A DNA stretch of 64,000 nt from NCBI RefSeq assembly GCF_000473265.1, contig NZ_KI421511.1, positions 7,599,314 through 7,663,313 on the forward strand. Reading direction: 5' to 3'. This document shows positions 1 through 64,000 of this stretch, piece after piece. The notes under the pieces were generated by a model. It made no database searches. It was not told the origin of the DNA and worked only from the letters and a program-made list of their open reading frames with translations. Position 1 is the stretch's first letter, and each line of letters opens with the position of its first letter. Position numbers and translations under genes: made by a program. The DNA comes from Amycolatopsis thermoflava N1165. GTDB lineage: Bacteria; Actinomycetota; Actinomycetes; Mycobacteriales; Pseudonocardiaceae.

Positions 1-1
1 G

Positions 2-193
2 CTGGTCGAGATCCTGACTGCGCGCATCGAACGCGGCGACTGGCCGTCGGAGCGCCCGATCACAGCGGAAGCGCGACTCGCCGAGGAATACGGCATCGCG
101 CGCAACACCGTGCGCCGCGCGATCGCCGTGCTGACCGAGCGCGGGCTGTTGTTCGTCGTCCCCAAGCGCGGAACCTTCGTCGCGAAGCGGTAG
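2..193 (+). CDS. GntR-family regulator, 3' end only (window edge)
   Basis: The reading frame is open from the window edge to a TAG stop and encodes about 63 residues of a winged-helix DNA-binding domain. The visible pattern is typical of GntR regulators: the segment ITAEARLAEEYGIARNTVRR is helix-turn-helix, followed by AIAVLTERGL and the wing PKRGTFVAKR. No effector-binding domain follows the wing, so this is a short DNA-binding-only GntR protein, as often found in actinomycete integrative elements. The start lies upstream of the window. It ends at a strong hairpin shared with the convergent small gene at 245-391. Confidence 0.75.
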   Translation: MVEILTARIERGDWPSERPITAEARLAEEYGIARNTVRRAIAVLTERGLLFVVPKRGTFVAKR

Positions 194-199
194 CTGGAA

Positions 200-242
200 C
201 CCCGGCCGGCGCGAGGGTCGGGAGCACCCGCGCCAGCCGGGG
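200..242. terminator. Bidirectional hairpin between convergent genes
   Basis: CCCCGGC at 200-206 pairs with GCCGGGG at 236-242, and the stem continues inward GGCGCG/CGCGCC after one mismatch. It lies between the stop of the partial GntR gene and the stop of the opposing small gene, so it probably ends transcription from both sides. There is no T-tract, as is usual in this GC range. Confidence 0.6.
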
Positions 243-244
243 AG

Positions 245-391
245 TCATCGGCGGCCGCGCCGCCCGGGCTGCTCGTCGGTGGCCAGCTCGTCGACGGGCT
301 CCAGGTTCTCGTCGAGCGGCTGGCCCGTCTCGACGTCGTAGCGGTGGCCGGCGTCGTCGACCCGGTAGTTCCTCAGCCCGTCCTCGGTCAC
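245..391 (-). CDS. 48-aa hypothetical protein of the element
   Basis: This small acidic protein starts GTG-ACC-GAG-GAC and reads VTEDGLRNYRVDDAGHRYDV near its N-terminus. Its GTG overlaps the TGA of the gene upstream in a GTGA junction, so translation is probably coupled. A longer reading of the same frame to 712 exists but would overlap the upstream gene almost completely. No known domain is recognised. It is the last gene of a three-gene coupled set (1115 to 245) that diverges from the interrupted GntR gene. Coding status rests on the tight overlap and sensible composition, not on homology. Confidence 0.55.
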   Translation of the reverse strand: MTEDGLRNYRVDDAGHRYDVETGQPLDENLEPVDELATDEQPGRRGRR

Positions 392-822
392 GGCGCTGGC
401 CTCCGAGGTGCCGGGATCCGCCCGCCCGCCCGGTCGACGCGACGCAGCCCGGCGAGCACCCGCTTCGCCAGCTCGGCGCGCATCCCGGGTGGGAGGTCCG
501 GGCCGAGCACCGCGGGCGCGGGCACCGGCCGCGGTATCCGGCGCTCCAGCGGCAGCCGTGCACAGCCGATCGTCGTCGACGCCTCGATCGCCGGCCGCCC
601 CTGCTGCAGCGGCGCGCTCTGGCGCCGTGCGCGCGCCATGCAGCGCACGCACGGCATCCCGCCGAACGCCGCGAGCCATTCGAGGTCCGCGGCCCGGAAC
701 CGCTGTCCGCACAGCGCGACCGGGTTGTCAGGGTCGTCCTGGGCGACGGCGAAGAAGTGCACCTCACGGCGGGTCTCGCCGGCCGTGCCGGGCGCGAGGC
801 GCCCGAGGAGTCGCACCGTCAT
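388..822 (-). CDS. Cys-pair hypothetical protein
   Basis: The protein has 144 aa. The N-terminal half carries VHFFAVAQDDPDNPVALCGQ and later GMPCVRCMARA, so one lone Cys and one C-x-x-C pair could bind zinc. The C-terminal half is Pro/Arg-rich. The chosen ATG (822) overlaps the TGA of the upstream gene as ATGA, and its own stop overlaps the next GTG. An ATG 9 bases upstream is possible but spoils this junction. The function is unknown. The position, next to GntR regulators in an integrated element, suggests an accessory or regulatory role (inference). Confidence 0.6.
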   Translation of the reverse strand: MTVRLLGRLAPGTAGETRREVHFFAVAQDDPDNPVALCGQRFRAADLEWLAAFGGMPCVRCMARARRQSAPLQQGRPAIEASTTIGCARLPLERRIPRPVPAPAVLGPDLPPGMRAELAKRVLAGLRRVDRAGGRIPAPRRPAP

Positions 823-1115
823 GACCACCACCTCTCCGGCGGTCGAAGCCGGTCGATCGCGAGTCGAAGACCCGTCGATGCGTCAATGCCTTCGTCGGGG
901 GTGAAGTAGGCAGCCTCCGAGCCGACCTGGACGCACACTTGCCCGTCGGCGGTCGCTCCGGCGCAGTAGTGCACCGGGCGGCCTTCCGCGTCCACGCCCT
1001 TTATCGACCAGGTGAAAAGCCAGCGCGGATTGTGCGGAGCGTCGGCGTCGGTATCGCATCTGCCCTGGTCGTGATCGTCGGTCGCGGCCATCGCGCCTGG
1101 TTCACCCTCGTCCAC
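819..1115 (-). CDS. 98-aa hypothetical protein, first gene of coupled set
   Basis: The frame encodes 98 aa from a GTG at 1115 or 90 aa from the ATG at 1091. The core reads NPRWLFTWSIKGVDAEGRPV and ends with LRLAIDRLRPPERWWS. The acidic and polar composition suggests a soluble cytosolic protein. No domain is recognised. It begins a three-gene unit with 4-base overlaps and is divergent from the GntR/UTRA gene at 1206. A perfect palindrome lies about 15 bases upstream, so it may be a repression target of that regulator (inference). Confidence 0.55.
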   Translation of the reverse strand: MDEGEPGAMAATDDHDQGRCDTDADAPHNPRWLFTWSIKGVDAEGRPVHYCAGATADGQVCVQVGSEAAYFTPDEGIDASTGLRLAIDRLRPPERWWS

Positions 1116-1130
1116 TCGTGGGTTCGTCTA

Positions 1131-1144
1131 CTCGTACGTACGAG
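1131..1144. promoter_or_regulatory. Palindromic operator candidate in divergent promoter
   Basis: CTCGTACGTACGAG is a perfect 14-bp palindrome between the divergent starts at 1115 and 1206. Related ACTCGT or ACGAGT half-sites recur at about 1114 and about 1185. GntR-type regulators of actinomycete integrative elements (KorSA-like) bind repeats in their own divergent promoter, so this is the likely autoregulatory site (inference). Confidence 0.5.
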
Positions 1145-1330
1145 TTGAGGATGACACCGGGGGTAGCCGTAGTCAACACGACTAGACGAGTGGGATGATC
1201 GAACGATGGTCGACCGATCCAGCGGCGTAGCCGTACACCGGCAGATCGCGACCGCCCTGCGGGAGAAGATCAGCGCGGGCGAGTTCGCGCCCGGGGACAA
1301 GCTGCCCAGCGAGAATCAGCTCATTGAGAC

Positions 1331-1872
1331 CTAGACCGTGTCTGACAATGTCTTTGTCCAGGTGATGACGTCGTGGATGAGGATGGCGGCGCGGTAGAGC
1401 GTGGCCAACTTGTCGTAGCGGGTGGCGATGCCGCGCCATTGTTTGAGCTGGTTGAAGCTGCGTTCGATGACGTTGCGTCCGCGGTAGTCGACCTCGTTGA
1501 AGGCGGGTGGTCGTCCGCCGCGGGAACCGCGGCGTTTGCGGTGTCCTGCTTGGTCGGCCGGTTCGGGGATGACCGCCTGGATTCCCCGCCTGCGTAGGTG
1601 GTTGCGGATGGCGCGGGAGGAGTAGGCCTTGTCTGCGCGCACCCGGTTGGGGCGGGTCCGTGCTCGCCCGCCGCCCAAGCGGGGCACCTGCAGGTGGGCC
1701 ATCAGCGGTTCGAACATCGGTGAGTCCCCGGCCTGGCCTGGTGTCAGCAGGGTGACCAGTCCCCGCCCGTTCCCGTCGACGACACGGTGAATCTTGGTAG
1801 TCCAGCCGCCGCGGGAGCGGCCGATGGCGTGGTCAGGCGGCTCGATCCCGGGTTTCGTGTAGTTCGATCCAG
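1331..1872 (-). CDS. IS transposase, frame B (C-terminal part)
   Basis: Frame B encodes the catalytic C-terminal part: HAIGRSRGGWTTKIH, a middle segment LLTPGQAGDSPMFEPLM, ADKAYSSRAIRNHLRRRG with the second catalytic Asp, and IERSFNQLKQWRGIATRYDK with the catalytic Glu region (Y-R-K type). It has no good start of its own. It is in the +1 frame relative to frame A and is presumably made by ribosomal frameshifting near the GAAACCCGG sequence at about 1850. Its stop codon TAG is the complement of the CTA target duplication, so it is supplied by the insertion site itself. Confidence 0.8.
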
Positions 1873-2275
1873 CCCCCTGTGTGGCGGGTGATGGTCGTGG
1901 CGTGCTGATGCGCCCGCACGATGCTGGAGTCGACCGAGACCGACCAGTCGATCAACCCAGCCGCGTCCGCGAAGGCCTGGAGCCGCTGCAGCACCACATC
2001 CCAGATGCCTTCCCGGGCCAGCCGCCGGTGCCAGGTCCAGATCGTCTGCCACGGCCCGAACACTCCCGGCACATCCCGCCACGCCAGCCCACAGCGGTAC
2101 CGGTAGATGATCCCCTCCACCATCGCCCGCGCATCCGAAAACGGACGCCCCGGCCTCCCCGTCCGCGCCGGCAACAAATCCTCGATCAACACCCACTGCT
2201 CATCCGAGAGCATCCGAAACCGCGACACGACCAGCAGCATCCCAGCCACCAACCGCGATCTTTGTCAGACACGCC
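1334..2275 (-). mobile_element. IS5-family (IS427-like) insertion sequence, 942 bp
   Basis: The ends are imperfect inverted repeats: the left end reads CCGTGTCTGACAA shortly after position 1335 and the right end is TTGTCAGACACG before 2275. The element is flanked by a CTA direct repeat (1331-1333 and 2276-2278), a target duplication typical of this group. It carries two overlapping reading frames for a DDE transposase on the minus strand. It sits inside the helix-turn-helix region of a GntR gene. The near-perfect target duplication and the intact flanking frame suggest a recent insertion (inference). Confidence 0.9.
1833..2252 (-). CDS. IS transposase, frame A (N-terminal part)
   Basis: This frame encodes up to 139 aa. 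It shows the DUF4096-type N-terminal domain (LSDEQWVLIEDLLPARTGRP, then GIIYRYRCGLAWRDVPG) and the first catalytic Asp in SVSVDSSIVRAHQHA. It ends at ELHETRDRAA just past the region where frame B takes over. The family is usually expressed as an A-B fusion by programmed frameshifting. A simple inactivating frameshift cannot be excluded from sequence alone. Confidence 0.8.
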   Translation of the reverse strand: MVAGMLLVVSRFRMLSDEQWVLIEDLLPARTGRPGRPFSDARAMVEGIIYRYRCGLAWRDVPGVFGPWQTIWTWHRRLAREGIWDVVLQRLQAFADAAGLIDWSVSVDSSIVRAHQHATTITRHTGGWIELHETRDRAA

Positions 2276-2886
2276 CTACGGCGTGTCCCGCGAGACCGTG
2301 CGCAAGGCCGTGCAGCTGCTCGAAAGCGACGGCGTGGTGAACGTGCTGCACGGCAAGGGCGCGTTCGTCCGGCCGCCCGCCGCGATCACCCGGCTGGCGC
2401 GCTCGCGCCTGTCCCGCGCGGCCCGCGCGAAGAACGAAGGCGCCTTCCTCGCCGATGCCCGCGCACAGGGCTTCACGCCAAGCAGCAGCGTCCGGATCCG
2501 GTTTGAACCGGCCGACGCCCGCGTGGCCGAGCTGCTCAGCATCGAGCCGGGCGCGGAGGTCACCGTCCGAGACCGCGTGATGCGTGCGAACGGCCTGGTG
2601 GTGCAGCTCGCGGTGTCACGGCTGCCGCGGGAGGTCTCCCGCGGCACGGCGATCGAGGAGGTCGACACCGGGCCGGGCGGTGCGTACGCGCGGCTCGAAG
2701 AGGCCGGACACCGCATCGGCCGCTTCGTCGAGGACGTCGGCTCCCGGATGCCGACGGATGAGGAGCGCTCGCAGCTGCAGCTGCCGCCCGGTACGCCGGT
2801 GCTCACCGTGACGCGCATCGCCTACCGCGAGGACGGGACCCCGCTGGAGATGAACGACATGACGCTGCCGGCGGACCGGTACCGGC

Positions 2887-3048
2887 TCACCTACGAGTGG
2901 GCGGCGGACTGATCGCTGGGGCCGCCACAAGCTCGTCATCATCTCCCATCCGCGGGTTCAGCCGCGGGAACAGGGCGGGCGCCAGCGTCGCGGCGATTAC
3001 CACGGCGAGGTCGAGCGCGGCGCTGGCCGCGCGGGATAGGCGACGCAT
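2887..3048 (-). CDS. 53-aa single-pass membrane peptide
   Basis: The sequence starts MRRLSRAASAALDLAVVIAA, giving a basic N-terminus followed by one hydrophobic segment (about residues 9-27) and a Pro/Arg-rich tail. The ATG shares one base with the stop of the upstream gene (TGATG), so translation is probably coupled. Its 3' end overlaps the end of the convergent GntR gene by 26 bases. Small Spd-like membrane proteins are common in actinomycete conjugative elements, but no specific family is recognised. Confidence 0.5.
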   Translation of the reverse strand: MRRLSRAASAALDLAVVIAATLAPALFPRLNPRMGDDDELVAAPAISPPPTRR

Positions 3049-3494
3049 CAGGTGCTCCGAGCGGGCTTCGCCAAGGCACGCGTGACCGGATCCAGCTCTG
3101 CCTCGTACCAGCTGGCCCGAAGGACGACGTCGACGTGCCGCGTGTCCTTGGCTGCCCGAAAGCCGAACGCCGCGAGCAAGTGCGTTTCGCCACCGTCCGT
3201 CGTCCTGTCCGAGACCATCCCGTCGGTGCCGAGGAACCGGAGTGGCCTCCCCTCCGAACGAGGGTCGCGCGCGAGTCCAGCCAGCCATGCGTCGAAGACA
3301 TTCCGGGGATGGTGCTCTGGCGCGACCGCCCCAACGGTGCCAACGAGGGGGGTGAAGGACTCCGGCAGGTGCCAGTTCAACGGCGGCAGTTCGCGCTTCA
3401 CGCCGAGTTTGAGCAACTCGTTCAGCACCACCAGACACCGGCGCTGCCTTGCACGCTGGTCCGCGTCAGTCGCGGGTCCGAAGGCGTCAGTCAT
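3048..3494 (-). CDS. 148-aa hypothetical protein of the element
   Basis: The chosen ATG (MTDAFGPATDADQRARQRRC) overlaps the previous stop as ATGA. The body contains VLNELLKLGVKRELPPLNWH, then a stretch around DGGETHLLAAFGF and a C-terminal VVLRASWYEAELDPVTRALA. It looks like a compact alpha/beta cytosolic protein. The leucine-rich opening helix followed by a conserved-looking PPLNW motif resembles unnamed proteins of actinomycete integrative elements; no function is assigned. It is third in a four-gene coupled unit running 3873 to 2887. Confidence 0.6.
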   Translation of the reverse strand: MTDAFGPATDADQRARQRRCLVVLNELLKLGVKRELPPLNWHLPESFTPLVGTVGAVAPEHHPRNVFDAWLAGLARDPRSEGRPLRFLGTDGMVSDRTTDGGETHLLAAFGFRAAKDTRHVDVVLRASWYEAELDPVTRALAKPARST

Positions 3495-3637
3495 CGTGCC
3501 TCGCATTCCACCACGGTCGTTCGCTGCTGGCCGGGGATCTCGCAGCGCGGGGCGGACGGGTCCGGCCCGAAGCCGGACAAGACGGTGATCAGGATGATGG
3601 CGGCGATCGCGGCGGCCGCGGGGAGTGCGCGCCTCAT
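3491..3637 (-). CDS. 48-aa membrane-anchored or exported peptide
   Basis: The sequence MRRALPAAAAIAAIILITVL is a short basic start followed by one strong hydrophobic segment. The remaining 28 residues contain two Cys (PRCEIPGQQ and VVECEAR). This layout fits a small secreted or membrane-anchored protein with a possible disulfide. It has ATGA overlaps with both neighbours. It appears to be paired with the upstream gene at 3634-3873, which also has one membrane helix and a short tail with two Cys. Confidence 0.5.
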   Translation of the reverse strand: MRRALPAAAAIAAIILITVLSGFGPDPSAPRCEIPGQQRTTVVECEAR

Positions 3638-3873
3638 CGGCAGTCCCCGATGCAGCGGATGACCGCGCTGTCGCCGGCCGGTGCCCAGTCGGGCGCGGCG
3701 GCGCCGGGCAGCGTCCACGCGTTCCCCCCAGCTTGGACAAGCAGGCCGGTCGCCACGAACGTGGCGGGGAAGATCAGGATGAGAGTCAAGACCCGCCAGC
3801 GGGTGAAGGTGGCGGGCGCGTGCGGGCGGGAGAGGCGGCCGCGGCGCACCTGCCCAGGCATGGTGTGTGTCAC
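3634..3873 (-). CDS. 79-aa single-pass membrane protein
   Basis: The N-terminus (MTHTMPGQVRRGRLSRPHAP) is basic. It is followed by the hydrophobic segment WRVLTLILIFPATFVATGLL at about residues 26-46 and an outward tail ending VIRCIGDCR with two Cys. It is the first gene of a four-gene unit with ATGA or TGATG overlaps, so the four products are probably made together. No family is recognised. It faces the attachment site at 3991 across 118 bases that contain no other gene. Confidence 0.5.
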   Translation of the reverse strand: MTHTMPGQVRRGRLSRPHAPATFTRWRVLTLILIFPATFVATGLLVQAGGNAWTLPGAAAPDWAPAGDSAVIRCIGDCR

Positions 3874-3990
3874 AATTCAGTCCCTGGTCCACTGTGGAAT
3901 AGGCGTAGTGGCTACAGCAAGAGACTGAGTTCTTAGGCTCGGTCCCGAGCTGCGTTTTCCCAGGTAGCGACACCGCTCAGACGCGAGATT

Positions 3991-4032
3991 CTTCTAATCT
4001 CTAGGTCGCAGGTTCGAGTCCTGCCGGGGGCA
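3991..4032 (+). other. attR-like site: 3' half of tRNA-Arg(UCU)
   Basis: From the anticodon loop CTTCTAA (3991-3997) onward the sequence follows tRNA geometry: 3' anticodon strand TCTCT, five-base variable loop AGGTC, T arm GCAGG-TTCGAGT-CCTGC, acceptor strand CGGGGGC and discriminator A. The bases before 3991 do not form the matching anticodon stem (AGATT instead of AGAGA), and no GCCCCCG acceptor 5' strand is found upstream. It is therefore a duplicated 3' half, the usual scar where an integrative element recombined into a tRNA gene. The intact tRNA should lie left of the window. Confidence 0.85.
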
Positions 4033-4087
4033 CACAGCGCGGGACCGAATGGGTTGCGCATCGTGGCGGGTCGGTGATGCTGGCCGG

Positions 4088-4398
4088 GTGAGTGAAGTGA
4101 TCTTCTACGCTTGGTGGGAGCCCATCGCCGACGACGGGATGGTCGACCGGGCTCCTGGTGTGGTCACCACCGTGCCAGGCCACGTTCACGAAGCTGCGCG
4201 TTCCTGATCGACAACCCGGGGCTCGCACCAGCACCGCGGTATCGGCACCGCTGTCGTCCAGTTGGCGCCGCTCGGGGGCGTGCCGCCGACTGCGAGTGGT
4301 TGCACGGCGACTTCGAGCCACAGTTGCGGCGCTACTTCGGCGCCTGCGGCTTCCGCCAGACGGACGCAGGACTGATCCACCTGGCGCCCGAGCGGTGA
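4088..4398 (+). pseudogene. GNAT acetyltransferase remnant, frameshifted
   Basis: The second half carries GNAT hallmarks in two frames: RGIGTAVVQLAPL (acetyl-CoA-binding motif A) at about 4236-4275, then after a shift in the run CTCGGGGGCG the continuation DCEWLHGDFEPQLRRYFGAC and GFRQTDAGLIHLAPER to the stop. The first part from a GTG at 4088 encodes VSEVIFYAWWEPIADDGM and stops at 4208. The gene is degraded by at least one frameshift and by loss of its N-terminal half. It is the first chromosomal feature after the attachment scar. Confidence 0.6.
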
Positions 4399-4410
4399 TC
4401 AGGTTTGAGC

Positions 4411-4794
4411 TCAGGGGCGCTTCTTCTGCTGCGCGTCGTACTCGGCGCGGGCCTGCTCGACCTTCTCCAGGTTCGGCGACCACTCCGCGAGGGTCGCGAA
4501 CAGCGGCGCCAGGCTGCGGCCGAGGTCGCTGATCTCGTACTCCACCCGCGGCGGCACCTCGGCGTGGTAGGTGCGCACCACGAGCCCGTCGCGCTCCAGT
4601 TGGCGCAGCCGCTGCGTGAGGACCTTCGGCGTGATCGTCGTGATGCGGCGGGACAGCTCCACGAAACGTTGCCTGCCGTACTCGTTCAGCGTCCACAGGA
4701 TCGGCGTGGTCCACCGGCTGAACACGAGGTCGACCACGGGCGCGATCGGGCAGGCCAGCTCGGGACTGGCTGTGGTTTCGGTCACCGGATCCAC
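4411..4794 (-). CDS. HxlR-family transcriptional regulator
   Basis: The 127-aa protein has the HxlR winged-helix layout: a single Cys near the N-terminus (ELACPIAPVVDLVFSRWTTP), the recognition region FVELSRRITTITPKVLTQRL, and wing VVRTYHAEVPPRVEYEISD. HxlR regulators sense reactive electrophiles or small molecules and typically control a neighbouring detoxification gene. It is divergent from the NmrA-like reductase at 4866, and a palindrome lies between the two starts. The GTG start follows GGAAAGTA. Control of the 4866-6496 genes is an inference from arrangement. Confidence 0.88.
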   Translation of the reverse strand: MDPVTETTASPELACPIAPVVDLVFSRWTTPILWTLNEYGRQRFVELSRRITTITPKVLTQRLRQLERDGLVVRTYHAEVPPRVEYEISDLGRSLAPLFATLAEWSPNLEKVEQARAEYDAQQKKRP

Positions 4795-4804
4795 TACTTT
4801 CCTC

Positions 4805-4814
4805 TAGGTACCTA
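4805..4814. promoter_or_regulatory. TAGGTACCTA palindrome between divergent genes
   Basis: A perfect 10-bp palindrome sits between the HxlR start (4794) and the reductase start (4866), within a locally AT-richer stretch that probably holds the promoters. HxlR proteins bind short inverted repeats in such positions. It is the best operator candidate for the neighbouring regulator. Confidence 0.5.
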
Positions 4815-4865
4815 CTAGCCCCACGACAGTAGCGTCGCTCCCACACGAAGAGAACGGGAGCGGAA

Positions 4866-5684
4866 ATGTTTGTGGTGACCGGAGCTACCGGCAACGTCGG
4901 GCGGCCGCTGGTGCAGGCGCTCGCCAGGACCGGCGAGCCCGTGACGGCGGTGTCGCGCAAGGAAGCGGACCTGCCCGGTGCGCGGCACGTGCGGGCCGAC
5001 CTGACCGAGCCGGAGACGCTCAAGCCCGCGCTCGACGGGGCGCGGACACTGTTCCTGCTCACCTCGCCGGACTTCCTGGCGGCCGGCGGGGACCTCAACG
5101 GCGTCCTGCGCGCAGCGAAGGCGAGCGGCGTGCGACGGGTCGTGTTGTTGTCGTCGCAGGGGGTGGCGACGGGGCGGCACGCGCCGGGACTGGAGGACGC
5201 GGTCGTCACCTCCGGCCTGGAGTGGACCCTCCTGCGGCCGGGCGGCTTCCACTCCAACGCGTTCGGCTGGGCCGAAATGGTGCGCACCCGGCGGACGGTC
5301 GAGGCGCCGTTCGGGGACGTCGCGCTGCCCACCGTGGACCCGGTGGACATCGCCGAGGTGGCCGCCGCGGCGATGCGTGAGGACGGGCACGCCGGCCGGG
5401 CGTACACGCTCACCGGGCCGGAGCCGGTCACGCTGCGGCAGCAGGCGTCGGCGATCGCCGACGCGCTGGGGGAGCCGGTGCGCTTCGCGGAGCTCAGCCG
5501 GGCGGAGGCGCGGACGCGGATGCTGCAGGTCATGCCCGAGCCGGTCGTGGAGTCCACACTGGACATCCTCGGCACGCCGACGCCGGCGGAGCAGCGGGTC
5601 AGCGAGGACGTCGAGCGCGTCCTACGGCGCCCGGCGCGCAGCTTCGCCGAGTGGGCAGGCGCGAACGCGGCGGTGTTCAAGTGA
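4866..5684 (+). CDS. NmrA-like NAD(P)-dependent oxidoreductase
   Basis: The 272-aa protein opens with the Rossmann motif VTGATGNVGRPLVQAL (GxxGxxG) and continues as an atypical short-chain reductase: ARTLFLLTSP, VRRVVLLSSQGV, LRPGGFHSNAFGWAEM and an NmrA-like C-terminal region. Relatives act as quinone reductases (QOR2-type) or redox sensors. GGGAGCGGAA precedes the ATG. Its last bases overlap the GTG of the hydrolase gene (GTGA), so the two form an operon. The divergent HxlR gene fits an electrophile or quinone response. The substrate is not predictable. Confidence 0.85.
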   Translation: MFVVTGATGNVGRPLVQALARTGEPVTAVSRKEADLPGARHVRADLTEPETLKPALDGARTLFLLTSPDFLAAGGDLNGVLRAAKASGVRRVVLLSSQGVATGRHAPGLEDAVVTSGLEWTLLRPGGFHSNAFGWAEMVRTRRTVEAPFGDVALPTVDPVDIAEVAAAAMREDGHAGRAYTLTGPEPVTLRQQASAIADALGEPVRFAELSRAEARTRMLQVMPEPVVESTLDILGTPTPAEQRVSEDVERVLRRPARSFAEWAGANAAVFK

Positions 5685-6496
5685 TCCTGCACCACCGTGA
5701 GACCGGCGACGGGCAGCCGATCGTCTTCCTGCACGGCAACCCCGCGTCGTCCCACCTGTGGCGGCACATCATGCCCGCGGCGGGCCCGGGCCGGAAGCTG
5801 GCGCCCGACCTGATCGGCATGGGCGAGTCGGCGAAGCCGGACATCGGCTACACCTTCGACGACCACGCCCGCTACCTCGACGCCTGGTTCGAGCACGTCG
5901 GGCTGGACGACGTGGTGCTGGTCGGCCACGACTGGGGCGGCGCGCTCGCCTTCGACTGGGCCGCCCGCCACCCGGGCCGGGTGCGGGGCATCGCGGTCAC
6001 CGAGACGATCGTGAAGCCCATGTCCTGGGAGGAGTTCCCGCCCGCAGGCGCCGAGATCTTCCGGGCACTCAAGACACCGGGACTGGGCGAGAAGATGATG
6101 CTGGACGACAACATCTTCCTGGAGTCGATGGCTCTCGGCGAGGAGGACCGCGCGGCCTACCTGCGGCCCTATCCGACGCGCGAGAGCCGGGTGCCGCTGT
6201 TGCGGTGGGCGCGGTCGATGCCGCTGGGCGGGGAACCCGCCGACGTTGTCGCCCGCGTCGAGCACTACGACAAGTGGCTCGCGGCCAGCGGGGACGTGCC
6301 GAAGCTGCTCATGACGTTCCGCCCCGGCTTCGACACGATGATGGACGACCGGATGATCGCGTGGTGCGCGGAGAACTTCGCGGCTCTCGACATCGTCCAC
6401 CACGATCTCCCCGCCGGGCACCACACCCCGGAGGACCAGCCGGTGGCGATGGCCGCGACGTTGTCGGCCTGGCTGGACCGGCACGGGCTGCGGTGA
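5681..6496 (+). CDS. Haloalkane dehalogenase-like alpha/beta hydrolase
   Basis: The 271-aa protein matches haloalkane dehalogenases of the DhaA/LinB subgroup. It has HGNPASSHLWRHI with the halide-binding Asn20, DLIGMGESAKPDIGYTFDDH, the nucleophile Asp84 in VGHDWGG followed by halide-binding Trp85, the acid Glu108 in TETIVKP, and the base His248 in LPAGHHTPED. These enzymes hydrolyse carbon-halogen bonds to alcohol and halide in the cytosol. All five key residues are present, so activity is plausible. The GTG start overlaps the reductase stop. Other Asp-nucleophile hydrolases such as epoxide hydrolases are less likely because Asn and Trp are conserved. Confidence 0.85.
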   Translation: MILHHRETGDGQPIVFLHGNPASSHLWRHIMPAAGPGRKLAPDLIGMGESAKPDIGYTFDDHARYLDAWFEHVGLDDVVLVGHDWGGALAFDWAARHPGRVRGIAVTETIVKPMSWEEFPPAGAEIFRALKTPGLGEKMMLDDNIFLESMALGEEDRAAYLRPYPTRESRVPLLRWARSMPLGGEPADVVARVEHYDKWLAASGDVPKLLMTFRPGFDTMMDDRMIAWCAENFAALDIVHHDLPAGHHTPEDQPVAMAATLSAWLDRHGLR

Positions 6497-6534
6497 AGTC
6501 CCGGCCCCGTCGCACGGGGCCGGGACTCCGCGAC

Positions 6535-8391
6535 TCAGAACGGCAGCCGCAGCGCCAGGGCGTCCCGCACGGGGTCGTTCGCCCGGACAGCGTCCAATTC
6601 GGACGGTGACAGCGCCTTGCGGTAGAGCCGTACGTCGTCCAGCGCGCCGTCCAGTCCCATGCCCCCGTCGAGGCGGCGGCCCAGCCAGAACTGGAACGAC
6701 ACCCGCTCGGTCACCGAACCGGCCGCTGCCGGGCCCGCCGCCACCTGCACGCCGTCGACGAACAGCAGCAACTGGCCGCCGGTGCGCTGCAGCGCCACGT
6801 GGTGCCACTGCTGGTCGTTGAAGGCGCCCGCCGACGTGACCTGTTTCGTGCCCGCCGTGGTGGTCATCGACGCGATCAGGCGGTTCGCGGCCGGTTCACC
6901 GCGCAGCCAGATCTGTGGCGCGGTCGAGCCCATGCCGCCCATCCAGAAGAACACCTGGTTGGCCGTCGACGCGCCGTACCGGACCCAGCCGGTCCACGTG
7001 AAGTCGCCGTCGCCGACCACCTGCGCGCTGTCGTAGGGCACGCGCACGAAATCGTCCACGCCGTCCAGTTCCAGCGCGTCACCGTAGCGGCCGGGCACCG
7101 GAACCGGGCCGCCGATCAGGTAGGCGTCCGACCGTTCACCGGACACGTCCCGCGTCGTCGGGCCGGCCGAATTGCGCCAGCCCAGCACGTCCTCGGTGAA
7201 GCGGGCGAACCGGATCTCGTCGCGCGCGTCGACCGGGCCGCCCTCGTACATCAGGCCGATCTCGGTCGTGCGGGCGGACCGGTCGCTGATCTGCACCATG
7301 TCCGAGTAGCCGGACCACTCGTCGGTCACCCGCGTGCCCTGCTCGGCGTTCTCCCAGCTGCGGCCGCCGTCGTAGGACGAGCGGATCATCATCCACCGCC
7401 GCCGGTCGGTGTCCGACGGCGACGCGAACAGGATCCGGTCCGGCCCCGGCCGGTCCAGGCGCAGCAGCGAGCCCTGCACCATCGGCGTGACCAGGTCGGG
7501 GATCGTCCGGAACGGCTGGCTGAAGGTCTCGCCACCGTCGCGGCTGATCGCGTAGTCGCGGTTGCCGATGTCGGTGCCGCCCTGCTCGCGGCCGCCGGCG
7601 TAGATCGACCCGTCGGCGAGCTCGACGACGGTGATCTCCTGCGGCTTCTGCGTGAACGGGCCCTTCGCCTGGAACGGGTAGCTGTCCACCGCGCCGATGT
7701 GCCAGGTCGCGCCGTGGTCGTCGCTGTAGACGAGTGCGGCGTGGTTGGCCACCGGGTCGGTGCCCTGCGCGGTCTCCGCGTTCACCCCGAACACCAGGCG
7801 GCCGCGGTGCTCGCCCTTGGTGAGCTGGATCCCGTGCACCGGGCCCGAGGCGTACCACGCGTCCCACTCGGGCCTGCTGGCCTGCGCGCTGATGTCGACC
7901 GGCGCGGACCAGGTGAGCCCGTCGTCGTCGCTGTACTGCACGTGCGGCGGGCGGGCGCACGGTACGTCGCAGCCCTTGCCGTCGGTGCGGCCGGCGTTGT
8001 AGGTGGTGATCAGGACGATCCGGCCGGTCGTCCGGTCCACGATCGGGACCGGGTTGCCGTGCGTGTCGCCGTCTCCGGAGTTGATGACCTCCAGCGGTGA
8101 CCAGGTCCGGCCGCCGTCGGTGGAGCGCTTGAGGACGAGGTCGATGTCACCGGCGTCACCGCAGTCGTTGACCCGGCCCTCGGCGAACGCGAGCAGGGTG
8201 CCCGCGGTGCTCTTGACGATCGCGGGGATGCGGAAGCAGAAGTAGCCCTGCTCCTGCTTGGGGTTGAACAGCGACTGCTGGTCGAAGCCCGGTCTGGCGG
8301 TGTCGGCGGAGGCGGTGACCCCGCCGCCGAGCAGACTGGCGAACAGCACCGCCGCGAGCGGGACCGCGCGCCACGCTGCGAACGATCTCAT
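6535..8391 (-). CDS. Secreted sialidase (GH33) with LamG-type domain
   Basis: The 618-aa protein begins with a signal peptide (cleavage near ASA-DT, residue 30). The catalytic propeller carries the FRIP motif (53-56), AEGR at about 70-73, and five Asp boxes: STDGGRTW, SDDDGLTW, SDDHGATW, SRDGGETF, SYDGGRSW. A C-terminal LamG/concanavalin-like domain follows (ALELDGVDDFVRVPYDS; DVRLYRKALSPSELDAV). Such exo-sialidases release terminal sialic acid from glycoconjugates outside the cell. The ATG follows GGGAAGG. It is the last gene of the operon, 16 bases after the GH42 gene. Confidence 0.93.
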   Translation of the reverse strand: MRSFAAWRAVPLAAVLFASLLGGGVTASADTARPGFDQQSLFNPKQEQGYFCFRIPAIVKSTAGTLLAFAEGRVNDCGDAGDIDLVLKRSTDGGRTWSPLEVINSGDGDTHGNPVPIVDRTTGRIVLITTYNAGRTDGKGCDVPCARPPHVQYSDDDGLTWSAPVDISAQASRPEWDAWYASGPVHGIQLTKGEHRGRLVFGVNAETAQGTDPVANHAALVYSDDHGATWHIGAVDSYPFQAKGPFTQKPQEITVVELADGSIYAGGREQGGTDIGNRDYAISRDGGETFSQPFRTIPDLVTPMVQGSLLRLDRPGPDRILFASPSDTDRRRWMMIRSSYDGGRSWENAEQGTRVTDEWSGYSDMVQISDRSARTTEIGLMYEGGPVDARDEIRFARFTEDVLGWRNSAGPTTRDVSGERSDAYLIGGPVPVPGRYGDALELDGVDDFVRVPYDSAQVVGDGDFTWTGWVRYGASTANQVFFWMGGMGSTAPQIWLRGEPAANRLIASMTTTAGTKQVTSAGAFNDQQWHHVALQRTGGQLLLFVDGVQVAAGPAAAGSVTERVSFQFWLGRRLDGGMGLDGALDDVRLYRKALSPSELDAVRANDPVRDALALRLPF

Positions 8392-8407
8392 GTGCCTTCC
8401 CTTCGGT

Positions 8408-10381
8408 TTAGTGGAGCCGGAGGACTGCGACGCCGCGCGGTGGCAACGTGTGCCGGGCCGACGGCGCGGAACCGGTGAGCAGGTCGGGGGCCGGTTCTCC
8501 CAGGTCCACCGCGACCGCATCCGTGTTGTGGTTGAGCAGGAACAGGAACTGCCGGTCCGCGGCTTCCCGGCGGACCGCCTGGACACCGGCGGGCAGGCCG
8601 GGCAGGACCGGCCGCACACCCGCTTCCGCGGCCACCCGGTCGACCAGCTCGCGCATCCCGGCCGGGTCCAGCCGCGTGCCGAGGTACCAGGCGACACCCG
8701 CGCCGTAGGCGTGGCGGGTCACCGCGGGAGAGCCGGCCAGGTCGCCGCCGTCGAAGGACGCGACCGCCTCCGCGCCCCTCAGCTCGATGGCTTCCGACCA
8801 CAGCCTGCCGGTCCACTCCGGACTCAACGGCACCGACGTGCCCGGCGCCAGCGGCCAGAACTCCTCCACCGACACCCCGAGCGCTTCCCGCAGCGGGGCC
8901 ACCGGGTAGCCACCGAGGTGGGCGCGGTCGCACGAGTCGACGATGCCGGAGAAGAACGACACCACCAGGTGCCCGCCGCCCTCGACGTACCGCCGCAGGC
9001 CCTCGGCGGTCTCCGCATCGAGGAGGTACAGGTTCGGCACCACGACCAGCTTGTACCCCGCCGGCCGGTCGGGGCGCACCACGTCGCAGGAGATGCCGGC
9101 GTCGAAGAACGGCGCGTAGTGCGCCAGGTGCGCGTCGAGCTGCGTGACGTCGGCCGACGGGTGCGCGTCCAGCTCCAGCGCCCACCAGCTGTTCCAGTCG
9201 TGCAGGAACGCCACGTCCGACCGCACCCGCGTGCCCGCCACGTCGGCCAGCGCCGCGAGGTCCTGCCCGAGCGCCCGCGCCTCCGCGAACACCCGGGTGT
9301 CCGCGCCGGCGTGCGGCACCATCGCCGAGTGGAACTTCTCCGCGCCACCGCGGCTCTGCCGCCACTGGAAGAACATCGCCGCGTCCGCGCCCCGCGCCAC
9401 CGCCTGCAGCACACCCTGCCGCATCACGCCGGGGGCCTTGGCGCCGTTGTGCTTGCGCCAGTTCACCGCGCTCGGCGCGTGCTCCAGCAGCATCCACGGC
9501 TGCCCGTTCTTCAGCGACCGCACCACGTCGTACCCGAACGCCGCCTCGACGTGCCCGCGCGGGTCGTAGGGCTCGGGGTAGGAGTCCAGCGACACCACAT
9601 CCTCGTGCGGCTCCCACGCGTGCCAGTCCAGCGCCTTCTGCACCAGCCCGACGAAGTTGGTGGTGAGCGGGACGTCCGGCGTGACCCGGCGCAGCACCTC
9701 CGCCTCCACCCGGTAGCACGCCAGCGACGCGTCGGAGGAGAACCGCTGGTAGTCCAGCTGCTGGGCGGGGTTGCGGAAGGACGGCGCCACCCGCGGCGGC
9801 TGGATCTCGGCCCAGTCCGAGTAGCCCTGCGACCAGAACGTCGTCGACCACGCCGCGTTCAGCGCGTCCAGCGTGCCGTACCGCTCGCGCAGCCAGGACC
9901 GGAAGTCCTCGGCGGAGGTGTCGCAGTAGCACGCCCGGATGTGGCAGCCGTACTCGTTGCCGACGTGCCAGATCTTCAGCGCCGGGTGGTCGCCGTACCG
10001 GTTCGCGAGCTGCTCCACCAGCCGCGCCGCGTGCTCGCGGAACACCGGGCTGGACGGGCAGAACTGCTGCCGCGAACCCGGCGAGAGCCGCGTCCCGTCT
10101 TCGCGCACGGGCAGCACCTCGGGGTGGCGGTGGGTCAGCCACGGCGGCGGCGAGGCGGTCATCGTCGCCAGCGCCACCTGGATACCGGCCGCCGCGAGCT
10201 TGTCCATCACGGTGTCGACCCAGCCGAAGTCGTATTCGCCCGGCCGCGGCTCGACCTTCGCCCAGGAGAAGACGCCGAGCGTCACCAGCGTGACCCCGGC
10301 CTCGGTCATCAGCTTGACGTCCTCGTCCCAGACGTCCTCGGCCCAGTGTTCCGGGTTGTAGTCCGCGCCGTAGTGGATCAC
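8408..10381 (-). CDS. GH42 beta-galactosidase
   Basis: The 657-aa protein starts GTG (VIHYGADYNPEHW) at a GTGA overlap with the aldolase gene. It is a full-length GH42 enzyme: TIM barrel with acid/base Glu143 in HVGNEYGCH, nucleophile Glu300 in MLLEHAPSAVNW, then trimerisation and beta domains to the C-terminus. Four Cys (108, 146, 151, 153) match the family zinc site. There is no signal peptide, so it acts in the cytosol on imported beta-galactosides. Together with the sialidase it could remove galactose exposed after desialylation (inference). Confidence 0.93.
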   Translation of the reverse strand: MIHYGADYNPEHWAEDVWDEDVKLMTEAGVTLVTLGVFSWAKVEPRPGEYDFGWVDTVMDKLAAAGIQVALATMTASPPPWLTHRHPEVLPVREDGTRLSPGSRQQFCPSSPVFREHAARLVEQLANRYGDHPALKIWHVGNEYGCHIRACYCDTSAEDFRSWLRERYGTLDALNAAWSTTFWSQGYSDWAEIQPPRVAPSFRNPAQQLDYQRFSSDASLACYRVEAEVLRRVTPDVPLTTNFVGLVQKALDWHAWEPHEDVVSLDSYPEPYDPRGHVEAAFGYDVVRSLKNGQPWMLLEHAPSAVNWRKHNGAKAPGVMRQGVLQAVARGADAAMFFQWRQSRGGAEKFHSAMVPHAGADTRVFAEARALGQDLAALADVAGTRVRSDVAFLHDWNSWWALELDAHPSADVTQLDAHLAHYAPFFDAGISCDVVRPDRPAGYKLVVVPNLYLLDAETAEGLRRYVEGGGHLVVSFFSGIVDSCDRAHLGGYPVAPLREALGVSVEEFWPLAPGTSVPLSPEWTGRLWSEAIELRGAEAVASFDGGDLAGSPAVTRHAYGAGVAWYLGTRLDPAGMRELVDRVAAEAGVRPVLPGLPAGVQAVRREAADRQFLFLLNHNTDAVAVDLGEPAPDLLTGSAPSARHTLPPRGVAVLRLH

Positions 10382-11301
10382 AGCAGGCCCGCCTCCGTGA
10401 GCGCACCCTTGATGCGCAACAGTTCCTCGTCGTTGAGCGGCAGTTGCGGCGGCGCCATCACCGAGTTGTCGATGAACCCGCGCATCTTCATCGCCGCCTT
10501 GAACGCGCCGAGCCCGGCCGAGCCGCGGCCCATCCGCTCCGGCGGCGCGGCATGCGTGATGTCGTACAGCCGCATGAGCCGGTTCTGTTCCCGCCGTGCC
10601 GTGGCAAGGTCGCCCGCCCGCACCCGGTCCCAGATCGTCACGTACCCGGCAGGGTCCACATTGGCCAGTCCGGGCACCGCGCCGTCCGCGCCCATCTGCA
10701 GCGCGAGGTCCACCACCAGTTCGGACCCGGTGAACACGGCGAACTCCGACAGCCCGCGCTCCCGGCGGCCCAGCAGCAGCGCGCCGAACCCGGCCTCGTC
10801 GCCGCTGGAGTCCTTCAGCCCGGCCAGCACGCCGTCCTCGGCCAGCCGCAGGACCATCTCCCGGTCCAGCTTCGAGTGCACCGCGACCGGGATGTCGTAG
10901 GCGAAGATCGGCAGCGCGGCCTGCGCGTGCAGCAGCCGGAAGTGCTGCTCGATCTCCGCGGTGTGCGTGCGGGTGTAGTAGGGCGCGGTGATGACGAGGG
11001 CGTCCGCGCCGGCCTCCTCGGCGACCCGGATGTGCTCGGCGACCCGCAGCGTCGTCATGTCGATGCACCCGGCGAGCACCGGGACCCGGCCGCCGACGTG
11101 CGCCACCGCCGTCTCGATCACCACCCGGCGCTGCCGGTCCGGCAGGAACGCCACCTCGCTGGACGAGCCCAGCACGAACACCCCGTGCACCCCGGCGTCC
11201 AGCTGGACGTCCAGGTGCCGGCGCAGCGAGTCCACGTCGATGGTGAAGTCGTCGCGGAACGGGGTGCACAGCGGGGGGATGATGCCGGTGAATCGAGTCA
11301 T
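10378..11301 (-). CDS. DapA/NanA-family aldolase (sialate or keto-deoxy sugar acid lyase)
   Basis: The 307-aa class I aldolase has Schiff-base Lys163 in GLKDSSGD, Tyr135 in FAYDIP and the carboxylate-binding loop GSSSEVAF at 45-52. The family splits 2-keto acids such as N-acetylneuraminate, 2-keto-3-deoxygluconate or dihydrodipicolinate. Operon context with a sialidase favours N-acetylneuraminate lyase. However, canonical NanA has GSTGE and a K-F-T type motif, while GSSSE and KDSSGD look closer to keto-deoxy sugar acid aldolases. ATGA overlap upstream and GTGA overlap downstream indicate tight coupling in the operon. Confidence 0.8.
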   Translation of the reverse strand: MTRFTGIIPPLCTPFRDDFTIDVDSLRRHLDVQLDAGVHGVFVLGSSSEVAFLPDRQRRVVIETAVAHVGGRVPVLAGCIDMTTLRVAEHIRVAEEAGADALVITAPYYTRTHTAEIEQHFRLLHAQAALPIFAYDIPVAVHSKLDREMVLRLAEDGVLAGLKDSSGDEAGFGALLLGRRERGLSEFAVFTGSELVVDLALQMGADGAVPGLANVDPAGYVTIWDRVRAGDLATARREQNRLMRLYDITHAAPPERMGRGSAGLGAFKAAMKMRGFIDNSVMAPPQLPLNDEELLRIKGALTEAGLL

Positions 11302-12254
11302 CGCACGCTCACTTCGAGTTCGGGGTGGATGCAGTGGTAGGTGTGCCCGTCGCCGGCGTCGGCGGACGGGGGCACCGCGGCCGCGCACTCGTCCGTCGCT
11401 TTCGGACAGCGGGTGCGGAAGGCGCACCCGCTCGGCGGGCTGACCGCGGACGGCACCGGCCCGGTCAGGACTATGGGTTCGATCGGGTTCAGCAGGCTCG
11501 GCGTGGCGGAGAACAACGCCCGCGTGTACGGGTGCCGCGCGTCGCCGGGGATCGCCGCGGCCGGGGCGTCTTCGACGATGCGGCCCAGGTACATCGTGAC
11601 GATGCGGTCGCTCATCTTGCGCACGGTCTGGATGTCGTGCGACACGAAGATCATCGCCAGCCCCAGCCGGTCCCGCAGGTCGAGCAGCAGGTTGAGGATC
11701 TGCGCGCGCACCGACACGTCCAGCGCCGAGGTCGGCTCGTCGGCGACCAGCAGCGAGGGCTCCAGCGCCAGCGCACGCGCGATCGCCACGCGTTGCCGCT
11801 GGCCGCCGGACAGCTGGCCGGGCACCGCGTCCGCGACGCTGGGCGGCAGGCCGACCAGCTCCATCAGCTCGCGCACCCGCTCGGCCCGCTGCGCCGGGGT
11901 GCCGACGCGGTGCACGTCGAGCGGGTCCCGCACGATGCGGGCGATCGACATCCGCCGGTTCAGCGCGGTCGACGGGTCCTGGAAGATCATGCCGATGTCG
12001 CGGCCGAACCCACGCTGGTCCGACACCGGTTCGCCTCGGTAGCGCACGACGCCGCTGGTCGGCTTCTGCAGCCCGACGACCACCTTCGCCAGCGTGGTCT
12101 TGCCGCACCCGGACTCGCCGACCACGCCGATCGTTTCGCCGGGCCGCACGGTCAGCGTCGCGTCCGTCAGCGCGTGCACGGAGTCGTGCCCGAACAGGCC
12201 GGACGAGCGGATCTTGTGCACCACGTGCACCCGGTCCAGTTCCAGCAGGGTCAT
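11298..12254 (-). CDS. Oligopeptide/dipeptide-type ABC transporter ATPase (OppF-like)
   Basis: The 318-aa ATPase shows Walker A GESGCGKTT, signature LSGGQRQRVAIARAL, Walker B LLVADEPTSALD and the C-terminal oligo_HPY domain with Cys residues (CAFRTRCPKATDEC and HCIHPELE) that binds an iron-sulfur cluster in this subfamily. It powers import together with the fused permease-ATPase encoded just upstream. Its start overlaps that stop as ATGA. Family 5 importers carry peptides, nickel or sialic acid. The sialidase operon points to a sialoside or sialic acid cargo. Confidence 0.92.
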   Translation of the reverse strand: MTLLELDRVHVVHKIRSSGLFGHDSVHALTDATLTVRPGETIGVVGESGCGKTTLAKVVVGLQKPTSGVVRYRGEPVSDQRGFGRDIGMIFQDPSTALNRRMSIARIVRDPLDVHRVGTPAQRAERVRELMELVGLPPSVADAVPGQLSGGQRQRVAIARALALEPSLLVADEPTSALDVSVRAQILNLLLDLRDRLGLAMIFVSHDIQTVRKMSDRIVTMYLGRIVEDAPAAAIPGDARHPYTRALFSATPSLLNPIEPIVLTGPVPSAVSPPSGCAFRTRCPKATDECAAAVPPSADAGDGHTYHCIHPELEVSVR

Positions 12255-14227
12255 GCCGGCGCTCCCTTCACCAGGACCTCCGGTTCCGCCATCGGTTCGG
12301 CGGGGTGGTGGCACGCGACGAGGTGGTCCATCCCGGATCCCGCCACCACCGGCAGGTCGGTGCGGCAGTGCGCCCGCGCCGCCGGGCAGCGGTCGGCGAA
12401 CCGGCAGCCGGGCGCGAAGTCCGCCGGGGCCGGGACGACGCCCTTGATCTGGGTGAGCCGGGCGTCGTTCTCCTCCAGCGACAGCACCGCGCTGAGCAGG
12501 CCGCGCGTGTAGTGGTGCCGCGGTGCGCCGACGACCTGCGCGGTGGTGCCGGCCTCGGCGACCTGCCCGCCGTACATCACGACCACGCGATCGGCCACAT
12601 CGGACACCAGCGCCAGGTCGTGCGACACCAGCACCAGCGCGAAGCCCAGTTCCTCCTGCAGGCGCAGCAGCAGCGAGATCACCTGTGCCTGCACAGTGAC
12701 GTCCAGCGCGGTGGTCGGCTCGTCGGCCACGATCAGCCTGGGGCTGCGGGACAACGCCATCGCGATCAGCACCCGCTGCCGCTGCCCGCCGGACAGCTCG
12801 TGCGGGTAGGCCCGCAGCGTGCGGTCCGGGTCGAGGTTGACCAGCTCCACCAGCTCGCGCGGGGTGCGGGTGCCGCCGCGGCGGGTGAACTGCTTGAGCT
12901 GCGCCTGGATCGTCATCGCCGGGTTCAGCGAGCTGAGCGCGTCCTGGTAGATCATCGCGATGTCGTGGCCGAGGTGCCGCCGCCGCGCGGACGGTTTCAT
13001 CGTGAGCAGGTCCTCGCCCGCGAACCGGATCCGGCCGGACAGCCGCGCGGTCCGCGGCTGCAGCCCGACGATCGACAGCGCGGTCAGCGACTTGCCGCAG
13101 CCCGATTCGCCGATCAGGCCGAGCACCTCGCCCGAGCGCACGGTGAACGAGACGTCGTCGACGACGTTGACCCCGTTGTGCCGCTCCGGGAACGCGATCG
13201 TCAGCCCCTCGACGGAGAGCAGGGTGTCCCGCCCGGTCAGCGCACGGGCGCGGCGGGACAGCCGTTCGCCCACCTCGCGCAGACCGCGGATCGGCAGCAC
13301 CGGCGCGACGTTCTCGGCCGCCTCCTCGGCGACGACCGCCTTGGCGACCTCCGCCGCCTTCGCGGTGCGGGACGACGGCGCCGCCCACGCGTCGGAAATC
13401 CCTTCGGACAGCACGTTCAGCGCCAGCACCGTGAACAGGATCATCAGACCCGGGAACAACGTGGCCCACCAGCCGCCGTTGAGCACCATGTCCTTGCCGT
13501 CGGCGAGCACCGAGCCCCACGACGGGTCGGGCGGCTGGATGCCGGCGCCGATGAACGACAGCGACGCCTCGAACACGATCGCGTCGGCCACCATCACCGT
13601 GCAGAACACCAGGATCGGCGCGGCGCAGTTCACCGCCACGTGCTTGACCAGGATGAAGAACCGGCGCGCGCCGATGATGTGCTCGGCCGCGACGTAGTCC
13701 TCGCTGTACTGCGCCAGCACGTTCGCCCGCACCACGCGCGCGACCGGCGGCACGTTGACGAACGCGATCGCCAGGATCAGCACCCCGATGCCGCGGCCGA
13801 ACACCGCGACGAGCACGGCCGCGAGCGCGATGCCGGGGAAGGCCATCAGCACGTCGAGCACGCGCATGACCACCGAGTCCACCCCGCGCCGGGAGGTCGC
13901 CGCGAGCGCCCCGATCAGCGCGCCGCAGACCAGCGCCAGCGCGGCGGCGCCGAGCCCGATCGCGAGCGACCAGCGGGCGCCGTGCACCACGCGGGAGAGG
14001 ATGTCGCGGCCGGACTGGTCGGTGCCGAACCAGTGCGCGGCGTTCGGCCCGGTGACCTCGGTGCCCAGCGCGTAGGGGTCCTTGACCAGCAGCGGGCCGA
14101 TCAGCGCCACCAGCGCGAGCACGGCCAGCACCCCGATCGCGATCCACGACGCCGTGTTGAACCGGCGGAACCGGATACCGGGCCGGGACAGGCGCTTGGT
14201 GAGCCCGGGCCGGTACAGCTGCCGCAT
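12251..14227 (-). CDS. Fused ABC permease-ATPase (DppC-DppD type)
   Basis: This 658-aa protein joins two subunits that are normally separate. Residues about 1-290 are a DppC-like permease with its N-terminal helix (ASWIAIGVLAVLALVALIGP), the GTDQSGRDILSR motif and the EAA-loop region YVAAEHIIGA. A linker with Ala/Glu-rich sequence follows. Residues about 330-658 are an OppD-like ATPase (GESGCGKSLTALSIVGLQ, LSGGQRQRVLIAMALSRSP, oligo_HPY tail). There is no internal stop or strong internal start. The start shares one base with the upstream permease stop (TGATG). Confidence 0.92.
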   Translation of the reverse strand: MRQLYRPGLTKRLSRPGIRFRRFNTASWIAIGVLAVLALVALIGPLLVKDPYALGTEVTGPNAAHWFGTDQSGRDILSRVVHGARWSLAIGLGAAALALVCGALIGALAATSRRGVDSVVMRVLDVLMAFPGIALAAVLVAVFGRGIGVLILAIAFVNVPPVARVVRANVLAQYSEDYVAAEHIIGARRFFILVKHVAVNCAAPILVFCTVMVADAIVFEASLSFIGAGIQPPDPSWGSVLADGKDMVLNGGWWATLFPGLMILFTVLALNVLSEGISDAWAAPSSRTAKAAEVAKAVVAEEAAENVAPVLPIRGLREVGERLSRRARALTGRDTLLSVEGLTIAFPERHNGVNVVDDVSFTVRSGEVLGLIGESGCGKSLTALSIVGLQPRTARLSGRIRFAGEDLLTMKPSARRRHLGHDIAMIYQDALSSLNPAMTIQAQLKQFTRRGGTRTPRELVELVNLDPDRTLRAYPHELSGGQRQRVLIAMALSRSPRLIVADEPTTALDVTVQAQVISLLLRLQEELGFALVLVSHDLALVSDVADRVVVMYGGQVAEAGTTAQVVGAPRHHYTRGLLSAVLSLEENDARLTQIKGVVPAPADFAPGCRFADRCPAARAHCRTDLPVVAGSGMDHLVACHHPAEPMAEPEVLVKGAPA

Positions 14228-15186
14228 CACGACCGGCTCCGCAGGCGCGGGTTCACGATCAGGTACAGCACGTCGACGATCAGGTTGACCAGGACGAACC
14301 CGACCGCGATGGTGATCACGAAGCCCTGGACCTTCGCGGTGTCGCCGTCCTTGACGGCCTGGATCATGTTCTGTCCCATCCCGGGCAGCGCGAACATCGT
14401 CTCGATCACGACGGCGCCGCCCAGCAGGTAGCCGACCCGCAGGCCGAGCACGGTGAGGGGGTTGATCAGCGCGTTGCGCAGCACGTTGCGGCCGACGACC
14501 ACCACCGGCGGCAGCCCGCCGCCGCGCGCGGTGCGGACGTAGTCCTTGTCCAGCTCCTCGACCATCGAGGTGCGGATGATGCGCGTCAGCTGCGCGGCGA
14601 CCGGCAGCGCGAGCGAGATCGCGGGCAGCGCCAGCGAGTTGAGCCAGCCGCCGAACGAGTCGGCCGGGCTGACGTAGCCGCTGGTGGGGAAGAGCCCTTC
14701 GCCCACCGCGAGCCACTGGACGAGCAGCACCGCGATCCAGAACGCGGGCGCGGCGACACCGGCCAGCGTGACGATCCGGATCAGCTGGTCCGGCCAGCGG
14801 TCGCGGAACAGCGCCGACGTCACGCCGAGCACGAGCCCGGCGACGATCGCGATCAGCAGGCCCAGCAGGGTGAGCTGCACGGTCAGCGGCAGCGCGGTGG
14901 CGATGACCTGCCCGACCGGCTCCTTCGTGATCACGCTGGTGCCGAAGTCGCCCCGCAGCAGGTGCCACACGAAGTGCACGTACTGCAGCGGGAGCGGGTC
15001 GAGCAGGCCGTTCTCCTGGCGGAACTGCTGGAGCTGTTCCGGTGTGGGGTTGGCGTCGCCGAGCGCGGCCACGGCCGTGTCCACGGGGGAGAACCGCATG
15101 ACGATGAAGACGAACAGGACCACCCCGAGCACCAGCGGGATCAGGGCGAGGATGCGGGCGAGCAGCATCCGCACGACGACGGCCAC
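14227..15186 (-). CDS. ABC transporter permease (DppB type)
   Basis: The 319-aa inner-membrane permease has about six helices, beginning ILALIPLVLGVVLFVFIVMR, and the binding-protein-dependent transport loop around YVRTARGGGLPPVVVVGRN. It starts at a GTG (VAVVVRMLL) with GAGGAG seven bases upstream. The ATG six codons later is an alternative. It forms the translocation pore with the permease half of the fused protein downstream. It sits 11 bases after the binding-protein stop in the same operon. Confidence 0.92.
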   Translation of the reverse strand: MAVVVRMLLARILALIPLVLGVVLFVFIVMRFSPVDTAVAALGDANPTPEQLQQFRQENGLLDPLPLQYVHFVWHLLRGDFGTSVITKEPVGQVIATALPLTVQLTLLGLLIAIVAGLVLGVTSALFRDRWPDQLIRIVTLAGVAAPAFWIAVLLVQWLAVGEGLFPTSGYVSPADSFGGWLNSLALPAISLALPVAAQLTRIIRTSMVEELDKDYVRTARGGGLPPVVVVGRNVLRNALINPLTVLGLRVGYLLGGAVVIETMFALPGMGQNMIQAVKDGDTAKVQGFVITIAVGFVLVNLIVDVLYLIVNPRLRSRS

Positions 15187-15197
15187 GGCAGCGCTCC

Positions 15198-16799
15198 TCA
15201 GACCGGCTTGGCCTGGTTGAGGTAGATGCCCGGGTAGCCCTGTGCCCGCACGCCGGTGATCTTCTGCGCGTTCCACGCGGTGCCGAGCTGGGTGAAGACC
15301 ACGGGGTAGATGACGGCGTGCTCGGAGATCAGGTCCAGCAGCTGCTTGGTGAGCTGCGCGCGGCGCGCCTCGTCGGTCTCCGCGGCGGCCTGGTTCTGCA
15401 GGTCCAGCAGGGCCTGCGACTCCGGGCCGGTCCACCGGGCGTAGGTGGTCATGAGCACCGACGTCTTGTCGTAGTAGTAGCGGGTCAGCAGGTCCGGGTC
15501 GTTGCCGAACTGCAGCGGGTTGTTGGTGGTGGCGACGACCTCGAAGTCCTTGCCGCTGTCCAGTTTCGAGAACAGCGCCTTGGTGTCCTGCGAGTCCAGC
15601 GTGGTGGTCACGCCGATCGCGTCCCAGCCCTCCTTGATGACCTTCACGCAGTCCGAGACGAGCGAGGTGTTGGTGGTGGACAGGGTGATCGCCAGGTTGG
15701 TGACGCCGGCCTGCTGGAGCAGTTGCCTCGCCTTGTCCGGGTTGTAGGCGAAGTCGTTGGCGGCGGGCTGGGACGCGGACAGCTTCGGGTTGATGAACGA
15801 GGTCGCCGCCGTGCCCGCGCCCTGCAGGCCGATCTGGATCATCTTCTGCTTGTCGATGGCGTAGTGCAGGGCCTGCCGCACGAGCTTGTTGTCGAACGGC
15901 GCGTGCGCGGTGTTGAACATCAGGAACAGGTTGTTGCCGCCGTCGGCGAACTCGACGCTGCGGCCGGACTTGCGCAGCTGCTCGGCGTTGGCCGCCGGGA
16001 TGTTCTCCACGATCTGCGCCTCCGGGTTGGCCCCGGAGATGGCCGCGACGCGCGGCGCGGCGTCCACGATCGACTTCCACAGCATGGACTGGTAGGCCGC
16101 CGGGCGCGGGCCGTTGTACTCGGCGAACTTCTCGAACCGGGTGTAGGACAGCGGGGCCTGCTCGACGACCTTGTACGGGCCGGAGCCGACGACCTTGCCG
16201 CCCGCGGCGTCCTTCCACTTGCCCTCGAAGACGTGCTTGGGGCAGATCTTGGCGGTCTGGATGCGCTTGAGCGCGTACGGGAACGGGTGCTTGAGCACGA
16301 ACTCGACGGAGTTCTCGCCGGTCTTGCGGACTTCGGCGAGCCAGTCCGCGAAGAAGCTGTGGACCAGCACCTTTTCGTTGGGGTCGAGCACGCGGGCGTA
16401 GGTGAAGACGACGTCGTCGGCGGTGACCGGCGTGCCGTCGTGCCACTTGGCGCCGTCGCGCAGCTCGAACTTCAGGCTGGTGCCGCTGAGGTCGGCCGGG
16501 AGCGCCTTGGCCAGGCCGGGGAACGGGTCGCGGGTGATCGGGTCGCCCTCGACCAGCGATTCGTAGCAGTGCAGGTTGGCGGCCATCGAGAAGGCGGAGG
16601 CGGTCTGCAGCGGGTCCCAGGTCTGGTTGTTGCCGTAGCCGATGACCGCGGTGAGCGTGCCGGTGGAGCTGCCCGTGGTGTTGGTGGACGCCGGTCCGCC
16701 ACAGGCCCCCAGGGTGACCGAGAAGGCCGCGGCCGTGCCGGCGAGTCCGGTGTACCGCAGGAAATCGCGGCGGCTGAGGCCGGACAGGCTGTGCGACAT
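15198..16799 (-). CDS. Family 5 solute-binding lipoprotein of the ABC importer
   Basis: The 533-aa protein has a twin-arginine signal (SRRDFL at 9-14) and lipobox LGAC with Cys33, so it is exported by Tat and anchored to the membrane. The mature part is an SBP_bac_5 fold (TWDPLQTASAFSMAANLHCY; KWHDGTPVTADDVVFTYARV). This family usually binds peptides, but the sialic acid importers SatABCD and SiaEFGI are also of this type. It is the first gene of the operon. The divergent GntR gene and the operator-like repeats lie just upstream. Confidence 0.9.
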   Translation of the reverse strand: MSHSLSGLSRRDFLRYTGLAGTAAAFSVTLGACGGPASTNTTGSSTGTLTAVIGYGNNQTWDPLQTASAFSMAANLHCYESLVEGDPITRDPFPGLAKALPADLSGTSLKFELRDGAKWHDGTPVTADDVVFTYARVLDPNEKVLVHSFFADWLAEVRKTGENSVEFVLKHPFPYALKRIQTAKICPKHVFEGKWKDAAGGKVVGSGPYKVVEQAPLSYTRFEKFAEYNGPRPAAYQSMLWKSIVDAAPRVAAISGANPEAQIVENIPAANAEQLRKSGRSVEFADGGNNLFLMFNTAHAPFDNKLVRQALHYAIDKQKMIQIGLQGAGTAATSFINPKLSASQPAANDFAYNPDKARQLLQQAGVTNLAITLSTTNTSLVSDCVKVIKEGWDAIGVTTTLDSQDTKALFSKLDSGKDFEVVATTNNPLQFGNDPDLLTRYYYDKTSVLMTTYARWTGPESQALLDLQNQAAAETDEARRAQLTKQLLDLISEHAVIYPVVFTQLGTAWNAQKITGVRAQGYPGIYLNQAKPV

Positions 16800-16853
16800 G
16801 ACGTCTCCTGACTTGTGCGTCGTTGATCAGGCCGGAGCAGGGAAGTAGGACGT

Positions 16854-16863
16854 AGGACGTCCT
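16854..16863. promoter_or_regulatory. GntR operator candidate 1 (AGGACGTCCT)
   Basis: A perfect 10-bp palindrome preceded by the direct repeat GTAGGACGTAGGACGT (16845-16860). It lies 55 bases upstream of the binding-protein start in the divergent promoter region. A near copy (GTAGGATGTCC at 16915-16925) sits beside the regulator gene, so the common element is GTAGGAYGTCC. Confidence 0.6.
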
Positions 16864-16914
16864 GCGACCGGGTGACTGTAAACAGCGGCGCGTCCCGTGG
16901 TCAAGGGGTCTGAC

Positions 16915-16925
16915 GTAGGATGTCC
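16915..16925. promoter_or_regulatory. GntR operator candidate 2 (GTAGGATGTCC)
   Basis: It is an imperfect copy of the element at 16852-16862, located 35 bases upstream of the regulator GTG. Two related sites, one near each divergent gene, fit a FadR/FCD-type repressor controlling both itself and the glycan operon. Confidence 0.55.
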
Positions 16926-16959
16926 GGAAATCCGGCGGTCAGCAGGCGGGGAGTTGGAT

Positions 16960-17670
16960 GTGGCACGCCCTCAGCTCGGCGACGAGATCAGCAAACGGAT
17001 CATCGACCTGATCATCGAGCGGGACCTCCCGCCCGGCTCGCCGATGCCGACGGAGCTCGACCTGATGGCCGACATCGGGGTGAGCCGCAATTCGATCCGC
17101 GAGGCGATCCGGGCGCTGCGGGCGCTGGGGATCGTCGAGGTGCGGCACGGGTACGGCACGTTCGTCGGCTCGGCCGGTTCGGAGGCGTTGCGGACGTGGC
17201 TGCTGTTCCGCACCCGGACGCCCGGGGCGGGGACGACCGGCCGGTTGCGGGACCTGCTCGAGGTGCGGGAGATGCTGGAGACCGAGCTGACGCGCCGGGT
17301 CGCGCGGCGGCACCGGCCGGAGCTGATCTCCGCGCTGGAGTCGTGCGTGGTGCGGATGCGCAAGGGCCCGGACAGCGCGGCCGCCGATCGTGAGTTCCAC
17401 GACCTGATCTGCGCCGAGGCCGGGTTCGACCTGGCCCGCGAGCTGACGCGCCTGTTCTGGGACGTGTACCGGGCGGCGGAGGCCGAGCTGGGTGGCCCAG
17501 CAGGTTCGGCGAGCTCCACGGCGAAACGTCACCAGGCGATTGTCGATGCGCTGGTGGCCGGGGATGCCGATGCCGCCGAGGAGGCCGTGCACCGGCACTT
17601 CGACGAGGTGCGGAAGCGCGCGAAGGCCGGCAAGTACGGGGGATTCGGGGTGGCGGCGCCGGTTGAATAG
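16960..17670 (+). CDS. GntR/FCD-family transcriptional regulator
   Basis: The 236-aa protein has an N-terminal GntR winged helix (LPPGSPMPTELDLMADIGVS, then RNSIREAIRALRALGI and RHGYGTFVG) and a C-terminal all-helical FCD domain with likely metal-binding residues (EFHDLICAEAG; RHQAIVDALVAGDADAAEE). This is the NanR/FadR class. The GTG start at 16960 follows GGCGGGGAG at proper spacing; longer readings lack a ribosome site. It is divergent from the sialidase-beta-galactosidase operon and is its probable repressor, with a sugar acid as the likely effector (inference). Confidence 0.88.
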   Translation: MARPQLGDEISKRIIDLIIERDLPPGSPMPTELDLMADIGVSRNSIREAIRALRALGIVEVRHGYGTFVGSAGSEALRTWLLFRTRTPGAGTTGRLRDLLEVREMLETELTRRVARRHRPELISALESCVVRMRKGPDSAAADREFHDLICAEAGFDLARELTRLFWDVYRAAEAELGGPAGSASSTAKRHQAIVDALVAGDADAAEEAVHRHFDEVRKRAKAGKYGGFGVAAPVE

Positions 17671-17675
17671 GGGGC

Positions 17676-17721
17676 GCTTTTTCGTTGCCGGCCTGCGGAC
17701 AGGAAGCCGGCAACGAAAAGC
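17676..17721. terminator. Strong hairpin downstream of GntR gene
   Basis: The arm GCTTTTTCGTTGCCGGC (17676-17692) pairs with GCCGGCAACGAAAAGC (17706-17721) over 16 bp with one bulged T; the loop is 13 bases. The T-run in one arm and A-run in the other make it a plausible terminator on either strand. It lies six bases after the GntR stop. Confidence 0.7.
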
Positions 17722-17774
17722 AACAACCAGGCCGTCCAGCCCTCCCCCCGCTCCCGATCCACAGCCCAGTTCTG

Positions 17775-17832
17775 CGGCCGACCAGGGGTTGTCAAGGTAC
17801 TCTTTCCCGCCTTGACAACCCCTGCTCGGCCG
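17775..17832. terminator. Second long hairpin between convergent genes
   Basis: AGGGGTTGTCAAGG (17784-17797) pairs perfectly with CCTTGACAACCCCT (17810-17823), and the stem extends outward to CGGCCG on both sides with one mismatch. The loop is 12 bases. It lies between the convergent GntR and esterase genes. With the hairpin at 17676 it gives two independent stem-loops in 160 bases. Confidence 0.65.
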
Positions 17833-17913
17833 TAGAAACAATGAAAAATCGGGGCGGTGGCTCAATGGGGGCGTAGCGAAGCGAAGCCGACGCAGTAGAA
17901 ACGCGCGTAGCGC

Positions 17914-18879
17914 CTACAAAACCCGCCCCAGCCAGGAGGCCTGTTCGGCGACCTGAGCCCCCTGCCCTCCTTCGTGCTCATTCCACTCCCACACCCGGAT
18001 CTCCGAATCCCCACCCCACCGGTTGAACGCCGCGAACACAGTCGACGGAGGACAAACCGGATCCCGCAACGCCACGCTGAATAACGCAGGCGCCGAAGCC
18101 CGCGAAGCCAGCACGGCCCCGTCGAAATACCGCAGCGTGGCAAACGCCTCCCCGGCCCGGTGCCGGTGCGCGGCCAGCCACGTCACCAGCTCCAAATATG
18201 GCCCCTCGGAAGCGATCTCCGCCCCACGGCGGAAGTGGCACAGGAACGGCACGTCCGGCATCGCGGCCGCGACCCCGGGCGCGAGTGCCGCCGCGGCGAT
18301 CGTGATTCCGCCGCCCTGGCTGCCACCCGCCACCACGATCCGGTCCGCGTCCACCGACGGGTGCGCCCGCGCTGCCGCCACCGCCCGCACCGCGTCGACG
18401 TACACCCGCCGGTAGAAGTACTGCGCCGGGTCCAGGATCCCCAGTGTCATGAACCCCGGCACGTGCGGCCCGGCCGACCACGAATCGCCCGTCGCGCCGG
18501 GCACCGACTTCCCGCCCTGGCCGCGCGTGTCCACCACCAGGTGCGCGTACCCGAACGCCGACCACGTCAGGTAATCGTGCGGCAGGCCGCGGCCCAGGTT
18601 GTACCCCAGGTACTGCACCACGCACGGCAGCTTGGCCGGCCGGTCCCGCGGCAGCAGCAGCCACGCCGAGATCCGCTGCCCGGCCGCGCCGGTGAACGAC
18701 GCGTCGAACACCTCCACAGTCCGCAGCAACGTCTCCTGTGGACGGAACACCGGGTCCAGCGGTGACCGGTCCGCCTCGGCCAGCGCGGTGGCCCAGAAGG
18801 CGTCCAGGTCGGCGGGTTCGTCCAGCGGCGGCCGGTACTCGGACAGCTCGGACAGCGGCAGGTCGTACAGCGTCGTCAC
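17914..18879 (-). CDS. CE7 acetyl esterase (acetylxylan esterase/cephalosporin-C deacetylase)
   Basis: The 321-aa protein carries the CE7 signatures: RGQGG at 119-123, nucleophile Ser187 in GGSQGG, and the C-terminal catalytic pair in EWNEHEGGQ. These cytosolic enzymes remove acetyl groups from imported xylo-oligosaccharides, other acetylated sugars or cephalosporin C. Length is normal for the family and there is no signal peptide. It runs convergently to the GntR gene and tail-away from the TetR gene. Whether it deacetylates sialic acids or sugars released by the adjacent operon is speculation. Confidence 0.9.
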   Translation of the reverse strand: MTTLYDLPLSELSEYRPPLDEPADLDAFWATALAEADRSPLDPVFRPQETLLRTVEVFDASFTGAAGQRISAWLLLPRDRPAKLPCVVQYLGYNLGRGLPHDYLTWSAFGYAHLVVDTRGQGGKSVPGATGDSWSAGPHVPGFMTLGILDPAQYFYRRVYVDAVRAVAAARAHPSVDADRIVVAGGSQGGGITIAAAALAPGVAAAMPDVPFLCHFRRGAEIASEGPYLELVTWLAAHRHRAGEAFATLRYFDGAVLASRASAPALFSVALRDPVCPPSTVFAAFNRWGGDSEIRVWEWNEHEGGQGAQVAEQASWLGRVL

Positions 18880-18954
18880 GATCGTGACCCTAGCGCCGGA
18901 AACCGCCGCCGACGAGGGGTCCGGCGGATTCTGTCCACACCGGACAAGCGGCGT

Positions 18955-19617
18955 TCAGTCCCCGCCCTCGCGTAGCGTCGGCAGCCCCGCCGCCAGTGCG
19001 CGCAGCATCCGCTTCGCCGTCGGGGCGAACTCGATGCACAACGCGGCGATCACCGGGTCCTCCGCGTACAGCTTCGCCATCACCGGCGGCGGATTGGCCG
19101 CCGGGTACAGCAGCGCGGCGAAGCCGGCCGCGGCGGCGACCAGTTCGGCCGCCTCCTCCCCGGTCAGGTCCGGCCGCGCCCGCGCGACGGCGGAGGACAC
19201 CTTCGCCAGCGCCTCGGCCGTCCGGAGCTTGAAGGCGCGCGCCGCCTCGACGGTCACGTTGTGCTCCAGCGTGGTCGAGCTGTGCGAGAGCAGGTCGCAG
19301 AACAGCGGGCGCTCCTCGAGCGTCTCCACGAGCGCGTCGAACACGCCGTCCGGCGAGGACGCCGCGGCGATGCGCTCCAGCACCGCCGTCTCCCAGTCGT
19401 GGAACTCCTGCGCGGCCAGTTCGAGGTAGATCTCCTCCCGGGTGGCGAAGTACCGCGCCAGGTTGGACTTCGCGAGCCCGACCGCGGCCGCGACGCCGCC
19501 CAGGCTGACGTTGCGCACGCCCGAGGTGAGCGCGAGCTCCCGCGCCGCCGCGAGGATCGCCTCACGCCGCTGCTGCTTGTGCTCCGGGCGCCGCGCGCGG
19601 AGGAACTCTTTCGACAT
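18955..19617 (-). CDS. TetR-family regulator of the molybdenum hydroxylase genes
   Basis: The 220-aa protein has a TetR DNA-binding domain near the N-terminus (REAILAAARELALTSGVRNV, then SLGGVAAAVGLAKSNLARYF) and a helical ligand domain of the TetR_C_17-like type. It is divergent from the (2Fe-2S) subunit gene at 19714. A 33-bp two-tier inverted repeat lies between the starts. Repression of the hydroxylase operon, relieved by an aldehyde or N-heterocycle, is the likely role (inference). Confidence 0.88.
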   Translation of the reverse strand: MSKEFLRARRPEHKQQRREAILAAARELALTSGVRNVSLGGVAAAVGLAKSNLARYFATREEIYLELAAQEFHDWETAVLERIAAASSPDGVFDALVETLEERPLFCDLLSHSSTTLEHNVTVEAARAFKLRTAEALAKVSSAVARARPDLTGEEAAELVAAAAGFAALLYPAANPPPVMAKLYAEDPVIAALCIEFAPTAKRMLRALAAGLPTLREGGD

Positions 19618-19647
19618 CGCCGGATCATTCTACGACCCTCAATTAGA

Positions 19648-19680
19648 GGACGCTGTTCTCTTGTTAAGAGTACGCCGTCC
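19648..19680. promoter_or_regulatory. TetR operator candidate, 33-bp inverted repeat
   Basis: The site has two nested symmetric arms about one centre: GGACG/CGTCC at the outside (19648-19652, 19676-19680) and CTCTT/AAGAG inside (19658-19662, 19666-19670). The length and two-tier symmetry suit two TetR dimers. It lies 34 bases before the hydroxylase start. Confidence 0.65.
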
Positions 19681-19713
19681 TGCTAGCTTCGGGAGAAACC
19701 GGGAGGAGCAGAG

Positions 19714-20199
19714 ATGGTCGAGGTGTCACTGCGGGTCAACGGATCCGCGCAACGGCTGGACGTCCCGCCCCAGGTGAGCCTGCTCGACGCACTGCGCGAG
19801 GAGCTGGGCCTGACGGGCACGAAAAAGGGCTGCGACCAGGGCGCGTGCGGCGCGTGCACCGTCCTGGCCGACGGCGACCGCATCAACTCCTGCCTCGCGC
19901 TGGCGGTGCAGTACGACGGGCGGGAGATCACCACGGTCGAGGGGCTCGGCCACCCGCTGCAGGAGGCGTTCGTCCGCGCCGACGGCCTGCAGTGCGGCTA
20001 CTGCACGCCGGGCCAGCTGTGCTCCGCGGTGGGCATGCTCGCCGAGCACAAGGAGGGCGCGCCGAGCGCCGTCACCGAGCACCTGACCGCCTCGCCGGAG
20101 CTGAGCGACGAGGAGATCCGCGAGCGGATGAGCGGCAACCTGTGCCGCTGCGGCGCCTACAACGGCATCGTCGACGCGATCCGGGAGGTCGCGGAATGA
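19714..20199 (+). CDS. (2Fe-2S) subunit of molybdenum hydroxylase
   Basis: The 161-aa protein is the small iron-sulfur subunit of the xanthine oxidase family. Cys40, 45, 48 and 60 form the plant-type cluster (KKGCDQGACGACTVL), and Cys94, 97, 144 and 146 the second cluster (CGYCTPGQLC; NLCRCGAYNG). It passes electrons from the molybdenum centre to FAD. The first gene of a three-gene operon with ATGA overlaps; AGGAGCAG precedes the ATG. No Tat signal is visible, unlike E. coli PaoA, so the complex is probably cytosolic. Confidence 0.93.
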   Translation: MVEVSLRVNGSAQRLDVPPQVSLLDALREELGLTGTKKGCDQGACGACTVLADGDRINSCLALAVQYDGREITTVEGLGHPLQEAFVRADGLQCGYCTPGQLCSAVGMLAEHKEGAPSAVTEHLTASPELSDEEIRERMSGNLCRCGAYNGIVDAIREVAE

Positions 20200-21188
20200 G
20201 ATCGTTCACCTACGTCAGCGCCCCGGACGTGCCCGCCGCGCTGGCGGCCGTCGCGGACGGCGACGCCAAGTTCCTCGGCGGCGGCACGAACCTCGTCGAC
20301 CTGATGCGCGAGGGCATCGAACAGCCGGCCACCGTGGTCGACGTCAGCCGCCTGCCGCTGACCGCCGTCGAGGAGTTGCCCGGCGGCGCCGTCCGCATCG
20401 GCGCCCTCGTCCGCAACAGCCGCCTCGCCGCCCACCCGGTGATCCGCGCCAGGTACCCGGTGCTGGCGCACGCGGTCCTGCACGGCGCGTCGGCCCAGCT
20501 GCGCAACATGGCGACCGTCGGCGGCAACCTGATGCAGCGCACCCGCTGCCTCTACTTCTACGACGACGCCGCGCCGTGCAACAAGCGCACGCCCGGCAGC
20601 GGCTGCGGCGCCCTCGACGGGTTCGCCCGGTCCACCGCCGTTCTCGGCGTGAGCGACCACTGCATCGCCACCCACCCCTCCGACATGGCCGTCGCGCTGG
20701 CGATGCTCGACGCGGTCGTCGAGGTGGAGAGCACCCGCGGCACCCGGCGCATTCCGATCGGCGACTTCCACCGCACGCCCGGCGACACCCCGCACGTCGA
20801 AACGGCGCTGGCGCCCGACGAGCTGATCACCGCGGTCGAGCTGCCGCCGGCGCCGGTGGCCGCGAACTCCCGGTACCGCAAGGTGCGCGACCGCGCGTCG
20901 TACGCGTTCGCCCTGGTCTCGGTCGCCGCCGCGCTGCGCGTCGAGGACGGCGTGATCACCGAGGCGCGTGTGGCGCTGGGCGGGGTCGCGACGAAGCCGT
21001 GGCGCGCGGCCGAGGCCGAGCGGCTCCTGGTCGGCCAACCGGCCACCGACGACACCTTCCGCCGCGCCGCCGAAGCCGAACTCGCGCCGGCGATCACCCG
21101 GGAAGCCAACGCGTTCAAGGTCGGCCTGGCCGTCCGCACGACCGTGGCGACCCTGCGTCAGCTGGCCACCGGGGGAGGTGCGGCATGA
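20196..21188 (+). CDS. FAD-binding subunit of molybdenum hydroxylase (PaoB-like)
   Basis: The 330-aa protein has the FAD-binding motifs FLGGGTNLVDLMREG and the ATVGGNLMQRTRC loop, then the C-terminal CO_deh_flav_C domain. Between them lie closely spaced Cys residues (TRCLYF, APCNKR, GSGCGAL), as in PaoB of E. coli, where they hold an extra [4Fe-4S] cluster. Ordinary xanthine dehydrogenase FAD subunits lack this insertion. The start overlaps the previous stop (ATGA). Confidence 0.92.
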   Translation: MRSFTYVSAPDVPAALAAVADGDAKFLGGGTNLVDLMREGIEQPATVVDVSRLPLTAVEELPGGAVRIGALVRNSRLAAHPVIRARYPVLAHAVLHGASAQLRNMATVGGNLMQRTRCLYFYDDAAPCNKRTPGSGCGALDGFARSTAVLGVSDHCIATHPSDMAVALAMLDAVVEVESTRGTRRIPIGDFHRTPGDTPHVETALAPDELITAVELPPAPVAANSRYRKVRDRASYAFALVSVAAALRVEDGVITEARVALGGVATKPWRAAEAERLLVGQPATDDTFRRAAEAELAPAITREANAFKVGLAVRTTVATLRQLATGGGAA

Positions 21189-23350
21189 GCGTCATCGGCG
21201 CCCCGCTGGATCGCCGCGACGGCCCGGCCAAGACGGCCGGCGCGGCGCGGTTCGCGGCCGAGCACCTCCGTCCCGGCCTCACGCACGCCGCACTGGTGCA
21301 CGCCACGGTCAGCCGCGGCCGCGTCACCCGCCTCGACACCACGGCGGCGAGCGCGGTGCCCGGCGTGATCACCGTCCTGACCCACCACAACGCGCCCCCG
21401 CTCAAGCCGGCGCCCAAGGTGAACCCGCTCAACCTCAGCACGCTGGTGTCCGGCACCTCGGTGAACTACCTGCAGGACGACGAGGTCCACTTCGACGGGC
21501 AGCCGGTCGCCGTGGTGGTGGCGGAAACCTCGGCCGCGGCGAAGGAAGCGGCGGCGCTCGTGCGCGCGGAGTACGCCCTGCTGCCATCCACTGTGGACTT
21601 CGAGTCGATGGCACCACACGCGAAGAAGCAGCCGTACAGCCCGGTCTCCCCGGGCGCGGCGAAGAAGGGCGACGCGGAGAAGGCGTTCGGCGAGGCGCCG
21701 GTGACCGTGGACCACCGGTACACCACGCCGCCGCACCAGCACAACGCGATCGAACCGCACGCCACCATCGCGGAGTGGGACGGCGACCGGCTGACCGTGC
21801 ACGACTCCACCCAGTCCATCGACTGGTGCCGCAACCACCTCGCCATCCGCTTCGGCGTGCCTGCCGCCGACGTGCGGGTGATCGCACCGTTCGTCGGCGG
21901 CGGTTTCGGCGGCAAAGCCATGGTCTGGCCGGGCACGATCCTCGCCGCGCTGGCCGCCCGCGCGACCGGACGGCCGGTGCGGCTCGCGCTGACCCGCGAG
22001 GACGTGTACCGCACGGTCGGCGGCCGGACGCCGTCGATCCAGCGCGTCGCGCTCGGCGCGGACCGCGACGGCGCGCTGACCGCGTTGATCCACACGAGCG
22101 TGACCCGCACCGGCCGCGTCGGCGGCGCGCCCGAGCAGGTCACCTCGCAGTCGCGGCACCTCTACGACGCGGACCACATCCTCATCCGGGCGAGCACGGT
22201 CGAACTGGACCTGGTGTCGAACACGTCGATGCGCGCGCCTGGCGAGTCGATCGGCACGTTCGCGGTCGAGTCGGCGGTCGACGAACTGGCCGCCGAGCTC
22301 GGCATGGACCCGATCGAGCTGCGGATGCGCAACGAACCCGAGCGCAACCCGTTGGACGGCAAGGAGTTCACCCATCGCAGGTTGCGGGAGGTCTACGAAG
22401 CCGGCGCGCGGCGGTTCGGCTGGCGGGACCGGGCGCCGGAGCCGGGCGTGACGCGGGACGGCCGGTGGCTGGTCGGGATGGGGGTGGCCACGGCCTACCA
22501 CCCGGCGTGGGTGTTCACGGCCAACCTGACGCTGCGGCTGTCGGACGACGGCACGGTCCTCCTGCGCTGCGGCTTCCAGGAGATGGGCATGGGCGCCGCG
22601 ACGGCGCTGGCGCAGGTCACCGCGGACGCGCTCGGTGTGCCGGTCGACGTGGTGCGCGTCGAGTACGGCGATTCGGCGCTGCCGATGGCGCCCGCCGCGG
22701 GCGGTTCGATGCAGACCGCGAGCGTGGCGGCCAGCGTGCTCGACGCGGTCGAGAAGCTGAAGGGGCGGCTGCCGAAGGGGGCCGGGGATCCGGTGGCGGC
22801 CGTGCGGCGGGCGGGGATGCCGCACGTGGAGGTGTCGGTCGGGTCGGACACCCGGTTCGGCCGCCTCGCCGGGCAGGCGCGGCTCATCGGCCGGTTCGTG
22901 CGCGACCGGCGACGGGTGCGGGCCGCGACCGGGGCGCAGTTCTGCGAGGTGCGCGTCGACCCGGACACCGGCGAGGTGCGGATCTCGCGGTGGCTGGGGG
23001 TGTTCGACATCGGCACGGTGGTCAACGCGAAGACCGCGGCGAGCCAGCTGCGCGGCGGGATCGTGATGGGCATCGGCATGGCACTGTCCGAGGAGACTCT
23101 GGTCGACCCGCGCACCGGGCGGATCATGAACCCCAGCCTGGCCGAGTACCACGTGCCCGTGCACGCCGACGTGCCGCGTATCGAAGTGTCCACACTGGAC
23201 GACCCGGACCCGACGACGCCGCTGGGTATCGTCGGCGCCGGCGAGGTGGGCATCACCGGGGTGGCGGCGGCGGTGGCGAACGCGGTGTTCCACGCGACCG
23301 GCAGGCGGGTGCGCGACCTGCCGATCACGCTGGACAAGGTCATCGGGTGA
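21185..23350 (+). CDS. Molybdopterin subunit of aldehyde oxidoreductase-type hydroxylase
   Basis: The 721-aa catalytic subunit binds the molybdenum cofactor and hydroxylates the substrate. Visible motifs are DRRDGPAKTAGAARFAAEH, VGGGFGGKA, NTSMRAPGESIGTFAVES, GFQEMGMGAATA and the catalytic Glu in GAGEVGITG near the C-terminus. The overall type matches PaoC/YagR, suggesting aromatic aldehydes or N-heterocycles as substrates. ATGA overlap upstream. The last 11 bases overlap the convergent multicopper oxidase gene. Confidence 0.92.
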   Translation: MSVIGAPLDRRDGPAKTAGAARFAAEHLRPGLTHAALVHATVSRGRVTRLDTTAASAVPGVITVLTHHNAPPLKPAPKVNPLNLSTLVSGTSVNYLQDDEVHFDGQPVAVVVAETSAAAKEAAALVRAEYALLPSTVDFESMAPHAKKQPYSPVSPGAAKKGDAEKAFGEAPVTVDHRYTTPPHQHNAIEPHATIAEWDGDRLTVHDSTQSIDWCRNHLAIRFGVPAADVRVIAPFVGGGFGGKAMVWPGTILAALAARATGRPVRLALTREDVYRTVGGRTPSIQRVALGADRDGALTALIHTSVTRTGRVGGAPEQVTSQSRHLYDADHILIRASTVELDLVSNTSMRAPGESIGTFAVESAVDELAAELGMDPIELRMRNEPERNPLDGKEFTHRRLREVYEAGARRFGWRDRAPEPGVTRDGRWLVGMGVATAYHPAWVFTANLTLRLSDDGTVLLRCGFQEMGMGAATALAQVTADALGVPVDVVRVEYGDSALPMAPAAGGSMQTASVAASVLDAVEKLKGRLPKGAGDPVAAVRRAGMPHVEVSVGSDTRFGRLAGQARLIGRFVRDRRRVRAATGAQFCEVRVDPDTGEVRISRWLGVFDIGTVVNAKTAASQLRGGIVMGIGMALSEETLVDPRTGRIMNPSLAEYHVPVHADVPRIEVSTLDDPDPTTPLGIVGAGEVGITGVAAAVANAVFHATGRRVRDLPITLDKVIG

Positions 23351-24788
23351 CGAAGGTCGCCATCATCGCCATGTCCTCGTGCTCCAGGTTGTGGCAGTGC
23401 ACCACGTACCGGCCGGCGTAGCCGGTGAAGCGGACCGCCAGGTCGAGGTACTCGTGTGGCCGCAGGTCCACGGTGTCCTTCCACCCGGCGTCCGCGGGTG
23501 ACGGCGGGTCGCCGCGGCGGGTGAGCACCTGGAACGGGCTCAGGTGGACGTGCACCGGGTGGTGGGCGTCGCTGACGAGCCGCCACACCTCGGTCTGCCC
23601 GAGCACCGGGTCCGCGTCCGAGCCGTCCGGGTCGAAGCGGTCGCCGTTGACCATCCACATGCGGTGGTCGCCGTGGTGCTCCAGCGAGAACCGCCACTCG
23701 CGGGTCCGCGCGGCACGGGCCGGGTCGAGGCGCTCGATCCGGCTCAGCACCGGCGGCACAGCGCTGTCGTCGGCGGCCCGCCGCGTCACCCGGAACCGCA
23801 TCACGTCCGAGGTCGTCCGGTCGCCGAGGAGGTTCCGCAAGGTCACCTCGGCGCCCGGGGCGAAGGCGGCGAAGTCGACCACAACGTCGAACCGCTCACC
23901 CGGCGCGACCGGCAGTTCGGCGTGCGTGACCGGGGTTTCCAGCAGCCCGCCGTCGGACCCGACTTGCATCAGCGGCGCGCCCGGCCGCAGGGCGAGCAGG
24001 TAGCGGCGGGCGTTGGAGGCGTTGAGGATCCGGAACCGGTACCGCACGGCCGCGACTTCCAGCACGGGCCACGGCGCGCCGTTGACGAGGACGACGTCGC
24101 CGAGCACGCCCTCCATGAAGTCCTCGACCACGCCCGGACGGCGCAGGGCCGGGTCGAGCGAGGGGTAGGCGAAGGAGCCGTCCTCGGCGAACGCACGGTC
24201 GGTGATCACCAGCGGGACCTCGCGCTCGCCGCGCGGGAGCGGCAGCGCGTCCTCCTCGTCGTCACGCACCAGGTGCATCCCGAGCAGACCGCGGTAGACC
24301 TGCGGGCCGGTGAAGTCCATGCGGTGGTCGTGGTACCAGAGCGTGGCCGCCCGCTGCGTGCCCGGGTAGACGTGGTCGCGGGGGCCGTGCGCGGCCTCGG
24401 TGGGGAAGCCGTCGTGCTCGGGCGGGGTGTGACCGCCGTGCAGGTGCACCACGGTGGGCACCGGCAACTGGTTGTCGTGCGTGACGACCATCGGCCGTCC
24501 GCTGCGGCTGACGACCGTCGGGCCGGGGAAGCGCCCGTCGTAGGCGAGCACCCGGGTGCGCAGGCCGGGCAGGATCTCCAGGTCGGTCTCCCGCTGGGTG
24601 ATCCGGACGTGGTCGCCGGTCACCTCCGGCGGTACCGGCAGGGGCGCGGTGAACGGCTCGGGCAGCCGCGCGCCGCTGCGCACGAGCTCCGCGGTCTGGC
24701 TCGGCCTGGCGAGCAGCGGCCCGAACCCGGCCGCGGCGAGCCCGGCGAGCCCGGCCGCGCCGAGGAAGCCGCGGCGGGTCATCCTCAT
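23340..24788 (-). CDS. Secreted multicopper oxidase (CotA/bilirubin oxidase-like)
   Basis: The 482-aa protein has a Tat signal (TRRGFLGAAGLAGLAAAGF) and all copper ligands: HLHGGH, WYHDHR, HPVHVHLSPF and HCHNLEHEDMAMM, the last giving the type 1 centre with an axial Met. It is a three-domain laccase-type enzyme that oxidises phenols, bilirubin-like compounds or metal ions with reduction of oxygen to water. The start overlaps the upstream membrane gene stop (ATGA), so it is made with two membrane proteins. Family members include spore-coat laccase and phenoxazinone synthase; the substrate is open. Confidence 0.92.
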   Translation of the reverse strand: MRMTRRGFLGAAGLAGLAAAGFGPLLARPSQTAELVRSGARLPEPFTAPLPVPPEVTGDHVRITQRETDLEILPGLRTRVLAYDGRFPGPTVVSRSGRPMVVTHDNQLPVPTVVHLHGGHTPPEHDGFPTEAAHGPRDHVYPGTQRAATLWYHDHRMDFTGPQVYRGLLGMHLVRDDEEDALPLPRGEREVPLVITDRAFAEDGSFAYPSLDPALRRPGVVEDFMEGVLGDVVLVNGAPWPVLEVAAVRYRFRILNASNARRYLLALRPGAPLMQVGSDGGLLETPVTHAELPVAPGERFDVVVDFAAFAPGAEVTLRNLLGDRTTSDVMRFRVTRRAADDSAVPPVLSRIERLDPARAARTREWRFSLEHHGDHRMWMVNGDRFDPDGSDADPVLGQTEVWRLVSDAHHPVHVHLSPFQVLTRRGDPPSPADAGWKDTVDLRPHEYLDLAVRFTGYAGRYVVHCHNLEHEDMAMMATFVTR

Positions 24789-25198
24789 CGCGACCGCCTC
24801 CGCGCCGCGGACTCCCGGAACAGCCACACGGTCAGCAGGACCTGCGCGGCGACCAGCGTGACCCCGAGCGGGACGTGGACCGCCACGTCGCCCGAGTACC
24901 CGAAGCCGGTCTGGAGCTGCTCGGTGAGCGCGATCCCGACCGCGGCGGTCAGCGGCCAGAACCGGCCGTGCCCGCCCCACACGTAGACCACCGCGACGAC
25001 CACCTGGATCACGCCCAGCCCGCTGACGACCATCGAGTTCAGCTCGTGCACGCCCAGCGCGTCGATCTCACCGGCCAGGAACTCCCCGGCGAACACGGGC
25101 TGCGCGACCACGCACACCGCGTGCAGAACGGTGACCACCCGCAACACCGCCAGCGTCCGGCGCGGGCCGATGACGGGGGCGTCGGCGGTGGCGGTCAT
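24785..25198 (-). CDS. Four-helix integral membrane protein
   Basis: The 137-aa protein has about four hydrophobic segments (TLAVLRVVTVLHAVCVVAQP; SMVVSGLGVIQVVVAVVYVW; FWPLTAAVGIALTEQL; PLGVTLVAAQVLLTVWLF). A conserved-looking HELNSM motif lies before the second helix. It ends in a basic tail. It is coupled by ATGA to both its upstream membrane gene and the downstream multicopper oxidase. No enzyme motif is visible. A role in delivering electrons, copper or substrate to the oxidase is conjecture. Confidence 0.75.
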   Translation of the reverse strand: MTATADAPVIGPRRTLAVLRVVTVLHAVCVVAQPVFAGEFLAGEIDALGVHELNSMVVSGLGVIQVVVAVVYVWGGHGRFWPLTAAVGIALTEQLQTGFGYSGDVAVHVPLGVTLVAAQVLLTVWLFRESAARRRSR

Positions 25199-25782
25199 CG
25201 CCGGCTCCCGCGCGCCAGCAGCAGCGACCACACCGGCAGCCCGAGCCAGCCGATCGCGCCGAGGACCACCCCGATACCACCGACGGCGTACTGACCCGCC
25301 GACTCGGACGGCAGCGCCAGCGCGCCCCACACCAGCAGCGCCCCGGCGAGGTACCCGGCGCCGACCACCGTGCCGCAGCGCCGGAGCGTCCGCGGCAGCC
25401 CGCGACTGACCAGCAGCACCCAGGCGAACACGAACACGAAGCAGCCGGTCACCCACCACACCTGGGTCTCGAACTCCAGCACGTCGGCGAGCAGCAGCGC
25501 CTGCAGCACGACGACGCCGGCCATCGCCGCGACCCCGGCGACCGCGACCCGGCCGCCCAGTGCGACCGCGACCGGCACGAGCGCCGCGAACTGCACCGCC
25601 ACCAGCACGTCGTTCACCGGGCCCGTCCAGGCCAGCTGCCCCGGCACGTCCCGCCACGCCTCTCCCGAGGCGAAGAACAGGATCAGCAACACGTTGGCTG
25701 CGGCACCCGCAACCCCAGCGGCCAGGGCGAACCCGCTCGTATCCCGCCGCGTCCCGGTCATCGTTCCGGTCATCTCGGTCAC
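25195..25782 (-). CDS. Six- to seven-helix membrane protein
   Basis: The 195-aa protein is almost entirely hydrophobic, with about six helices (TSGFALAAGVAGAAANVLLI; VLVAVQFAALVPVAVAL; VAGVAAMAGVVVLQALLLAD; WWVTGCFVFVFAWVLLVSRG and two more). The fold resembles DUF4386-like membrane proteins of actinomycetes, but this is not certain. It starts at GTG after GAGGAGCGAG. It is the first gene of the three-gene unit with the membrane protein and multicopper oxidase, and is divergent from the sensor kinase at 25909. Confidence 0.75.
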   Translation of the reverse strand: MTEMTGTMTGTRRDTSGFALAAGVAGAAANVLLILFFASGEAWRDVPGQLAWTGPVNDVLVAVQFAALVPVAVALGGRVAVAGVAAMAGVVVLQALLLADVLEFETQVWWVTGCFVFVFAWVLLVSRGLPRTLRRCGTVVGAGYLAGALLVWGALALPSESAGQYAVGGIGVVLGAIGWLGLPVWSLLLARGSRR

Positions 25783-25908
25783 CTCGCTCCTCGTGCGGTT
25801 CCCGGGACGCTAGGAGCGGCGGGCACGCGGCGGAACGGGGTGGACCGCGGGGGCGGGGCGCGGTCTTCCACCATGGACTCCCGCTGCCCGGCGGCCGACA
25901 ATGCGGTG

Positions 25909-27948
25909 ATGGTCCAGGGGTCCGCGGCCCTGAGGTGGACGGGCATCGCGCTCGGCGCCGCCGGGCTCGCCGCGGCCACCGGGCGGGCGCTGTTCACCCC
26001 GCAGCCCGGCGGGACGCTCGGCGCGCTGAGCTGGACCGCCTTCGGCGTCGCGCCGTTGTTCGTCGTCGCCGTGTGGCTGGTGCGCCGCAAACCCGATCAC
26101 CCGCAGGCGCGGCGGCTGCTCCTGGTGGGCAGCGCGCTGGCGGTCAACGTCGGCATCGAGGGCCCGATCCGCTCCGCCTACTCTCGCTCCGGCGCCGGCG
26201 ACTGGTTCTGGCTCGCCAACCTCGTCTGGCAGTACACCGGCCTGCTCGCGATGATCGGCGCGGCCCTGCTGCTGGCGTCCTTCCCGGACGGTGTGGTCGA
26301 GCAGCGGTGGCAGCGGATCGTGCTCCGGCTGCTGTGGGCGCACCTGCTGCTGCCGCCGCTGCTGTTGCTGGCCCGGCCGACCCTCGTCGTCGACGGCTAC
26401 CTGCTCGACCCCGACCCGCTGATCGCGAACCCGTTCGCGGTGCCGTGGCTGTCCTGGCTCGGCGGCCCGCTCACCTCGGCCATGCTGGGCTACTACGGGT
26501 TCGTCGCGGTGTGCCTGCTCTTCGTCCGGTTCGCGCGGGCGGGCCGCGCGCAGCGGGCGCGGATGCGGCTGCTCGTCGTCGTGTCGGCGGCGCTGCTGGT
26601 GATCTACCCCGCGCAGATGGTCCTCGCCGACCGCTACGGCGCTCCGGAGCCGTGGTGGGTGCGGCTGCTCGCGGTCGCGGGGGTCGTTCTGCTGGCGATG
26701 GTCCCCGTGACCATCGTCGTCGGCGTGGTGCGGCACCGGTTGTTCGACATCGAGGTGGCGCTGCGCCGCTCGATGGTGTTCGCCGCGTTGTCGGCCGGCA
26801 TCGCCGCCGTCTACTTCGGACTTGCCGCGGCGCCTGGTCTCGCACTGGGCGACCGGCTGCCGGTGGAGCTGGCGGTCGTGCTGACCATCGCCGTGGCCGC
26901 CGCGATCCAGCCCGTGCGCCGCCGCCTCGAAGCGCTGGCGGGCCGGCTGGTGTTCGGCGAGCGGGTCAACCGCTACCAGCTGGTGACCGACTTCGGCGTC
27001 GCGCTGGAGAACACCCTCGACCTCGGCGAGCTGCTGCCGCGGCTGGCCGCGACGGTGTGCCGCGGTCTGTCCGCGTCCTGGGTGCGGGTGTCGGTGCCCG
27101 GATCGGCCGCCACCGCGGGCGAGCCGCACGGGCCGCCCGCGCTGCGGGTGCCGCTGGAGCGGGCGGGCGAGGTGATCGGGCACATCGAGTGCGGGCCGCG
27201 GGACGGCGGCTACGACGAGGCGGACCGGGACCTGCTGGCCACGCTGGCCCGGCAGGCCGCGCCGGCGATCGCCAATGTCGGGCTCACCACGCGGCTGGCC
27301 GAGCAGGTCGCGGAGCTGGGCCGGTCGCGGGCGCGCCTGGTGGCCGCGGAGGACGGCGAGCGGCGCCGGATCGAGCGCGACATCCACGACGGCGCGCAAC
27401 AGCAGGTGGTCGCGTTGATCATGAAGCTGCGGCTGGCCCGCAACCAGGTCGGCCGCGGCGAGCGGGAACCCGCGGCGGTGCTGGACGAGCTGCAGCGCGA
27501 CGCGCGGGACCTGCTCACCGACCTGCGCGAGCTGGCGCACGGCATCCACCCGCCGGTGCTGAGCGACCAGGGGCTGGTCGCGGCGGTCGAGGCGCGGGTG
27601 GACCGGCTGCCGCTGGAGGTCGCCGTCCGGGCCGGCGACGCGTTGCGCGGCGAGCGGCTCGGGGCCGAGGTCGAGGGCGCGGCCTACTTCGTCATCTGCG
27701 AGGCCCTGACGAACGTCGTCAAGCACGCGGCGGCGCGCAGCGCGGACATCGACCTGGCGCGGCACAACGGCACGCTCGTCGTGCGGGTGCACGACGACGG
27801 GATCGGGCTCGCGGCCGGGGAGTCCGGCCACGGCATGACGAACTTGCGTGACCGGGTCGAGGCGATCGGCGGCAGGCTGCGCGTGGACAGCGCGGCCGGC
27901 GCCGGGACCACGGTGTGCGCGGAACTGCCGGTGGCGGGTCATGGCTGA
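25909..27948 (+). CDS. Membrane sensor histidine kinase (NarL/DesK class)
   Basis: The 679-aa kinase has an N-terminal region with about eight membrane helices, then a GAF-like domain (residues about 350-460, containing FGVALENTLDLGELLPRLAA). The HisKA_3 phosphoacceptor is His493 in RRIERDIHDGAQQQ, and the ATPase domain has EALTNVVKHA and DDGIGLAAGESGHGMTNLRD. Longer starts exist (ATG at 25873), but 25909 directly precedes the first helix. Its last bases overlap the response regulator. The membrane-embedded sensor suggests a lipophilic or envelope signal. Confidence 0.88.
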   Translation: MVQGSAALRWTGIALGAAGLAAATGRALFTPQPGGTLGALSWTAFGVAPLFVVAVWLVRRKPDHPQARRLLLVGSALAVNVGIEGPIRSAYSRSGAGDWFWLANLVWQYTGLLAMIGAALLLASFPDGVVEQRWQRIVLRLLWAHLLLPPLLLLARPTLVVDGYLLDPDPLIANPFAVPWLSWLGGPLTSAMLGYYGFVAVCLLFVRFARAGRAQRARMRLLVVVSAALLVIYPAQMVLADRYGAPEPWWVRLLAVAGVVLLAMVPVTIVVGVVRHRLFDIEVALRRSMVFAALSAGIAAVYFGLAAAPGLALGDRLPVELAVVLTIAVAAAIQPVRRRLEALAGRLVFGERVNRYQLVTDFGVALENTLDLGELLPRLAATVCRGLSASWVRVSVPGSAATAGEPHGPPALRVPLERAGEVIGHIECGPRDGGYDEADRDLLATLARQAAPAIANVGLTTRLAEQVAELGRSRARLVAAEDGERRRIERDIHDGAQQQVVALIMKLRLARNQVGRGEREPAAVLDELQRDARDLLTDLRELAHGIHPPVLSDQGLVAAVEARVDRLPLEVAVRAGDALRGERLGAEVEGAAYFVICEALTNVVKHAAARSADIDLARHNGTLVVRVHDDGIGLAAGESGHGMTNLRDRVEAIGGRLRVDSAAGAGTTVCAELPVAGHG

Positions 27949-28612
27949 GCGGCTGCGGATCGTGCTCGCGGAGGACAACTACCTCGTCCGCGAAGGCACC
28001 CGGCGTCTCCTGGAGGACTCCGGGGAGGTCGAGGTGCTGGCCGCGGTCGGAAACGCAGGCGAGCTGCGTGACGCGGTGCGGCGGCTGCGGCCGGACGCGG
28101 TGCTCACCGACATCCGGATGCCGCCGGGGCACCACATGGAAGGGATCGAGGCGGCGCACGCCATCCAGGCCGAGCACCCGGGCACCGGGGTGGCGGTGCT
28201 GTCCCAGCACACCGACGAGAGCTACGCGTTCGCGCTGCTGCGCAACGGGACCGCGGGACTGGCCTACCTGCTGAAGGACCGGCTCGGCGACCTGGAGGAC
28301 CTGATCCGGGCGTTGCGGGCGGTGGCCCGCGGCGGGTCGGTCATCGACCCGCAGGTGGTGGACGCGCTGGTCGCGCGGCGGACGCGCACGGTCACCTCGC
28401 CGCTGACCGCGCTCACGCCGCGTGAGCTGGACGTGCTGCGGGAGATGGCGCAGGGCAAGACGAACGCGGGCATCGAACGCAGCCTGCACCTGTCGGCGTC
28501 CACTTTGGAAAAACACGTGAACTCGATCTTCGGCAAGCTCGGGCTCGCCGAGGAGCCGGTGCACCGCCGCGTCGCCGCGGTGCTCACGTTCCTGCGTGAG
28601 CACCGCGACTAG
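27941..28612 (+). CDS. NarL/LuxR-type response regulator
   Basis: The 223-aa protein has a receiver domain (acidic Glu11-Asp12, phosphorylation site Asp57 in VLTDIRMPPG) and a C-terminal LuxR helix-turn-helix (LTPRELDVLREMAQGKTNAG; STLEKHVNSIFGKLGL). The insertion GHHMEG after the phosphorylation site is typical of the DegU-like group in actinomycetes. It overlaps the kinase stop by eight bases, so it is its cognate partner. Targets are unknown; the divergent membrane protein/multicopper oxidase unit is the nearest candidate. Confidence 0.92.
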   Translation: MAERLRIVLAEDNYLVREGTRRLLEDSGEVEVLAAVGNAGELRDAVRRLRPDAVLTDIRMPPGHHMEGIEAAHAIQAEHPGTGVAVLSQHTDESYAFALLRNGTAGLAYLLKDRLGDLEDLIRALRAVARGGSVIDPQVVDALVARRTRTVTSPLTALTPRELDVLREMAQGKTNAGIERSLHLSASTLEKHVNSIFGKLGLAEEPVHRRVAAVLTFLREHRD

Positions 28613-28626
28613 CGGGGGTCAGCCGG

Positions 28627-29241
28627 TCAGTACCACCACTGGTTCTGCGCGCCCGCCACGTACTGCCACAGCTGCACGACGGTGCCGTTGCGGTAGCTGG
28701 TGTTCAGGTCCGCGTCGAGGTACCGGCCGCTCTGCACGTTCTGCAGCCGCAGGTAGCCCTCGGGGATCTCGCTGGCGGCGAACCACTGGTTCTTCGCGCC
28801 CGCCACGTAGTCCCACAGCTGCACGACGGTGCCGTTGCGGTTGATCGTGTTCAGGTCGGCGTCGAGGTAGCGGCCGCTGTACGCGTTCTGGAACCGGTAG
28901 TAGCCCTCCGGGATCAGCCGGATGTACCAGGCCTGCTGAGCCGCGTACTGGTCACACGCCCACAGCTGCACCTTGGTGCCGTTGCGGTTGATCGTGTTGA
29001 GGTCCGCGTCCAGGCAGCGCGACGGGTCCGAGGCCGGGCCGAGCAGGTAGGCCTGCTCCTCGGCCATCGTGTTGACGCCGCCCTTGACCTGGTTCGGGTG
29101 CGCCGGGCGCAGCACCAGGCCGTCCAGCGACGTGACCGGCTCGCCGGCCTGCTGGGCCGCGCCCGCGTTCGGCGCCACGAACAGCGACAGCAGGCCGGCC
29201 AGCAGTGCCGCGGCCGCGAACGGCCGCTTCAGTCTTCTCAT
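28627..29241 (-). CDS. Secreted ricin-type beta-trefoil lectin
   Basis: The 204-aa protein has a signal peptide (cleavage near AGA, residue 28). The mature part is mainly three consecutive modules of about 45 residues with the RICIN pattern: (R)CLDADLNTINRNGTKVQLW, YLDADLNTINRNGTVVQLW and YLDADLNTSYRNGTVVQLW, each followed by a Q-x-W (QQAWY, NQWFA, NQWWY). No catalytic domain is attached. It probably binds galactose-type or similar polysaccharides outside the cell. High DNA identity among the modules suggests recent internal duplication or gene conversion. Confidence 0.85.
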   Translation of the reverse strand: MRRLKRPFAAAALLAGLLSLFVAPNAGAAQQAGEPVTSLDGLVLRPAHPNQVKGGVNTMAEEQAYLLGPASDPSRCLDADLNTINRNGTKVQLWACDQYAAQQAWYIRLIPEGYYRFQNAYSGRYLDADLNTINRNGTVVQLWDYVAGAKNQWFAASEIPEGYLRLQNVQSGRYLDADLNTSYRNGTVVQLWQYVAGAQNQWWY

Positions 29242-29429
29242 GGGTTCCCCATTCCGTGACGGGGCGCGGAATCCTCCGGCCGCACCCCGGGAACTGGATC
29301 TTCGCCGTGGCGGCGCTCCGGAGTCGACCACATTTCCCGGACGCTCAACAACGCTGTTCAACGGTGTAACGGACCGGTATCGCGAACGATCTCTCCAGTG
29401 CTGCCACAGTTTCGCGGAGAGGATCGCCG

Positions 29430-30377
29430 GTGCGCCTGGAGCTGAAGTCGCGCGACCTCACCCGCGTGGGGCTGTCCAACGCCGCCGATCCGTGCTGGGA
29501 GCTGGCGAGCAGCGTGCGGCTGCTGCTGGACGAGGAGGTGGCGTTCGGCTGGTGGCGGCGCCGCGTCCAGGGGCGGCTGCCGGAGTCCTTCCCGGTGTTG
29601 CGGTGGCTGTACGGGTCGGGGGAGGTGCCGGAGTTCCTGCTGCCCGCGGGCGGTGACCTGGCGTCCGGGCTCGCGGCGGTGCTGGGCACGCAGCCGGACC
29701 GGGTGCGGGCCGCGCTGGCGGCGCTGCCGGAGCCGCGCGGCCTGCCACCGTGGGCCGCGGCGTTGCGGTCCGGTTCGGACGCCGCGCTGTCGCGGCTGGT
29801 GCAGGCGTTGCGGGAGTACTTCATGGTCGCGCTGGCGCCGCACTGGGACACCGTGCGGGCGCGGGTCGAGGTGGACCGGCAGGCGCGGATCCAGGCGCTG
29901 GCCGACGGTGGGGTGGACGGTCTGCTGGCCACGCTGCGCCCGGTGCTGCGGTGGGAGCCGCCGTACCTGGTGACGGGCGTGGCGAGCCCCGGCACGCCGC
30001 GGCGGACGGCCGGGGTGCTGCTTGTGCCCACCTATTTCACGGTGCAGCCGTGGATCGTGCCCGGCTCGGCGGGCCCGGTGCGCCTCGGATACCCCGCGGC
30101 GGCCGAAGACCCACGCGTCCGCCGCGCCCCGCACGCCACCCCGCGCGCCCTGGCGGCGCTGCTGGGCCCGACCCGCGCGGCGGCGATGGTCCTGGCAGCG
30201 GCCGGATGCAGCACGTCGGACCTGGCGGCGCGCCTGGGGGTGACCCCGTCCGCGGCGAGCAAGCACATGTCGGTGCTGCGGGCGGCCGGCCTGATCGCGA
30301 GCCACCGCAACCGCAACACGGTGCGTCATTCACTGACCCCATTGGGAATGGCGTTGGTGGACGGCGCTTCGGCCTGA
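29430..30377 (+). CDS. ArsR-type winged-helix regulator with N-terminal DUF5937-like domain
   Basis: The 315-aa protein has a long N-terminal region (SNAADPCWELASSVRLLLDE; PEFLLPAGGDLASGLAAVLG) of the kind seen in large actinomycete ArsR-like proteins. The C-terminal helix-turn-helix reads AAGCSTSDLAARLGVTPSAA then SKHMSVLRAAGLIASHRNRN. No metal-binding Cys cluster is visible, so the signal is probably not a metal. It is divergent from the lectin gene at 29241. The first of the repeats at 30363 begins inside its last codons. Confidence 0.82.
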   Translation: MRLELKSRDLTRVGLSNAADPCWELASSVRLLLDEEVAFGWWRRRVQGRLPESFPVLRWLYGSGEVPEFLLPAGGDLASGLAAVLGTQPDRVRAALAALPEPRGLPPWAAALRSGSDAALSRLVQALREYFMVALAPHWDTVRARVEVDRQARIQALADGGVDGLLATLRPVLRWEPPYLVTGVASPGTPRRTAGVLLVPTYFTVQPWIVPGSAGPVRLGYPAAAEDPRVRRAPHATPRALAALLGPTRAAAMVLAAAGCSTSDLAARLGVTPSAASKHMSVLRAAGLIASHRNRNTVRHSLTPLGMALVDGASA

Positions 30378-31048
30378 GCGAGCCCCGGCATCCGGGCAGC
30401 GGCGGCGGAATGGTGGGACATACCGCCGGCTGGGGCGGCGCGCGGGTGCGGCGCTAGGCACGCGTGGGATCGTGCGTGGCCGCGGCTGCCCTGGTCGTGC
30501 CGCGCATCGCGTTGTTGGGCGGTGCTGCGGCCCACGGCGGTTGCCGGCCGGTGCGGCGGCCGCGGCATGAGCGAGCCCCGGCGCCAGGGCAGCGGCGCGG
30601 CCCCGCCGAATGACACTTGCCGGGTGCGACGGCGCTTCAGCCTGGGACGGCGCTTTAGCCTGGGTGTGGCCCGGCGCGCGGCGATGGTGCTCAGGATGGG
30701 GCGGCGCGTCGGTACGGGTTGAGGCGCGATGGGATCGCGCGTGGCCGCCGTGTGGCACTTTGTCGCGCGGGCGGCGCTTCGGCGTCAGCGAGCCCGGGCA
30801 GCGGCGCAGGGCTCTCGGGATGGTGGGCGCCTCCGCCCGTTGGTGTCAGGTCGGCGGGGCGCGCGGCGGGATTCGGCGTAGTGCCTGTGGCCGGGCCGCC
30901 GTGTGGCACTTTGTCGCGCGGGCGGCGCTTCGGCCTGAGCGAGCCCCGGCATCCGGGATGGCGGTTGCCGGCCGGTGCGGCAGCCGCGGCATGAGCGAGC
31001 CCCGGCGCCAGGGCAGCGGCGCCGGGGCTCGGGGAGAAGGCGGGGCGG
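30378..31048. repeat. Non-coding region of nested direct repeats
   Basis: No convincing gene lies between the ArsR-type stop and the symporter stop. The DNA is a patchwork of repeated pieces: a 63-bp unit at 30536-30598 and 30960-31022 (one mismatch), a 39-bp unit at 30744-30782 and 30895-30933, and a 34-bp unit at 30363-30396 and 30924-30957. All are GC-rich, and several end in AGCGAGCCCCGGC. The copy near 31000 forms the symporter terminator hairpin, and the upstream copy is a decayed version. Reading frames here are products of base composition. Confidence 0.75.
30997..31030 (-). terminator. Perfect 13-bp hairpin after the symporter gene
   Basis: GAGCCCCGGCGCC (30997-31009) pairs perfectly with GGCGCCGGGGCTC (31018-31030) around an 8-base loop. 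It lies 19 bases beyond the symporter stop and is the likely end of that transcript. Its left arm and loop are part of the 63-bp direct repeat. Confidence 0.75.
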
Positions 31049-32647
31049 CTAGTGCGCCGTCGCCTTCTCGGCGCCGGCGCCGGTCAGCGAGCGCACCTCC
31101 ATCTCCGCGTGCTTGCGCTCGTCGTGCTCCTTCGACAGCAACGTGCCGACGATGCCGAGCAGGAACGACGCCGGGATGGACACCAGGCCCGGGTTCTGCA
31201 GCGGGAACCAGTCGAAGTCCGCGTTCGGCAGCATCGACTTCGGCGTCCCGGACACGGCGGGCGAGAACACGATCAGCGTGATCGTGATCGCCAGGCCGCC
31301 GTAGATGCTCCACAGCGCACCCGAGGTGTTGAACCGCTTCCAGAACAGCGAGTACAGGATCGTCGGCAGGTTCGCCGACGCCGCCACCGCGAACGCCAGC
31401 GCCACCAGGAACGCGACGTTCTGGTTCTTCGCCAGGATGCCGCCGACGATCGCGACCGCGCCGATCACCACGGCGGTGATCCGGGCGACCCGCACCTCGC
31501 CGTTGGGGTCGTCCACCTTGCCCTTCTTGATCACGTTCGCGTAGATGTCGTGCGCGAACGACGCCGACGCGGTGATCGTCAGCCCGGCCACCACGGCGAG
31601 GATCGTCGCGAAGGCGACCGCGGCGATGAACCCGAGCAGCACCGGCCCGCCCAGTTCCAGCGCCAGCAGCGGCGCCGCCGCGTTCTCCGAACCCGGCGCC
31701 TTCCGGATCACGTCCGCGCCGACGAGCGCGTTCGCGCCGTAGCCGAGCACAAGCGTGAACAGGTAGAACAGCCCGATCAGCGCGATCGCCCACACCACCG
31801 ATCGACGGGCTTCCTTCGCGGTCGGCACGGTGTAGAACCGCATCAGCACGTGCGGCAGGCCCGCGGTGCCCAGCACGAGCGCCAGGCCCAGCGACAGGAA
31901 GTCGATCTTCGACGTCCCGGTCGCGCCGTAGCGGGCGCCCGGGTTCAGCACCGCCTCGCTGGAGCGGTCCACCGCGCCCTGCAGCAGCGCGGACAGGTTG
32001 AGCCCGTACTTGCCCAGCACCCACACGGTCATCAGAGCGGCGCCCGCGATCAGCAGGACCGCCTTGATGATCTGCACCCAGGTGGTGCCCTTCATGCCGC
32101 CGACGAGCACGTAGATGATCATCACGACGCCCACGACGGCGATGACCACCGACTGCCCGATCCCGCTGGACACGCCCAGCAGCAACGAAACCAGCACACC
32201 GGCGCCGGCCATCTGGGCCAGCAGGTAGAAGAAGCTCACCGCGAGCGTGGACGTCGCCGCCGCCGCGCGCACCGGCCGCTGCCGCATCCGGAACGCCAGC
32301 ACGTCGCCCATCGTGAACTTGCCGGTGTTGCGCAGCAGTTCCGCGACCAGCAGCAGCGCGACCAGCCACGCCACCAGGAAGCCGATGGAGTACAGGAACC
32401 CGTCGTAGCCGTACACCGCGATGGCGCCGGCGATGCCGAGGAACGACGCGGCCGACAGGTAGTCACCGGCGATCGCGACGCCGTTCTGCGGTCCGGTGAA
32501 CGCGCGCCCGGCCGCGTAGTAGTCCGACGCGGTCTTGGTGTTGCGGCTGGCCCGCAGCACGATCACCAGTGTGACGGCCACGAACAGGCCGAAGATGCTG
32601 ATGTTGAGCGCGGGGCTGCTGCCCGCGACTCCCGCGGCGAGGTTCAT
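31049..32647 (-). CDS. actP: Sodium/solute symporter, acetate permease (ActP) type
   Basis: The 532-aa protein has about 13 membrane helices and SSS-family motifs: GRAFTGPQNGVAIAGDYLSA, the conserved GLPHVLMRFYTVPTAKEARR and ITASASFAHDIYANVIKKGK. This pattern is that of cation/acetate symporters. The adjacent DUF485 gene upstream overlaps its start (ATGA), the same pairing as E. coli yjcH-actP. It probably imports acetate or another short monocarboxylate with sodium or protons. Confidence 0.9.
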   Translation of the reverse strand: MNLAAGVAGSSPALNISIFGLFVAVTLVIVLRASRNTKTASDYYAAGRAFTGPQNGVAIAGDYLSAASFLGIAGAIAVYGYDGFLYSIGFLVAWLVALLLVAELLRNTGKFTMGDVLAFRMRQRPVRAAAATSTLAVSFFYLLAQMAGAGVLVSLLLGVSSGIGQSVVIAVVGVVMIIYVLVGGMKGTTWVQIIKAVLLIAGAALMTVWVLGKYGLNLSALLQGAVDRSSEAVLNPGARYGATGTSKIDFLSLGLALVLGTAGLPHVLMRFYTVPTAKEARRSVVWAIALIGLFYLFTLVLGYGANALVGADVIRKAPGSENAAAPLLALELGGPVLLGFIAAVAFATILAVVAGLTITASASFAHDIYANVIKKGKVDDPNGEVRVARITAVVIGAVAIVGGILAKNQNVAFLVALAFAVAASANLPTILYSLFWKRFNTSGALWSIYGGLAITITLIVFSPAVSGTPKSMLPNADFDWFPLQNPGLVSIPASFLLGIVGTLLSKEHDERKHAEMEVRSLTGAGAEKATAH

Positions 32648-32979
32648 CGCGCGCCTCCCTCGACGTCCTCACGGATGCGGTCGGCGATCGGGTCCAGCTT
32701 CCGGTTGGCGAAGCGGACGTACAGGCCGGTGATCAGGAACGTGGACACGAACTGCAGCAGTCCCAGCAGCAGTCCGACGTTGAAGTTGCCGACCAGCTTG
32801 GTCGACATGAACCCGTGCGCGTAGTCGGCGAGCAGGACGTAGAGCAGGTACCAGCCCAGGAACAACGCGGTCATCGGGAAGACGAAGCCCCGCAGCCTTC
32901 GGCGCAGCTGCGCGAATTCGGGGCTGGAGTGGACCCGCGTCCACTCCTCGTGGCCGAGATCGTGCTCGGTGGCCGCCAC
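32644..32979 (-). CDS. DUF485 small membrane protein (YjcH-like)
   Basis: The 111-aa protein has two membrane helices (FPMTALFLGWYLLYVLLADY and VGLLLGLLQFVSTFLITGLY) with the DUF485 signature SSPEFAQLRRRLRGFVFPMT and the loop YAHGFMSTKLVGNFNVG. Members of this family are encoded next to acetate-type SSS symporters and are thought to assist them. The gene overlaps the symporter start by four bases. GGAGGTCTCC lies before the ATG. Confidence 0.9.
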   Translation of the reverse strand: MAATEHDLGHEEWTRVHSSPEFAQLRRRLRGFVFPMTALFLGWYLLYVLLADYAHGFMSTKLVGNFNVGLLLGLLQFVSTFLITGLYVRFANRKLDPIADRIREDVEGGAR

Positions 32980-33056
32980 TGGAGACCTCCTTGTCGTGTG
33001 GTGGCGGACACGTTAGGAGGTCACGACGTGCGGCGCGGTGGCGTGGCGACCAACCG

Positions 33057-34796
33057 TCAGCGGGCGCGACGAACGGTCGACAAGCGGTCGCGGAAACCGG
33101 TCGAACGGCGGCGCGGACCGGCCTGGCGCGGCGGGTTCTCGTCCAGGTGCAGCCGCAACATGGCGGTGATCGCCCAGGCGGGCGGCCGCCCGCGCAGGGA
33201 CACCACCACCATCGTGCCGAAAGCCAGCGGAACCGACCAGGGCGCGGGCTGGGCGAGCAGGATCGCGAGCACGCCGTGCACGTCCGCACCGGCCAGGGTC
33301 GCGAGGATCGCGCCGGACGACGCGAGCAGTCCGGTGAGGACCCCGGCGATCGCGCCGCGCGCGGTCAGCCGCGACCACCAGATGCCGAGGACGAGCAGCG
33401 GACAGAACGTCGACGCCGCGACCGTGAACCCCCACGTGACGAGCACACCCGCGTCGAGGTGCACGGCGAACAGGGCGAGCAGCACCACCGCGGCCGCGGC
33501 GGCGACGACGGTGCCGCGCAGCCGGGCCAGCCCGCCCGGCGCGAGGTCGTGCGCGATCGCGCCGGACACCGCCAGCAGCAAGCCCAGTGAAGTGGCGAGG
33601 AACGCGGCGAACGCGCCCGCGGTGAGCAGGCCGGTGAACAACGTGCCCGCCCAGCCGGTGTCGACCTGCATCGGCAGCGCGACGACCGCGGTGTCGGTGG
33701 CGCCGGACAGGTACAGGTGCGGCACCAGGACCCGGCCGAGCACGCCGTAGACGCCGGGGAAGACGTAGAACGCGGACAGCAGCGCCACGGTGAGGGCGGC
33801 GGTGCGGCGGGCGGCGCGGCCGTCGGGGCTGGTGTGGAAGCGCATGATCACGTGCGGCAGGCCCATGGTGCCGAGCACGATGGCGACCAGGACGGCGAGG
33901 GTGCCGAGCAGCGGGTGGCCTTCGTTGTCCAGGTTGAGCAGCGGCCGTTCCCAGCCCGCGGAGCCCGGCGGGGCGGTGCCGGGCAGCCGCGGGACCGGTT
34001 GCCCGGCGAGGAAGACGAGTTCCTCGCCCGCGGCGAAGGTGTGCGGGCCGGGGGTGAGCGTGACCGGTGTGCCGTCGGGCTCCCTGGCCTGGATGGGCTG
34101 GGTGGCCTCCAGGGTGACGTCGACGCGGAAGACCACGCGGGTGTCCTGGCGGAGCTGGGTGAATTCGGCGGGGTGCAGGGCCTCGTCGCGCGCGGCGGCG
34201 CCGGCCGTGATCGCCAGCCACAGCGCGGGGACGGCGAACAGGACGACCTTCAGCACGAACTGGAAGGCCTGCACGTAGGTCGCCGCGCGCATCCCGCCGA
34301 GCGCGAGCGTGGTGGCGACGGCGGCCCCGGCGAGGACGACGCCGACCCAGTAGGGCGTGCCGCTGACGACGCTCAGCACCAGGCCGGACGTGCGGAACTG
34401 GGGGACGAGGTAGAGCGCGCCGATGACGAGCACGACGACGGCGGCGAGCCTGCGCAGCGCCGGCGAGGCGAGCCGGGCTTCGGCGAAGTCGGGCACGGTG
34501 AGCGCCCCGGAGCGGCGCATGGGGGCGGCGACGAGGACGAGCATGGCGATGTAGCCGGCGGTGAAGCCGACCGGGTACCAGAGCGCGCCGACCCCGTCCT
34601 TGACGACGAGCCCGGCGACGCCGAGGAACGAGGCCGCGGAGAGGTACTCGCCCGACACGGCGGCCGAGTTGAGCAGCGGAGTGACCCGGCGGGAGGCGAC
34701 GAGGAAGTCGGAGGTGGTGCGCATGGCGGCGACCCCGCGCAGCCCGATGAAGAGCGTGACGAGGACGACCGGGGCGACGGCGAAGAGACCGACCAT
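33057..34796 (-). CDS. Second SSS-family symporter
   Basis: The 579-aa protein is related to but distinct from the ActP protein next door. It has SGEYLSAASFLGVAGLVVKD, GTMGLPHVIMRFHTSPDGRA and VSGAIAHDLAPGGLARLRGT. A large extra-membrane insertion around residues 195-290 (REPDGTPVTLTPGPHTF; LVFLAGQPVPRLPGTAPPGS) is absent from the neighbour. The start at 34796 shares its ATG with a TGA in a TGATG junction. Upstream the frame stays open through repeated sequence, so a longer start cannot be excluded. Monocarboxylate uptake is likely. Confidence 0.85.
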   Translation of the reverse strand: MVGLFAVAPVVLVTLFIGLRGVAAMRTTSDFLVASRRVTPLLNSAAVSGEYLSAASFLGVAGLVVKDGVGALWYPVGFTAGYIAMLVLVAAPMRRSGALTVPDFAEARLASPALRRLAAVVVLVIGALYLVPQFRTSGLVLSVVSGTPYWVGVVLAGAAVATTLALGGMRAATYVQAFQFVLKVVLFAVPALWLAITAGAAARDEALHPAEFTQLRQDTRVVFRVDVTLEATQPIQAREPDGTPVTLTPGPHTFAAGEELVFLAGQPVPRLPGTAPPGSAGWERPLLNLDNEGHPLLGTLAVLVAIVLGTMGLPHVIMRFHTSPDGRAARRTAALTVALLSAFYVFPGVYGVLGRVLVPHLYLSGATDTAVVALPMQVDTGWAGTLFTGLLTAGAFAAFLATSLGLLLAVSGAIAHDLAPGGLARLRGTVVAAAAAVVLLALFAVHLDAGVLVTWGFTVAASTFCPLLVLGIWWSRLTARGAIAGVLTGLLASSGAILATLAGADVHGVLAILLAQPAPWSVPLAFGTMVVVSLRGRPPAWAITAMLRLHLDENPPRQAGPRRRSTGFRDRLSTVRRAR

Positions 34797-35073
34797 CAGG
34801 GCTGCTCGGTTCGTTCGGCGCGGGGCGGGTGCGCGGGGGTATTGGGCTGTGGGGCGGGCGAGGTGACCGTGGAGGGAGTGGCCATCAGGGGTGTTCGGTT
34901 GGTTCGGCGTGGGGCAAGCGTGCGGGTGTGTTCGGCGGCTGCGAAGGTGGCGACCATCAGGGCTGCTCGGCTTGTCCGGCACGGGGCGAGTGCCCGGGCG
35001 TATCGGGCGGCGGGTGCGGGGTGGCTGGTCATCAACGTTTCTCGGCTCGTTCGGCGCGGCGCAGGTGCCAGTG
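34790..35073 (-). repeat. Four degenerate tandem copies of a stop-start junction
   Basis: A unit of about 45 bases recurs at 34791, 34881, 34952 and 35028 (spacings 90, 71 and 76). Every copy contains the stop-start overlap TGATG on the minus strand inside a common context (about GCNGCNCTGATGG), then an Arg/Thr-rich stretch. The first copy is the real start of the symporter and the last is the real stop of the small membrane gene. A 79-aa frame (MTSHPAPAARYARALAPCRT onwards) bridges them with TGATG at both ends, but its composition is low-complexity and it is probably a by-product of duplication. Confidence 0.6.
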
Positions 35074-35376
35074 CCCGAGCCCGATGAGCAGCGGGTACGG
35101 CACGACAGCCAGCACCAGCCAGGAAACCGGCACCCCGGCGAGGCGGGTGTGGTCGAGCGCGGGCCAGACCGCGAACAGGACCGGCAGCCCGGCGAGCACC
35201 GCGAAGAGCAGCAGCAGTGCGGCGACCGCCCGGCGGCGTTGACGGCGGTAGTTCCGCAGGGCGCGCTCGGCGTCGGCAGCTTCGAGCCGCGGCGGGCGCC
35301 AGCGCCCCCGCTGCCTACGACGCGCATGGGCGAGCCGGGTCTGCGGACTCATCACCGCGACGCGGCGGTTGGGCAT
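35032..35376 (-). CDS. Small two-helix membrane protein
   Basis: The 114-aa protein has a highly basic N-terminal half (MSPQTRLAHARRRQRGRWRP; ALRNYRRQRRRAVAA) and two hydrophobic segments (AALLLLFAVLAGLPVLFAVW and PVSWLVLAVVPYPLLIGLGH), ending HLRRAERAEKR. The start at 35376 follows GGGGAGG at good spacing. Its position upstream of an SSS symporter copies the DUF485-ActP arrangement, so it may be a functional analogue. The sequence itself is not a clear DUF485 member. Confidence 0.75.
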   Translation of the reverse strand: MPNRRVAVMSPQTRLAHARRRQRGRWRPPRLEAADAERALRNYRRQRRRAVAALLLLFAVLAGLPVLFAVWPALDHTRLAGVPVSWLVLAVVPYPLLIGLGHWHLRRAERAEKR

Positions 35377-35576
35377 TCAGCACCTCCCCGCGGGGTAGGG
35401 GACAGGGGCACTCCGGATCCGCAGGTGAGGGCGTCCCGGAACCGCGCCGCGGTTGCGCGGCAGCCGCCGCCCAACGGCGCGCGGAAGCTTCCGCCAGGCC
35501 ACACGCTGTCCACCGCGCGAGGGGCACCAGTCCGCGTCCGGGAGCAGCCGCCAAGCCACCCGCCAAGCGCCCATGA

Positions 35577-36332
35577 TCACCGCCCCAGCTCGCTGCGCTG
35601 CGCCGCGCGCAGCAGCCGTTCCCGCAGCTCGCGGGCGTGCCGTCGGCTCACCGGGACGTCCCCGGCCGCCGTGTGCGCCAGCAGCCCTCCGACAGAGTCG
35701 CTGCGCAGTTCGCGCACCGCGTCCAGCGCCACCAGGTAGCCGCGGTGCACCCGCACGAACCCGCTGCCCTCCCAGTACTCCGCGAGCCGCGAGATCGGCA
35801 TCCGCACCACGTGCACGCCGCCGCGCGTGTGCAGCTTGACGTAGTCGCCCTGCGCCTCGACGAACAGCACCTCGCTGCGCCGCACGTACCGCGTCCGCCC
35901 CCGCGACTCGACCGGCAGCGCCGCGAGCGCGTCGGCCAGTGCGGGCGACCTCGGCGCGCCCGCGGGCAGCATCCGCAGCACCTTCCCCAGTGCGGCCGAC
36001 AACCGTTCCGCGCGCACCGGTTTCAGCAGGTAGTCCACCGCGCCGATGCCGTACGCCGTCACCGCGTGCCCGTCGTGCGCCGTCACGAACACGATCACCG
36101 GCGGTTCGCTCAGCTTCGCCAGCAGGCCGGCCAGTTCGAGCCCGTCCAGGCCGGGCATCGAGATGTCCAGGAACACCGCGTCGAACCGCTCGCTCTGGAT
36201 CATCCGCAGCGCGGTCAGCGCGTCACCGGCGCCGGTCACCTCCGCCACCTCGGGCGCCTCCCGCAGCAGCTGGCAGATGTCCTCCAGCGCGGGCGGCACG
36301 TCGTCCACCGCGAGCACGCGCAACCCGGTCAC
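35577..36332 (-). CDS. LytTR-type response regulator
   Basis: The 251-aa protein has a receiver domain (Asp10-Asp11, phosphorylation site Asp56 in VFLDISMPGLDG, Lys in DYLLKPVRAERL) and a C-terminal LytTR DNA-binding domain (RRSEVLFVEAQGDYVKLHTR; GFVRVHRGYLVALDAVRELR; VPVSRRHARELRERL). It is coupled to the LytS-like kinase upstream by an ATGA overlap. LytS/LytR systems of this kind (compare BtsSR and YpdAB) control carboxylate transporters, matching the symporters directly downstream. Confidence 0.92.
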   Translation of the reverse strand: MTGLRVLAVDDVPPALEDICQLLREAPEVAEVTGAGDALTALRMIQSERFDAVFLDISMPGLDGLELAGLLAKLSEPPVIVFVTAHDGHAVTAYGIGAVDYLLKPVRAERLSAALGKVLRMLPAGAPRSPALADALAALPVESRGRTRYVRRSEVLFVEAQGDYVKLHTRGGVHVVRMPISRLAEYWEGSGFVRVHRGYLVALDAVRELRSDSVGGLLAHTAAGDVPVSRRHARELRERLLRAAQRSELGR

Positions 36333-37408
36333 GGCAGGACCACCCCGGGCTGGAACATCGGCACCCGCACCACGACGCGGGTGCCCGCGCCCGGCGCGGT
36401 TTCCACGACCAGGCCGTACCAGGGGCCGTAGACGCTGCGCAGCCGCCGGTCGACGTTGGCCAGCCCGACGCGCTCACCGTCGCCGGAGAGCACCGCTTCC
36501 GCGTCCGCGGGTGGCATGCCGACGCCGTCGTCCTCCACGCTGATCACGCAGTCGTTCCCTTCCGCCTCGCCGCGCACCGAGACCGTGCCGGGCCTGCCGA
36601 GCGGCTCGATCCCGTGCCGGATGGCATTTTCGACCAGCGGCTGCAGCACCAGGTACGGCACCGGCACGGCGAGCACGTCCGGCGCGACGCGGATCTGCAC
36701 GCGCAACCGGTCGCCGAGGACGGCCCGCTGCAGCGCGAGGTAGGTCTCGATGGCGTGGAACTCGTCCGCGAGCGCGGTGTACTCGCCGTGCCTGGCGAGA
36801 CTGTGCCGGATGTAGTCGGCGAAGTCGAGCATCAGTTCGCGGGAGCGGTCGGGGTCGGAGCGCACCAGCGACGCGATGACGGTGAGCGCGTTGTAGACGA
36901 AGTGCGGGGAGATCTCCGCGCGCAGCGCCCGCAGTTCCGACTGCGCCGCCAGCTCCGCGGACGCCTCCAGCCTGCCCCGTTCCAGCGCGCCGGCGACCAG
37001 CCGGGCCACCTCCTGCACGGCCTTGCGCGGCGCCTCGCCCTCGACGACGAGCACCCCGGCGAGCTCGCCGTCGACGTCGAGGGGCACCGCCCGCAGCGGC
37101 GCCTTCCCGGCCGGCGTCTCACTGTGCAGGACGGCGGAGACGAGTTCGCGGGCCGCGTCCTCGTCGGCGGGGTGACCGGCCCAGGTGGTCGCGCCGGAGA
37201 GGTCGGCCAGCCCGGCCGCGGGCACGCCGAGCAGGGACCGGACGCCCTTCGCCGCCGCCCGCGCGCCCGGCCCGGACAGCCCGTCGGCGAGGTGCCCGGC
37301 GACGCCCCGCGCGGTGGCGAGCACGTCGGCGGCGTCCGGGGCGCGCCGGGCACGCCAGAGGGCGCGCACGCCCGCGGGCTCCTCCTCGGCGACCACCAGT
37401 CCTCCCAT
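36329..37408 (-). CDS. LytS-type sensor histidine kinase, soluble form
   Basis: The 359-aa protein has a GAF-like sensor region (about 25-140), the His_kinase phosphoacceptor His169 in EISPHFVYNALTV, and an ATPase domain (PLVENAIRHGIEPLGRPGTV; SVEDDGVGMPPADAE; ERVGLANVDRRLRSVYG). It lacks the N-terminal membrane helices of typical LytS, so it probably senses a cytosolic signal. Transcribed with the LytTR regulator. An internal metabolite such as pyruvate or acetate is a reasonable signal, given the neighbouring symporters (inference). Confidence 0.88.
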   Translation of the reverse strand: MGGLVVAEEEPAGVRALWRARRAPDAADVLATARGVAGHLADGLSGPGARAAAKGVRSLLGVPAAGLADLSGATTWAGHPADEDAARELVSAVLHSETPAGKAPLRAVPLDVDGELAGVLVVEGEAPRKAVQEVARLVAGALERGRLEASAELAAQSELRALRAEISPHFVYNALTVIASLVRSDPDRSRELMLDFADYIRHSLARHGEYTALADEFHAIETYLALQRAVLGDRLRVQIRVAPDVLAVPVPYLVLQPLVENAIRHGIEPLGRPGTVSVRGEAEGNDCVISVEDDGVGMPPADAEAVLSGDGERVGLANVDRRLRSVYGPWYGLVVETAPGAGTRVVVRVPMFQPGVVLP

Positions 37409-37638
37409 CGACCACGATGAGTGCCGGTCGATAGTACGGGGCGGACCTGCCCCGCACGGGGGTTGGCGGGGGCGGTGCTCCTGGTATACAAAGAGGTGAG
37501 CCCGTCCCCGCGATCATGGGGTGTGGCAGCCGTGACCCTTCGCCGAACGGGATCCTGCTGTGACGGGCTTCGTCCACCCCCTCCGCGACCGCCCCGACCT
37601 GGGACCGCTCCGGCCGCGCGCCGCGATCGAGGGCCGGG

Positions 37639-37764
37639 ATGTCGACGCCCATCCGTGAGCGCGCGCCGATCACGCGTTCCGTGGTCGTGTCCGCCGCACT
37701 GGAGCTGACCCGTCGGCGTGGTCTGACCGGCTGGACGATGCGGGACCTCGCTGCGGCGGTCGGC
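37639..37764 (+). pseudogene. TetR N-terminal fragment
   Basis: The start encodes MSTPIRERAPITRSVVVSAA then LELTRRRGLTGWTMRDLAAAVG, a TetR-type DNA-binding start that ends within the helix-turn-helix, just where VSGPALYHYF-like sequence is expected. The following bases belong to an unrelated gene fragment read on the opposite strand. About 180 residues are missing. Confidence 0.65.
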
Positions 37765-37990
37765 GCGCGGGTGGTAGGTGCCGTCCCACCAGCGGCCGTG
37801 CGGGAAGCGGGGCTGGGCGTCCGCGGGCGCGGAGCGGTTCTCCGGCGGCGCCAGCCCGTACAGCTCGAAGGTCTCGTCGTTCCACGCGACGACGTTGTAG
37901 TGGTCGGTGCCACCCTCGGTGATGCGCCATTCCCAGCTGCCCACGACGGGCGGCGGGTGGTCGGCCCAGTCGGCGGACGCCTCGAGGCCT
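37764..37990 (-). pseudogene. PAS-domain fragment, antisense to TetR remnant
   Basis: On the minus strand the frame reads ASADWADHPPPVVGSWEWRI, then DHYNVVAWNDETFELYGLAP and FPHGRWWDGTYHPRA, a PAS-type sensor segment resembling SWEWDL...WSDELYRIFGL in signalling proteins. It lacks a start and abuts the TetR fragment head to head at about 37764. It is a remnant of a sensor or ANTAR-type gene. Confidence 0.6.
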
Positions 37991-38203
37991 GCTCGCCACC
38001 AGCAGGATCCGGCGCACGCGCAGTGGATCCACGTCGACGCCCGGCACGGGCCGAAGGTGAGCCTCCTGCTCGCAATGGGGAACGCCAGTTACCACGGGGT
38101 CGCGCCGCGCAACGCGCTCGACCACCGCGTCGCCCAGTATGGTCCGGACGTCACCCGCGGTCGCGCCGCCCGGCCAGTGGCCGGGCGAGCGCGCCGTCCG
38201 TCC

Positions 38204-38569
38204 TCATCGGACCACGTAGAACGTCTTCGTGTAGGTGTTTTCCGGGCAGGTGATCGACACGGTGTGCGCGCCCCGCTTCGCCTTCGGTGACACCGTCGCC
38301 GACCAGTGCGTCGGCTCGCCGGTGGGCGTGAAGTTCAGCAGCACGTCGGACTCGGGGAGCGCCACCGCGTTGCGGCAGTTGGCTTCCACGTCCACCACGT
38401 CCCCGCGGTGGACGACGTCCGGCACCACGTTGACCCACCCGCACGAGCCGGTCGAGCCGGGGTTCGGGTCGCAGTCCACCGGGTCCGCCGCGTTCGCGGC
38501 AGGCGCCGCGAACACCGCCAGCCCGATCGCCCCGGACGCCGCCCCCATGAGAATTCCCTTGATGCGCAT
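38204..38569 (-). CDS. Secreted small protein with four Cys
   Basis: The 121-aa precursor has a signal peptide (MRIKGILMGAASGAIGLAVF then AAPAANA, cleavage near residue 27). The mature part of about 93 residues has Cys in VDCDPNPGSTGSCGWVNV, EANCRNAVAL and SITCPENTYT, and an alternating hydrophobic pattern (HWSATVSPKAKRGAHTVSIT) suggesting an Ig-like beta sandwich with disulfides. GAAAGGGC precedes the ATG. Similar small exported beta proteins are common in Pseudonocardiaceae and have no known function. Confidence 0.75.
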   Translation of the reverse strand: MRIKGILMGAASGAIGLAVFAAPAANAADPVDCDPNPGSTGSCGWVNVVPDVVHRGDVVDVEANCRNAVALPESDVLLNFTPTGEPTHWSATVSPKAKRGAHTVSITCPENTYTKTFYVVR

Positions 38570-38605
38570 GCCCTTTCCTCCCTGTCGGTGGGCCTACGCA
38601 CCTCC

Positions 38606-39790
38606 TTACGCGGTGGGCGAATCCGAGGTTGCCCGGCCGCGCAGGAAAACCAGGACCACGGAGATCACCAGGCCGAGAGCACCGGCCAGCACGAACGTGT
38701 TGCCGAGGCCGACGGCGTTCACCACCGGTTGCGCCAGCAGCGGCGAGGCGAACTGGCCGAGGAACAACGCGGACGTCAGCATCCCGAGCGCGCGGGTGCG
38801 GGCCGCGGGGTCGACCGAGGCGACCACCCACCCGTTCATCACCGGGTTCTGCAGGCCGATGCCGACGCCCGTGATGAGCATGCCGAGCGCCGCCGTCCAG
38901 ATCCCGCCCGCGAGGCCGAGCACGACCAGCCCGGCGGCGTAGGCGGCGAAGAGCACAGCGGCGAGGACGCGGAAGTCCCACCGGGCGCGCAGTCGCCGGA
39001 AGTTCAGGCCCACCAGCGTCATGACGAGGTTCAGCGCGGCGATTAGCACGCCGACGACGACCGGGCCGGTGCCGGTGACCGCACCCAGCCAGAACGGCGC
39101 CTGCGTCGGCACGGTGTAGAAGACGACCACGCCGAGGAACATCAGCGCGTACAGGCCGAACAGCCGCGGTGTCCGTTGTGGACCGCCGGGGGCCGTCGGG
39201 GACTTCGGCGCCTCGGGCACGAACCGGAGGACGAGCACGACCATCGGCACCGCGAGCAGGTACACCCCGAACGGCCCGCGCCAGCTGAGGTCGGCCAGCA
39301 CCCCGCCGAGCAGGAGGGCGACGACGCCGCCGAACCCCATCGCGGCGCTCTGCAGCCCCAGCACCCGGCCGTGTTCGCTGGCCGGGTAGTGGTCGGCCAG
39401 CAGCGCCGTCGAGGTCACCATGATGGCGGCGATGCCCGCGCCGAGCACCGCGCGGCCGGCCAGCAGCCCGGGCAGCCAGTCGAGCACCAGGCCCGACCCG
39501 CCGCCGACGACGTAGAGCACCAGCCCGGCGGTGAGCACCCGGACCCGCCCGGCGCGGCCGCTCAGCCGGGCGAGCACGGGCGCGGCGAGCATGATCGCGA
39601 GCCCGGGGAGGGTGAGGACGAGGCGGACCAGCAGCGCGGCGTTCGGGGTGGCCGCGAAGTGCTGTTCCATTCCCGGCAGCGCGGGGGTGATGGTGGCGCT
39701 GGCCATGATGGTCATCGTGCTGACGCCCAGCAGCGTGAACAGGAGTGTCCTGGGGGGCATCCGCAACGCGGTCGCTGTCGCATCCGTCAT
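38606..39790 (-). CDS. MFS drug/metabolite exporter
   Basis: The 394-aa protein has 12 predicted membrane helices. Motif-like segments are PVLARLSGRAGRVRVLTAGL between helices 2 and 3 and GRAVLGAGIAAIMVTSTALL in helix 4, with ADHYPASEHGRVLGLQSAAM. This is the DHA1/YceI-like efflux type. A GTG six bases upstream is an alternative start. The HxlR gene just upstream (40187) runs in the same direction, 50 bases apart, and may be co-transcribed and regulate it. Confidence 0.88.
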   Translation of the reverse strand: MTDATATALRMPPRTLLFTLLGVSTMTIMASATITPALPGMEQHFAATPNAALLVRLVLTLPGLAIMLAAPVLARLSGRAGRVRVLTAGLVLYVVGGGSGLVLDWLPGLLAGRAVLGAGIAAIMVTSTALLADHYPASEHGRVLGLQSAAMGFGGVVALLLGGVLADLSWRGPFGVYLLAVPMVVLVLRFVPEAPKSPTAPGGPQRTPRLFGLYALMFLGVVVFYTVPTQAPFWLGAVTGTGPVVVGVLIAALNLVMTLVGLNFRRLRARWDFRVLAAVLFAAYAAGLVVLGLAGGIWTAALGMLITGVGIGLQNPVMNGWVVASVDPAARTRALGMLTSALFLGQFASPLLAQPVVNAVGLGNTFVLAGALGLVISVVLVFLRGRATSDSPTA

Positions 39791-39839
39791 GGTCACGACG
39801 TTAGAAGTTGGAGTTAACTCGAGGTCAAGCCCGAGGTTC

Positions 39840-40187
39840 TCAGGCGGGTTCCGGAAAGCGGTCGATGTTGGCCTCCACCCAGGTGCGCAGCGCGGCCAGC
39901 GGGACGGCCGCGTCGGCGCCGAGCGGGGTCAGCCGGTACTCCACCCGCAGCGGCACGTCCGGGAACACCTCGCGCTCGATCAGCGCGTGCGACTCGAGCT
40001 TGCGCAGCGTCTGGGTCAGCACCTTCGGGCTGACGCCCTGCAGCCGCGCCCGCAGCGCGCCGAACCGCTGCGGGCCGCCCTCCAGCGCGCCCAGCGCCAG
40101 GGCGCTCCACTTGTTCGCCAGCAGGTCGAGCATGTCCCGGCACGGGCACGCGGCGGCGTAGACGTCCTTCGGGCCACAGGTCTGCAC
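39840..40187 (-). CDS. HxlR-family transcriptional regulator
   Basis: The 115-aa protein shows the HxlR core: CPCRDMLDLLANKWSALALG, FGALRARLQGVSPKVLTQTL and the wing VFPDVPLRVEYRLTPLG. Three Cys near the N-terminus (QTCGPKD; ACPCRD) could sense thiol-reactive compounds. It is divergent from the alcohol dehydrogenase-like gene at 40259 and sits upstream of the MFS exporter, a common detoxification arrangement. Regulation of both neighbours is inferred. Confidence 0.9.
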   Translation of the reverse strand: MQTCGPKDVYAAACPCRDMLDLLANKWSALALGALEGGPQRFGALRARLQGVSPKVLTQTLRKLESHALIEREVFPDVPLRVEYRLTPLGADAAVPLAALRTWVEANIDRFPEPA

Positions 40188-40258
40188 GCTGCGATGGTAC
40201 CCGATGGGAACTTGTGAGCCTTGCAGGTAACTACGCCCTTCCGGCTACCGTCGCCGCC

Positions 40259-41260
40259 ATGACGACCATGCGCGCGGTGGCTTACCGCAAGTCCCTCCCC
40301 GTCACCGATCCCGCCGCACTCGAGGACGTCGAGCTGCCGGTCCCGGAGCCAGGACCGCACGACCTCCTGGTGCGCGTCGAGGCGGTGTCGGTCAACCCGG
40401 TCGACACGAAGGTGCGCGCCGGCTCCGACCCGGGCGGCGAGCCGCGGGTGCTCGGCTTCGACGCGGCCGGCGTGGTGACCGCGACCGGCGCCGAGGTGAC
40501 CCTCTTCCGGCCCGGCGACGAGGTCTACTACGCGGGCACGATCGACCGGCCGGGCACGAACGCCGAGTACCACGTCGTGGACGAGCGCATCGTGGGCCCG
40601 AAGCCGCGGAGCCTGTCGTTCGCCCAGGCCGCGGCGCTGCCGCTGACCACCATCACCGCGTACGAGACGCTGCACGACCGGTTCCGGGTCGGCCCGGACA
40701 GCACCGGCACGCTGCTGGTCCTCGCCGGCGCCGGCGGGGTCGGTTCGATCCTGATCCAGCTGGCCCGGGCGCTGACCGGGCTGACCGTGGTGGCGACCGC
40801 GTCCCGTCCGGAGTCGCGGGACTGGGTGCGCTCGCTGGGCGCCCACCACGTGGCCGACCACCGGGACCTGGTCGCGAGCGTGCGGGAGGTGGCGCCGGAC
40901 GGCGTGGACTACGTGTTCTCGCCGAACACCGCCGGCCGGATCGAGGAGTTCGCCGAGCTGCTGTGCCCCGGCGGAGCGATCACCGCGATCGACGAACCGC
41001 CGGGGCTGGAGTTGTTGCCGCTCAAGGGGAAGAGCATCAGCTTCCACTGGGAGCTCATGTTCACCCGCCCGCTGCACGGCTGGGACCTGATCGCCCAGCA
41101 CAACCTGCTCGCACACGTCGCCGAACTGGTCGACGCGGGTGTCGTCCGGACCACGCTGACGACCGAGCTGAAGCCGATCAACGCTTCGACGGTGCGGCAG
41201 GCGCACGAGCTGACGGAGACCGGGCGGACCGTCGGAAAGACGGTGATCTCCGGCTTCTGA
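40259..41260 (+). CDS. Zinc-type alcohol dehydrogenase family quinone reductase
   Basis: The 333-aa protein is a medium-chain reductase of the zinc-lacking ZADH subgroup: AVSVNPVDTKVRAGSDPGG, VLGFDAAGVVTATGAEV, FAQAAALPLTTITAYETL and NADPH-binding LVLAGAGGVGSILIQLARAL. The catalytic zinc Cys is absent, as in quinone or enone reductases. It reduces alpha,beta-unsaturated carbonyls or quinones with NADPH. The divergent HxlR regulator fits an electrophile response. The ATG at 40259 is chosen; the upstream in-frame start lacks a ribosome site. Confidence 0.9.
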   Translation: MTTMRAVAYRKSLPVTDPAALEDVELPVPEPGPHDLLVRVEAVSVNPVDTKVRAGSDPGGEPRVLGFDAAGVVTATGAEVTLFRPGDEVYYAGTIDRPGTNAEYHVVDERIVGPKPRSLSFAQAAALPLTTITAYETLHDRFRVGPDSTGTLLVLAGAGGVGSILIQLARALTGLTVVATASRPESRDWVRSLGAHHVADHRDLVASVREVAPDGVDYVFSPNTAGRIEEFAELLCPGGAITAIDEPPGLELLPLKGKSISFHWELMFTRPLHGWDLIAQHNLLAHVAELVDAGVVRTTLTTELKPINASTVRQAHELTETGRTVGKTVISGF

Positions 41261-41278
41261 TCGGCGATACTGCCGGTT

Positions 41279-41818
41279 GTGCGAGCGGAGTTGATCGAGC
41301 GGGTGCGGCGGGGCGAGCGGGTCGAGTACCTGTTCTTCTGGGGCCACCGGCCGGAGCCGGACGGCAGCGCGGGGCGCGGGTGCCTGAGCCAGTGGTGGCC
41401 GGCGCGGTTCGTCGCGGACGGGCGCGAGTTCGCCACGGCGGAGCACTACATGATGTGGCGCAAGGCGCTGCTGTTCGACGACGCGGCGGTGGCTGAGGAG
41501 GTGCTGCGCGCCCCGCACCCCGGGCGGGCGAAGGAGCTGGGCCGCCAGGTGGCGGGCTTCGAACCGGCCCGCTGGGAGGCGTCCAGGTACGACATCGTGG
41601 TCGCCGGATCGGTCGCGAAGTTCGGGCAGAACCCCGAGCTGGGGAGGTTTCTGGTGGGCACGGGTTCGCAGGTGTTGGTGGAGGCCAGCCCGGTGGATGC
41701 GATTTGGGGAATCGGCGTCGCGGCGGATGACCCGTGTGCCGGGGAGCCGGAGCGGTGGCCGGGGCTGAACCTGCTGGGCTTCGCGCTGATGGACGCGCGG
41801 GCGCGGCTGGCAGGTTGA
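41279..41818 (+). CDS. NADAR-family protein (YbiA-like)
   Basis: The 179-aa protein has the NADAR signature: EYLFFWGHRPEP, LSQWWPARFVADGREFATAE, HYMMWRKALLFDD, VAGFEPARWEASRYDIVVAG and KFGQNPELGRFLVGTGSQVLVEASP. Family members break N-glycosidic bonds: YbiA acts on riboflavin-pathway intermediates and others remove ADP-ribose from nucleic acid bases. It starts GTG. The next gene begins 2 bases after the stop, so the pair forms an operon. Confidence 0.9.
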   Translation: MRAELIERVRRGERVEYLFFWGHRPEPDGSAGRGCLSQWWPARFVADGREFATAEHYMMWRKALLFDDAAVAEEVLRAPHPGRAKELGRQVAGFEPARWEASRYDIVVAGSVAKFGQNPELGRFLVGTGSQVLVEASPVDAIWGIGVAADDPCAGEPERWPGLNLLGFALMDARARLAG

Positions 41819-41819
41819 G

Positions 41820-42158
41820 ATGGGCTTGTTCAACGTGGTCGACGTGCCCGGCGAGCGGCTGTGCCGCAGCTGCGGCCGGGCTGGGCGCCGCAACGCGCAG
41901 TTTCGGTTCGGCGCGTGCAACCTCCGCCGGTACCGCGTCGGGGACTCCTTGGAGTGGGGGGAGTGGGACGCGGGCGTCCCGGGCCGCCCGCTCGTGGCGG
42001 CCCGGGGCTACGGCTCTCCCTGCCCGCACTGCGGGTTCGACGACGACCTGATGTTCGACGTCATGATCGAGCACGGCATCGTGACCGCGGTCCGCCCCGA
42101 GACCGGCAAGATCGACTATTCGGGGCAGGACCACGAGTGGGTCGAGCTGGGGCGATAG
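41820..42158 (+). CDS. Zinc-ribbon-like hypothetical protein
   Basis: The 112-aa protein has two Cys pairs, CRSC in GERLCRSCGRAG and CPHC in GSPCPHCGFDDD, spaced by about 50 residues, which could form one zinc site. The ends show LEWGEWDAGVPGRPLVAARG and KIDYSGQDHEWVELG. No family name is recognised. It follows the NADAR gene with a 1-base gap after the stop (TGAGATG), so they are very likely co-translated. It may be a substrate adaptor or independent housekeeping protein. Confidence 0.7.
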   Translation: MGLFNVVDVPGERLCRSCGRAGRRNAQFRFGACNLRRYRVGDSLEWGEWDAGVPGRPLVAARGYGSPCPHCGFDDDLMFDVMIEHGIVTAVRPETGKIDYSGQDHEWVELGR

Positions 42159-42201
42159 GACTCGCCCACTCGCCGGTCAGCGGCCCGGCTGCGGGGCCGG
42201 A

Positions 42202-42239
42202 GCTACTGCTTGTCCGCGCGGTAGTGGGCAAGCAGTAGC
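42202..42239. terminator. Hairpin after the Cys-pair gene
   Basis: GCTACTGCTTGTCC (42202-42215) pairs with GGGCAAGCAGTAGC (42226-42239) with one T-G pair and a 10-base loop. It lies 43 bases after the stop at 42158 and probably ends transcription there, and possibly also the opposing catabolic operon. Confidence 0.6.
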
Positions 42240-42526
42240 CGGATGATGGATGCGCCGTCTTCTGCTGCCAGGTAACCGGCACCCTCGAACGGAACCGCGC
42301 CTTCCCAAGCGCCGACAGCAGCGGGATCGTCGCCGCCGACGGAAAGGAGCACGTGGGCGTGGCGGGCGCGGAAGAGAACCGCTCGCCCTTCGGCAAGCGC
42401 CCTTCGAGCTGGACCGGGGCGGCCGGAAAGGTCAGCGTGGCTTGCCAGCCTTCTGCTTCCAGCTCGGCCAGTGGGGCCGCCAGCCCTCCACGTGCTGTCG
42501 CCACTCGTCGTTCGTCATCTCGGGAG
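42240..42526 (-). other. Gene-poor stretch with a 28-aa frame
   Basis: Between the hairpin and the hydrolase stop, the best candidate is a 28-codon frame at 42432-42518 (MTNDEWRQHVEGWRPHWPSW and eight more residues), nine bases after the hydrolase stop. Beyond its stop, a different frame looks protein-like (AVLFRARHAHVLLSVGGDD), suggesting a frameshifted relic rather than a peptide gene. I see nothing else convincing. Confidence 0.35.
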
Positions 42527-43666
42527 TCAGCGGCCGTCGAACACGTCGGCCACCCAGTCGGCTATGTAGCTGCTCACGTAGGGCAGGTGGTCCAGCCCGA
42601 TGTGCTCCGTCGCGCCCTCGGCGGGGCTGAAGATCCGCAGGTCGCGCCGGGGGCTGGCGGTGGCCTGCTCGTACGACCGGTGCGCGTACGCCAGCGGGAT
42701 CTGCCGGTCGTTCTCGCCGTGGCAGATGAGGAACGGGATGTCGATCTTCTCGACCACGCCGTCCAGGTTGACGGCGTCCGCGAAGTCGATGAACTCCGCC
42801 AGGTCGGAGTGCCCCCACACCCAGAGCACGTGCTCCCAGTAGTGCGGCACCGGCCGCTCGCCCTCGCGCTCCAGCCGTCGCCGCTGGACGGCTCCCCAGT
42901 CGTGGTTCGCGCCCCACGCCACCACCAGCGCGAGCCGCTTTTCGAAGGCGGCGGCGCGGGGCGCGTAGTAGCCGCCCAGCGACCAGCCCACCAGGCCGAT
43001 CCGCGAGGAGTCCACATCGGACCTCTCGACCAGGTAGTCCACGCACGCCGACGCCCACGCCTCGGTGTCCACGCGCGCCGTGAGTCCCTGCAGCCGCAGC
43101 GCCTCGCCGGAACCGGGGCAGTCCACCATCAGGCACGAGATCCCGCGGGCCGCCAGCTCCTCCCAGTGCCCGGAGGAGTACATGTGCTCCTTGGTCGAGT
43201 CCAGCCCGTTCCACATGATCATCACCGGCGCCGGGCCCTCGACCGGCGCCGCGCTGAAGTACGCGGGCAGCGTCGTGCCCTCGTACGGGATCTCGACCCG
43301 CGACACACCGGGCGCGAAACCCTTCTCCTGCAACGAAAGCACCCGCCGGTAGGTGTCCAGCCGGCCCGGCGCCGACGCGCTCTGCATCCGCTCGGCCTGG
43401 CACAGGTAGTTCGTCGCCCGCGCGTACAGCTGCCGCGCGGTGCGGGTGTGCCCCGCCGCCTCCGCCTCTTCCGCCTGCCCCACGAGCTGGTCGGTCAGCG
43501 CGGTCCACGCGGTCAGGAAGTCGGCCGTCCCCGCGTCCTCACCGCGCTGCGCGGCCTCCTTGATCGGGCGGCACGCGCGGTCGACCTCGTCGATCAGCCC
43601 GCCGCTGTTCAGCGTCGCCACGACGCCCAGGTTCCAGACGTAGTTGCCCGGGAAGTACTCGAACAT
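42527..43666 (-). CDS. FrsA/dihydroxypseudooxynicotine hydrolase-like alpha/beta hydrolase
   Basis: The 379-aa protein has a helical N-terminal part (about 1-120) and an alpha/beta hydrolase domain with nucleophile Ser in GLVGWSLGGYYAPRA, GLDSTKEHMYSSGHWEELAA, Asp in LICHGENDRQIP and His in GATEHIGLDHLP. This is the type of 2,6-dihydroxypseudooxynicotine hydrolase, which cleaves a C-C bond in nicotine breakdown, and of related esterases. GAAAGGA precedes the ATG at 43666. It is the last gene of the ring-cleavage operon and probably performs hydrolytic C-C cleavage of a ring-opened product (inference). Confidence 0.85.
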   Translation of the reverse strand: MFEYFPGNYVWNLGVVATLNSGGLIDEVDRACRPIKEAAQRGEDAGTADFLTAWTALTDQLVGQAEEAEAAGHTRTARQLYARATNYLCQAERMQSASAPGRLDTYRRVLSLQEKGFAPGVSRVEIPYEGTTLPAYFSAAPVEGPAPVMIMWNGLDSTKEHMYSSGHWEELAARGISCLMVDCPGSGEALRLQGLTARVDTEAWASACVDYLVERSDVDSSRIGLVGWSLGGYYAPRAAAFEKRLALVVAWGANHDWGAVQRRRLEREGERPVPHYWEHVLWVWGHSDLAEFIDFADAVNLDGVVEKIDIPFLICHGENDRQIPLAYAHRSYEQATASPRRDLRIFSPAEGATEHIGLDHLPYVSSYIADWVADVFDGR

Positions 43667-43676
43667 TGAATTCCTT

Positions 43677-44413
43677 TCAGTCACGCGAAGCGTGTCCGTT
43701 GAGGGTGGTGGTGGGCCGGCGGGCGGGGCCTTTCAAAACCTCACTGATCGATTTCACGCCACCGTGTGCGGTCAGGCCGCCGTCGACCGGGATCTCCGCT
43801 CCCGTGATGAACGACGCCTCGTCCGAGAGCAGGAACACCACCAGCGGCGCGACCTCGTCGACGGTTCCGGTGCGGCCCAGCGGGGTTTCGGCGATGTTCG
43901 CGTCCCGGGGTGCACCGCGTTGACCCGGATCCCGCGCGCGCCCAGCTCCAGGCACGCCGCCCGCGTCAGCCCGCGCAACGACCACTTGCTCGCCGTGTAC
44001 GCCACCGGGTAGTGCCCGGTCAGCGCCGCCACCGAGCCGACCGTCACGATCGACCCGCCCGCGGGCATCAGCGGCAGCACGGCCTGGATCGCCCGCACCA
44101 CCCCGCCGACGTTCACGTCGTGCACCCGCGCCAGGTCGGCCGGGTCGACCTCGTCCAGCCGCGCCCGCCAGGTGACCCCGGCGTTCGCGACCAGCCCGTC
44201 CACCCGCTCCAGCCGGGACGCCAGCTCGGCCCAGCCCGCCGAGTCGGTGACGTCGAGCTGCGCGTACTCGACCCCGGGCAACGGCTCCACCGGCGAAGCG
44301 CCCAGGTCCACGCCGATCACCCGGGCGCCCTCCTCGGCCAGCAGCCGCGCCTCCGCCGCGCCCTGCCCCTGTCCGGCGCCGGTCACGACGACGACCTTGC
44401 CGGCCACCCTCAT
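43677..44413 (-). pseudogene. Short-chain dehydrogenase with internal deletion and frameshift
   Basis: The N-terminal two thirds are intact [66 protein letters not shown] with the Ser-Tyr-Lys catalytic residues, and [10 protein letters not shown]. Right after VHPG the frame is lost, and the C-terminal part continues in another frame ([40 protein letters not shown]). The usual segment of about 15-20 residues between these parts is missing, so a deletion of length not divisible by three at about 43908 is likely. The reading truncated by the shift ends at 43772. Confidence 0.85.
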
Positions 44414-45360
44414 CGTTTGCGTTTCCGCGGCCGGGGTCGCGCGGCCCGCACCGGGGGCAGCTCCACCCCGGCGACGACGGTGTTGCGGATCGTCCCGATG
44501 CCCTCGACGGTCATCTCCACGACGTCACCCGCCGCCAGCGGCGGCAGCTCCCGGCCGCGGCCCCACAGCTCGGCGAGGCAGCCGCCGTTGCCGCAGGTCC
44601 CGGAGCCGAGCACGTCCCCGGCCCGCACCCACGTGCCGCGCGAGGCGTAGGAGACCAGCTCCTCGAACGGCCAGCCCATGTTGGACAGCAGGTCCTGCCC
44701 GATCTCCGTGCCGTTCACCGACACCCGCAGGTCCAGCTCCAGGAACCCGTCACCGTCGCGATAGGACTCCAGCTCGTCGGCCGTCACCAGCCACGGCCCG
44801 AGCGTCGTCGCGGAGTCCTTGCCCTTGGCCGGGCCGAGCTGCACCTTCATCTCGCGCCGCTGCAGGTCACGGGCGGACCAGTCGTTCAGCACGGTGTACC
44901 CGAAGATCTCCACCTCGTCCGGCGTCAGCGACGACCCGTCCCGCCCGACCACGGCCGCGACCTCCAGCTCGAAGTCGAACAGCCGCGAGCCCGGCGGCAC
45001 CGGCACGTCGTCGAACGCGCCGAGCAGCGCGTAGGGGTTGGTGAAGTAGAACGTAGGCGCCTCGTACCACTCCGGCACGACCCCGGACCCGCCGGAGACG
45101 CTGGCGACCACACCCTCCACGTGCTCCTCGAACGCGACGAAGTCCCGGACCGTCGGCGGTTCCAGCGGCGGCAGCAACCGCACGCGATCCAGCGGCACCG
45201 ACGGTCCACTCAGGACTGAGGAACCGGCTTCCAGCGCGGCCGGCAGCCCGGACCGCACCAGGCCGAGCACCGTCACGTCCGGCGGCAGCGGGTGTACGCC
45301 GTCGCCGACGACGACACCGGCCCGTACCTCGCCGTCCAGCGAGTAGGTGGCGAAACGCAT
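44410..45360 (-). CDS. Fumarylacetoacetate hydrolase family protein
   Basis: The 316-aa protein shows the FAH fold: [14 protein letters not shown], metal ligands in [56 protein letters not shown] and GSGTCGNGG. These enzymes hydrolyse or decarboxylate 1,3-diketo or ring-cleavage products, or act as hydratases. Its start is 10 bases after the dioxygenase stop and its end overlaps the SDR start by four bases. In this operon it likely handles a product after ring opening. Confidence 0.9.
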
Positions 45361-45370
45361 CAGGACCTCC

Positions 45371-46309
45371 TCACACCGGCGGGGCGACGAACAGGCCCTT
45401 GTCCGGGTCGTTGAACGACTTCTGCGCGACGAACTCGTTCATCGCGTTCGCCGTGCCCCACTGGTCGGACACCTCGGGGTCGCTGAAGTCGTACAGGTGC
45501 GGGTGCCAGGTGTCCTCGTCGATCAGCTCCAGCTCGGTGGTGTACTCCATCGTGTTGCCGTGCGGGTCGAGGAAGTAGCTGAACGTGTTGTTGCCTGCCA
45601 GGTGGCGGCCGGGGCCCCAGATCTTCTCCACCCCGGCGCGCAGCAGCCGCCCGGTGCCGCGCATGTACTCGTCCAGGCCGCGCATCTCGAACGACACGTG
45701 GTGCAGCGACGGGTGCGGGCAGCGGGCGATGGCCATGCTGTGGTGCCACGAGTTCACCCGCATGAACCACATCATCTCGCCCATCCGCGGGTGCATCAGG
45801 ATGTCGGAAAGCCGGAACCCGAGGTGCTTCTCGTAGAACGCGCGGGTGCCCTCCGGATCGGCGGAGTTGATCACGACGTGCGACAGCCGCACCGGAATCG
45901 ACTCGCCCTGCTCGACCTTGCGGTGCGCGCGGACGGCGACGTCGGCGCTGATCTCGATCGTGCGGCCCTCGTTGTCGAAGAACCGGAACCCGTAACCGCC
46001 GCCGGGGGTGTCGATGGCGCCGGGCTCGCTGACCAGCCGCACGCCGGAGGACGCCAGCCGTGCGGCGAGGGTGTCCACATCGGACGGCGTGGCGGCGCCG
46101 AACGAGATCAGGTCGATGCGCTTGTCGTCGGCCTGGCGCAGCCGGATCACGTACTGCTCGGGCGATCCTTCGGCGGCCAGGAACGCGATGCCGGTGTCGG
46201 TGTGCTCGGTGGTCAGGCCCCAGGCTCCGGTGAAGAAGTCCTGCTGCCGGGCCAGGTCCGGCACGGCGAGGTCGACGTGGCGCAGGTGGGTGATGAGTCG
46301 GTCGGTCAT
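45371..46309 (-). CDS. VOC-superfamily extradiol-type dioxygenase
   Basis: The 312-aa protein has two VOC modules. The first begins ITHLRHVDLAVPDLARQQDF; the second, RLSHVVINSADPEGTRAFYE, contains the metal ligands His in SHVVIN, His in SLHHVSFEM and Glu in NTMEYTTELE. Two-module size and ligand placement match type I extradiol dioxygenases such as catechol 2,3-dioxygenase, which open catecholic rings with Fe(II) and oxygen. It lies between the FAD hydroxylase and FAH genes, giving a hydroxylate-open-hydrolyse order. Confidence 0.9.
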   Translation of the reverse strand: MTDRLITHLRHVDLAVPDLARQQDFFTGAWGLTTEHTDTGIAFLAAEGSPEQYVIRLRQADDKRIDLISFGAATPSDVDTLAARLASSGVRLVSEPGAIDTPGGGYGFRFFDNEGRTIEISADVAVRAHRKVEQGESIPVRLSHVVINSADPEGTRAFYEKHLGFRLSDILMHPRMGEMMWFMRVNSWHHSMAIARCPHPSLHHVSFEMRGLDEYMRGTGRLLRAGVEKIWGPGRHLAGNNTFSYFLDPHGNTMEYTTELELIDEDTWHPHLYDFSDPEVSDQWGTANAMNEFVAQKSFNDPDKGLFVAPPV

Positions 46310-46322
46310 GGGTCCTCCTGGG

Positions 46323-47444
46323 TCAGGCGGGCTGGGTGACGAGTGCGGCGACGCGGCCCATCAGGCCCGGCACGTCGCCCTGTTCGTGGTCGAGGAGCCA
46401 CTGGCCGAGCTGGTTGGACGCGTCGACGACGGCCTTGGCCCGCTCGTAGCGGCGGCCGGTGAAGGCCTGCCACAGCGTGTCGTCCAGCGTGTCGGCGGCG
46501 AGCAGCAGTTCGGTGAGGACGGCGGCGTCCTCCAGGGCCTGCGCGCCGCCCTGCGCGAGGGTGGGCGGGCAGGAGTGCGCGGCGTCGCCGATGAGCACGA
46601 CGCGGCCCCGGTGCCACGGCGGCGGCAGCACGTGGGTCTCGAACCAGGTGTAGTTGACGCGGGACGGGTCGGTCAGCGTCTCCCGGATCTCGTCCCACGG
46701 GCCGTGGTAGGCCGCGGCCAGCTCGCGCATCGTGGCCAGCCGCTCGTCCGGGGTGAGCGCGGAGCGGTCCTGCGCGTCCTCGACGACGTAGGCGTAGAGC
46801 GAGTTCTCCCCGGTGGGGCAGTAGCCGGCGATGTAGCACGGGCCGCCGTAGTACAGGTCGGTGCGCGTGACCGACGCCGGGCGCGGGCCGAACGCGCGCC
46901 AGATGCCCATGCCGGTGGCGCGGGTCTCCAGTTCGACGCCGAGCATGCGGCGCACCGACGACCGGATGCCGTCGGCGCCGACCACCAGGTCGTACCGCGC
47001 GGACGAGCCGTCGGAGAACACCACCCGGCCGTCGGTCTCCAGCTCGGTGACGGTGACGCCGAAGCGGGTCTTCACACCGGTTTCGGCCGCGCGGTCCAGC
47101 AGGATCCGCGCCAGCGCCGGGCGCGGCATGCCCATCGCGGCAGGCAGGTCCGGGCCGCCGGTGCGGGCGTCCGGGATCTCCACGAGCAGGGTGCCCGCGG
47201 GGTCGGGTGCGCGCAGGCCGAGGCTGTCGAAGCCGAACCCCTCGGCGCGCACCCGCTCCCACACGCCCAGGTTCCGCAGTTCCCGCAAAGCGTTGCCCTG
47301 CAAGGTGATCCCCGATCCGATGGCGGCGACGTCGGGCTTGATCTCGACCAGGTCCACGGCGACGCCGTGCGCGGCGAGGCCGATCGCGGTGGCCGTCCCG
47401 GCGAGGCCGCTGCCAACCACCAGGACGTTGTTCACGGCTGGCAT
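46323..47444 (-). CDS. FAD-dependent aromatic hydroxylase
   Basis: The 373-aa monooxygenase has the Rossmann GxGxxG in VLVVGSGLAGTATAIGLAAH, the DG motif in VVGADGIRSSVRRML and the second FAD motif VVLIGDAAHSCPPTLAQGG. This is the class A salicylate/p-hydroxybenzoate hydroxylase type, which adds one hydroxyl to an aromatic ring using NAD(P)H and oxygen. The start follows GGAG. It is eight bases after the cyclase stop and 13 before the dioxygenase gene. It probably makes the diol that the dioxygenase opens. Confidence 0.9.
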   Translation of the reverse strand: MPAVNNVLVVGSGLAGTATAIGLAAHGVAVDLVEIKPDVAAIGSGITLQGNALRELRNLGVWERVRAEGFGFDSLGLRAPDPAGTLLVEIPDARTGGPDLPAAMGMPRPALARILLDRAAETGVKTRFGVTVTELETDGRVVFSDGSSARYDLVVGADGIRSSVRRMLGVELETRATGMGIWRAFGPRPASVTRTDLYYGGPCYIAGYCPTGENSLYAYVVEDAQDRSALTPDERLATMRELAAAYHGPWDEIRETLTDPSRVNYTWFETHVLPPPWHRGRVVLIGDAAHSCPPTLAQGGAQALEDAAVLTELLLAADTLDDTLWQAFTGRRYERAKAVVDASNQLGQWLLDHEQGDVPGLMGRVAALVTQPA

Positions 47445-47452
47445 GGGAACTC

Positions 47453-48418
47453 CTACTTCACCGCGACGGGTGCGACCGGGGCGCCGACCGCGCCGGTCAC
47501 CGGGATGGGGTCGGCGGCGAGGAAGAACTCGTACACGCCGTCGGCGGCGCAGTCCGCGGCGAGCGCGTCGAGGTCCCACATCTCGCCGAGGAACAGGCCG
47601 ATGTGCGGGATGCAGACCTGGTGCAGCGGCTGGAACGCGACGTCGAACTCGTTGGGCCGCACCTCGAAACCCCAGGTGTCGGTGGCGATCCCGGCGATCT
47701 CGGTACCGTGCAGCCAGTCCGCGGTGGTGAACGACAGGCCGGGCGCGTCGCCGCCGGCGTAGTCGCCCCAACCGTCCCGCCGGGCGCGGGTGAGCCGCCC
47801 GGTCCGCACCAGCAGCAGGTCGCCGCGGCCGACGCGGGCCGTCTCGCCCTGCGCGGCGATCGTCGCCTCCAGGTGCTCGACGGTGATCGCGAACCCGTCC
47901 GGCAGCTCGCCGTCGTCGCCGATCGCGCGCCCGACGTCGAGCAGCACGCCGCGGCCCGCGATCCGGCCGGCGGTGGTCTCGATGCCGGTCACCCGGTCGC
48001 CCGCGCTGGTGACGACATCGCCTGCGCGGCGGCCGTTGTAGGCGGTGCCGTGGTCGAAGATGTGGCCGAGCCCGTCCCACTGCGTCGAGGCCTGCAGCGG
48101 CATGAACACGACGTCGTCCGCGCCGCCGAGGCCGTGCGGGAAACCCTGACCGCGTTCGGCGTCCAGGCCGGTGTCGAGCATCGTGTGGACCGGGTTGGTG
48201 CGGCGGCGCCAGCCCTTCTGCGGGCCGTCGGCCTCGAACCGCTGCGCGAGCGAGAAGCTCTTGCCCTGCCGGACGAGCGCGGCGCCTTCGCGGCGCTTGG
48301 CCTCGTCCAGGAAGTTCAGCGTGCCGAGTACGTCTTCGGCTCCCCAGCGGCCCCAGTTGGAGCACCGCTTGGCCGCGGCGGCGATCGCGCCTTCGGGATC
48401 GGTGCGGTCGTGGATCAC
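47453..48418 (-). CDS. Cyclase-family metal-dependent hydrolase
   Basis: The 321-aa protein belongs to the kynurenine formamidase/cyclase superfamily: NWGRWGAEDVLGTLNFLDEA, MPLQASTQWDGLGHIFDHG in place of the classical HxGTHxD, RGVLLDVGRAIGDDGELPDG and VRPNEFDVAFQPLHQVCIPH. The variant with WDGLGH is the long bacterial form. Members hydrolyse amide bonds, for example isatin or N-formylkynurenine. The GTG start has AAGGAGG upstream. It is the first gene of the operon, suggesting that an amide or lactam is opened first (inference). Confidence 0.85.
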   Translation of the reverse strand: MIHDRTDPEGAIAAAAKRCSNWGRWGAEDVLGTLNFLDEAKRREGAALVRQGKSFSLAQRFEADGPQKGWRRRTNPVHTMLDTGLDAERGQGFPHGLGGADDVVFMPLQASTQWDGLGHIFDHGTAYNGRRAGDVVTSAGDRVTGIETTAGRIAGRGVLLDVGRAIGDDGELPDGFAITVEHLEATIAAQGETARVGRGDLLLVRTGRLTRARRDGWGDYAGGDAPGLSFTTADWLHGTEIAGIATDTWGFEVRPNEFDVAFQPLHQVCIPHIGLFLGEMWDLDALAADCAADGVYEFFLAADPIPVTGAVGAPVAPVAVK

Positions 48419-48463
48419 GTCGGTTCCTCCTTGAGCGACGAGTCCACTGTCGGGCACCGCGGC

Positions 48464-48513
48464 GGTATCAGGGAAGACGAAATCGGTTATGGGAGGTATC
48501 AGCCTGGCTGATG
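48464..48513. promoter_or_regulatory. LysR operator: ATCAG-N5-CTGAT with upstream half-site
   Basis: ATCAGCCTGGCTGAT at 48499-48513 is a 15-base interrupted palindrome with the T-N11-A spacing typical of LysR sites. A half-site GGTATCAG occurs 32-35 bases upstream at 48464-48471, and the palindrome itself is preceded by GGTATCAG (48496-48503). It lies 13 bases before the LysR GTG, in the divergent promoter of the catabolic operon. Confidence 0.7.
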
Positions 48514-48525
48514 TAGCCTGCGCTG

Positions 48526-49443
48526 GTGAACCTCGCGAGCCTGGACCTGAACCTGCTGGTGGCGCTGCACGCGCTGCTGCAGGAGCGCAGCGTCACGCGC
48601 GCGGCCGAGCGGATGGGGCTGAGCCAGCCCGCGGTGTCCGCGCACCTGGGCAAGCTGCGCCGGCACTTCGGCGACGACCTGCTGATCCGGGTCGGCAACT
48701 CCTACCGGCTGACCCCGCTGGCGGTGCAGCTCAAGGAACGGGTGCGGGTGGCGATCTCCGGGGTGGAGCGGGTGTTCGCCGCCGAACCGGACTTCGACCC
48801 CGCGTCCTCGGCCCGCGAGTTCTCGCTACTGATCAGCGACTACGGCGTCGCGGTGCTCGGCTCGGAGATCGCCGCGCTGCTCGCCGCGGAGGCCCCCGGC
48901 ACGCGGCTGCGGCTGACCGCGAACACCCCGCCGCTGGTCGAGCAGGCGGCGCAGGCACTGGTCAACCACGACCTGCTGCTGATGCCGCACGGGTTCATCA
49001 CCGACCTGCCCTACCGCGAGCTGTACCTGGACGACTGGGTGTGCCTCGTGTCCCGGGACAACCCGGATGTCGGCGAGGAGCTGACCGTCGAGCAGCTGAA
49101 GACGATGCCGTGGGTGGTCACCTACCACGGCCCGACGGCGTCCACGCCCGCCGCGCGGCAAATGCGGATGCTCGGCATCGAGCCGAACGTGCAGGTGGTG
49201 ACGGAAACCTTCCTGAGCGTGCCGAGCCTGGTCCGCGGCACCGGCCGGGTCGCGCTGCTGCAGCGCAGGCTCGCCGCCGGGGTGCCCGCCGAGCTGGGTG
49301 TCCGGGCGCTGCCGTGCCCGCTGGAAATCGGCCCGCTACGCGAGGCGATGTGGTGGCACCCGATGTACGACGACGATCCCGAGCACCGCTACCTGCGGGA
49401 CGTCGTCCTCCGCGCGACCGCTGTCCTGGATCAGAATCCCTGA
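48526..49443 (+). CDS. LysR-family regulator of the ring-cleavage operon
   Basis: The 305-aa protein has the LysR helix-turn-helix (LDLNLLVALHALLQERSVTR; AAERMGLSQPAVSAHLGKLR) and a periplasmic-binding-like effector domain of the NodD/PcaQ-like group (FSLLISDYGVAVLGSEIAAL). It is divergent from the cyclase-first operon, and the ATCAG-N5-CTGAT site lies in between. Activation of that operon in response to the aromatic substrate is the likely role. Confidence 0.92.
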   Translation: MNLASLDLNLLVALHALLQERSVTRAAERMGLSQPAVSAHLGKLRRHFGDDLLIRVGNSYRLTPLAVQLKERVRVAISGVERVFAAEPDFDPASSAREFSLLISDYGVAVLGSEIAALLAAEAPGTRLRLTANTPPLVEQAAQALVNHDLLLMPHGFITDLPYRELYLDDWVCLVSRDNPDVGEELTVEQLKTMPWVVTYHGPTASTPAARQMRMLGIEPNVQVVTETFLSVPSLVRGTGRVALLQRRLAAGVPAELGVRALPCPLEIGPLREAMWWHPMYDDDPEHRYLRDVVLRATAVLDQNP

Positions 49444-49457
49444 TAGTTTGCCGGGGC

Positions 49458-49940
49458 ATGGCGACCCCGTACGAGCCACCGCGACCTGGTCTGGAGTTCC
49501 TCGCCAGGGCGGAGGTGACGCTGGACGAGGTGCTCCACCTGGGCGGCACCCCGCACGGCCGGCGCCGGGTCGTGCCGATCACCGGCGGCCGCGTCGAGGG
49601 CCCGCGGCTGTCCGCCGACGTCCTGCCCGGCGGCGCGGACTGGCAGATCCTGCAGACCGGCGGCTGGGTGCGGGTCGAGGCGCGCTACACCGCCCGGACC
49701 GACGACGGTTCGCTGGTGTCGATCGTCAGCCGGGGCGTGCGGCACGGGCCACCGGAGGTGATGACCGCGTTGCTTGCCGGCCAGTGCCCGGACCCGTCCA
49801 CGTACCGCTTCCGCACCGCGATCACCTTCGAGACCGCCGAGGACTCGCCGGAGCACGCGTGGCTCAACCACGTCGTCGCGGTGAGCTCGGCGCTGCGCCG
49901 CCCGGACGCGGTGCTGCTGGACGTGTACGCGGTCTGCTGA
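49458..49940 (+). CDS. DUF3237 domain protein
   Basis: The 160-aa protein matches the DUF3237 pattern: PGLEFLARAEVTLDEVLHLG, GRRRVVPITGGRVEGPRLSA, VLPGGADWQILQTGGWVRVE, YTARTDDGSLVSIVSRGVRH and TAITFETAEDSPEHAWLNHV. This is a compact beta-barrel family with no proven activity, often near genes for aromatic degradation. It starts 14 bases after the LysR stop, in the same direction, so it may share its transcript. Confidence 0.88.
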   Translation: MATPYEPPRPGLEFLARAEVTLDEVLHLGGTPHGRRRVVPITGGRVEGPRLSADVLPGGADWQILQTGGWVRVEARYTARTDDGSLVSIVSRGVRHGPPEVMTALLAGQCPDPSTYRFRTAITFETAEDSPEHAWLNHVVAVSSALRRPDAVLLDVYAVC

Positions 49941-50110
49941 ACGGGCAGGCGGGTAGCGTCCGGCGCCGTTGGAGGAGGCGCGGTTGGACCGGGAAGCGCT
50001 GGCGGAGCTGATCGCCTGCACCGTCCGCGGTAGGCGAGGTTCCCGCCAATGGCCGCTCGGCTGGTGCTGTCGGCGGGTTTCCGCCGGTCGTCGCCCGGGA
50101 ACTCCTGGTC

Positions 50111-51562
50111 ATGGGCGCGAAGACGGTCACCGAGCGGGAGCGGAAGTTCGACTTCGACGACGGCCGGCCGGTGCCGCGGCTGGCCGGGGTGGGCCCCGTG
50201 GCGGAGCAGTCCCCGCCGAGGGAGTCCAGGCTCGACAACACCTACTACGACACCCGCGACCTCCGGCTGGCGCGCGCCGGCGTGACCCTGCGCCGCCGCA
50301 CCGGCGGGGACGACGCGGGCTGGCACCTCAAGCGCCCGGCGGCGGCCGGGGCCCGCGAGGAGACCCAGCTGCCGCCGGGCGACCACCTGCCACCTGAACT
50401 CGCCGACGCCGCACGCGAGTGGACCGGTGGTGCGGACCTCGTCGAGATCGCGCACCTCCGCGTCGACCGCTTCACCCACGACCTCACCGCCGCCGATGGG
50501 CGGCGGCTGGCCGTGCTGACCGACGACCACGTCCACGGCGAGCGCGCCGGCGACCACGCGCACCTGGACCACTGGCGTGAACTCGAGGTCGAACTCGACG
50601 ACGCCGAACCGGAACTCCTCGACACCCTCGCCGAAGCCCTCGTCGCGGACGGGGTGCGGCCCGCGCACTGGCCGTCGAAGCTGCGACGCCTGCTCGCCGC
50701 CGACCTGGCCGCCGACGAGGAGCCCGCCAACGCCGGGGACACCGTCATGACCTACCTGCGCGCGCAGGTCGAGGCGATCCGCCGGTACGACGAGGGCGTC
50801 CGGCGCGGCGACGAGGACTCGGTGCACCAGTTGCGCGTCGCGATGCGGCGGCTGCGGAGCGCGTTGCGCGGCTACCGGCGCCTCTTCGTGCGCGACCGGG
50901 CGAAGGCGCTGGCGGACGAGCTGAAGTGGGCCGGACGGGTGCTGTCCCCGGCCCGGGACGGCGAGGTCCGGCGCGAAACGCTGCTCGCCGAGCTCGCGAA
51001 CCTCCCGCGCGAGCCGGAAACCGAGCACGCCCGCCGCACGCTCGTGTCGCGTTTGGACGAAGCAGCCGAGCGGGACCGGCGGGCGCTGCTCGCGGAACTG
51101 ACCGGCGAGCGCTACGCCCGGCTGCTGGGCGCGCTCGACGAGTGGGTGGCCGATCCGCCGTTGACGATCGCCGCCGAGTCCGGGCGCCGCGAGTTGCGCA
51201 AGGCCCTCCGCCGCGCGAACCGGCGGCTGGCGGCCGCGGCGGAGGCGGTGCGCGACGCGAGCGACCCCGACGCCGCCCTGCACGAGGTGCGCAAGAAGGC
51301 GAAGGCGGCGCGGTACGCGGCCGATGTGGCGAAACCGTTGCTGGGCAAGCGGGTGCGCTCGTGGCGGCGGGCGGTCAAGCAGGTGCAGAGCGAGCTGGGC
51401 GAGTATCACGACCTGGTGAGCGCGGGTGAACTCCTCCGGCAGCGAACGGGTGATTCGGTGACCGACGCGTTCGTGTTCGGGCGCCTGTACGAGCGCGGCC
51501 GCGCCCGCCGCGCTGCCCTGCGGGAGAGCTTCGAGCGGCGGCAGCTGCCGGGCGCGCCGTGA
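50111..51562 (+). CDS. CYTH-CHAD domain protein
   Basis: The 483-aa protein has an N-terminal CYTH domain with the ExExK signature in TERERKFDFDD, then DNTYYDTRDLRLARAGVTLR and the Arg/Lys/Glu strands of a triphosphate tunnel. A C-terminal CHAD domain follows, with His-rich helices (DSVHQLRVAMRRLRSALRGY; LHEVRKKAKAARYAADVA; ELGEYHDLVSAGELL). Such proteins hydrolyse triphosphate or bind polyphosphate. It stands apart from its neighbours, so its context is uninformative. 170 bases before it hold no gene. Confidence 0.92.
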   Translation: MGAKTVTERERKFDFDDGRPVPRLAGVGPVAEQSPPRESRLDNTYYDTRDLRLARAGVTLRRRTGGDDAGWHLKRPAAAGAREETQLPPGDHLPPELADAAREWTGGADLVEIAHLRVDRFTHDLTAADGRRLAVLTDDHVHGERAGDHAHLDHWRELEVELDDAEPELLDTLAEALVADGVRPAHWPSKLRRLLAADLAADEEPANAGDTVMTYLRAQVEAIRRYDEGVRRGDEDSVHQLRVAMRRLRSALRGYRRLFVRDRAKALADELKWAGRVLSPARDGEVRRETLLAELANLPREPETEHARRTLVSRLDEAAERDRRALLAELTGERYARLLGALDEWVADPPLTIAAESGRRELRKALRRANRRLAAAAEAVRDASDPDAALHEVRKKAKAARYAADVAKPLLGKRVRSWRRAVKQVQSELGEYHDLVSAGELLRQRTGDSVTDAFVFGRLYERGRARRAALRESFERRQLPGAP

Positions 51563-51580
51563 CCGCGGTACCGTTCGACG

Positions 51581-51994
51581 ATGGCGACTGTCGGCGACGT
51601 GACACGGCTGGTCACCGAGCTGCCCGAGGTGACCGAGGGGGAGCGGCACGGTCACCGGACGTGGTCCGTCGCCGGTAAGGCGTTCGCCTGGGTGCGGCCG
51701 TTCAGCAAGGCCGACCTCCGCCGGTTCGGCGACGAGGCCCCACCGGACGGGCCGATCCTCGCGATCCGGGTGGACGACCTCGGCGAGAAGGAGGCGATCC
51801 TCGCGGCGAACCCGGACGCCTTCTTCACGATCCCGCACTTCGACGGTTACGCGGCGGTGCTCGTCCAGTTGCGGAAGGTGTCCCGCACAGCGCTGCGTGA
51901 AGCGCTCACCGACGGGTGGCTCGCCGTCGCGCCCGCGAAGCTGCGCGGCCGCCTGACCGACGGACCTGGTGACGAGGACATCGCGGGCGTTTAA
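51581..51994 (+). CDS. MmcQ/YjbR-family protein
   Basis: The 137-aa protein has the family pattern: [60 protein letters not shown] and the C-terminal [14 protein letters not shown]. This DUF419 fold resembles a DNA-binding double-wing domain, but the role is unknown. It is 18 bases after the CYTH-CHAD stop and seven bases before the LuxR gene. Its ending lies close to the next start, so co-transcription is probable. Confidence 0.88.
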
Positions 51995-52001
51995 TGACCC
52001 G

Positions 52002-53612
52002 GTGGACACGCGCGTCCTGCTCGAGCGGGCCGGCGCGGCTTACGACCGGCGGGCCTGGGCCGACGCCTGTGACTCCCTGGCCGCCGCCGACCGGGAAACC
52101 CCTCTCGCGCTGCCGAACTTGGAGCGGCTCGGCGAGCTGGCCCTGTTGCTGGGCCGCCCGGAGGAGGCCGCCGACGCGTTCCGCCGCTGCTACGAGCAGC
52201 ACGTGCACGCCGGCGCGATCGGCCGGGCCGTGCGGTGCGCCTTCTGGTTGCGCGAGGTGTGCGCGTTCCAGGGCGAGTTCTCGCGCGCACAGGGCTGGAT
52301 GGCGCGGGCGGCGCGGCTGCTGGCGCACGACCCGGGCTGCGCGCAGCGCGGCTACCTGCTGATCGGCGAGGCCGAGCGGCAGACCGGGGACGCCGCGTTC
52401 GCGACCGCCGCGGAGGCCGTCGAGCTGGGGAACCGGTGCGGTGACCGGGATCTCGTGGCCATCGGGGTGCAGGTCCAGGGCCGCGCCCGGCTCGCGCAGG
52501 GCCGCGTCGAAGAGGGGCTCGCGCTGCTGGACGAGGCGATGCTCGACATCTCCGCGGGCGCGTGTTCCTCACAGGTGACCGGTTGGATGTACTGCAGCAT
52601 GATCGCCGCCTGCCGCGACGTGCACGAGCTGGGCCGCGCCCGCGAGTGGACCGCCGCGGTGAACGCCTGGTGCGACGCGAGCCCGCAGTTCACCGGCGCC
52701 TACTCCGGCATCTGCCGGGTGCACCGCTCGGAGCTGCTGCAGCTCGTCGGCGAGTGGCCGGACGCGGTCCGCGAGGCGCGCACGGCCTGCGCGCGGCTGG
52801 ACCATCGGTACGGGCACGTGGTCGCGGGCATGGCCTACTACCAGCTCGCCGAGATCCACCGGCTGCGTGGCGAGTTCGCCGACGCGGAGAGCTCCTACCG
52901 GCGGGCCGGCGAAAGCGGGTGGGACATCCAGCCGGGCCTGGCACTGCTCCGCCTGGCCCAGGGCCGCGCCGACGCGGCGGACGCGTCCCTGCGCCGTGCC
53001 CTGGCCGAGGCCGAGGACGACATCAGCCGGTCCCGCCTGCTGCCCGCGCAGGTGGAAGCCGCGATCGGCAACGGCGACCCGGGGTGCGCCCGGGCGGCGG
53101 CGGCCGAGCTGACCGCGATCGCCGGCCGGTTCCACACGCCCGCCCTGCGCGCGCTGGCGTCGGGCGCGACCGGCGCCGCGCTCCTCGCCGCGGGTGACGA
53201 GTCCGCGGCGCTGCCGCCGTTGCGGACCGCGCTGCGGCTGTGGTGCGAACTGGACGCGCCCTACGAAGCGGCGCGGACCCGGTGCCTGGTCGGGCTGGCC
53301 TGCCGCGCGCTCGGCGACGAGGACGCCGCGGAGGTGGAGCTGGACGCCGCCGCGGAGGTGTTCACGCGGCTCGGTGCCGAACCGGACCTGGCCCGGGTGC
53401 GCGGCGCCCGCCGCGGCGCCTCGCTGCTGAGCCCGCGGGAGACCGAGGTGCTGCGGCTGCTGGCCGCCGGCGCCACCAACCGCGGGATCGCGCGGGAACT
53501 GGTGCTGAGCGAGAAGACCGTGGCGCGCCACGTCAGCAACATCTTCGCCAAGCTCGGGGTGGGCTCGCGCACCGCGGCGGCGGCGTACGCCTTCCAGCAC
53601 CGGATCGGCTGA
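52002..53612 (+). CDS. LuxR-family regulator with TPR-like N-terminus
   Basis: The 536-aa protein has a long helical repeat region (about 1-460; for example [30 protein letters not shown] and [20 protein letters not shown]) typical of TPR arrays, and a C-terminal LuxR domain ([40 protein letters not shown]). There is no Walker A ATPase domain, unlike MalT/LAL regulators. The GTG at 52002 is favoured over the in-frame start at 51969, which would overlap MmcQ. It directly precedes a flavin monooxygenase gene and probably controls it. Confidence 0.88.
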
Positions 53613-53722
53613 CTGGGCAGAACTACCCATGCCGGGGGCCGGGGAATTGGGTCGTTCACCCGAAGTTCCGTGGCGGGCCGCGGGCCTAGCGTCGGTGTCC
53701 TCGGAAAAGCTGGAGGTGCACG

Positions 53723-54892
53723 ATGAGGTTCGACACGGTGGTCATCGGCGGCGGGCAGGCCGGGCTTTCGGCCGGGTACCACCTGGCCCGCGACGGCAGG
53801 CGGTTCGTGATTCTCGACGCGCACGAGCGGATCGGCGACTCGTGGCGGCGGCACTGGGATTCGCTGCGGCTGTTCAGCCCGGCGCGTTACGACGGCCTGC
53901 CCGGGATGCGGTTCCCCGCACCACCCGGCAGTTTCCCCACGCGGGACGAGATGGCCGACTACCTGGAGGCCTACGCACAGCGGTTCGAACTGCCGGTGCG
54001 CTGCGGCACGCGGGTGGACCGGCTGTCGCAAGAGGACGGCGAGTTCGTGGTGACCGCGGGGGACCAGCGGTTCGAGGCCGCCAACGTGGTGGTCGCCTCG
54101 GGCGTGTGGGGCGCGCCGTCCATCCCGGCCTTCGCGGGCGAGATGAGCCCGGAGATCCGCCAGATGCACTCGAGCGAGTACCGGAACCCGGCGCAGCTGC
54201 GGCCAGGGCCCGTGCTGGTCGTCGGGGCGAGCCACTCCGGCGCGGACATCGCGTACGAGGTGGCCAGCGAGCACCCGACGATCCTGTCCGGCACGGACAC
54301 CGGCGAGATCCCGTTCTACTTCGAAGGCCGTGTCGCGTCGATGGCGTTGCGGGTGCTGTGGTTCGCCGCGACGCGGGTCCTCACCGTGAACCGGGCGGTG
54401 GGCCGCAAGCTGCGTGCGGAGGTGCGCGGGCACGGCGGGCCGCTGATCCGGGTCAAGAAGGAGGACCTGCGCAAGGCCGGTGTGGAGCGGGTCGTCGACA
54501 AGACCACCGGCGTCCGGGACGGCATGCCCGTGCTGGCGGACGGGCGCGTGGTGGATGTCGCGAACGTGGTGTGGTGCACCGGTTTCCGCCCCGACTACGG
54601 GTGGATCGACCTGCCCGTCACCGGCGAGGACGGCTACCCCGAGCAGGAGCGCGGCGTGACGTCGGTGCCCGGCCTGTACTTCGTCGGGCTGCCGTTCCTG
54701 CACTCGTTCAGCTCGATGCTGGTGGGCGGAGCGGGCCGCGACGCCAAATACGTGGTCCGCCACCTGGCCCGGCGCGCCCCCGAGGTATCCGCGGCGGACC
54801 TGACGACGCTCGGGATGGACCACCAGGCGCACGGAAACCTGACCGAGGCGCGGCGGCTCTACCAGCGGGCGCTGCGGACGCTCGACCGGTGA
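53723..54892 (+). CDS. Flavin-containing monooxygenase-like oxidoreductase
   Basis: The 389-aa protein has an FAD motif VVIGGGQAGLSAGYHLARDG, a second nucleotide-binding motif VLVVGASHSGADIAYEVASE and the C-terminal GLPFLHSFSSMLVGGAGRDA. It resembles CzcO/TrkA-like and Baeyer-Villiger/FMO enzymes. It is NADPH-dependent and oxygenates an unknown nucleophile. GGAAAAGCTGGAGG lies before the ATG. A LuxR gene 110 bases upstream is its apparent regulator; this pairing is common in actinomycetes. Confidence 0.85.
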   Translation: MRFDTVVIGGGQAGLSAGYHLARDGRRFVILDAHERIGDSWRRHWDSLRLFSPARYDGLPGMRFPAPPGSFPTRDEMADYLEAYAQRFELPVRCGTRVDRLSQEDGEFVVTAGDQRFEAANVVVASGVWGAPSIPAFAGEMSPEIRQMHSSEYRNPAQLRPGPVLVVGASHSGADIAYEVASEHPTILSGTDTGEIPFYFEGRVASMALRVLWFAATRVLTVNRAVGRKLRAEVRGHGGPLIRVKKEDLRKAGVERVVDKTTGVRDGMPVLADGRVVDVANVVWCTGFRPDYGWIDLPVTGEDGYPEQERGVTSVPGLYFVGLPFLHSFSSMLVGGAGRDAKYVVRHLARRAPEVSAADLTTLGMDHQAHGNLTEARRLYQRALRTLDR

Positions 54893-54934
54893 CGCGGGGG
54901 CCCGGCTGAGGCCTGGCCCCGGGCGGGGCACCTC

Positions 54935-54966
54935 GCTCCCCGCGCGACGCACGCCGCGCGGGGAGC
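54935..54966. terminator. Hairpin downstream of the monooxygenase
   Basis: GCTCCCCGCGCG (54935-54946) pairs perfectly with CGCGCGGGGAGC (54955-54966) around an 8-base loop. It is 43 bases after the monooxygenase stop. A second long-range pair (TGCCCTTGCCG near 55001 with CGGCAAGGGCA near 55043) follows toward the convergent IclR stop. Confidence 0.7.
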
Positions 54967-55133
54967 GGCCGCTGCCGGAATGGGGCCGGCGGAGTGCGGG
55001 CTGCCCTTGCCGGCCGGCCAGCAGTGAGGCGCGCCTCGCCGCTCGGCAAGGGCACCCCGGCCGCCGCTTGTCCGGTGCGGCGATCGGTCTCCGGCCGCAT
55101 CAGCCCGCGGTGCCCGGACCCCCGCCCCCAGCG

Positions 55134-55910
55134 TCAGAGCCCGCCGTGCTGCCGGTCCGCGCGGAGCGCCGTCGTCAGCGCGTGGGCCTCCTTGAGCAGC
55201 AGCGCGCCCAGCTGCGCCCGCCGCGGTTCGCGGAAGCGAGACTCCACCCCGGTCAGCGTCAGCGCCCACGCCGGCTCCCCGGACGAGCCGAACACCGCCG
55301 CCGCCATGCCCCAGCTGCCCTCGACCACCAGGCCCGGGTTGACGGCGTACCCCCGCTCCCGCGTCTCGGCGATCCGCTCCCGCAGCGGCCCCGGCGCGTG
55401 CGCCGCGCCCCACCGCTCCGTCAGGTCGACCCGCGCCAGGTAGTCGTCGATCTCCCGGTCGGACAGCAGCGACAGCACGACCAGCCCGGCCGAGACCACG
55501 CCCAGCGGGAACCGCGCGCCCTCGTACAGCACGAACGACCGGATCGGGAAGTCGCCGTCCTCGCGCAGCAGGCACACCGTCTCGTCGCCGCGCCTGGCGG
55601 AGAAGAACGCGCTCTCCCCGGTCGCCGCGGCGAGCCGGTGCACGCTGGCCCGCGCGTGCTGCGTCACGTCGTAGCGCGCGGCCGCCGACTCGCCCAGCAG
55701 GTACAGCTCCGGGCCCAGGTACCAGCGGCCGCTGCGCTGGTCGCGGTCGACGAACCCCTCGTCGGCCAGCGCCGCCAGCAACCGGTGGACCGTCGGCCGG
55801 GCCAGCCCGGTCAGCCGCGACACGTCGGAGGTCGACGCACCGGGCTCACCGGCCGCGGACAGCGCACGGAGCACCAGCGCGGCGCGGCCGATCAGGTGGG
55901 CGGGCGGCAT
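55134..55910 (-). CDS. IclR-family transcriptional regulator
   Basis: The 258-aa protein has an N-terminal winged helix (ALVLRALSAAGEPGASTSDV; SRLTGLARPTVHRLLAALAD) and an IclR effector domain (GESAFFSARRGDETVCLLRE; FPLGVVSAGLVVLSLLS). The start MPPAHLIGR at 55910 follows GGGGAC. It is divergent from the CoA-transferase genes at 56058. IclR proteins such as PcaR/PcaU control beta-ketoadipate CoA-transferases, which fits. An inverted repeat lies in the intergenic region. Confidence 0.92.
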   Translation of the reverse strand: MPPAHLIGRAALVLRALSAAGEPGASTSDVSRLTGLARPTVHRLLAALADEGFVDRDQRSGRWYLGPELYLLGESAAARYDVTQHARASVHRLAAATGESAFFSARRGDETVCLLREDGDFPIRSFVLYEGARFPLGVVSAGLVVLSLLSDREIDDYLARVDLTERWGAAHAPGPLRERIAETRERGYAVNPGLVVEGSWGMAAAVFGSSGEPAWALTLTGVESRFREPRRAQLGALLLKEAHALTTALRADRQHGGL

Positions 55911-55929
55911 GTCCCCATGGTACGTCCAC

Positions 55930-55963
55930 TCAGTGAACGCCAAACCTCGAGCCGTTCACCTGA
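55930..55963. promoter_or_regulatory. IclR operator candidate
   Basis: TCAGTGAAC (55930-55938) and GTTCACCTGA (55954-55963) form an inverted repeat with a 15-base spacer and one extra base in the second arm. It lies between the divergent IclR (55910) and CoA-transferase (56058) starts. IclR proteins bind such palindromes. Confidence 0.55.
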
Positions 55964-56057
55964 CGAGAGATCCAGAACGGCTGCTTGACCGGGTTTCCCC
56001 AGGTCGTCTTGACTGCGGGCAGGTGCTCATCCCACGGACGCTCGAAGGAGAGTTCAC

Positions 56058-56774
56058 GTGTCCAAGGTGTTCGGCGCGGCCGCCGACGCGATGGCAGGCG
56101 CGCTGCGAGACGGCATGACGATCGCGGTCGGCGGCTTCGGTCTGTCCGGCATCCCCTACGACCTGATCGAGGTCGTCCGCGAAGCCCGGGTGCGCGATCT
56201 GACGATCGTGTCGAACAACATGGGTGTGGACGGCAAGGGTCTCGGGCTGCTGCTGGAGAACAAGCAGGTCCGCAAGGTGATCGCGTCCTACGTCGGGGAG
56301 AACAAGCTGTTCGCGCAGCAGTACCTGGACGGTTCGGTCGAGGTCGAGTTCGCGCCGCAGGGCACGCTGGCCGAGCGGATGCGCGCGGGCGGCGCCGGCA
56401 TCCCGGCGTTCTACACGAAGACGGGCGTGGGCACGCCGGTGGCCGAGGGCAAGCCGCACGCCGAGTTCGACGGCGAGACCTACGTGCAGGAGCGCGGCAT
56501 CGTCGCCGACCTGGCGCTGGTCCACGCCCACACCGCCGACCGGGAGGGCAACCTCGTGTACCGGATGGCGGCCCGCAACTTCAACCCGGTGGTCGCCACC
56601 TGCGGCCGGGTGACCGTGGTGGAGACCGAGGTCCTGCTCGACGGCTACGTCGACCCGGACCTGGTCATCACCCCCGGCGTGTTTGTCGACCGGCTGGTGG
56701 TCGCCACGCCGCGGGAGAAGGAGATCGAAAAGCGCACGGTGCGCCCGCGGGCGCTCGCCGGGACGGAGGCGTGA
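56058..56774 (+). CDS. 3-oxoacid CoA-transferase subunit A
   Basis: The 238-aa protein shows the CoA_trans A signature [20 protein letters not shown], then [40 protein letters not shown] and [20 protein letters not shown]. With subunit B it moves CoA from succinyl-CoA (or similar) to a 3-oxoacid, as ScoAB or PcaIJ do. The GTG start follows GGAGAG. A beta-ketoadipate role is possible because of the IclR partner, but no other pca genes are in view. Confidence 0.93.
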
Positions 56775-56776
56775 CC

Positions 56777-57418
<642 letters not shown>

Positions 57419-57426
57419 GGCTGTGA

Positions 57427-57460
57427 CCGGGTGGGACCGTTGGTTGACAGTCCCACCCGG
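57427..57460 (+). terminator. Terminator after CoA-transferase genes
   Basis: CCGGGTGGGAC (57427-57437) pairs perfectly with GTCCCACCCGG (57450-57460), an 11-bp stem with a 12-base loop, eight bases after the subunit B stop. It is the most regular terminator in the window. Confidence 0.8.
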
Positions 57461-57675
57461 GCAACCGCACGGGTTGCCCGGCAGAGCCGCTCGGCCACGG
57501 CGCGGCTTGCCGGTGGCGCCGCGGTCGCGGTGCGGCTTGTCGGGCAGCCGCGCTCCGTCGCTGCGCGGCCTGCCCGGCGCGCGGTGACGGTCTGGCTCGC
57601 CGACAGACCCGCTTGGTCACGGCGCGGCTTGCCCCGGCGGCCCCGCCGGGGCCCGCACGCCTCCCGCGCCCAGCG
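57461..57675. repeat. Degenerate short repeats between convergent genes
   Basis: No gene is visible. The motif CACGGCGCGGCTTGCC occurs exactly at 57496-57511 and 57618-57633, with weaker versions (GCGGTGCGGCTTGTCGGGCA; CTGCGCGGCCTGCCCGG) in between. The end holds a hairpin CCCCGGCGG-CC-CCGCCGGGG at 57632-57651, probably the terminator of the lipoprotein gene. Confidence 0.55.
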
Positions 57676-58263
57676 TCAGGGCATCCGCCACACCAGCGGG
57701 TTGCCGTCGTAGTCGTTGCCGTCGTAGCGGGCCGCCACCACCGGGTCGTCCGGCGATGTCGCGTCCAGGTCCGCGTTCTCGTACCGCGCGCCCGGGTGGT
57801 CGAAGTCGCCGGGGGAGAGGCGCGGTGCGCAGCTCGGGATGTCGCCCGTGATGAACGTTCCCGTGGTCTCCCCGTCGCCGACCAGGGCCTCCAGCGTCGG
57901 GCCGACCTTGGTGCCGAAATCGGTCCCGGTCAGGTTCTCCACGGTGTAGCGGATGCAGTACGGCGTCAGCCCCTCCGCCTTGTCGCCGAACGCGGTCCGG
58001 AACTCGTTCTGGTCCGCCTGCTCGATCGCGGTGACGGTGATCGCCAGCAGACCCTCGTCGATCCCGTCGGAGTAGTTGACCACCGCGCGCTGCCCGACGG
58101 TCAGCGAAGTGCCCGGCGGCGTCGTGGGTTCCACGATGGGCGGCGGGGCGCTGCTGCTCGTCGCCGTCGCGCTCGGAGCGTCCGAAGAGGACGATCCGCA
58201 CGCCGGGGCGGTCAGCGCCGCCGCCACCACCGCTGCTGTCCGGAAGAGAGAACCACGCTTCAC
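57676..58263 (-). CDS. Lipoprotein with DUF4352-like beta domain
   Basis: The 195-aa precursor starts GTG (VKRGSLFRTAAVVAAALTAP) and has a lipobox APAC with Cys22, followed by a Ser/Thr/Pro-rich linker. The mature part resembles the immunoglobulin-like DUF4352 fold (YCIRYTVENLTGTDFGTKVG; LLAITVTAIEQADQNEFRTA), used to bind partners outside the membrane. No enzymatic motif is seen. It lies 23 bases downstream of the GNAT gene on the same strand, so it may be co-transcribed. Confidence 0.8.
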   Translation of the reverse strand: MKRGSLFRTAAVVAAALTAPACGSSSSDAPSATATSSSAPPPIVEPTTPPGTSLTVGQRAVVNYSDGIDEGLLAITVTAIEQADQNEFRTAFGDKAEGLTPYCIRYTVENLTGTDFGTKVGPTLEALVGDGETTGTFITGDIPSCAPRLSPGDFDHPGARYENADLDATSPDDPVVAARYDGNDYDGNPLVWRMP

Positions 58264-58286
58264 GCCGGTTATGATGCCGTAACCGA

Positions 58287-58727
58287 TCAAGGCGTTCCGC
58301 GGTACCTCATCGCGATCTTGCGACCACGGCGCACCTCACGGAAACCCAGCCGCCGGTACAGCTCGTACGCCCGCGTGTTGACCGCCAGCACGTCCAGTTC
58401 CACAGCCACCCCGCGCCGGTCCGCGTCGGCGATCAGGTCCGTGATCAGCCTGCTCCCGACGCCGCGTCCCTGGAACTCCGGCAGCAGTTCGATCCGTCCC
58501 AGGTAGAGCGAGCCGTCCCGCTGCTCGACACTGAGCATGCCCGCGTCGGTCCCGTCCACGGTCACGATCTGCCAGCGGCCGGGCGCGAATCCGCGGTCGT
58601 GGTAAGCGCGCTGCTCCTGCTCGTCCCAGCCCCACACGGCCGCGACGTACGCGCCCATCGCGGCTTCGTGCAGCCGGAAGCAGAACTCGCGGTCGCCCTC
58701 CGTCGCGGGGCGCAGGGTGACTCGCAC
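58287..58727 (-). CDS. GNAT-family N-acetyltransferase
   Basis: The 146-aa protein has the acetyl-CoA motif A in ELLPEFQGRGVGSRLITDLI and motif B in NTRAYELYRRLGFREVRRGR. Start GTG (VRVTLRPATEGDREFCFRLH) follows GGAGGTCAT. It acetylates an unknown amine. The gene is nine bases after the cupin stop and belongs to the permease-cupin-GNAT unit, where it could modify an amine-containing substrate or product (inference). Confidence 0.9.
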   Translation of the reverse strand: MRVTLRPATEGDREFCFRLHEAAMGAYVAAVWGWDEQEQRAYHDRGFAPGRWQIVTVDGTDAGMLSVEQRDGSLYLGRIELLPEFQGRGVGSRLITDLIADADRRGVAVELDVLAVNTRAYELYRRLGFREVRRGRKIAMRYRGTP

Positions 58728-58736
58728 ATGACCTCC

Positions 58737-59135
58737 CTAGAACGGCTCGCCCGTCCGGACGTCCACCGCCGAGCCGCGGTCGTTCGTCTCCGACGGCAGC
58801 TCCACCTGGCTCGGCGAAGGTTCGCTGATCAGCTCCACAATGTAGTGCGTCACGGCGTGGTCCTCCAGGTTGCGGATCCGGTGCGGCGTCAGGGGCCCGC
58901 CGCTGCCGACGGTCTTGAACGCCACGTACCCGGCCTCGGCGGTCTGCCGCAGCGTCCAGTCCTCGTCGCCGAGGCGCTGCGCCTCCGCCCGGCCCGGGTC
59001 CGGCCAGATGATCAGGTGGTCGTGGTGGTGCTGGTGCCAGTCGTACATCCCACGCGGCGGCAGGGTCATCGACCACACGCGCACGCGGTCGTTCTCGAAC
59101 ACCAGCGTGTCGCCGGGATTGGGCGTGAAACTCAT
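58737..59135 (-). CDS. Cupin-domain protein
   Basis: The 132-aa protein has a single cupin barrel: VFENDRVRVWSMTLPPRGMY, the metal-binding His cluster in YDWHQHHHDHLIIW, and the second motif GGPLTPHRIRNLEDHAVTHY. The His-rich motif suggests Fe or another divalent metal. Start MSFTPNPGDT is 11 bases after the permease stop. It might be a small dioxygenase or ligand-binding protein in the catabolic unit; the activity is not predicted. Confidence 0.85.
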   Translation of the reverse strand: MSFTPNPGDTLVFENDRVRVWSMTLPPRGMYDWHQHHHDHLIIWPDPGRAEAQRLGDEDWTLRQTAEAGYVAFKTVGSGGPLTPHRIRNLEDHAVTHYIVELISEPSPSQVELPSETNDRGSAVDVRTGEPF

Positions 59136-59146
59136 CGGACTTCCTT

Positions 59147-60547
59147 TCAGGCCAGAGCCGGTTCCTCGGTGACGGTCCGGGTCCGCGCCGCGAGCCAGCC
59201 GTAGGCCGCGGCGACGACAAGGGACAGCGGCAGCGCGCTGATGACGGGCGAATCGCTGCCGGTGATCTCCGTGTAGTGGGCGACGATGACCACCCCGCAG
59301 CTCACCAGCGCCACGCACGCGATCGACGGCGCGACCCGCACCGCCCAGGTGGACCCGCCGATCCGCCCGCGCGCGGCCGCGGTGACGATGCTCGCCGAGC
59401 ACGCCGCCATCAGGTAGATGATCGCCAGCGCGGTGATCCCGGAGACCGCGGGGAAGAACGTCGCGATCGGATCGGCGCCGGCCACCGCGAACGGCACCAC
59501 CACCAGCACGCACACCACCAGCTGCACGGTCCCCGCGGACACCGGTGTCTGCCGGCGGTGGTGCACCCGGCTCAGCGACCGGGGCAGGAACCCGTCGCGC
59601 GCCAGGGAGAACATGTACCGCGACGCGATCGCGTGGAAGGACAGCGCCGCGGCGAAGAAGCTGAACGTGATCATCAGGCTCAGCACCGGGCCGGCCCACC
59701 CGCCGAGGTAGGCCGTGATCGCCGAGACCAGCAGCGCGCCGGGATCGGCCTGTGCCGTCGCGACCGCGTCCGGGAACGCCGCCGCGATCGCCCACATGAC
59801 GAACACGAACGTCACGGCCAGCACGATCAGCGCGGAATACGTTGCCCGGCCGACGTTCCGCCGCGCCGACCGCGCCTCCTCGCCGTAGATGGCCGCGGCC
59901 TCGTACCCGGCGAAGGACAGGATGCAGAACACCACGGCGAGCCCGAAGTTCCCGCCGAACACGCTGCCCGGCGCGAGCACGTCGAACGAGAACCCGCCCG
60001 GACGCCGCACCAGCACCGCGATCGCGAACGCCAGCAGCACCGCGAACTCGGTGACGGCGACGAAGACGTTCACCTTGCCCGCGATCGTCACGCCGAAGTA
60101 GCCGACCACCCAGGTGGCGGCCACCGCCACCAGCGCGATCACCCACCACGGGACGTCCAAGCCGAGGTAGGCGGACAGCCCGGCGTGCCCGAAGTACCCG
60201 ACGGCCACGGACATCCCGGCCGCCGCGACGTTGTAGGCCAGCGTCGCCACGAGCGCCGACGCGCCGCCCATGCGACGGCCGAGGCCGAACCCGATGTAGG
60301 CGAAGTAGGCGCCCGCGTTGACCACCTGGCGGCTCAGCGCCACGTAGCCCGCGGAGAACACCAGCAGGATCGCCAGCACGAGGACGAGCACGCCGACCGT
60401 GCCGGTGCCTGCGCCGAACGCGAGGCTCAGCGAGAGGTTCGAGGCGACCGCGGTCAGCGGTGCGGTCACCGCGATCACCATGAGGATCATGTCGAAGATG
60501 CCCACCGCGTTGGCGCGCAACCGGTGGTGGTTTCCGTCTGGGGTCAT
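59147..60547 (-). CDS. APC-family amino acid/amine permease
   Basis: The 466-aa protein has about 12 membrane helices and APC motifs (GIFDMILMVIAVTAPLTAVA; VVNAGAYFAYIGFGLGRRMG; ILSFAGYEAAAIYGEEARSA; FHAIASRYMFSLARDGFLPR). It imports amino acids or related amines by proton exchange. ATG at 60547 follows AGGAG. It heads a unit with cupin and GNAT genes and is divergent from the two-component monooxygenase set at 60763, so the imported compound is probably their substrate. Confidence 0.9.
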   Translation of the reverse strand: MTPDGNHHRLRANAVGIFDMILMVIAVTAPLTAVASNLSLSLAFGAGTGTVGVLVLVLAILLVFSAGYVALSRQVVNAGAYFAYIGFGLGRRMGGASALVATLAYNVAAAGMSVAVGYFGHAGLSAYLGLDVPWWVIALVAVAATWVVGYFGVTIAGKVNVFVAVTEFAVLLAFAIAVLVRRPGGFSFDVLAPGSVFGGNFGLAVVFCILSFAGYEAAAIYGEEARSARRNVGRATYSALIVLAVTFVFVMWAIAAAFPDAVATAQADPGALLVSAITAYLGGWAGPVLSLMITFSFFAAALSFHAIASRYMFSLARDGFLPRSLSRVHHRRQTPVSAGTVQLVVCVLVVVPFAVAGADPIATFFPAVSGITALAIIYLMAACSASIVTAAARGRIGGSTWAVRVAPSIACVALVSCGVVIVAHYTEITGSDSPVISALPLSLVVAAAYGWLAARTRTVTEEPALA

Positions 60548-60617
60548 GAGCACTCCTGGACTTCCGGGGTGAATGGCGGTCCCCCCACCACGCCACGGAA
60601 CAGCGCTCGCGAATGGT

Positions 60618-60630
60618 CGATACGGTATCG
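60618..60630. promoter_or_regulatory. Operator candidate 1 (CGATAC-G-GTATCG)
   Basis: A 13-base perfect palindrome 71 bases upstream of the permease start, in the divergent promoter region. It shares GATAC with the site at 60710. Its symmetric length suits a TetR dimer; the TetR gene at 63396 is a candidate regulator. Confidence 0.55.
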
Positions 60631-60709
60631 TCGCGTCCGAGCAGAGTACGCCGGGCGCTCCCGGCGTGTCCAGACTCTTGTTGGTCCGCTCCGGACGGGT
60701 TACCTTGGT

Positions 60710-60727
60710 CGAGACGATACCGTCTCG
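60710..60727. promoter_or_regulatory. Operator candidate 2 (CGAGACG-ATAC-CGTCTCG)
   Basis: CGAGACG and CGTCTCG flank a 4-base centre as a perfect inverted repeat, 36 bases before the monooxygenase start. It could cover the -10 region of that gene. Together with 60618-60630 it gives one site per divergent gene. Confidence 0.6.
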
Positions 60728-60762
60728 TCCATTTCTTGATTCCTTCCGGAAGGACGGCGTTC

Positions 60763-62001
60763 ATGTCCGTTTCCACGCAATTCCGTGAAATCCCCGCCTG
60801 GCCCGCGGCGCCCGCGAGCTACGACGAGGTCGTCGACCGCGCCAGGGCGCTCCGGCCACGCATCGCCGAGCTGGGCGTCGAGGTCGACGCTCGCGGGGTC
60901 GATCCCACCGAGGCGATGCGCCTGCTCGGTGAGGCCGGTCTGCAGCGCGCGAACGTCCCCGTCGAGTTCGGCGGACTGTGGACGGGCGGCACCTTCGCCG
61001 GCTGGGACCGGGTGGTCGAGGCGGCGCTGGAGGTGACCGCGGGCGACGGGTCGACCGGCCAGTGCTGGTCGACCACCGCGCTGCAGGCCCGCGAGGTGAT
61101 GTCCGCGCCGCTGCCCGTGTCGACCAAGCAGGCGCTCGCCGACGAGCTGATCTCCCAGGGGCGGCGCATCGTCGCCTCCAACGCCGAAACCGGCGGCACC
61201 GGACCGGTCACCGGCCGCCGGGTCGACGGCGGGGTGGTCGTCAACGGCGTGAAGACCTTCAACACCAACAGCGGCGGCGGTGGCCGCGACCTGGCGAACG
61301 TCAGCTTCCGCCTCACCGGGCCGGACGGCGCGACGTCCCGGCACCACGCACTGATCCGGCTCGACGCGCCCGGCGTCGAGGTGCACGGCGACTGGGACAA
61401 CATGGGCCAGCGCGGCACGATCAGCCAGACCATCACCTACGCCGAGGTGTTCGTGCCCGACGGCTGGCACTACGCGGCGCCCGAGTCGGAGGTCGTGTTC
61501 GTCGACCTCGTGCTGCCCGGCCACGCGTTGCTGCTGCAGGGGATCGGCGAAGGCGCGTACGCGGCGATGCTGGAGTACCTGCGTGGGCTGAACCGCGCGA
61601 GCATGCCGATGTTCGCCTCCGCCATGGAGGATCCGCTGATGCACCGGCAGATCGGCGAGATGGCCGCGGAACTCGCCGCGGGCCGCGCCTACCTGCTGGA
61701 CACCTGCCGGAAGCTGGCGAACTCCGACGACACGACCGACCTGCGCGCGCTGATGACCGAGTTCTTCAAGGTCAAGGTCGTGTGCACCACGGCGGCGCTG
61801 GACGTCACCGCGCGCGTGCACGACCTCACCGGCGCGCGCAGCACCGCGAACAAGTACCGGCTGGACCGGTTCTGGCGCAACGCCCGCACGTTCGCCAGCC
61901 ACGACAGCATCGACGCCAAGAACGCGTTCGTCGGCGCCGCCGAGCTGAGCGGCGAAATCCCCGACGCCGGCCGTTACCTGCCGGGGGTGCGCAAGGCATG
62001 A
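60763..62001 (+). CDS. Acyl-CoA dehydrogenase-fold flavin monooxygenase (group D type)
   Basis: The 412-aa protein has the acyl-CoA dehydrogenase fold in the DszC/HpaB-like oxygenase branch: LGEAGLQRANVPVEFGGLWT, DGSTGQCWSTTALQAREVMS, NTNSGGGGRDLANVSFRLTG and the C-terminal TGARSTANKYRLDRFWRNAR. These enzymes use reduced FMN from a separate reductase, encoded here two genes downstream. GGAAGGAC precedes the ATG. Likely N- or ring-hydroxylation; a true acyl-CoA dehydrogenase is less likely because of the reductase partner. Confidence 0.85.
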   Translation: MSVSTQFREIPAWPAAPASYDEVVDRARALRPRIAELGVEVDARGVDPTEAMRLLGEAGLQRANVPVEFGGLWTGGTFAGWDRVVEAALEVTAGDGSTGQCWSTTALQAREVMSAPLPVSTKQALADELISQGRRIVASNAETGGTGPVTGRRVDGGVVVNGVKTFNTNSGGGGRDLANVSFRLTGPDGATSRHHALIRLDAPGVEVHGDWDNMGQRGTISQTITYAEVFVPDGWHYAAPESEVVFVDLVLPGHALLLQGIGEGAYAAMLEYLRGLNRASMPMFASAMEDPLMHRQIGEMAAELAAGRAYLLDTCRKLANSDDTTDLRALMTEFFKVKVVCTTAALDVTARVHDLTGARSTANKYRLDRFWRNARTFASHDSIDAKNAFVGAAELSGEIPDAGRYLPGVRKA

Positions 62002-62930
62002 CGCTGCCGCACCCGTCCGACGTCGCCTTCGTGCGGCCTGCCTCGCACCACATGGCGGACCCTCGCTTGTGGACGGTCCGCCCGGTGCGGATCCTCGACG
62101 ACGCCGAGTCGTACCTCAACGTCAAGTACGCGATCCCGGTCGGCTGGCGGCCGCTGACGCTGGACCTGCACGTCCCGCTCGGCGCGACCGGCCCGGTGCC
62201 GGTGGTGGTGTACGCGCACGGCGGGAGTTTCCTCGGCGGGGTCAAGGAAATGGGGCCGTGGGCGAGTCTGCCGCGGCACGGGATCGCGGTGGCGTCGGTG
62301 GACTACCGGCTCGCCGGCGAGGCGCGGTACCCGGAGCCGGTCGAGGACGTGCTCGCCGCGATCCGGTGGGTCCGCGTCCACGCCCACCGGTACGGGCTGG
62401 ACCCGGCGCGCGTCGCCGGGTGGGGCAGTTCCGCCGGCGGGTACCTGATGGCGCTGGCCGCGCTCACCGACCGCATCGGACGGCCGGTAGGCGATCACCC
62501 CGCGGTGTCCGCGCGGCTGTCCGCGGTGGTGCTGCACTACCCGGTCACGGACTTCTCGACGATCGTCGAGGACGCGTTCGAGCCGACGGAGGCCGGTCTG
62601 CGCAACGCGGTCGACGTCGGCTCGCAGTTCTTCGGGTTCCCGCTGGCGGCGCGGCCCGGGGTGGTGGCCGGGGCGGCGGTGTCCCGCGCGGTGGCGGCGG
62701 CGTCGCGGGTGCCGCCGTTCCGGATCAGCCACGGCGACGCCGACCGCCGGTCCGGGCTCGGGCAGAGCAGGCGGCTGCACGAGGCGGTGCTCGCCGCGGG
62801 CGGACAGTCCACTTTGGAGGTCGTGTCGGGCGCGGACCACGCCACCGCGGTGTTCAGCAGCCCGGAGGTCGTAGGCCCGGCGGTCGAGTTCCTCCGCGGC
62901 GCGTTCGAGCTGGAAGGAGTGACGACATGA
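61998..62930 (+). CDS. Alpha/beta hydrolase (HSL-type esterase)
   Basis: The 310-aa protein has the oxyanion motif VVYAHGGSFLGG (HGG), GIAVASVDYRLAGEARYPEP, nucleophile Ser in GWGSSAGGYLMALA, Asp in RISHGDADRRSG and His in SGADHATAVF. This is the kynurenine formamidase/hormone-sensitive lipase type. ATGA overlap with the monooxygenase gene and with the flavin reductase gene shows tight co-expression. It probably hydrolyses an ester, lactone or amide produced by the oxygenase. Confidence 0.9.
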   Translation: MTLPHPSDVAFVRPASHHMADPRLWTVRPVRILDDAESYLNVKYAIPVGWRPLTLDLHVPLGATGPVPVVVYAHGGSFLGGVKEMGPWASLPRHGIAVASVDYRLAGEARYPEPVEDVLAAIRWVRVHAHRYGLDPARVAGWGSSAGGYLMALAALTDRIGRPVGDHPAVSARLSAVVLHYPVTDFSTIVEDAFEPTEAGLRNAVDVGSQFFGFPLAARPGVVAGAAVSRAVAAASRVPPFRISHGDADRRSGLGQSRRLHEAVLAAGGQSTLEVVSGADHATAVFSSPEVVGPAVEFLRGAFELEGVTT

Positions 62931-63394
62931 TCGACGGGACCACATTGCGGGCGGCGTTCGGCCAGTTCCCGAGCGGGGTGGCGGCGGTGTGCGCGCTGGT
63001 CGGCGGTGAACCGGTGGGCATGGCCGCGAGCACGTTCACCGCCGTTTCCCTGGACCCGCCGCTGGTTTCGGTGTGCGTGCGGAAGGCGTCGCGGACCTGG
63101 CGGACGTTGCGGGCGGCGCCGGAGCTCGGGGTCAGCGTGCTGTCGGCCGGGCAGGGCGGGATCTGCCGCAGCCTGGCCATGCCGGACGGGGACCGGTTCG
63201 CCGGGGTGCCGTGGGTGGCGCGGGGCAGCGCCGTGCTGGTCGAGGACAGCGCGTTGCAGCTCGAATGCCGGCTCACCGGTGAGGTCGACGCCGGTGACCA
63301 CGTCATCGCGCTGCTCGGCATCACGGCGTTGCGGGATTTCCCGGGGGCGGAGCCGGTGGTGTTCCACCGCAGCACGTTCCGGGTGCTGCGGTGA
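62927..63394 (+). CDS. Flavin reductase (HpaC-like)
   Basis: The 155-aa protein matches the flavin reductase domain: LRAAFGQFPSGVAAVCALVG, PVGMAASTFTAVSLDPPLVS, VCVRKASRTWRTLR and ECRLTGEVDAGDHVIALLGI. It supplies reduced FMN to the oxygenase encoded at 60763. It overlaps the hydrolase stop by four bases. Last gene of the set; its stop nearly touches the convergent TetR stop (2 bases apart), leaving no room for a terminator between them. Confidence 0.92.
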   Translation: MIDGTTLRAAFGQFPSGVAAVCALVGGEPVGMAASTFTAVSLDPPLVSVCVRKASRTWRTLRAAPELGVSVLSAGQGGICRSLAMPDGDRFAGVPWVARGSAVLVEDSALQLECRLTGEVDAGDHVIALLGITALRDFPGAEPVVFHRSTFRVLR

Positions 63395-63395
63395 A

Positions 63396-63977
63396 CTACC
63401 TGCGCCGCTTCTTCGCCGGGCGGGCGCCGAGGAACGCCAGCGTCGAATCGGTCAGCGTCGCCAGGAACTCGGGCGTGATCTCGGTGCGGCGCACGGTGTA
63501 GCGCCAGTAAATCGGGGCGGCGAAGATGTCGAGCGCCAGTTCCCGGTCGACGTCCGGTGGCAGCTCGCCCCGGGCGATCGCGCGGTCCAGCACCGGTTCC
63601 GCCTTGGCGCGGCGCGGCTCCTCCAGGTGCTCGGTCAGGGCCTTGGCCAGTGCCGGGTTGCGCTTCGCCTCGGCGGTCAGGTCGGGCAGGATCCGGCCGA
63701 GACGCTCGTCGCTGAGCCACTGCACGACCATCTCGAAGGCGCGCTCGATGTCGCCGCGCAGGGAGCCGCTGTCGGGGATGTCGACCAGCGGGACGCTCAG
63801 CTGGGAGACCGCGTCGGCCACCATGTCCTGCTTCGAGGACCACCGGCGGTAGAGCGAGCTCTTCCCGACCTCCGCCCGCCTGGCCACGCCGTCCATCGAG
63901 GTGCGGGCGTAGCCCTTCTCGGCGAGTTCGTCGATCACGACCTCGACGATGGCGTCCGTGAGCTCGACACGCAGCAC
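63396..63977 (-). CDS. TetR-family regulator (start may lie beyond window)
   Basis: At least 193 aa: TetR DNA-binding domain (VIDELAEKGYARTSMDGVAR; RAEVGKSSLYRRWSSKQDMV) and a TetR_C ligand domain typical of the AcrR-like group (PDVDRELALDIFAAPIYWRY). The visible GTG at 63977 gives few residues before the first helix, and the frame remains open to the window edge, so the true start may be further right. It runs convergently to the two-component monooxygenase set, which it may repress through the paired palindromes at 60618 and 60710 (inference). Confidence 0.85.
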   Translation of the reverse strand: MLRVELTDAIVEVVIDELAEKGYARTSMDGVARRAEVGKSSLYRRWSSKQDMVADAVSQLSVPLVDIPDSGSLRGDIERAFEMVVQWLSDERLGRILPDLTAEAKRNPALAKALTEHLEEPRRAKAEPVLDRAIARGELPPDVDRELALDIFAAPIYWRYTVRRTEITPEFLATLTDSTLAFLGARPAKKRRR

Positions 63978-64000
63978 GGCGGCGCCACTCGGCGCGCGAC

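Follow-up and report, generated by a model that had tools for sequence, protein, structure and literature searches.

A predicted operon of Amycolatopsis thermoflava that may scavenge Kdn-containing glycans

Gene content of the locus

The window, that is the whole stretch of 64,000 nucleotides of Amycolatopsis thermoflava N1165 that was analyzed, carries genes for an importer, an aldolase, a GH42 beta-galactosidase and a sialidase on one strand and a divergent FCD regulator (Table 1), and domain searches recovered all of them where a preliminary description of this DNA had located them. The start of the regulator gene was placed at 16960 and not at 16897. The coordinates show each pair of minus-strand neighbours either overlapping by 1 to 4 bases or separated by a gap of 16 to 23 bases, a spacing that makes a single transcript plausible, and the genes from the SBP to the sialidase plausibly form one predicted operon.

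Table 1. Predicted features of the locus, with positions in the window
Feature	Position	Strand	Evidence
Secreted GH33 sialidase, C-terminal LamG-like domain	6535..8391	-	Pfam BNR_2 + Laminin_G_3
GH42 beta-galactosidase	8408..10381	-	Pfam Glyco_hydro_42, E 1.5e-153
Nonulosonate aldolase, C. glutamicum NAL subgroup (DHDPS/NAL family)	10378..11301	-	Pfam DHDPS, 6.6e-45
Second ABC ATPase, DppF type	11298..12254	-	Pfam ABC_tran, 7.1e-34; oligo_HPY
Fused ABC permease (DppC type) and ATPase (DppD type)	12251..14227	-	Pfam BPD_transp_1, ABC_tran, oligo_HPY
ABC permease, DppB/OppB type	14227..15174	-	Pfam BPD_transp_1, 1.4e-35
SBP, family 5 (SBP_bac_5)	15198..16799	-	Pfam SBP_bac_5, E 1.2e-70
Operator-like site GACGTAGGACGTC	16849..16861	+	Exact match in regulator-SBP gap
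Second operator-like site GACGTAGGATGTC	16912..16924	+	Exact match
GntR/FCD (FadR/NanR-like) regulator, divergent	16960..17670	+	Pfam FCD, 4.2e-23; GntR, 1.5e-17
AXE1 (CE7-type) esterase, possible accessory gene	17914..18879	-	Pfam AXE1, 2.7e-103

As judged by eye, the SBP has an RRDFL Tat-like motif and an LGAC lipobox. Its family, SBP_bac_5, is described as sialic acid transporter family ST3 (PMC8754123). Family-5 SBPs are of the peptide type, but we rejected a peptide-only importer because the neighbourhood with the aldolase, and often with the sialidase, is fixed in many genera. For the regulator the best NCBIfam model is NanR PRK03837, with 106 bits below a cut-off of 260. The locus has both the ST3 importer and the FadR-type regulator of a canonical nan cluster. 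The core ACGTAGGAY of the operator-like sites occurs in 42 of 55 homologous gaps, against 0.24 expected from shuffles, and is present in NanE-bearing clusters too (L144 and L199).

All three domains of a GH42 enzyme are present in the beta-galactosidase, which aligns with PDB 9ta3 (3.2e-199) over both of its catalytic Glu motifs, NEYG and LLEHAP. Its GH42 domain starts at residue 7 and no signal peptide was seen, and the N-terminus of the sialidase is signal-peptide-like by eye. This indicates that the GH42 enzyme should act only on imported sugar, and the stepwise removal of sialic acid and galactose, as first proposed, is not supported as a process outside the cell.

The best solved relatives of the aldolase are 5c54 and 5c55 ('Dihydrodipicolinate synthase/N-acetylneuraminate lyase', E 9.5e-86). 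It has the Schiff-base Lys (K163), the Tyr (Y135) and the GSSxE motif (GSSSE, with E49) of NAL enzymes, and Y135, K163, E49 and E194 are invariant in an alignment of 15 rows. The genome has six DHDPS-family places, of which the operon aldolase is third by score. Curated NanA models stay below their cut-offs (TIGR00683, 82.4 of 382 bits; PRK04147, 88.1 of 281 bits), and a plain DapA was rejected, the dapA model being below its cut-off as well.

Sialidase type and the search for NanE

The sialidase shows the hallmarks of GH33, namely the RIP-motif Arg, Asp boxes, the active-site Glu and Tyr and the propeller fold. R54, E252, R268 and Y362 are invariant in an alignment of 24 rows, and its predicted structure (pLDDT 84) has sialidases as best Foldseek matches. 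When residues 44-200 were compared with the PDB, the five best matches were 7p1b (8e-24) and 2xcy with its variants 4m4n, 4m4v and 4m4u; we take 2xcy to be the Kdnase of A. fumigatus and 7p1b that of A. terreus. The Micromonospora viridifaciens sialidase 1eur reached only 1.7e-16 over the same residues. Like the aligned fungal Kdnases the operon sialidase carries Asn113 and Arg147, both of which align in 7p1b and 2xcy, although the alignment is loose near Arg147 (in the PDB group 8feb the Arg lies one position further on). Where NAL loci have no NanE, 58 of their 60 sialidases carry both residues, and none of the seven sialidases from NAL-ROK-NanE clusters has Asn113; the Asn/Arg sialidases form one clade, so this split may reflect a single event. 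The complete-cluster sialidase of L140 has 1eur as its best match (1.7e-61). Rankings over the whole protein differ: the top matches of the whole-fold Foldseek search are the sialidases of M. viridifaciens and Trypanosoma and NEU1, and fungal Kdnases are absent among the best 50 matches of the model, while in a phmmer search with the full-length sequence NEU1 leads and the best Kdnase ranks 14th. Taken as specificity determinants, Asn113 and Arg147 would make Kdn a likelier target of this sialidase type than Neu5Ac. Of the sialoglycan-scavenging operon of the preliminary description, what is supported is a nonulosonate ('sialic acid') scavenging operon with importer, aldolase, sialidase and NanR-like FCD regulator.

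It had also been noted that nanE, nanK, nagA and nagB are missing from the neighbourhood, as they indeed are, that they should lie elsewhere, and that the genome should be searched for them. The search of the whole genome returned no match for NanE (positive in 8 of 14 control genomes), for NagB (also 8 of 14) or for AGE epimerase, PF07221 (2 of 14), one match above cut-off for NagA and 11 for the ROK family. The expected NanE and NagB elsewhere were thus not found, and N-acetylmannosamine from Neu5Ac would have no known route. Lacking a NanE match, the genome has no canonical nan cluster, defined as nanA, nanK and nanE within 10 ORFs (PMC8754123); lacking a PF07221 match, it also has no counterpart of the Bacteroidetes variant (AGE-type NanE-II and RokA). 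For 50 kindred clusters that lack a neighbouring NanE, the rest of the genome gave a full NanE in 8 cases, a partial or weak match in 2 and no match in 40; the search was positive in all six genomes of clusters with adjacent NanE. An operon-type aldolase is present in 29 genomes of the order sample, and 15 of these have a full NanE. An AGE-family match was found in 13 of 56 genomes, and it is strong (9.3e-103) in G278, which has the full operon.

The gene order is repeated in five of the 20 sialidase-match regions examined (L082-L086) and in the Amycolatopsis loci L132-L134, L138 and, without the regulator, L137. The operon recurs in Amycolatopsis and also in Streptomyces and relatives, there mostly without GH42. 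The proposal that the cluster is unusual in a soil organism is not supported: named soil genera commonly carry it, and a census gives about 40% of nan-positive actinobacterial species as free-living (PMC8754123). The AXE1 esterase gene adjoins the cluster in L083 and L084 and sits between aldolase and sialidase in L087.

We compared 100 NAL loci, 81 without NanE and 19 with it, a set that includes the near-duplicates L082/L133, L199/L235 and L202/L236. Some end at contig ends (e.g. L163 and L142), so that absence of NanE means absence within the stretch examined; L165 is counted in the NanE group, its NanE having been missed by the simple gene caller, as were some other genes. GH42 is present in 22 of the 81 loci without NanE versus none of the 19 with it. 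When presence of NanE is mapped onto the NAL tree, it requires at least five changes, of which starred branches force two; the sialidase type goes along with it except in two MAG loci. The aldolase itself bears no clear mark of Kdn specificity: rows with and without a linked NanE form one subgroup, E49 is as in Neu5Ac lyases, and none of the residues that split the two sets of rows (e.g. 169) has a clear link to a sugar, relatedness being a confounder.

A possible Kdn route and its alternatives

We give about even chances to the reading that the operon scavenges glycans that contain Kdn rather than animal sialic acids, the most plausible source being the walls of other actinomycetes with their galactose-Kdn teichulosonic acid; a galactose-Kdn polymer is reported from Streptomyces walls (PMC11481543, PMC7831098). 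The secreted Kdnase-like sialidase would free Kdn or galactosyl-Kdn pieces, which the family-5 SBP and the Opp-type ABC importer would take up. In the cytosol the GH42 enzyme would remove the galactose, presumably beta-linked to Kdn in teichulosonic acid, and the NAL-family aldolase would split Kdn into pyruvate and mannose, which could enter central metabolism via general hexose kinases. Such a route needs none of NanK, NanE, NagA and NagB. The FCD regulator, which we infer to be a repressor acting on GACGTAGGAYGTC sites, would gate the operon. An H. influenzae nanA mutant is reported to have more Kdn on its surface, which points to NanA acting on Kdn (PMC7845648).

Ordinary scavenging of Neu5Ac by release, import and cleavage, with pyruvate alone used or N-acetylmannosamine passed to an unrecognised enzyme, seems to us rather unlikely. 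It would agree with an aldolase closest to the C. glutamicum-type NAL, a Neu5Ac cleaver (PMC5380162), with an SBP_bac_5 importer and a FadR-type regulator typical of actinobacterial nan clusters (PMC8754123), with the operator-like core shared with L144 and L199 and with the AGE-family match in some operon-bearing genomes. It is opposed by the lack of NanE, AGE and NagB matches in the host's own genome, by the absence of a NanE match from the genomes of 40 among 50 kindred clusters and by a sialidase that differs in type from those of complete nan clusters. The GH33 residues kept in the sialidase, the first half of which matches Kdnases best, and the nan-cluster types of regulator and importer also make another 2-keto-3-deoxy sugar acid a very improbable substrate, such as the Kdo found in plant rhamnogalacturonan II or in bacterial polysaccharides, split by the aldolase into pyruvate and arabinose, even though a Kdo path requires no NanE, NAL-family aldolases are versatile and plant galactans are GH42 substrates. 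Finally, the operon could turn over the host's own teichulosonic acid. A strong NeuB match in 40 of the 50 genomes whose clusters lack adjacent NanE, including all 27 Streptomyces (cluster-bearing genomes only), would suit such recycling, but NeuB has no match in the host's own genome nor in G255 and G150, both with the full operon, and we hold it to be hardly credible here. Kdn is expected to be absent from the host wall, and without a NeuB match the substrate of a Kdn-scavenging operon is probably foreign to the host.

Relation to known systems

Somewhat below even odds, we propose more broadly that actinomycetes hold a widespread, uncounted Kdn catabolic system that combines sialidases of a Kdnase-type clade with an ST3-type importer, a NAL-family aldolase, an FCD repressor on the GACGTAGGAYGTC operator and, in several lineages, a cytosolic GH42, and through which they would consume or recycle teichulosonic acid, the galactose-Kdn polymer of actinomycete walls. 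A literature search that covered only a minority of subscription papers gave no report of such a system among the matches listed. Surveys identify organisms that use sialic acid from nanA/K/E or from nanE (PMC8754123, PMC10570557), and censuses keyed to nanA/K/E would miss a Kdn-type class. In a metagenome survey of non-human environments, the main text of which does not contain the word Kdn, sialidase genes exceed nanE about 21-fold in frequency (PMC10570557). If our proposal is true, part of the soil sialidase genes lacking a matching nanE would be Kdnases, a NanE-independent Kdn route would account for part of this gap, and an abundant actinomycete wall polymer would gain a fate.

The operon sialidase has in common with the fungal Kdnases (2xcy, 7p1b) the GH33 family, the GNPxPxVD motif and the Arg at the aligned site; it differs from them in kingdom and by its LamG-like domain, and neither the whole-fold nor the full-length ranking favours the pairing. 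With the M. viridifaciens sialidase (1eur), which is likewise secreted, it shares the GH33 fold and an actinobacterial origin, but 1eur has Asp in place of Asn113 and is the best sequence match of the L140 enzyme, not of the operon enzyme. Sphingobacterium, also a bacterium, uses Kdn by means of a KDNase and a NAL-type aldolase, there specific for Kdn (PMC10017367); it belongs to another phylum, and its aldolase is reported to owe the Kdn specificity to Asp50 where, if the motifs are equivalent as we presume, the operon aldolase has Glu49. The actinobacterial ST3 nan cluster, e.g. that of Corynebacterium glutamicum (PMC8754123), as described there, shares the SBP_bac_5 importer, the FadR/FCD regulator, the C. 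glutamicum-type NAL and sometimes a sialidase, whereas the operon lacks the NanK-NanE pair in a genome without a NanE match, adds GH42 and has a sialidase of a different subfamily.

Gene content and the search for Neu5Ac genes

The gene set named in the preliminary description was found as claimed in a source genome of 8.69 Mb (two contigs, completeness rating 100%). Amongst the matches listed, Amycolatopsis deserti (97%) and A. thermalba (96%) have the nearest aldolases of the named genomes. Reading the sequence by eye, the N-terminus of the sialidase carries a signal-peptide-like stretch and that of the binding protein a Tat-like motif and a lipobox. The sialidase has a LamG-like domain at its C-terminus and the GH42 domain begins at residue 7.

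Features of the operon region and its neighbours in the window
Feature	Position	Strand	Description
Seven genes	6535-17670 region	minus	binding protein, permease, permease-ATPase fusion, ATPase, DHDPS/NAL-family aldolase, GH42, GH33 sialidase
GntR/FCD regulator	6535-17670 region		divergent from the seven minus-strand genes
Two exact GACGTAGGAYGTC sites	16849-16861; 16912-16924		in the regulator-binding protein gap
AXE1-family esterase gene	17914-18879		adjoins the regulator gene
Two genes	4866-6496	plus	convergent with the sialidase gene; products resemble, by sequence, an NmrA/SDR-type protein and a haloalkane-dehalogenase-like hydrolase

The same description read these genes as Neu5Ac scavenging and placed the missing nan and nag genes elsewhere in the genome. 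A search of the whole genome returned zero matches to NanE (PF04131), to the AGE epimerase (PF07221) and to NagB (TIGR00502), one NagA match above cut-off and 11 ROK kinases, the NagB and NagA searches being confined to this genome. As a control, the NanE, AGE and NagB searches were positive in 8, 2 and 8 of 14 known genomes, respectively. The observation of the gene set stands, and the Neu5Ac reading is weakened because of this whole-genome result.

NanE was also sought in 56 genomes: six belong to the order sample, and the rest carry 50 of the 80 named loci, a selection made up mostly of NanE-less clusters with controls added. It was found in all six genomes having NanE beside the aldolase (positive controls, L165 included). 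In the 50 genomes without aldolase-adjacent NanE, some of whose clusters have no nearby sialidase, a full-length NanE lay elsewhere in 8, a partial or weak match in 2 and none in 40. AGE-family matches occurred in 13 of the 56 genomes and were mostly weak; the match in G278, a genome bearing the full operon, is strong (9.3e-103). Neither epimerase was matched in 30 of these 50. Within the order, the aldolase is present at E 1e-40 or better in 29 of 298 genomes, 15 with and 14 without full-length NanE; in the window's own family 13 genomes have the aldolase, and only G282 a full NanE.

Sialidase type and aldolase

We gathered 67 sialidases from aldolase-holding loci (66 after removal of near-copies). 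Asn113 and Arg147 (window numbering) are both present in 58 of the 60 from loci without NanE, the two exceptions (L179 and L205) being contigs of metagenome-assembled genomes. In contrast, none of the 7 sialidases of NAL-ROK-NanE clusters has Asn at the first site (all have Asp) and one has Arg at the second. Judged by these residues, the window-type sialidase is of a different type from those of complete nan clusters. The Asn/Arg sialidases form a single clade (SH-aLRT 99) in a tree made by a quick method with the two diagnostic columns left out, for which the program warned that long branches meet. Sialidase type tracks the NanE label on the aldolase tree, again with the exceptions of L179 and L205; the label changes at least five times, two of them forced by starred branches, and one NanE-less row, L163, may reflect missing data as a contig end cuts its locus.

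The five best PDB matches to window residues 44-200 were 7p1b, which we take to be the A. terreus Kdnase, and 2xcy with its variants 4m4n, 4m4v and 4m4u, presumably the A. fumigatus Kdnase; S. pneumoniae NanA (3.6e-20) and 1eur (1.7e-16) ranked lower. Asn and Arg of 7p1b and 2xcy stand opposite Asn113 and Arg147, and the Arg aligned with Arg147 is at the position reading Leu in 4m4v, presumably R171, which we take to matter for substrate choice. For the sialidase of L140, a complete cluster, the M. viridifaciens enzyme is nearest, and the alignment shows the latter with Asp at the first site. For the A. fumigatus Kdnase, a preference for Kdn of five orders of magnitude has been reported (PMC5778107).

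Other comparisons speak against a Kdnase assignment. With an AlphaFold model of the window sialidase (mean pLDDT 84), the M. viridifaciens, Trypanosoma and NEU1 sialidases rank first by whole fold and no fungal Kdnase is amongst the 50 matches listed; in a full-length sequence comparison NEU1 leads and fungal Kdnases first appear in 14th place. Alignment of the 8feb group with a Streptomyces sialidase of the Asn/Arg clade puts Gln at the site of Arg147, with Arg at the next position, so the register near Arg147 is uncertain. The aldolase itself does not help to decide between Neu5Ac and Kdn as substrate: NanE-linked and NanE-less rows fall in one subgroup, related to the C. glutamicum NAL (probably 5c54, from its 312 residues and matching motif positions). 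This NAL is reported to favour synthesis and to cleave Neu5Ac poorly, with a kcat/Km of 0.28 per s per mM at pH 7.5 versus 23.75 for the E. coli NAL (PMC5380162).

Two or three Kdnase-type sialidases occur per cluster in L087, L091, L136, L158, L173, L183 and L195, with both subclades of the clade represented, and may cut two linkages in one polymer. In genome G240 (L032/L092), a sialidase-like open frame of 1179 aa matches the C-terminal LamG-like domain repeatedly, with no aldolase match nearby.

Predicted operators and distribution

The core ACGTAGGAY was observed in 42 of 55 homologous regulator-binding protein gaps, close relatives among them, versus 0.24 expected from block shuffles. In 1.70 Mb of loci GACGTAGGAY has 66 sites, of which 61 fall between genes, immediately upstream of the gene for the binding protein, the regulator, the aldolase or the sialidase. 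We infer that the FCD regulator represses at these predicted operators. The core is also present in the NanE-bearing clusters L144 and L199, and therefore marks the regulator family rather than the substrate.

The sialidase or its LamG-like domain was matched in 127 of the 298 genomes. Full synteny, running from the regulator to the sialidase and including GH42, is found in 5 of 20 fetched sialidase-match regions (L082-L086) and in named Amycolatopsis loci. A scan of named genomes gave at least 594 stretches, at least 544 encoding an aldolase relative; amongst the best 80 of these, which were retained, the regulator, importer and aldolase set also occurs in Streptomyces (where it frequently adjoins leuA), Actinomadura, Nonomuraea, Kribbella and Micromonosporaceae. 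The same 80 include a relative from outside Actinomycetota (55%; L176, Ktedonosporobacter rubrisoli, Chloroflexota), placed on a long branch with the Amycolatopsis clade in the quick tree. Six Nonomuraea loci (L170, L171, L175, L198, L208, L211) and Phytohabitans L197 have a gene for a pfkB-like kinase, as judged from its first residues, in the vicinity of the NanE-less aldolase. The AXE1-family esterase, a candidate for O-deacetylation of the substrate, also adjoins the cluster in L083 and L084, lies between aldolase and sialidase in L087, and is likewise found in L210, a cluster with NanE.

Kdn as the proposed substrate

Aldol cleavage of Kdn yields pyruvate and mannose, so NanK, NanE, NagA and NagB would all be dispensable. 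Kdn is said to withstand most bacterial sialidases (PMC7845648), and a special sialidase is therefore expected. A source could be teichulosonic acid, reported as the main Streptomyces wall polymer, which contains galactose and Kdn and often bears GlcNAc or methyl groups (PMC11481543, PMC7831098). GH42 accompanies 22 of the 81 NanE-less loci and 0 of the 19 with NanE; this distribution and its place inside the operon fit a putative galactose-Kdn substrate imported as such. In the more distant clusters L089 and L091, going by gene order and first residues, GH42 adjoins a separate three-gene set resembling a sugar ABC importer with an MFS-like gene nearby, and a family-5 importer gene was not found in the locus. 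NeuB has zero matches in the window's genome, so the host probably makes no nonulosonate itself and feeds on that of others; counting cluster-bearing genomes alone, 40 of 50 lacking adjacent NanE have strong NeuB matches. We propose, on these sequence comparisons, that the operon scavenges Kdn, which would account for the gene set better than Neu5Ac.

Earlier surveys used other markers. An actinobacterial census took nanA/K/E, or nanA with nanE-II and rokA, as its criterion, and the words Amycolatopsis and Kdn are absent from its main text as available (PMC8754123). A metagenome survey with nanE as marker reported that the frequency of sialidase genes in non-human environments is about 21 times that of nanE (PMC10570557), and the present cluster class would lie within that gap. 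Kdn-releasing sialidases together with a Kdn-specific aldolase are already known from Sphingobacterium (PMC10017367).
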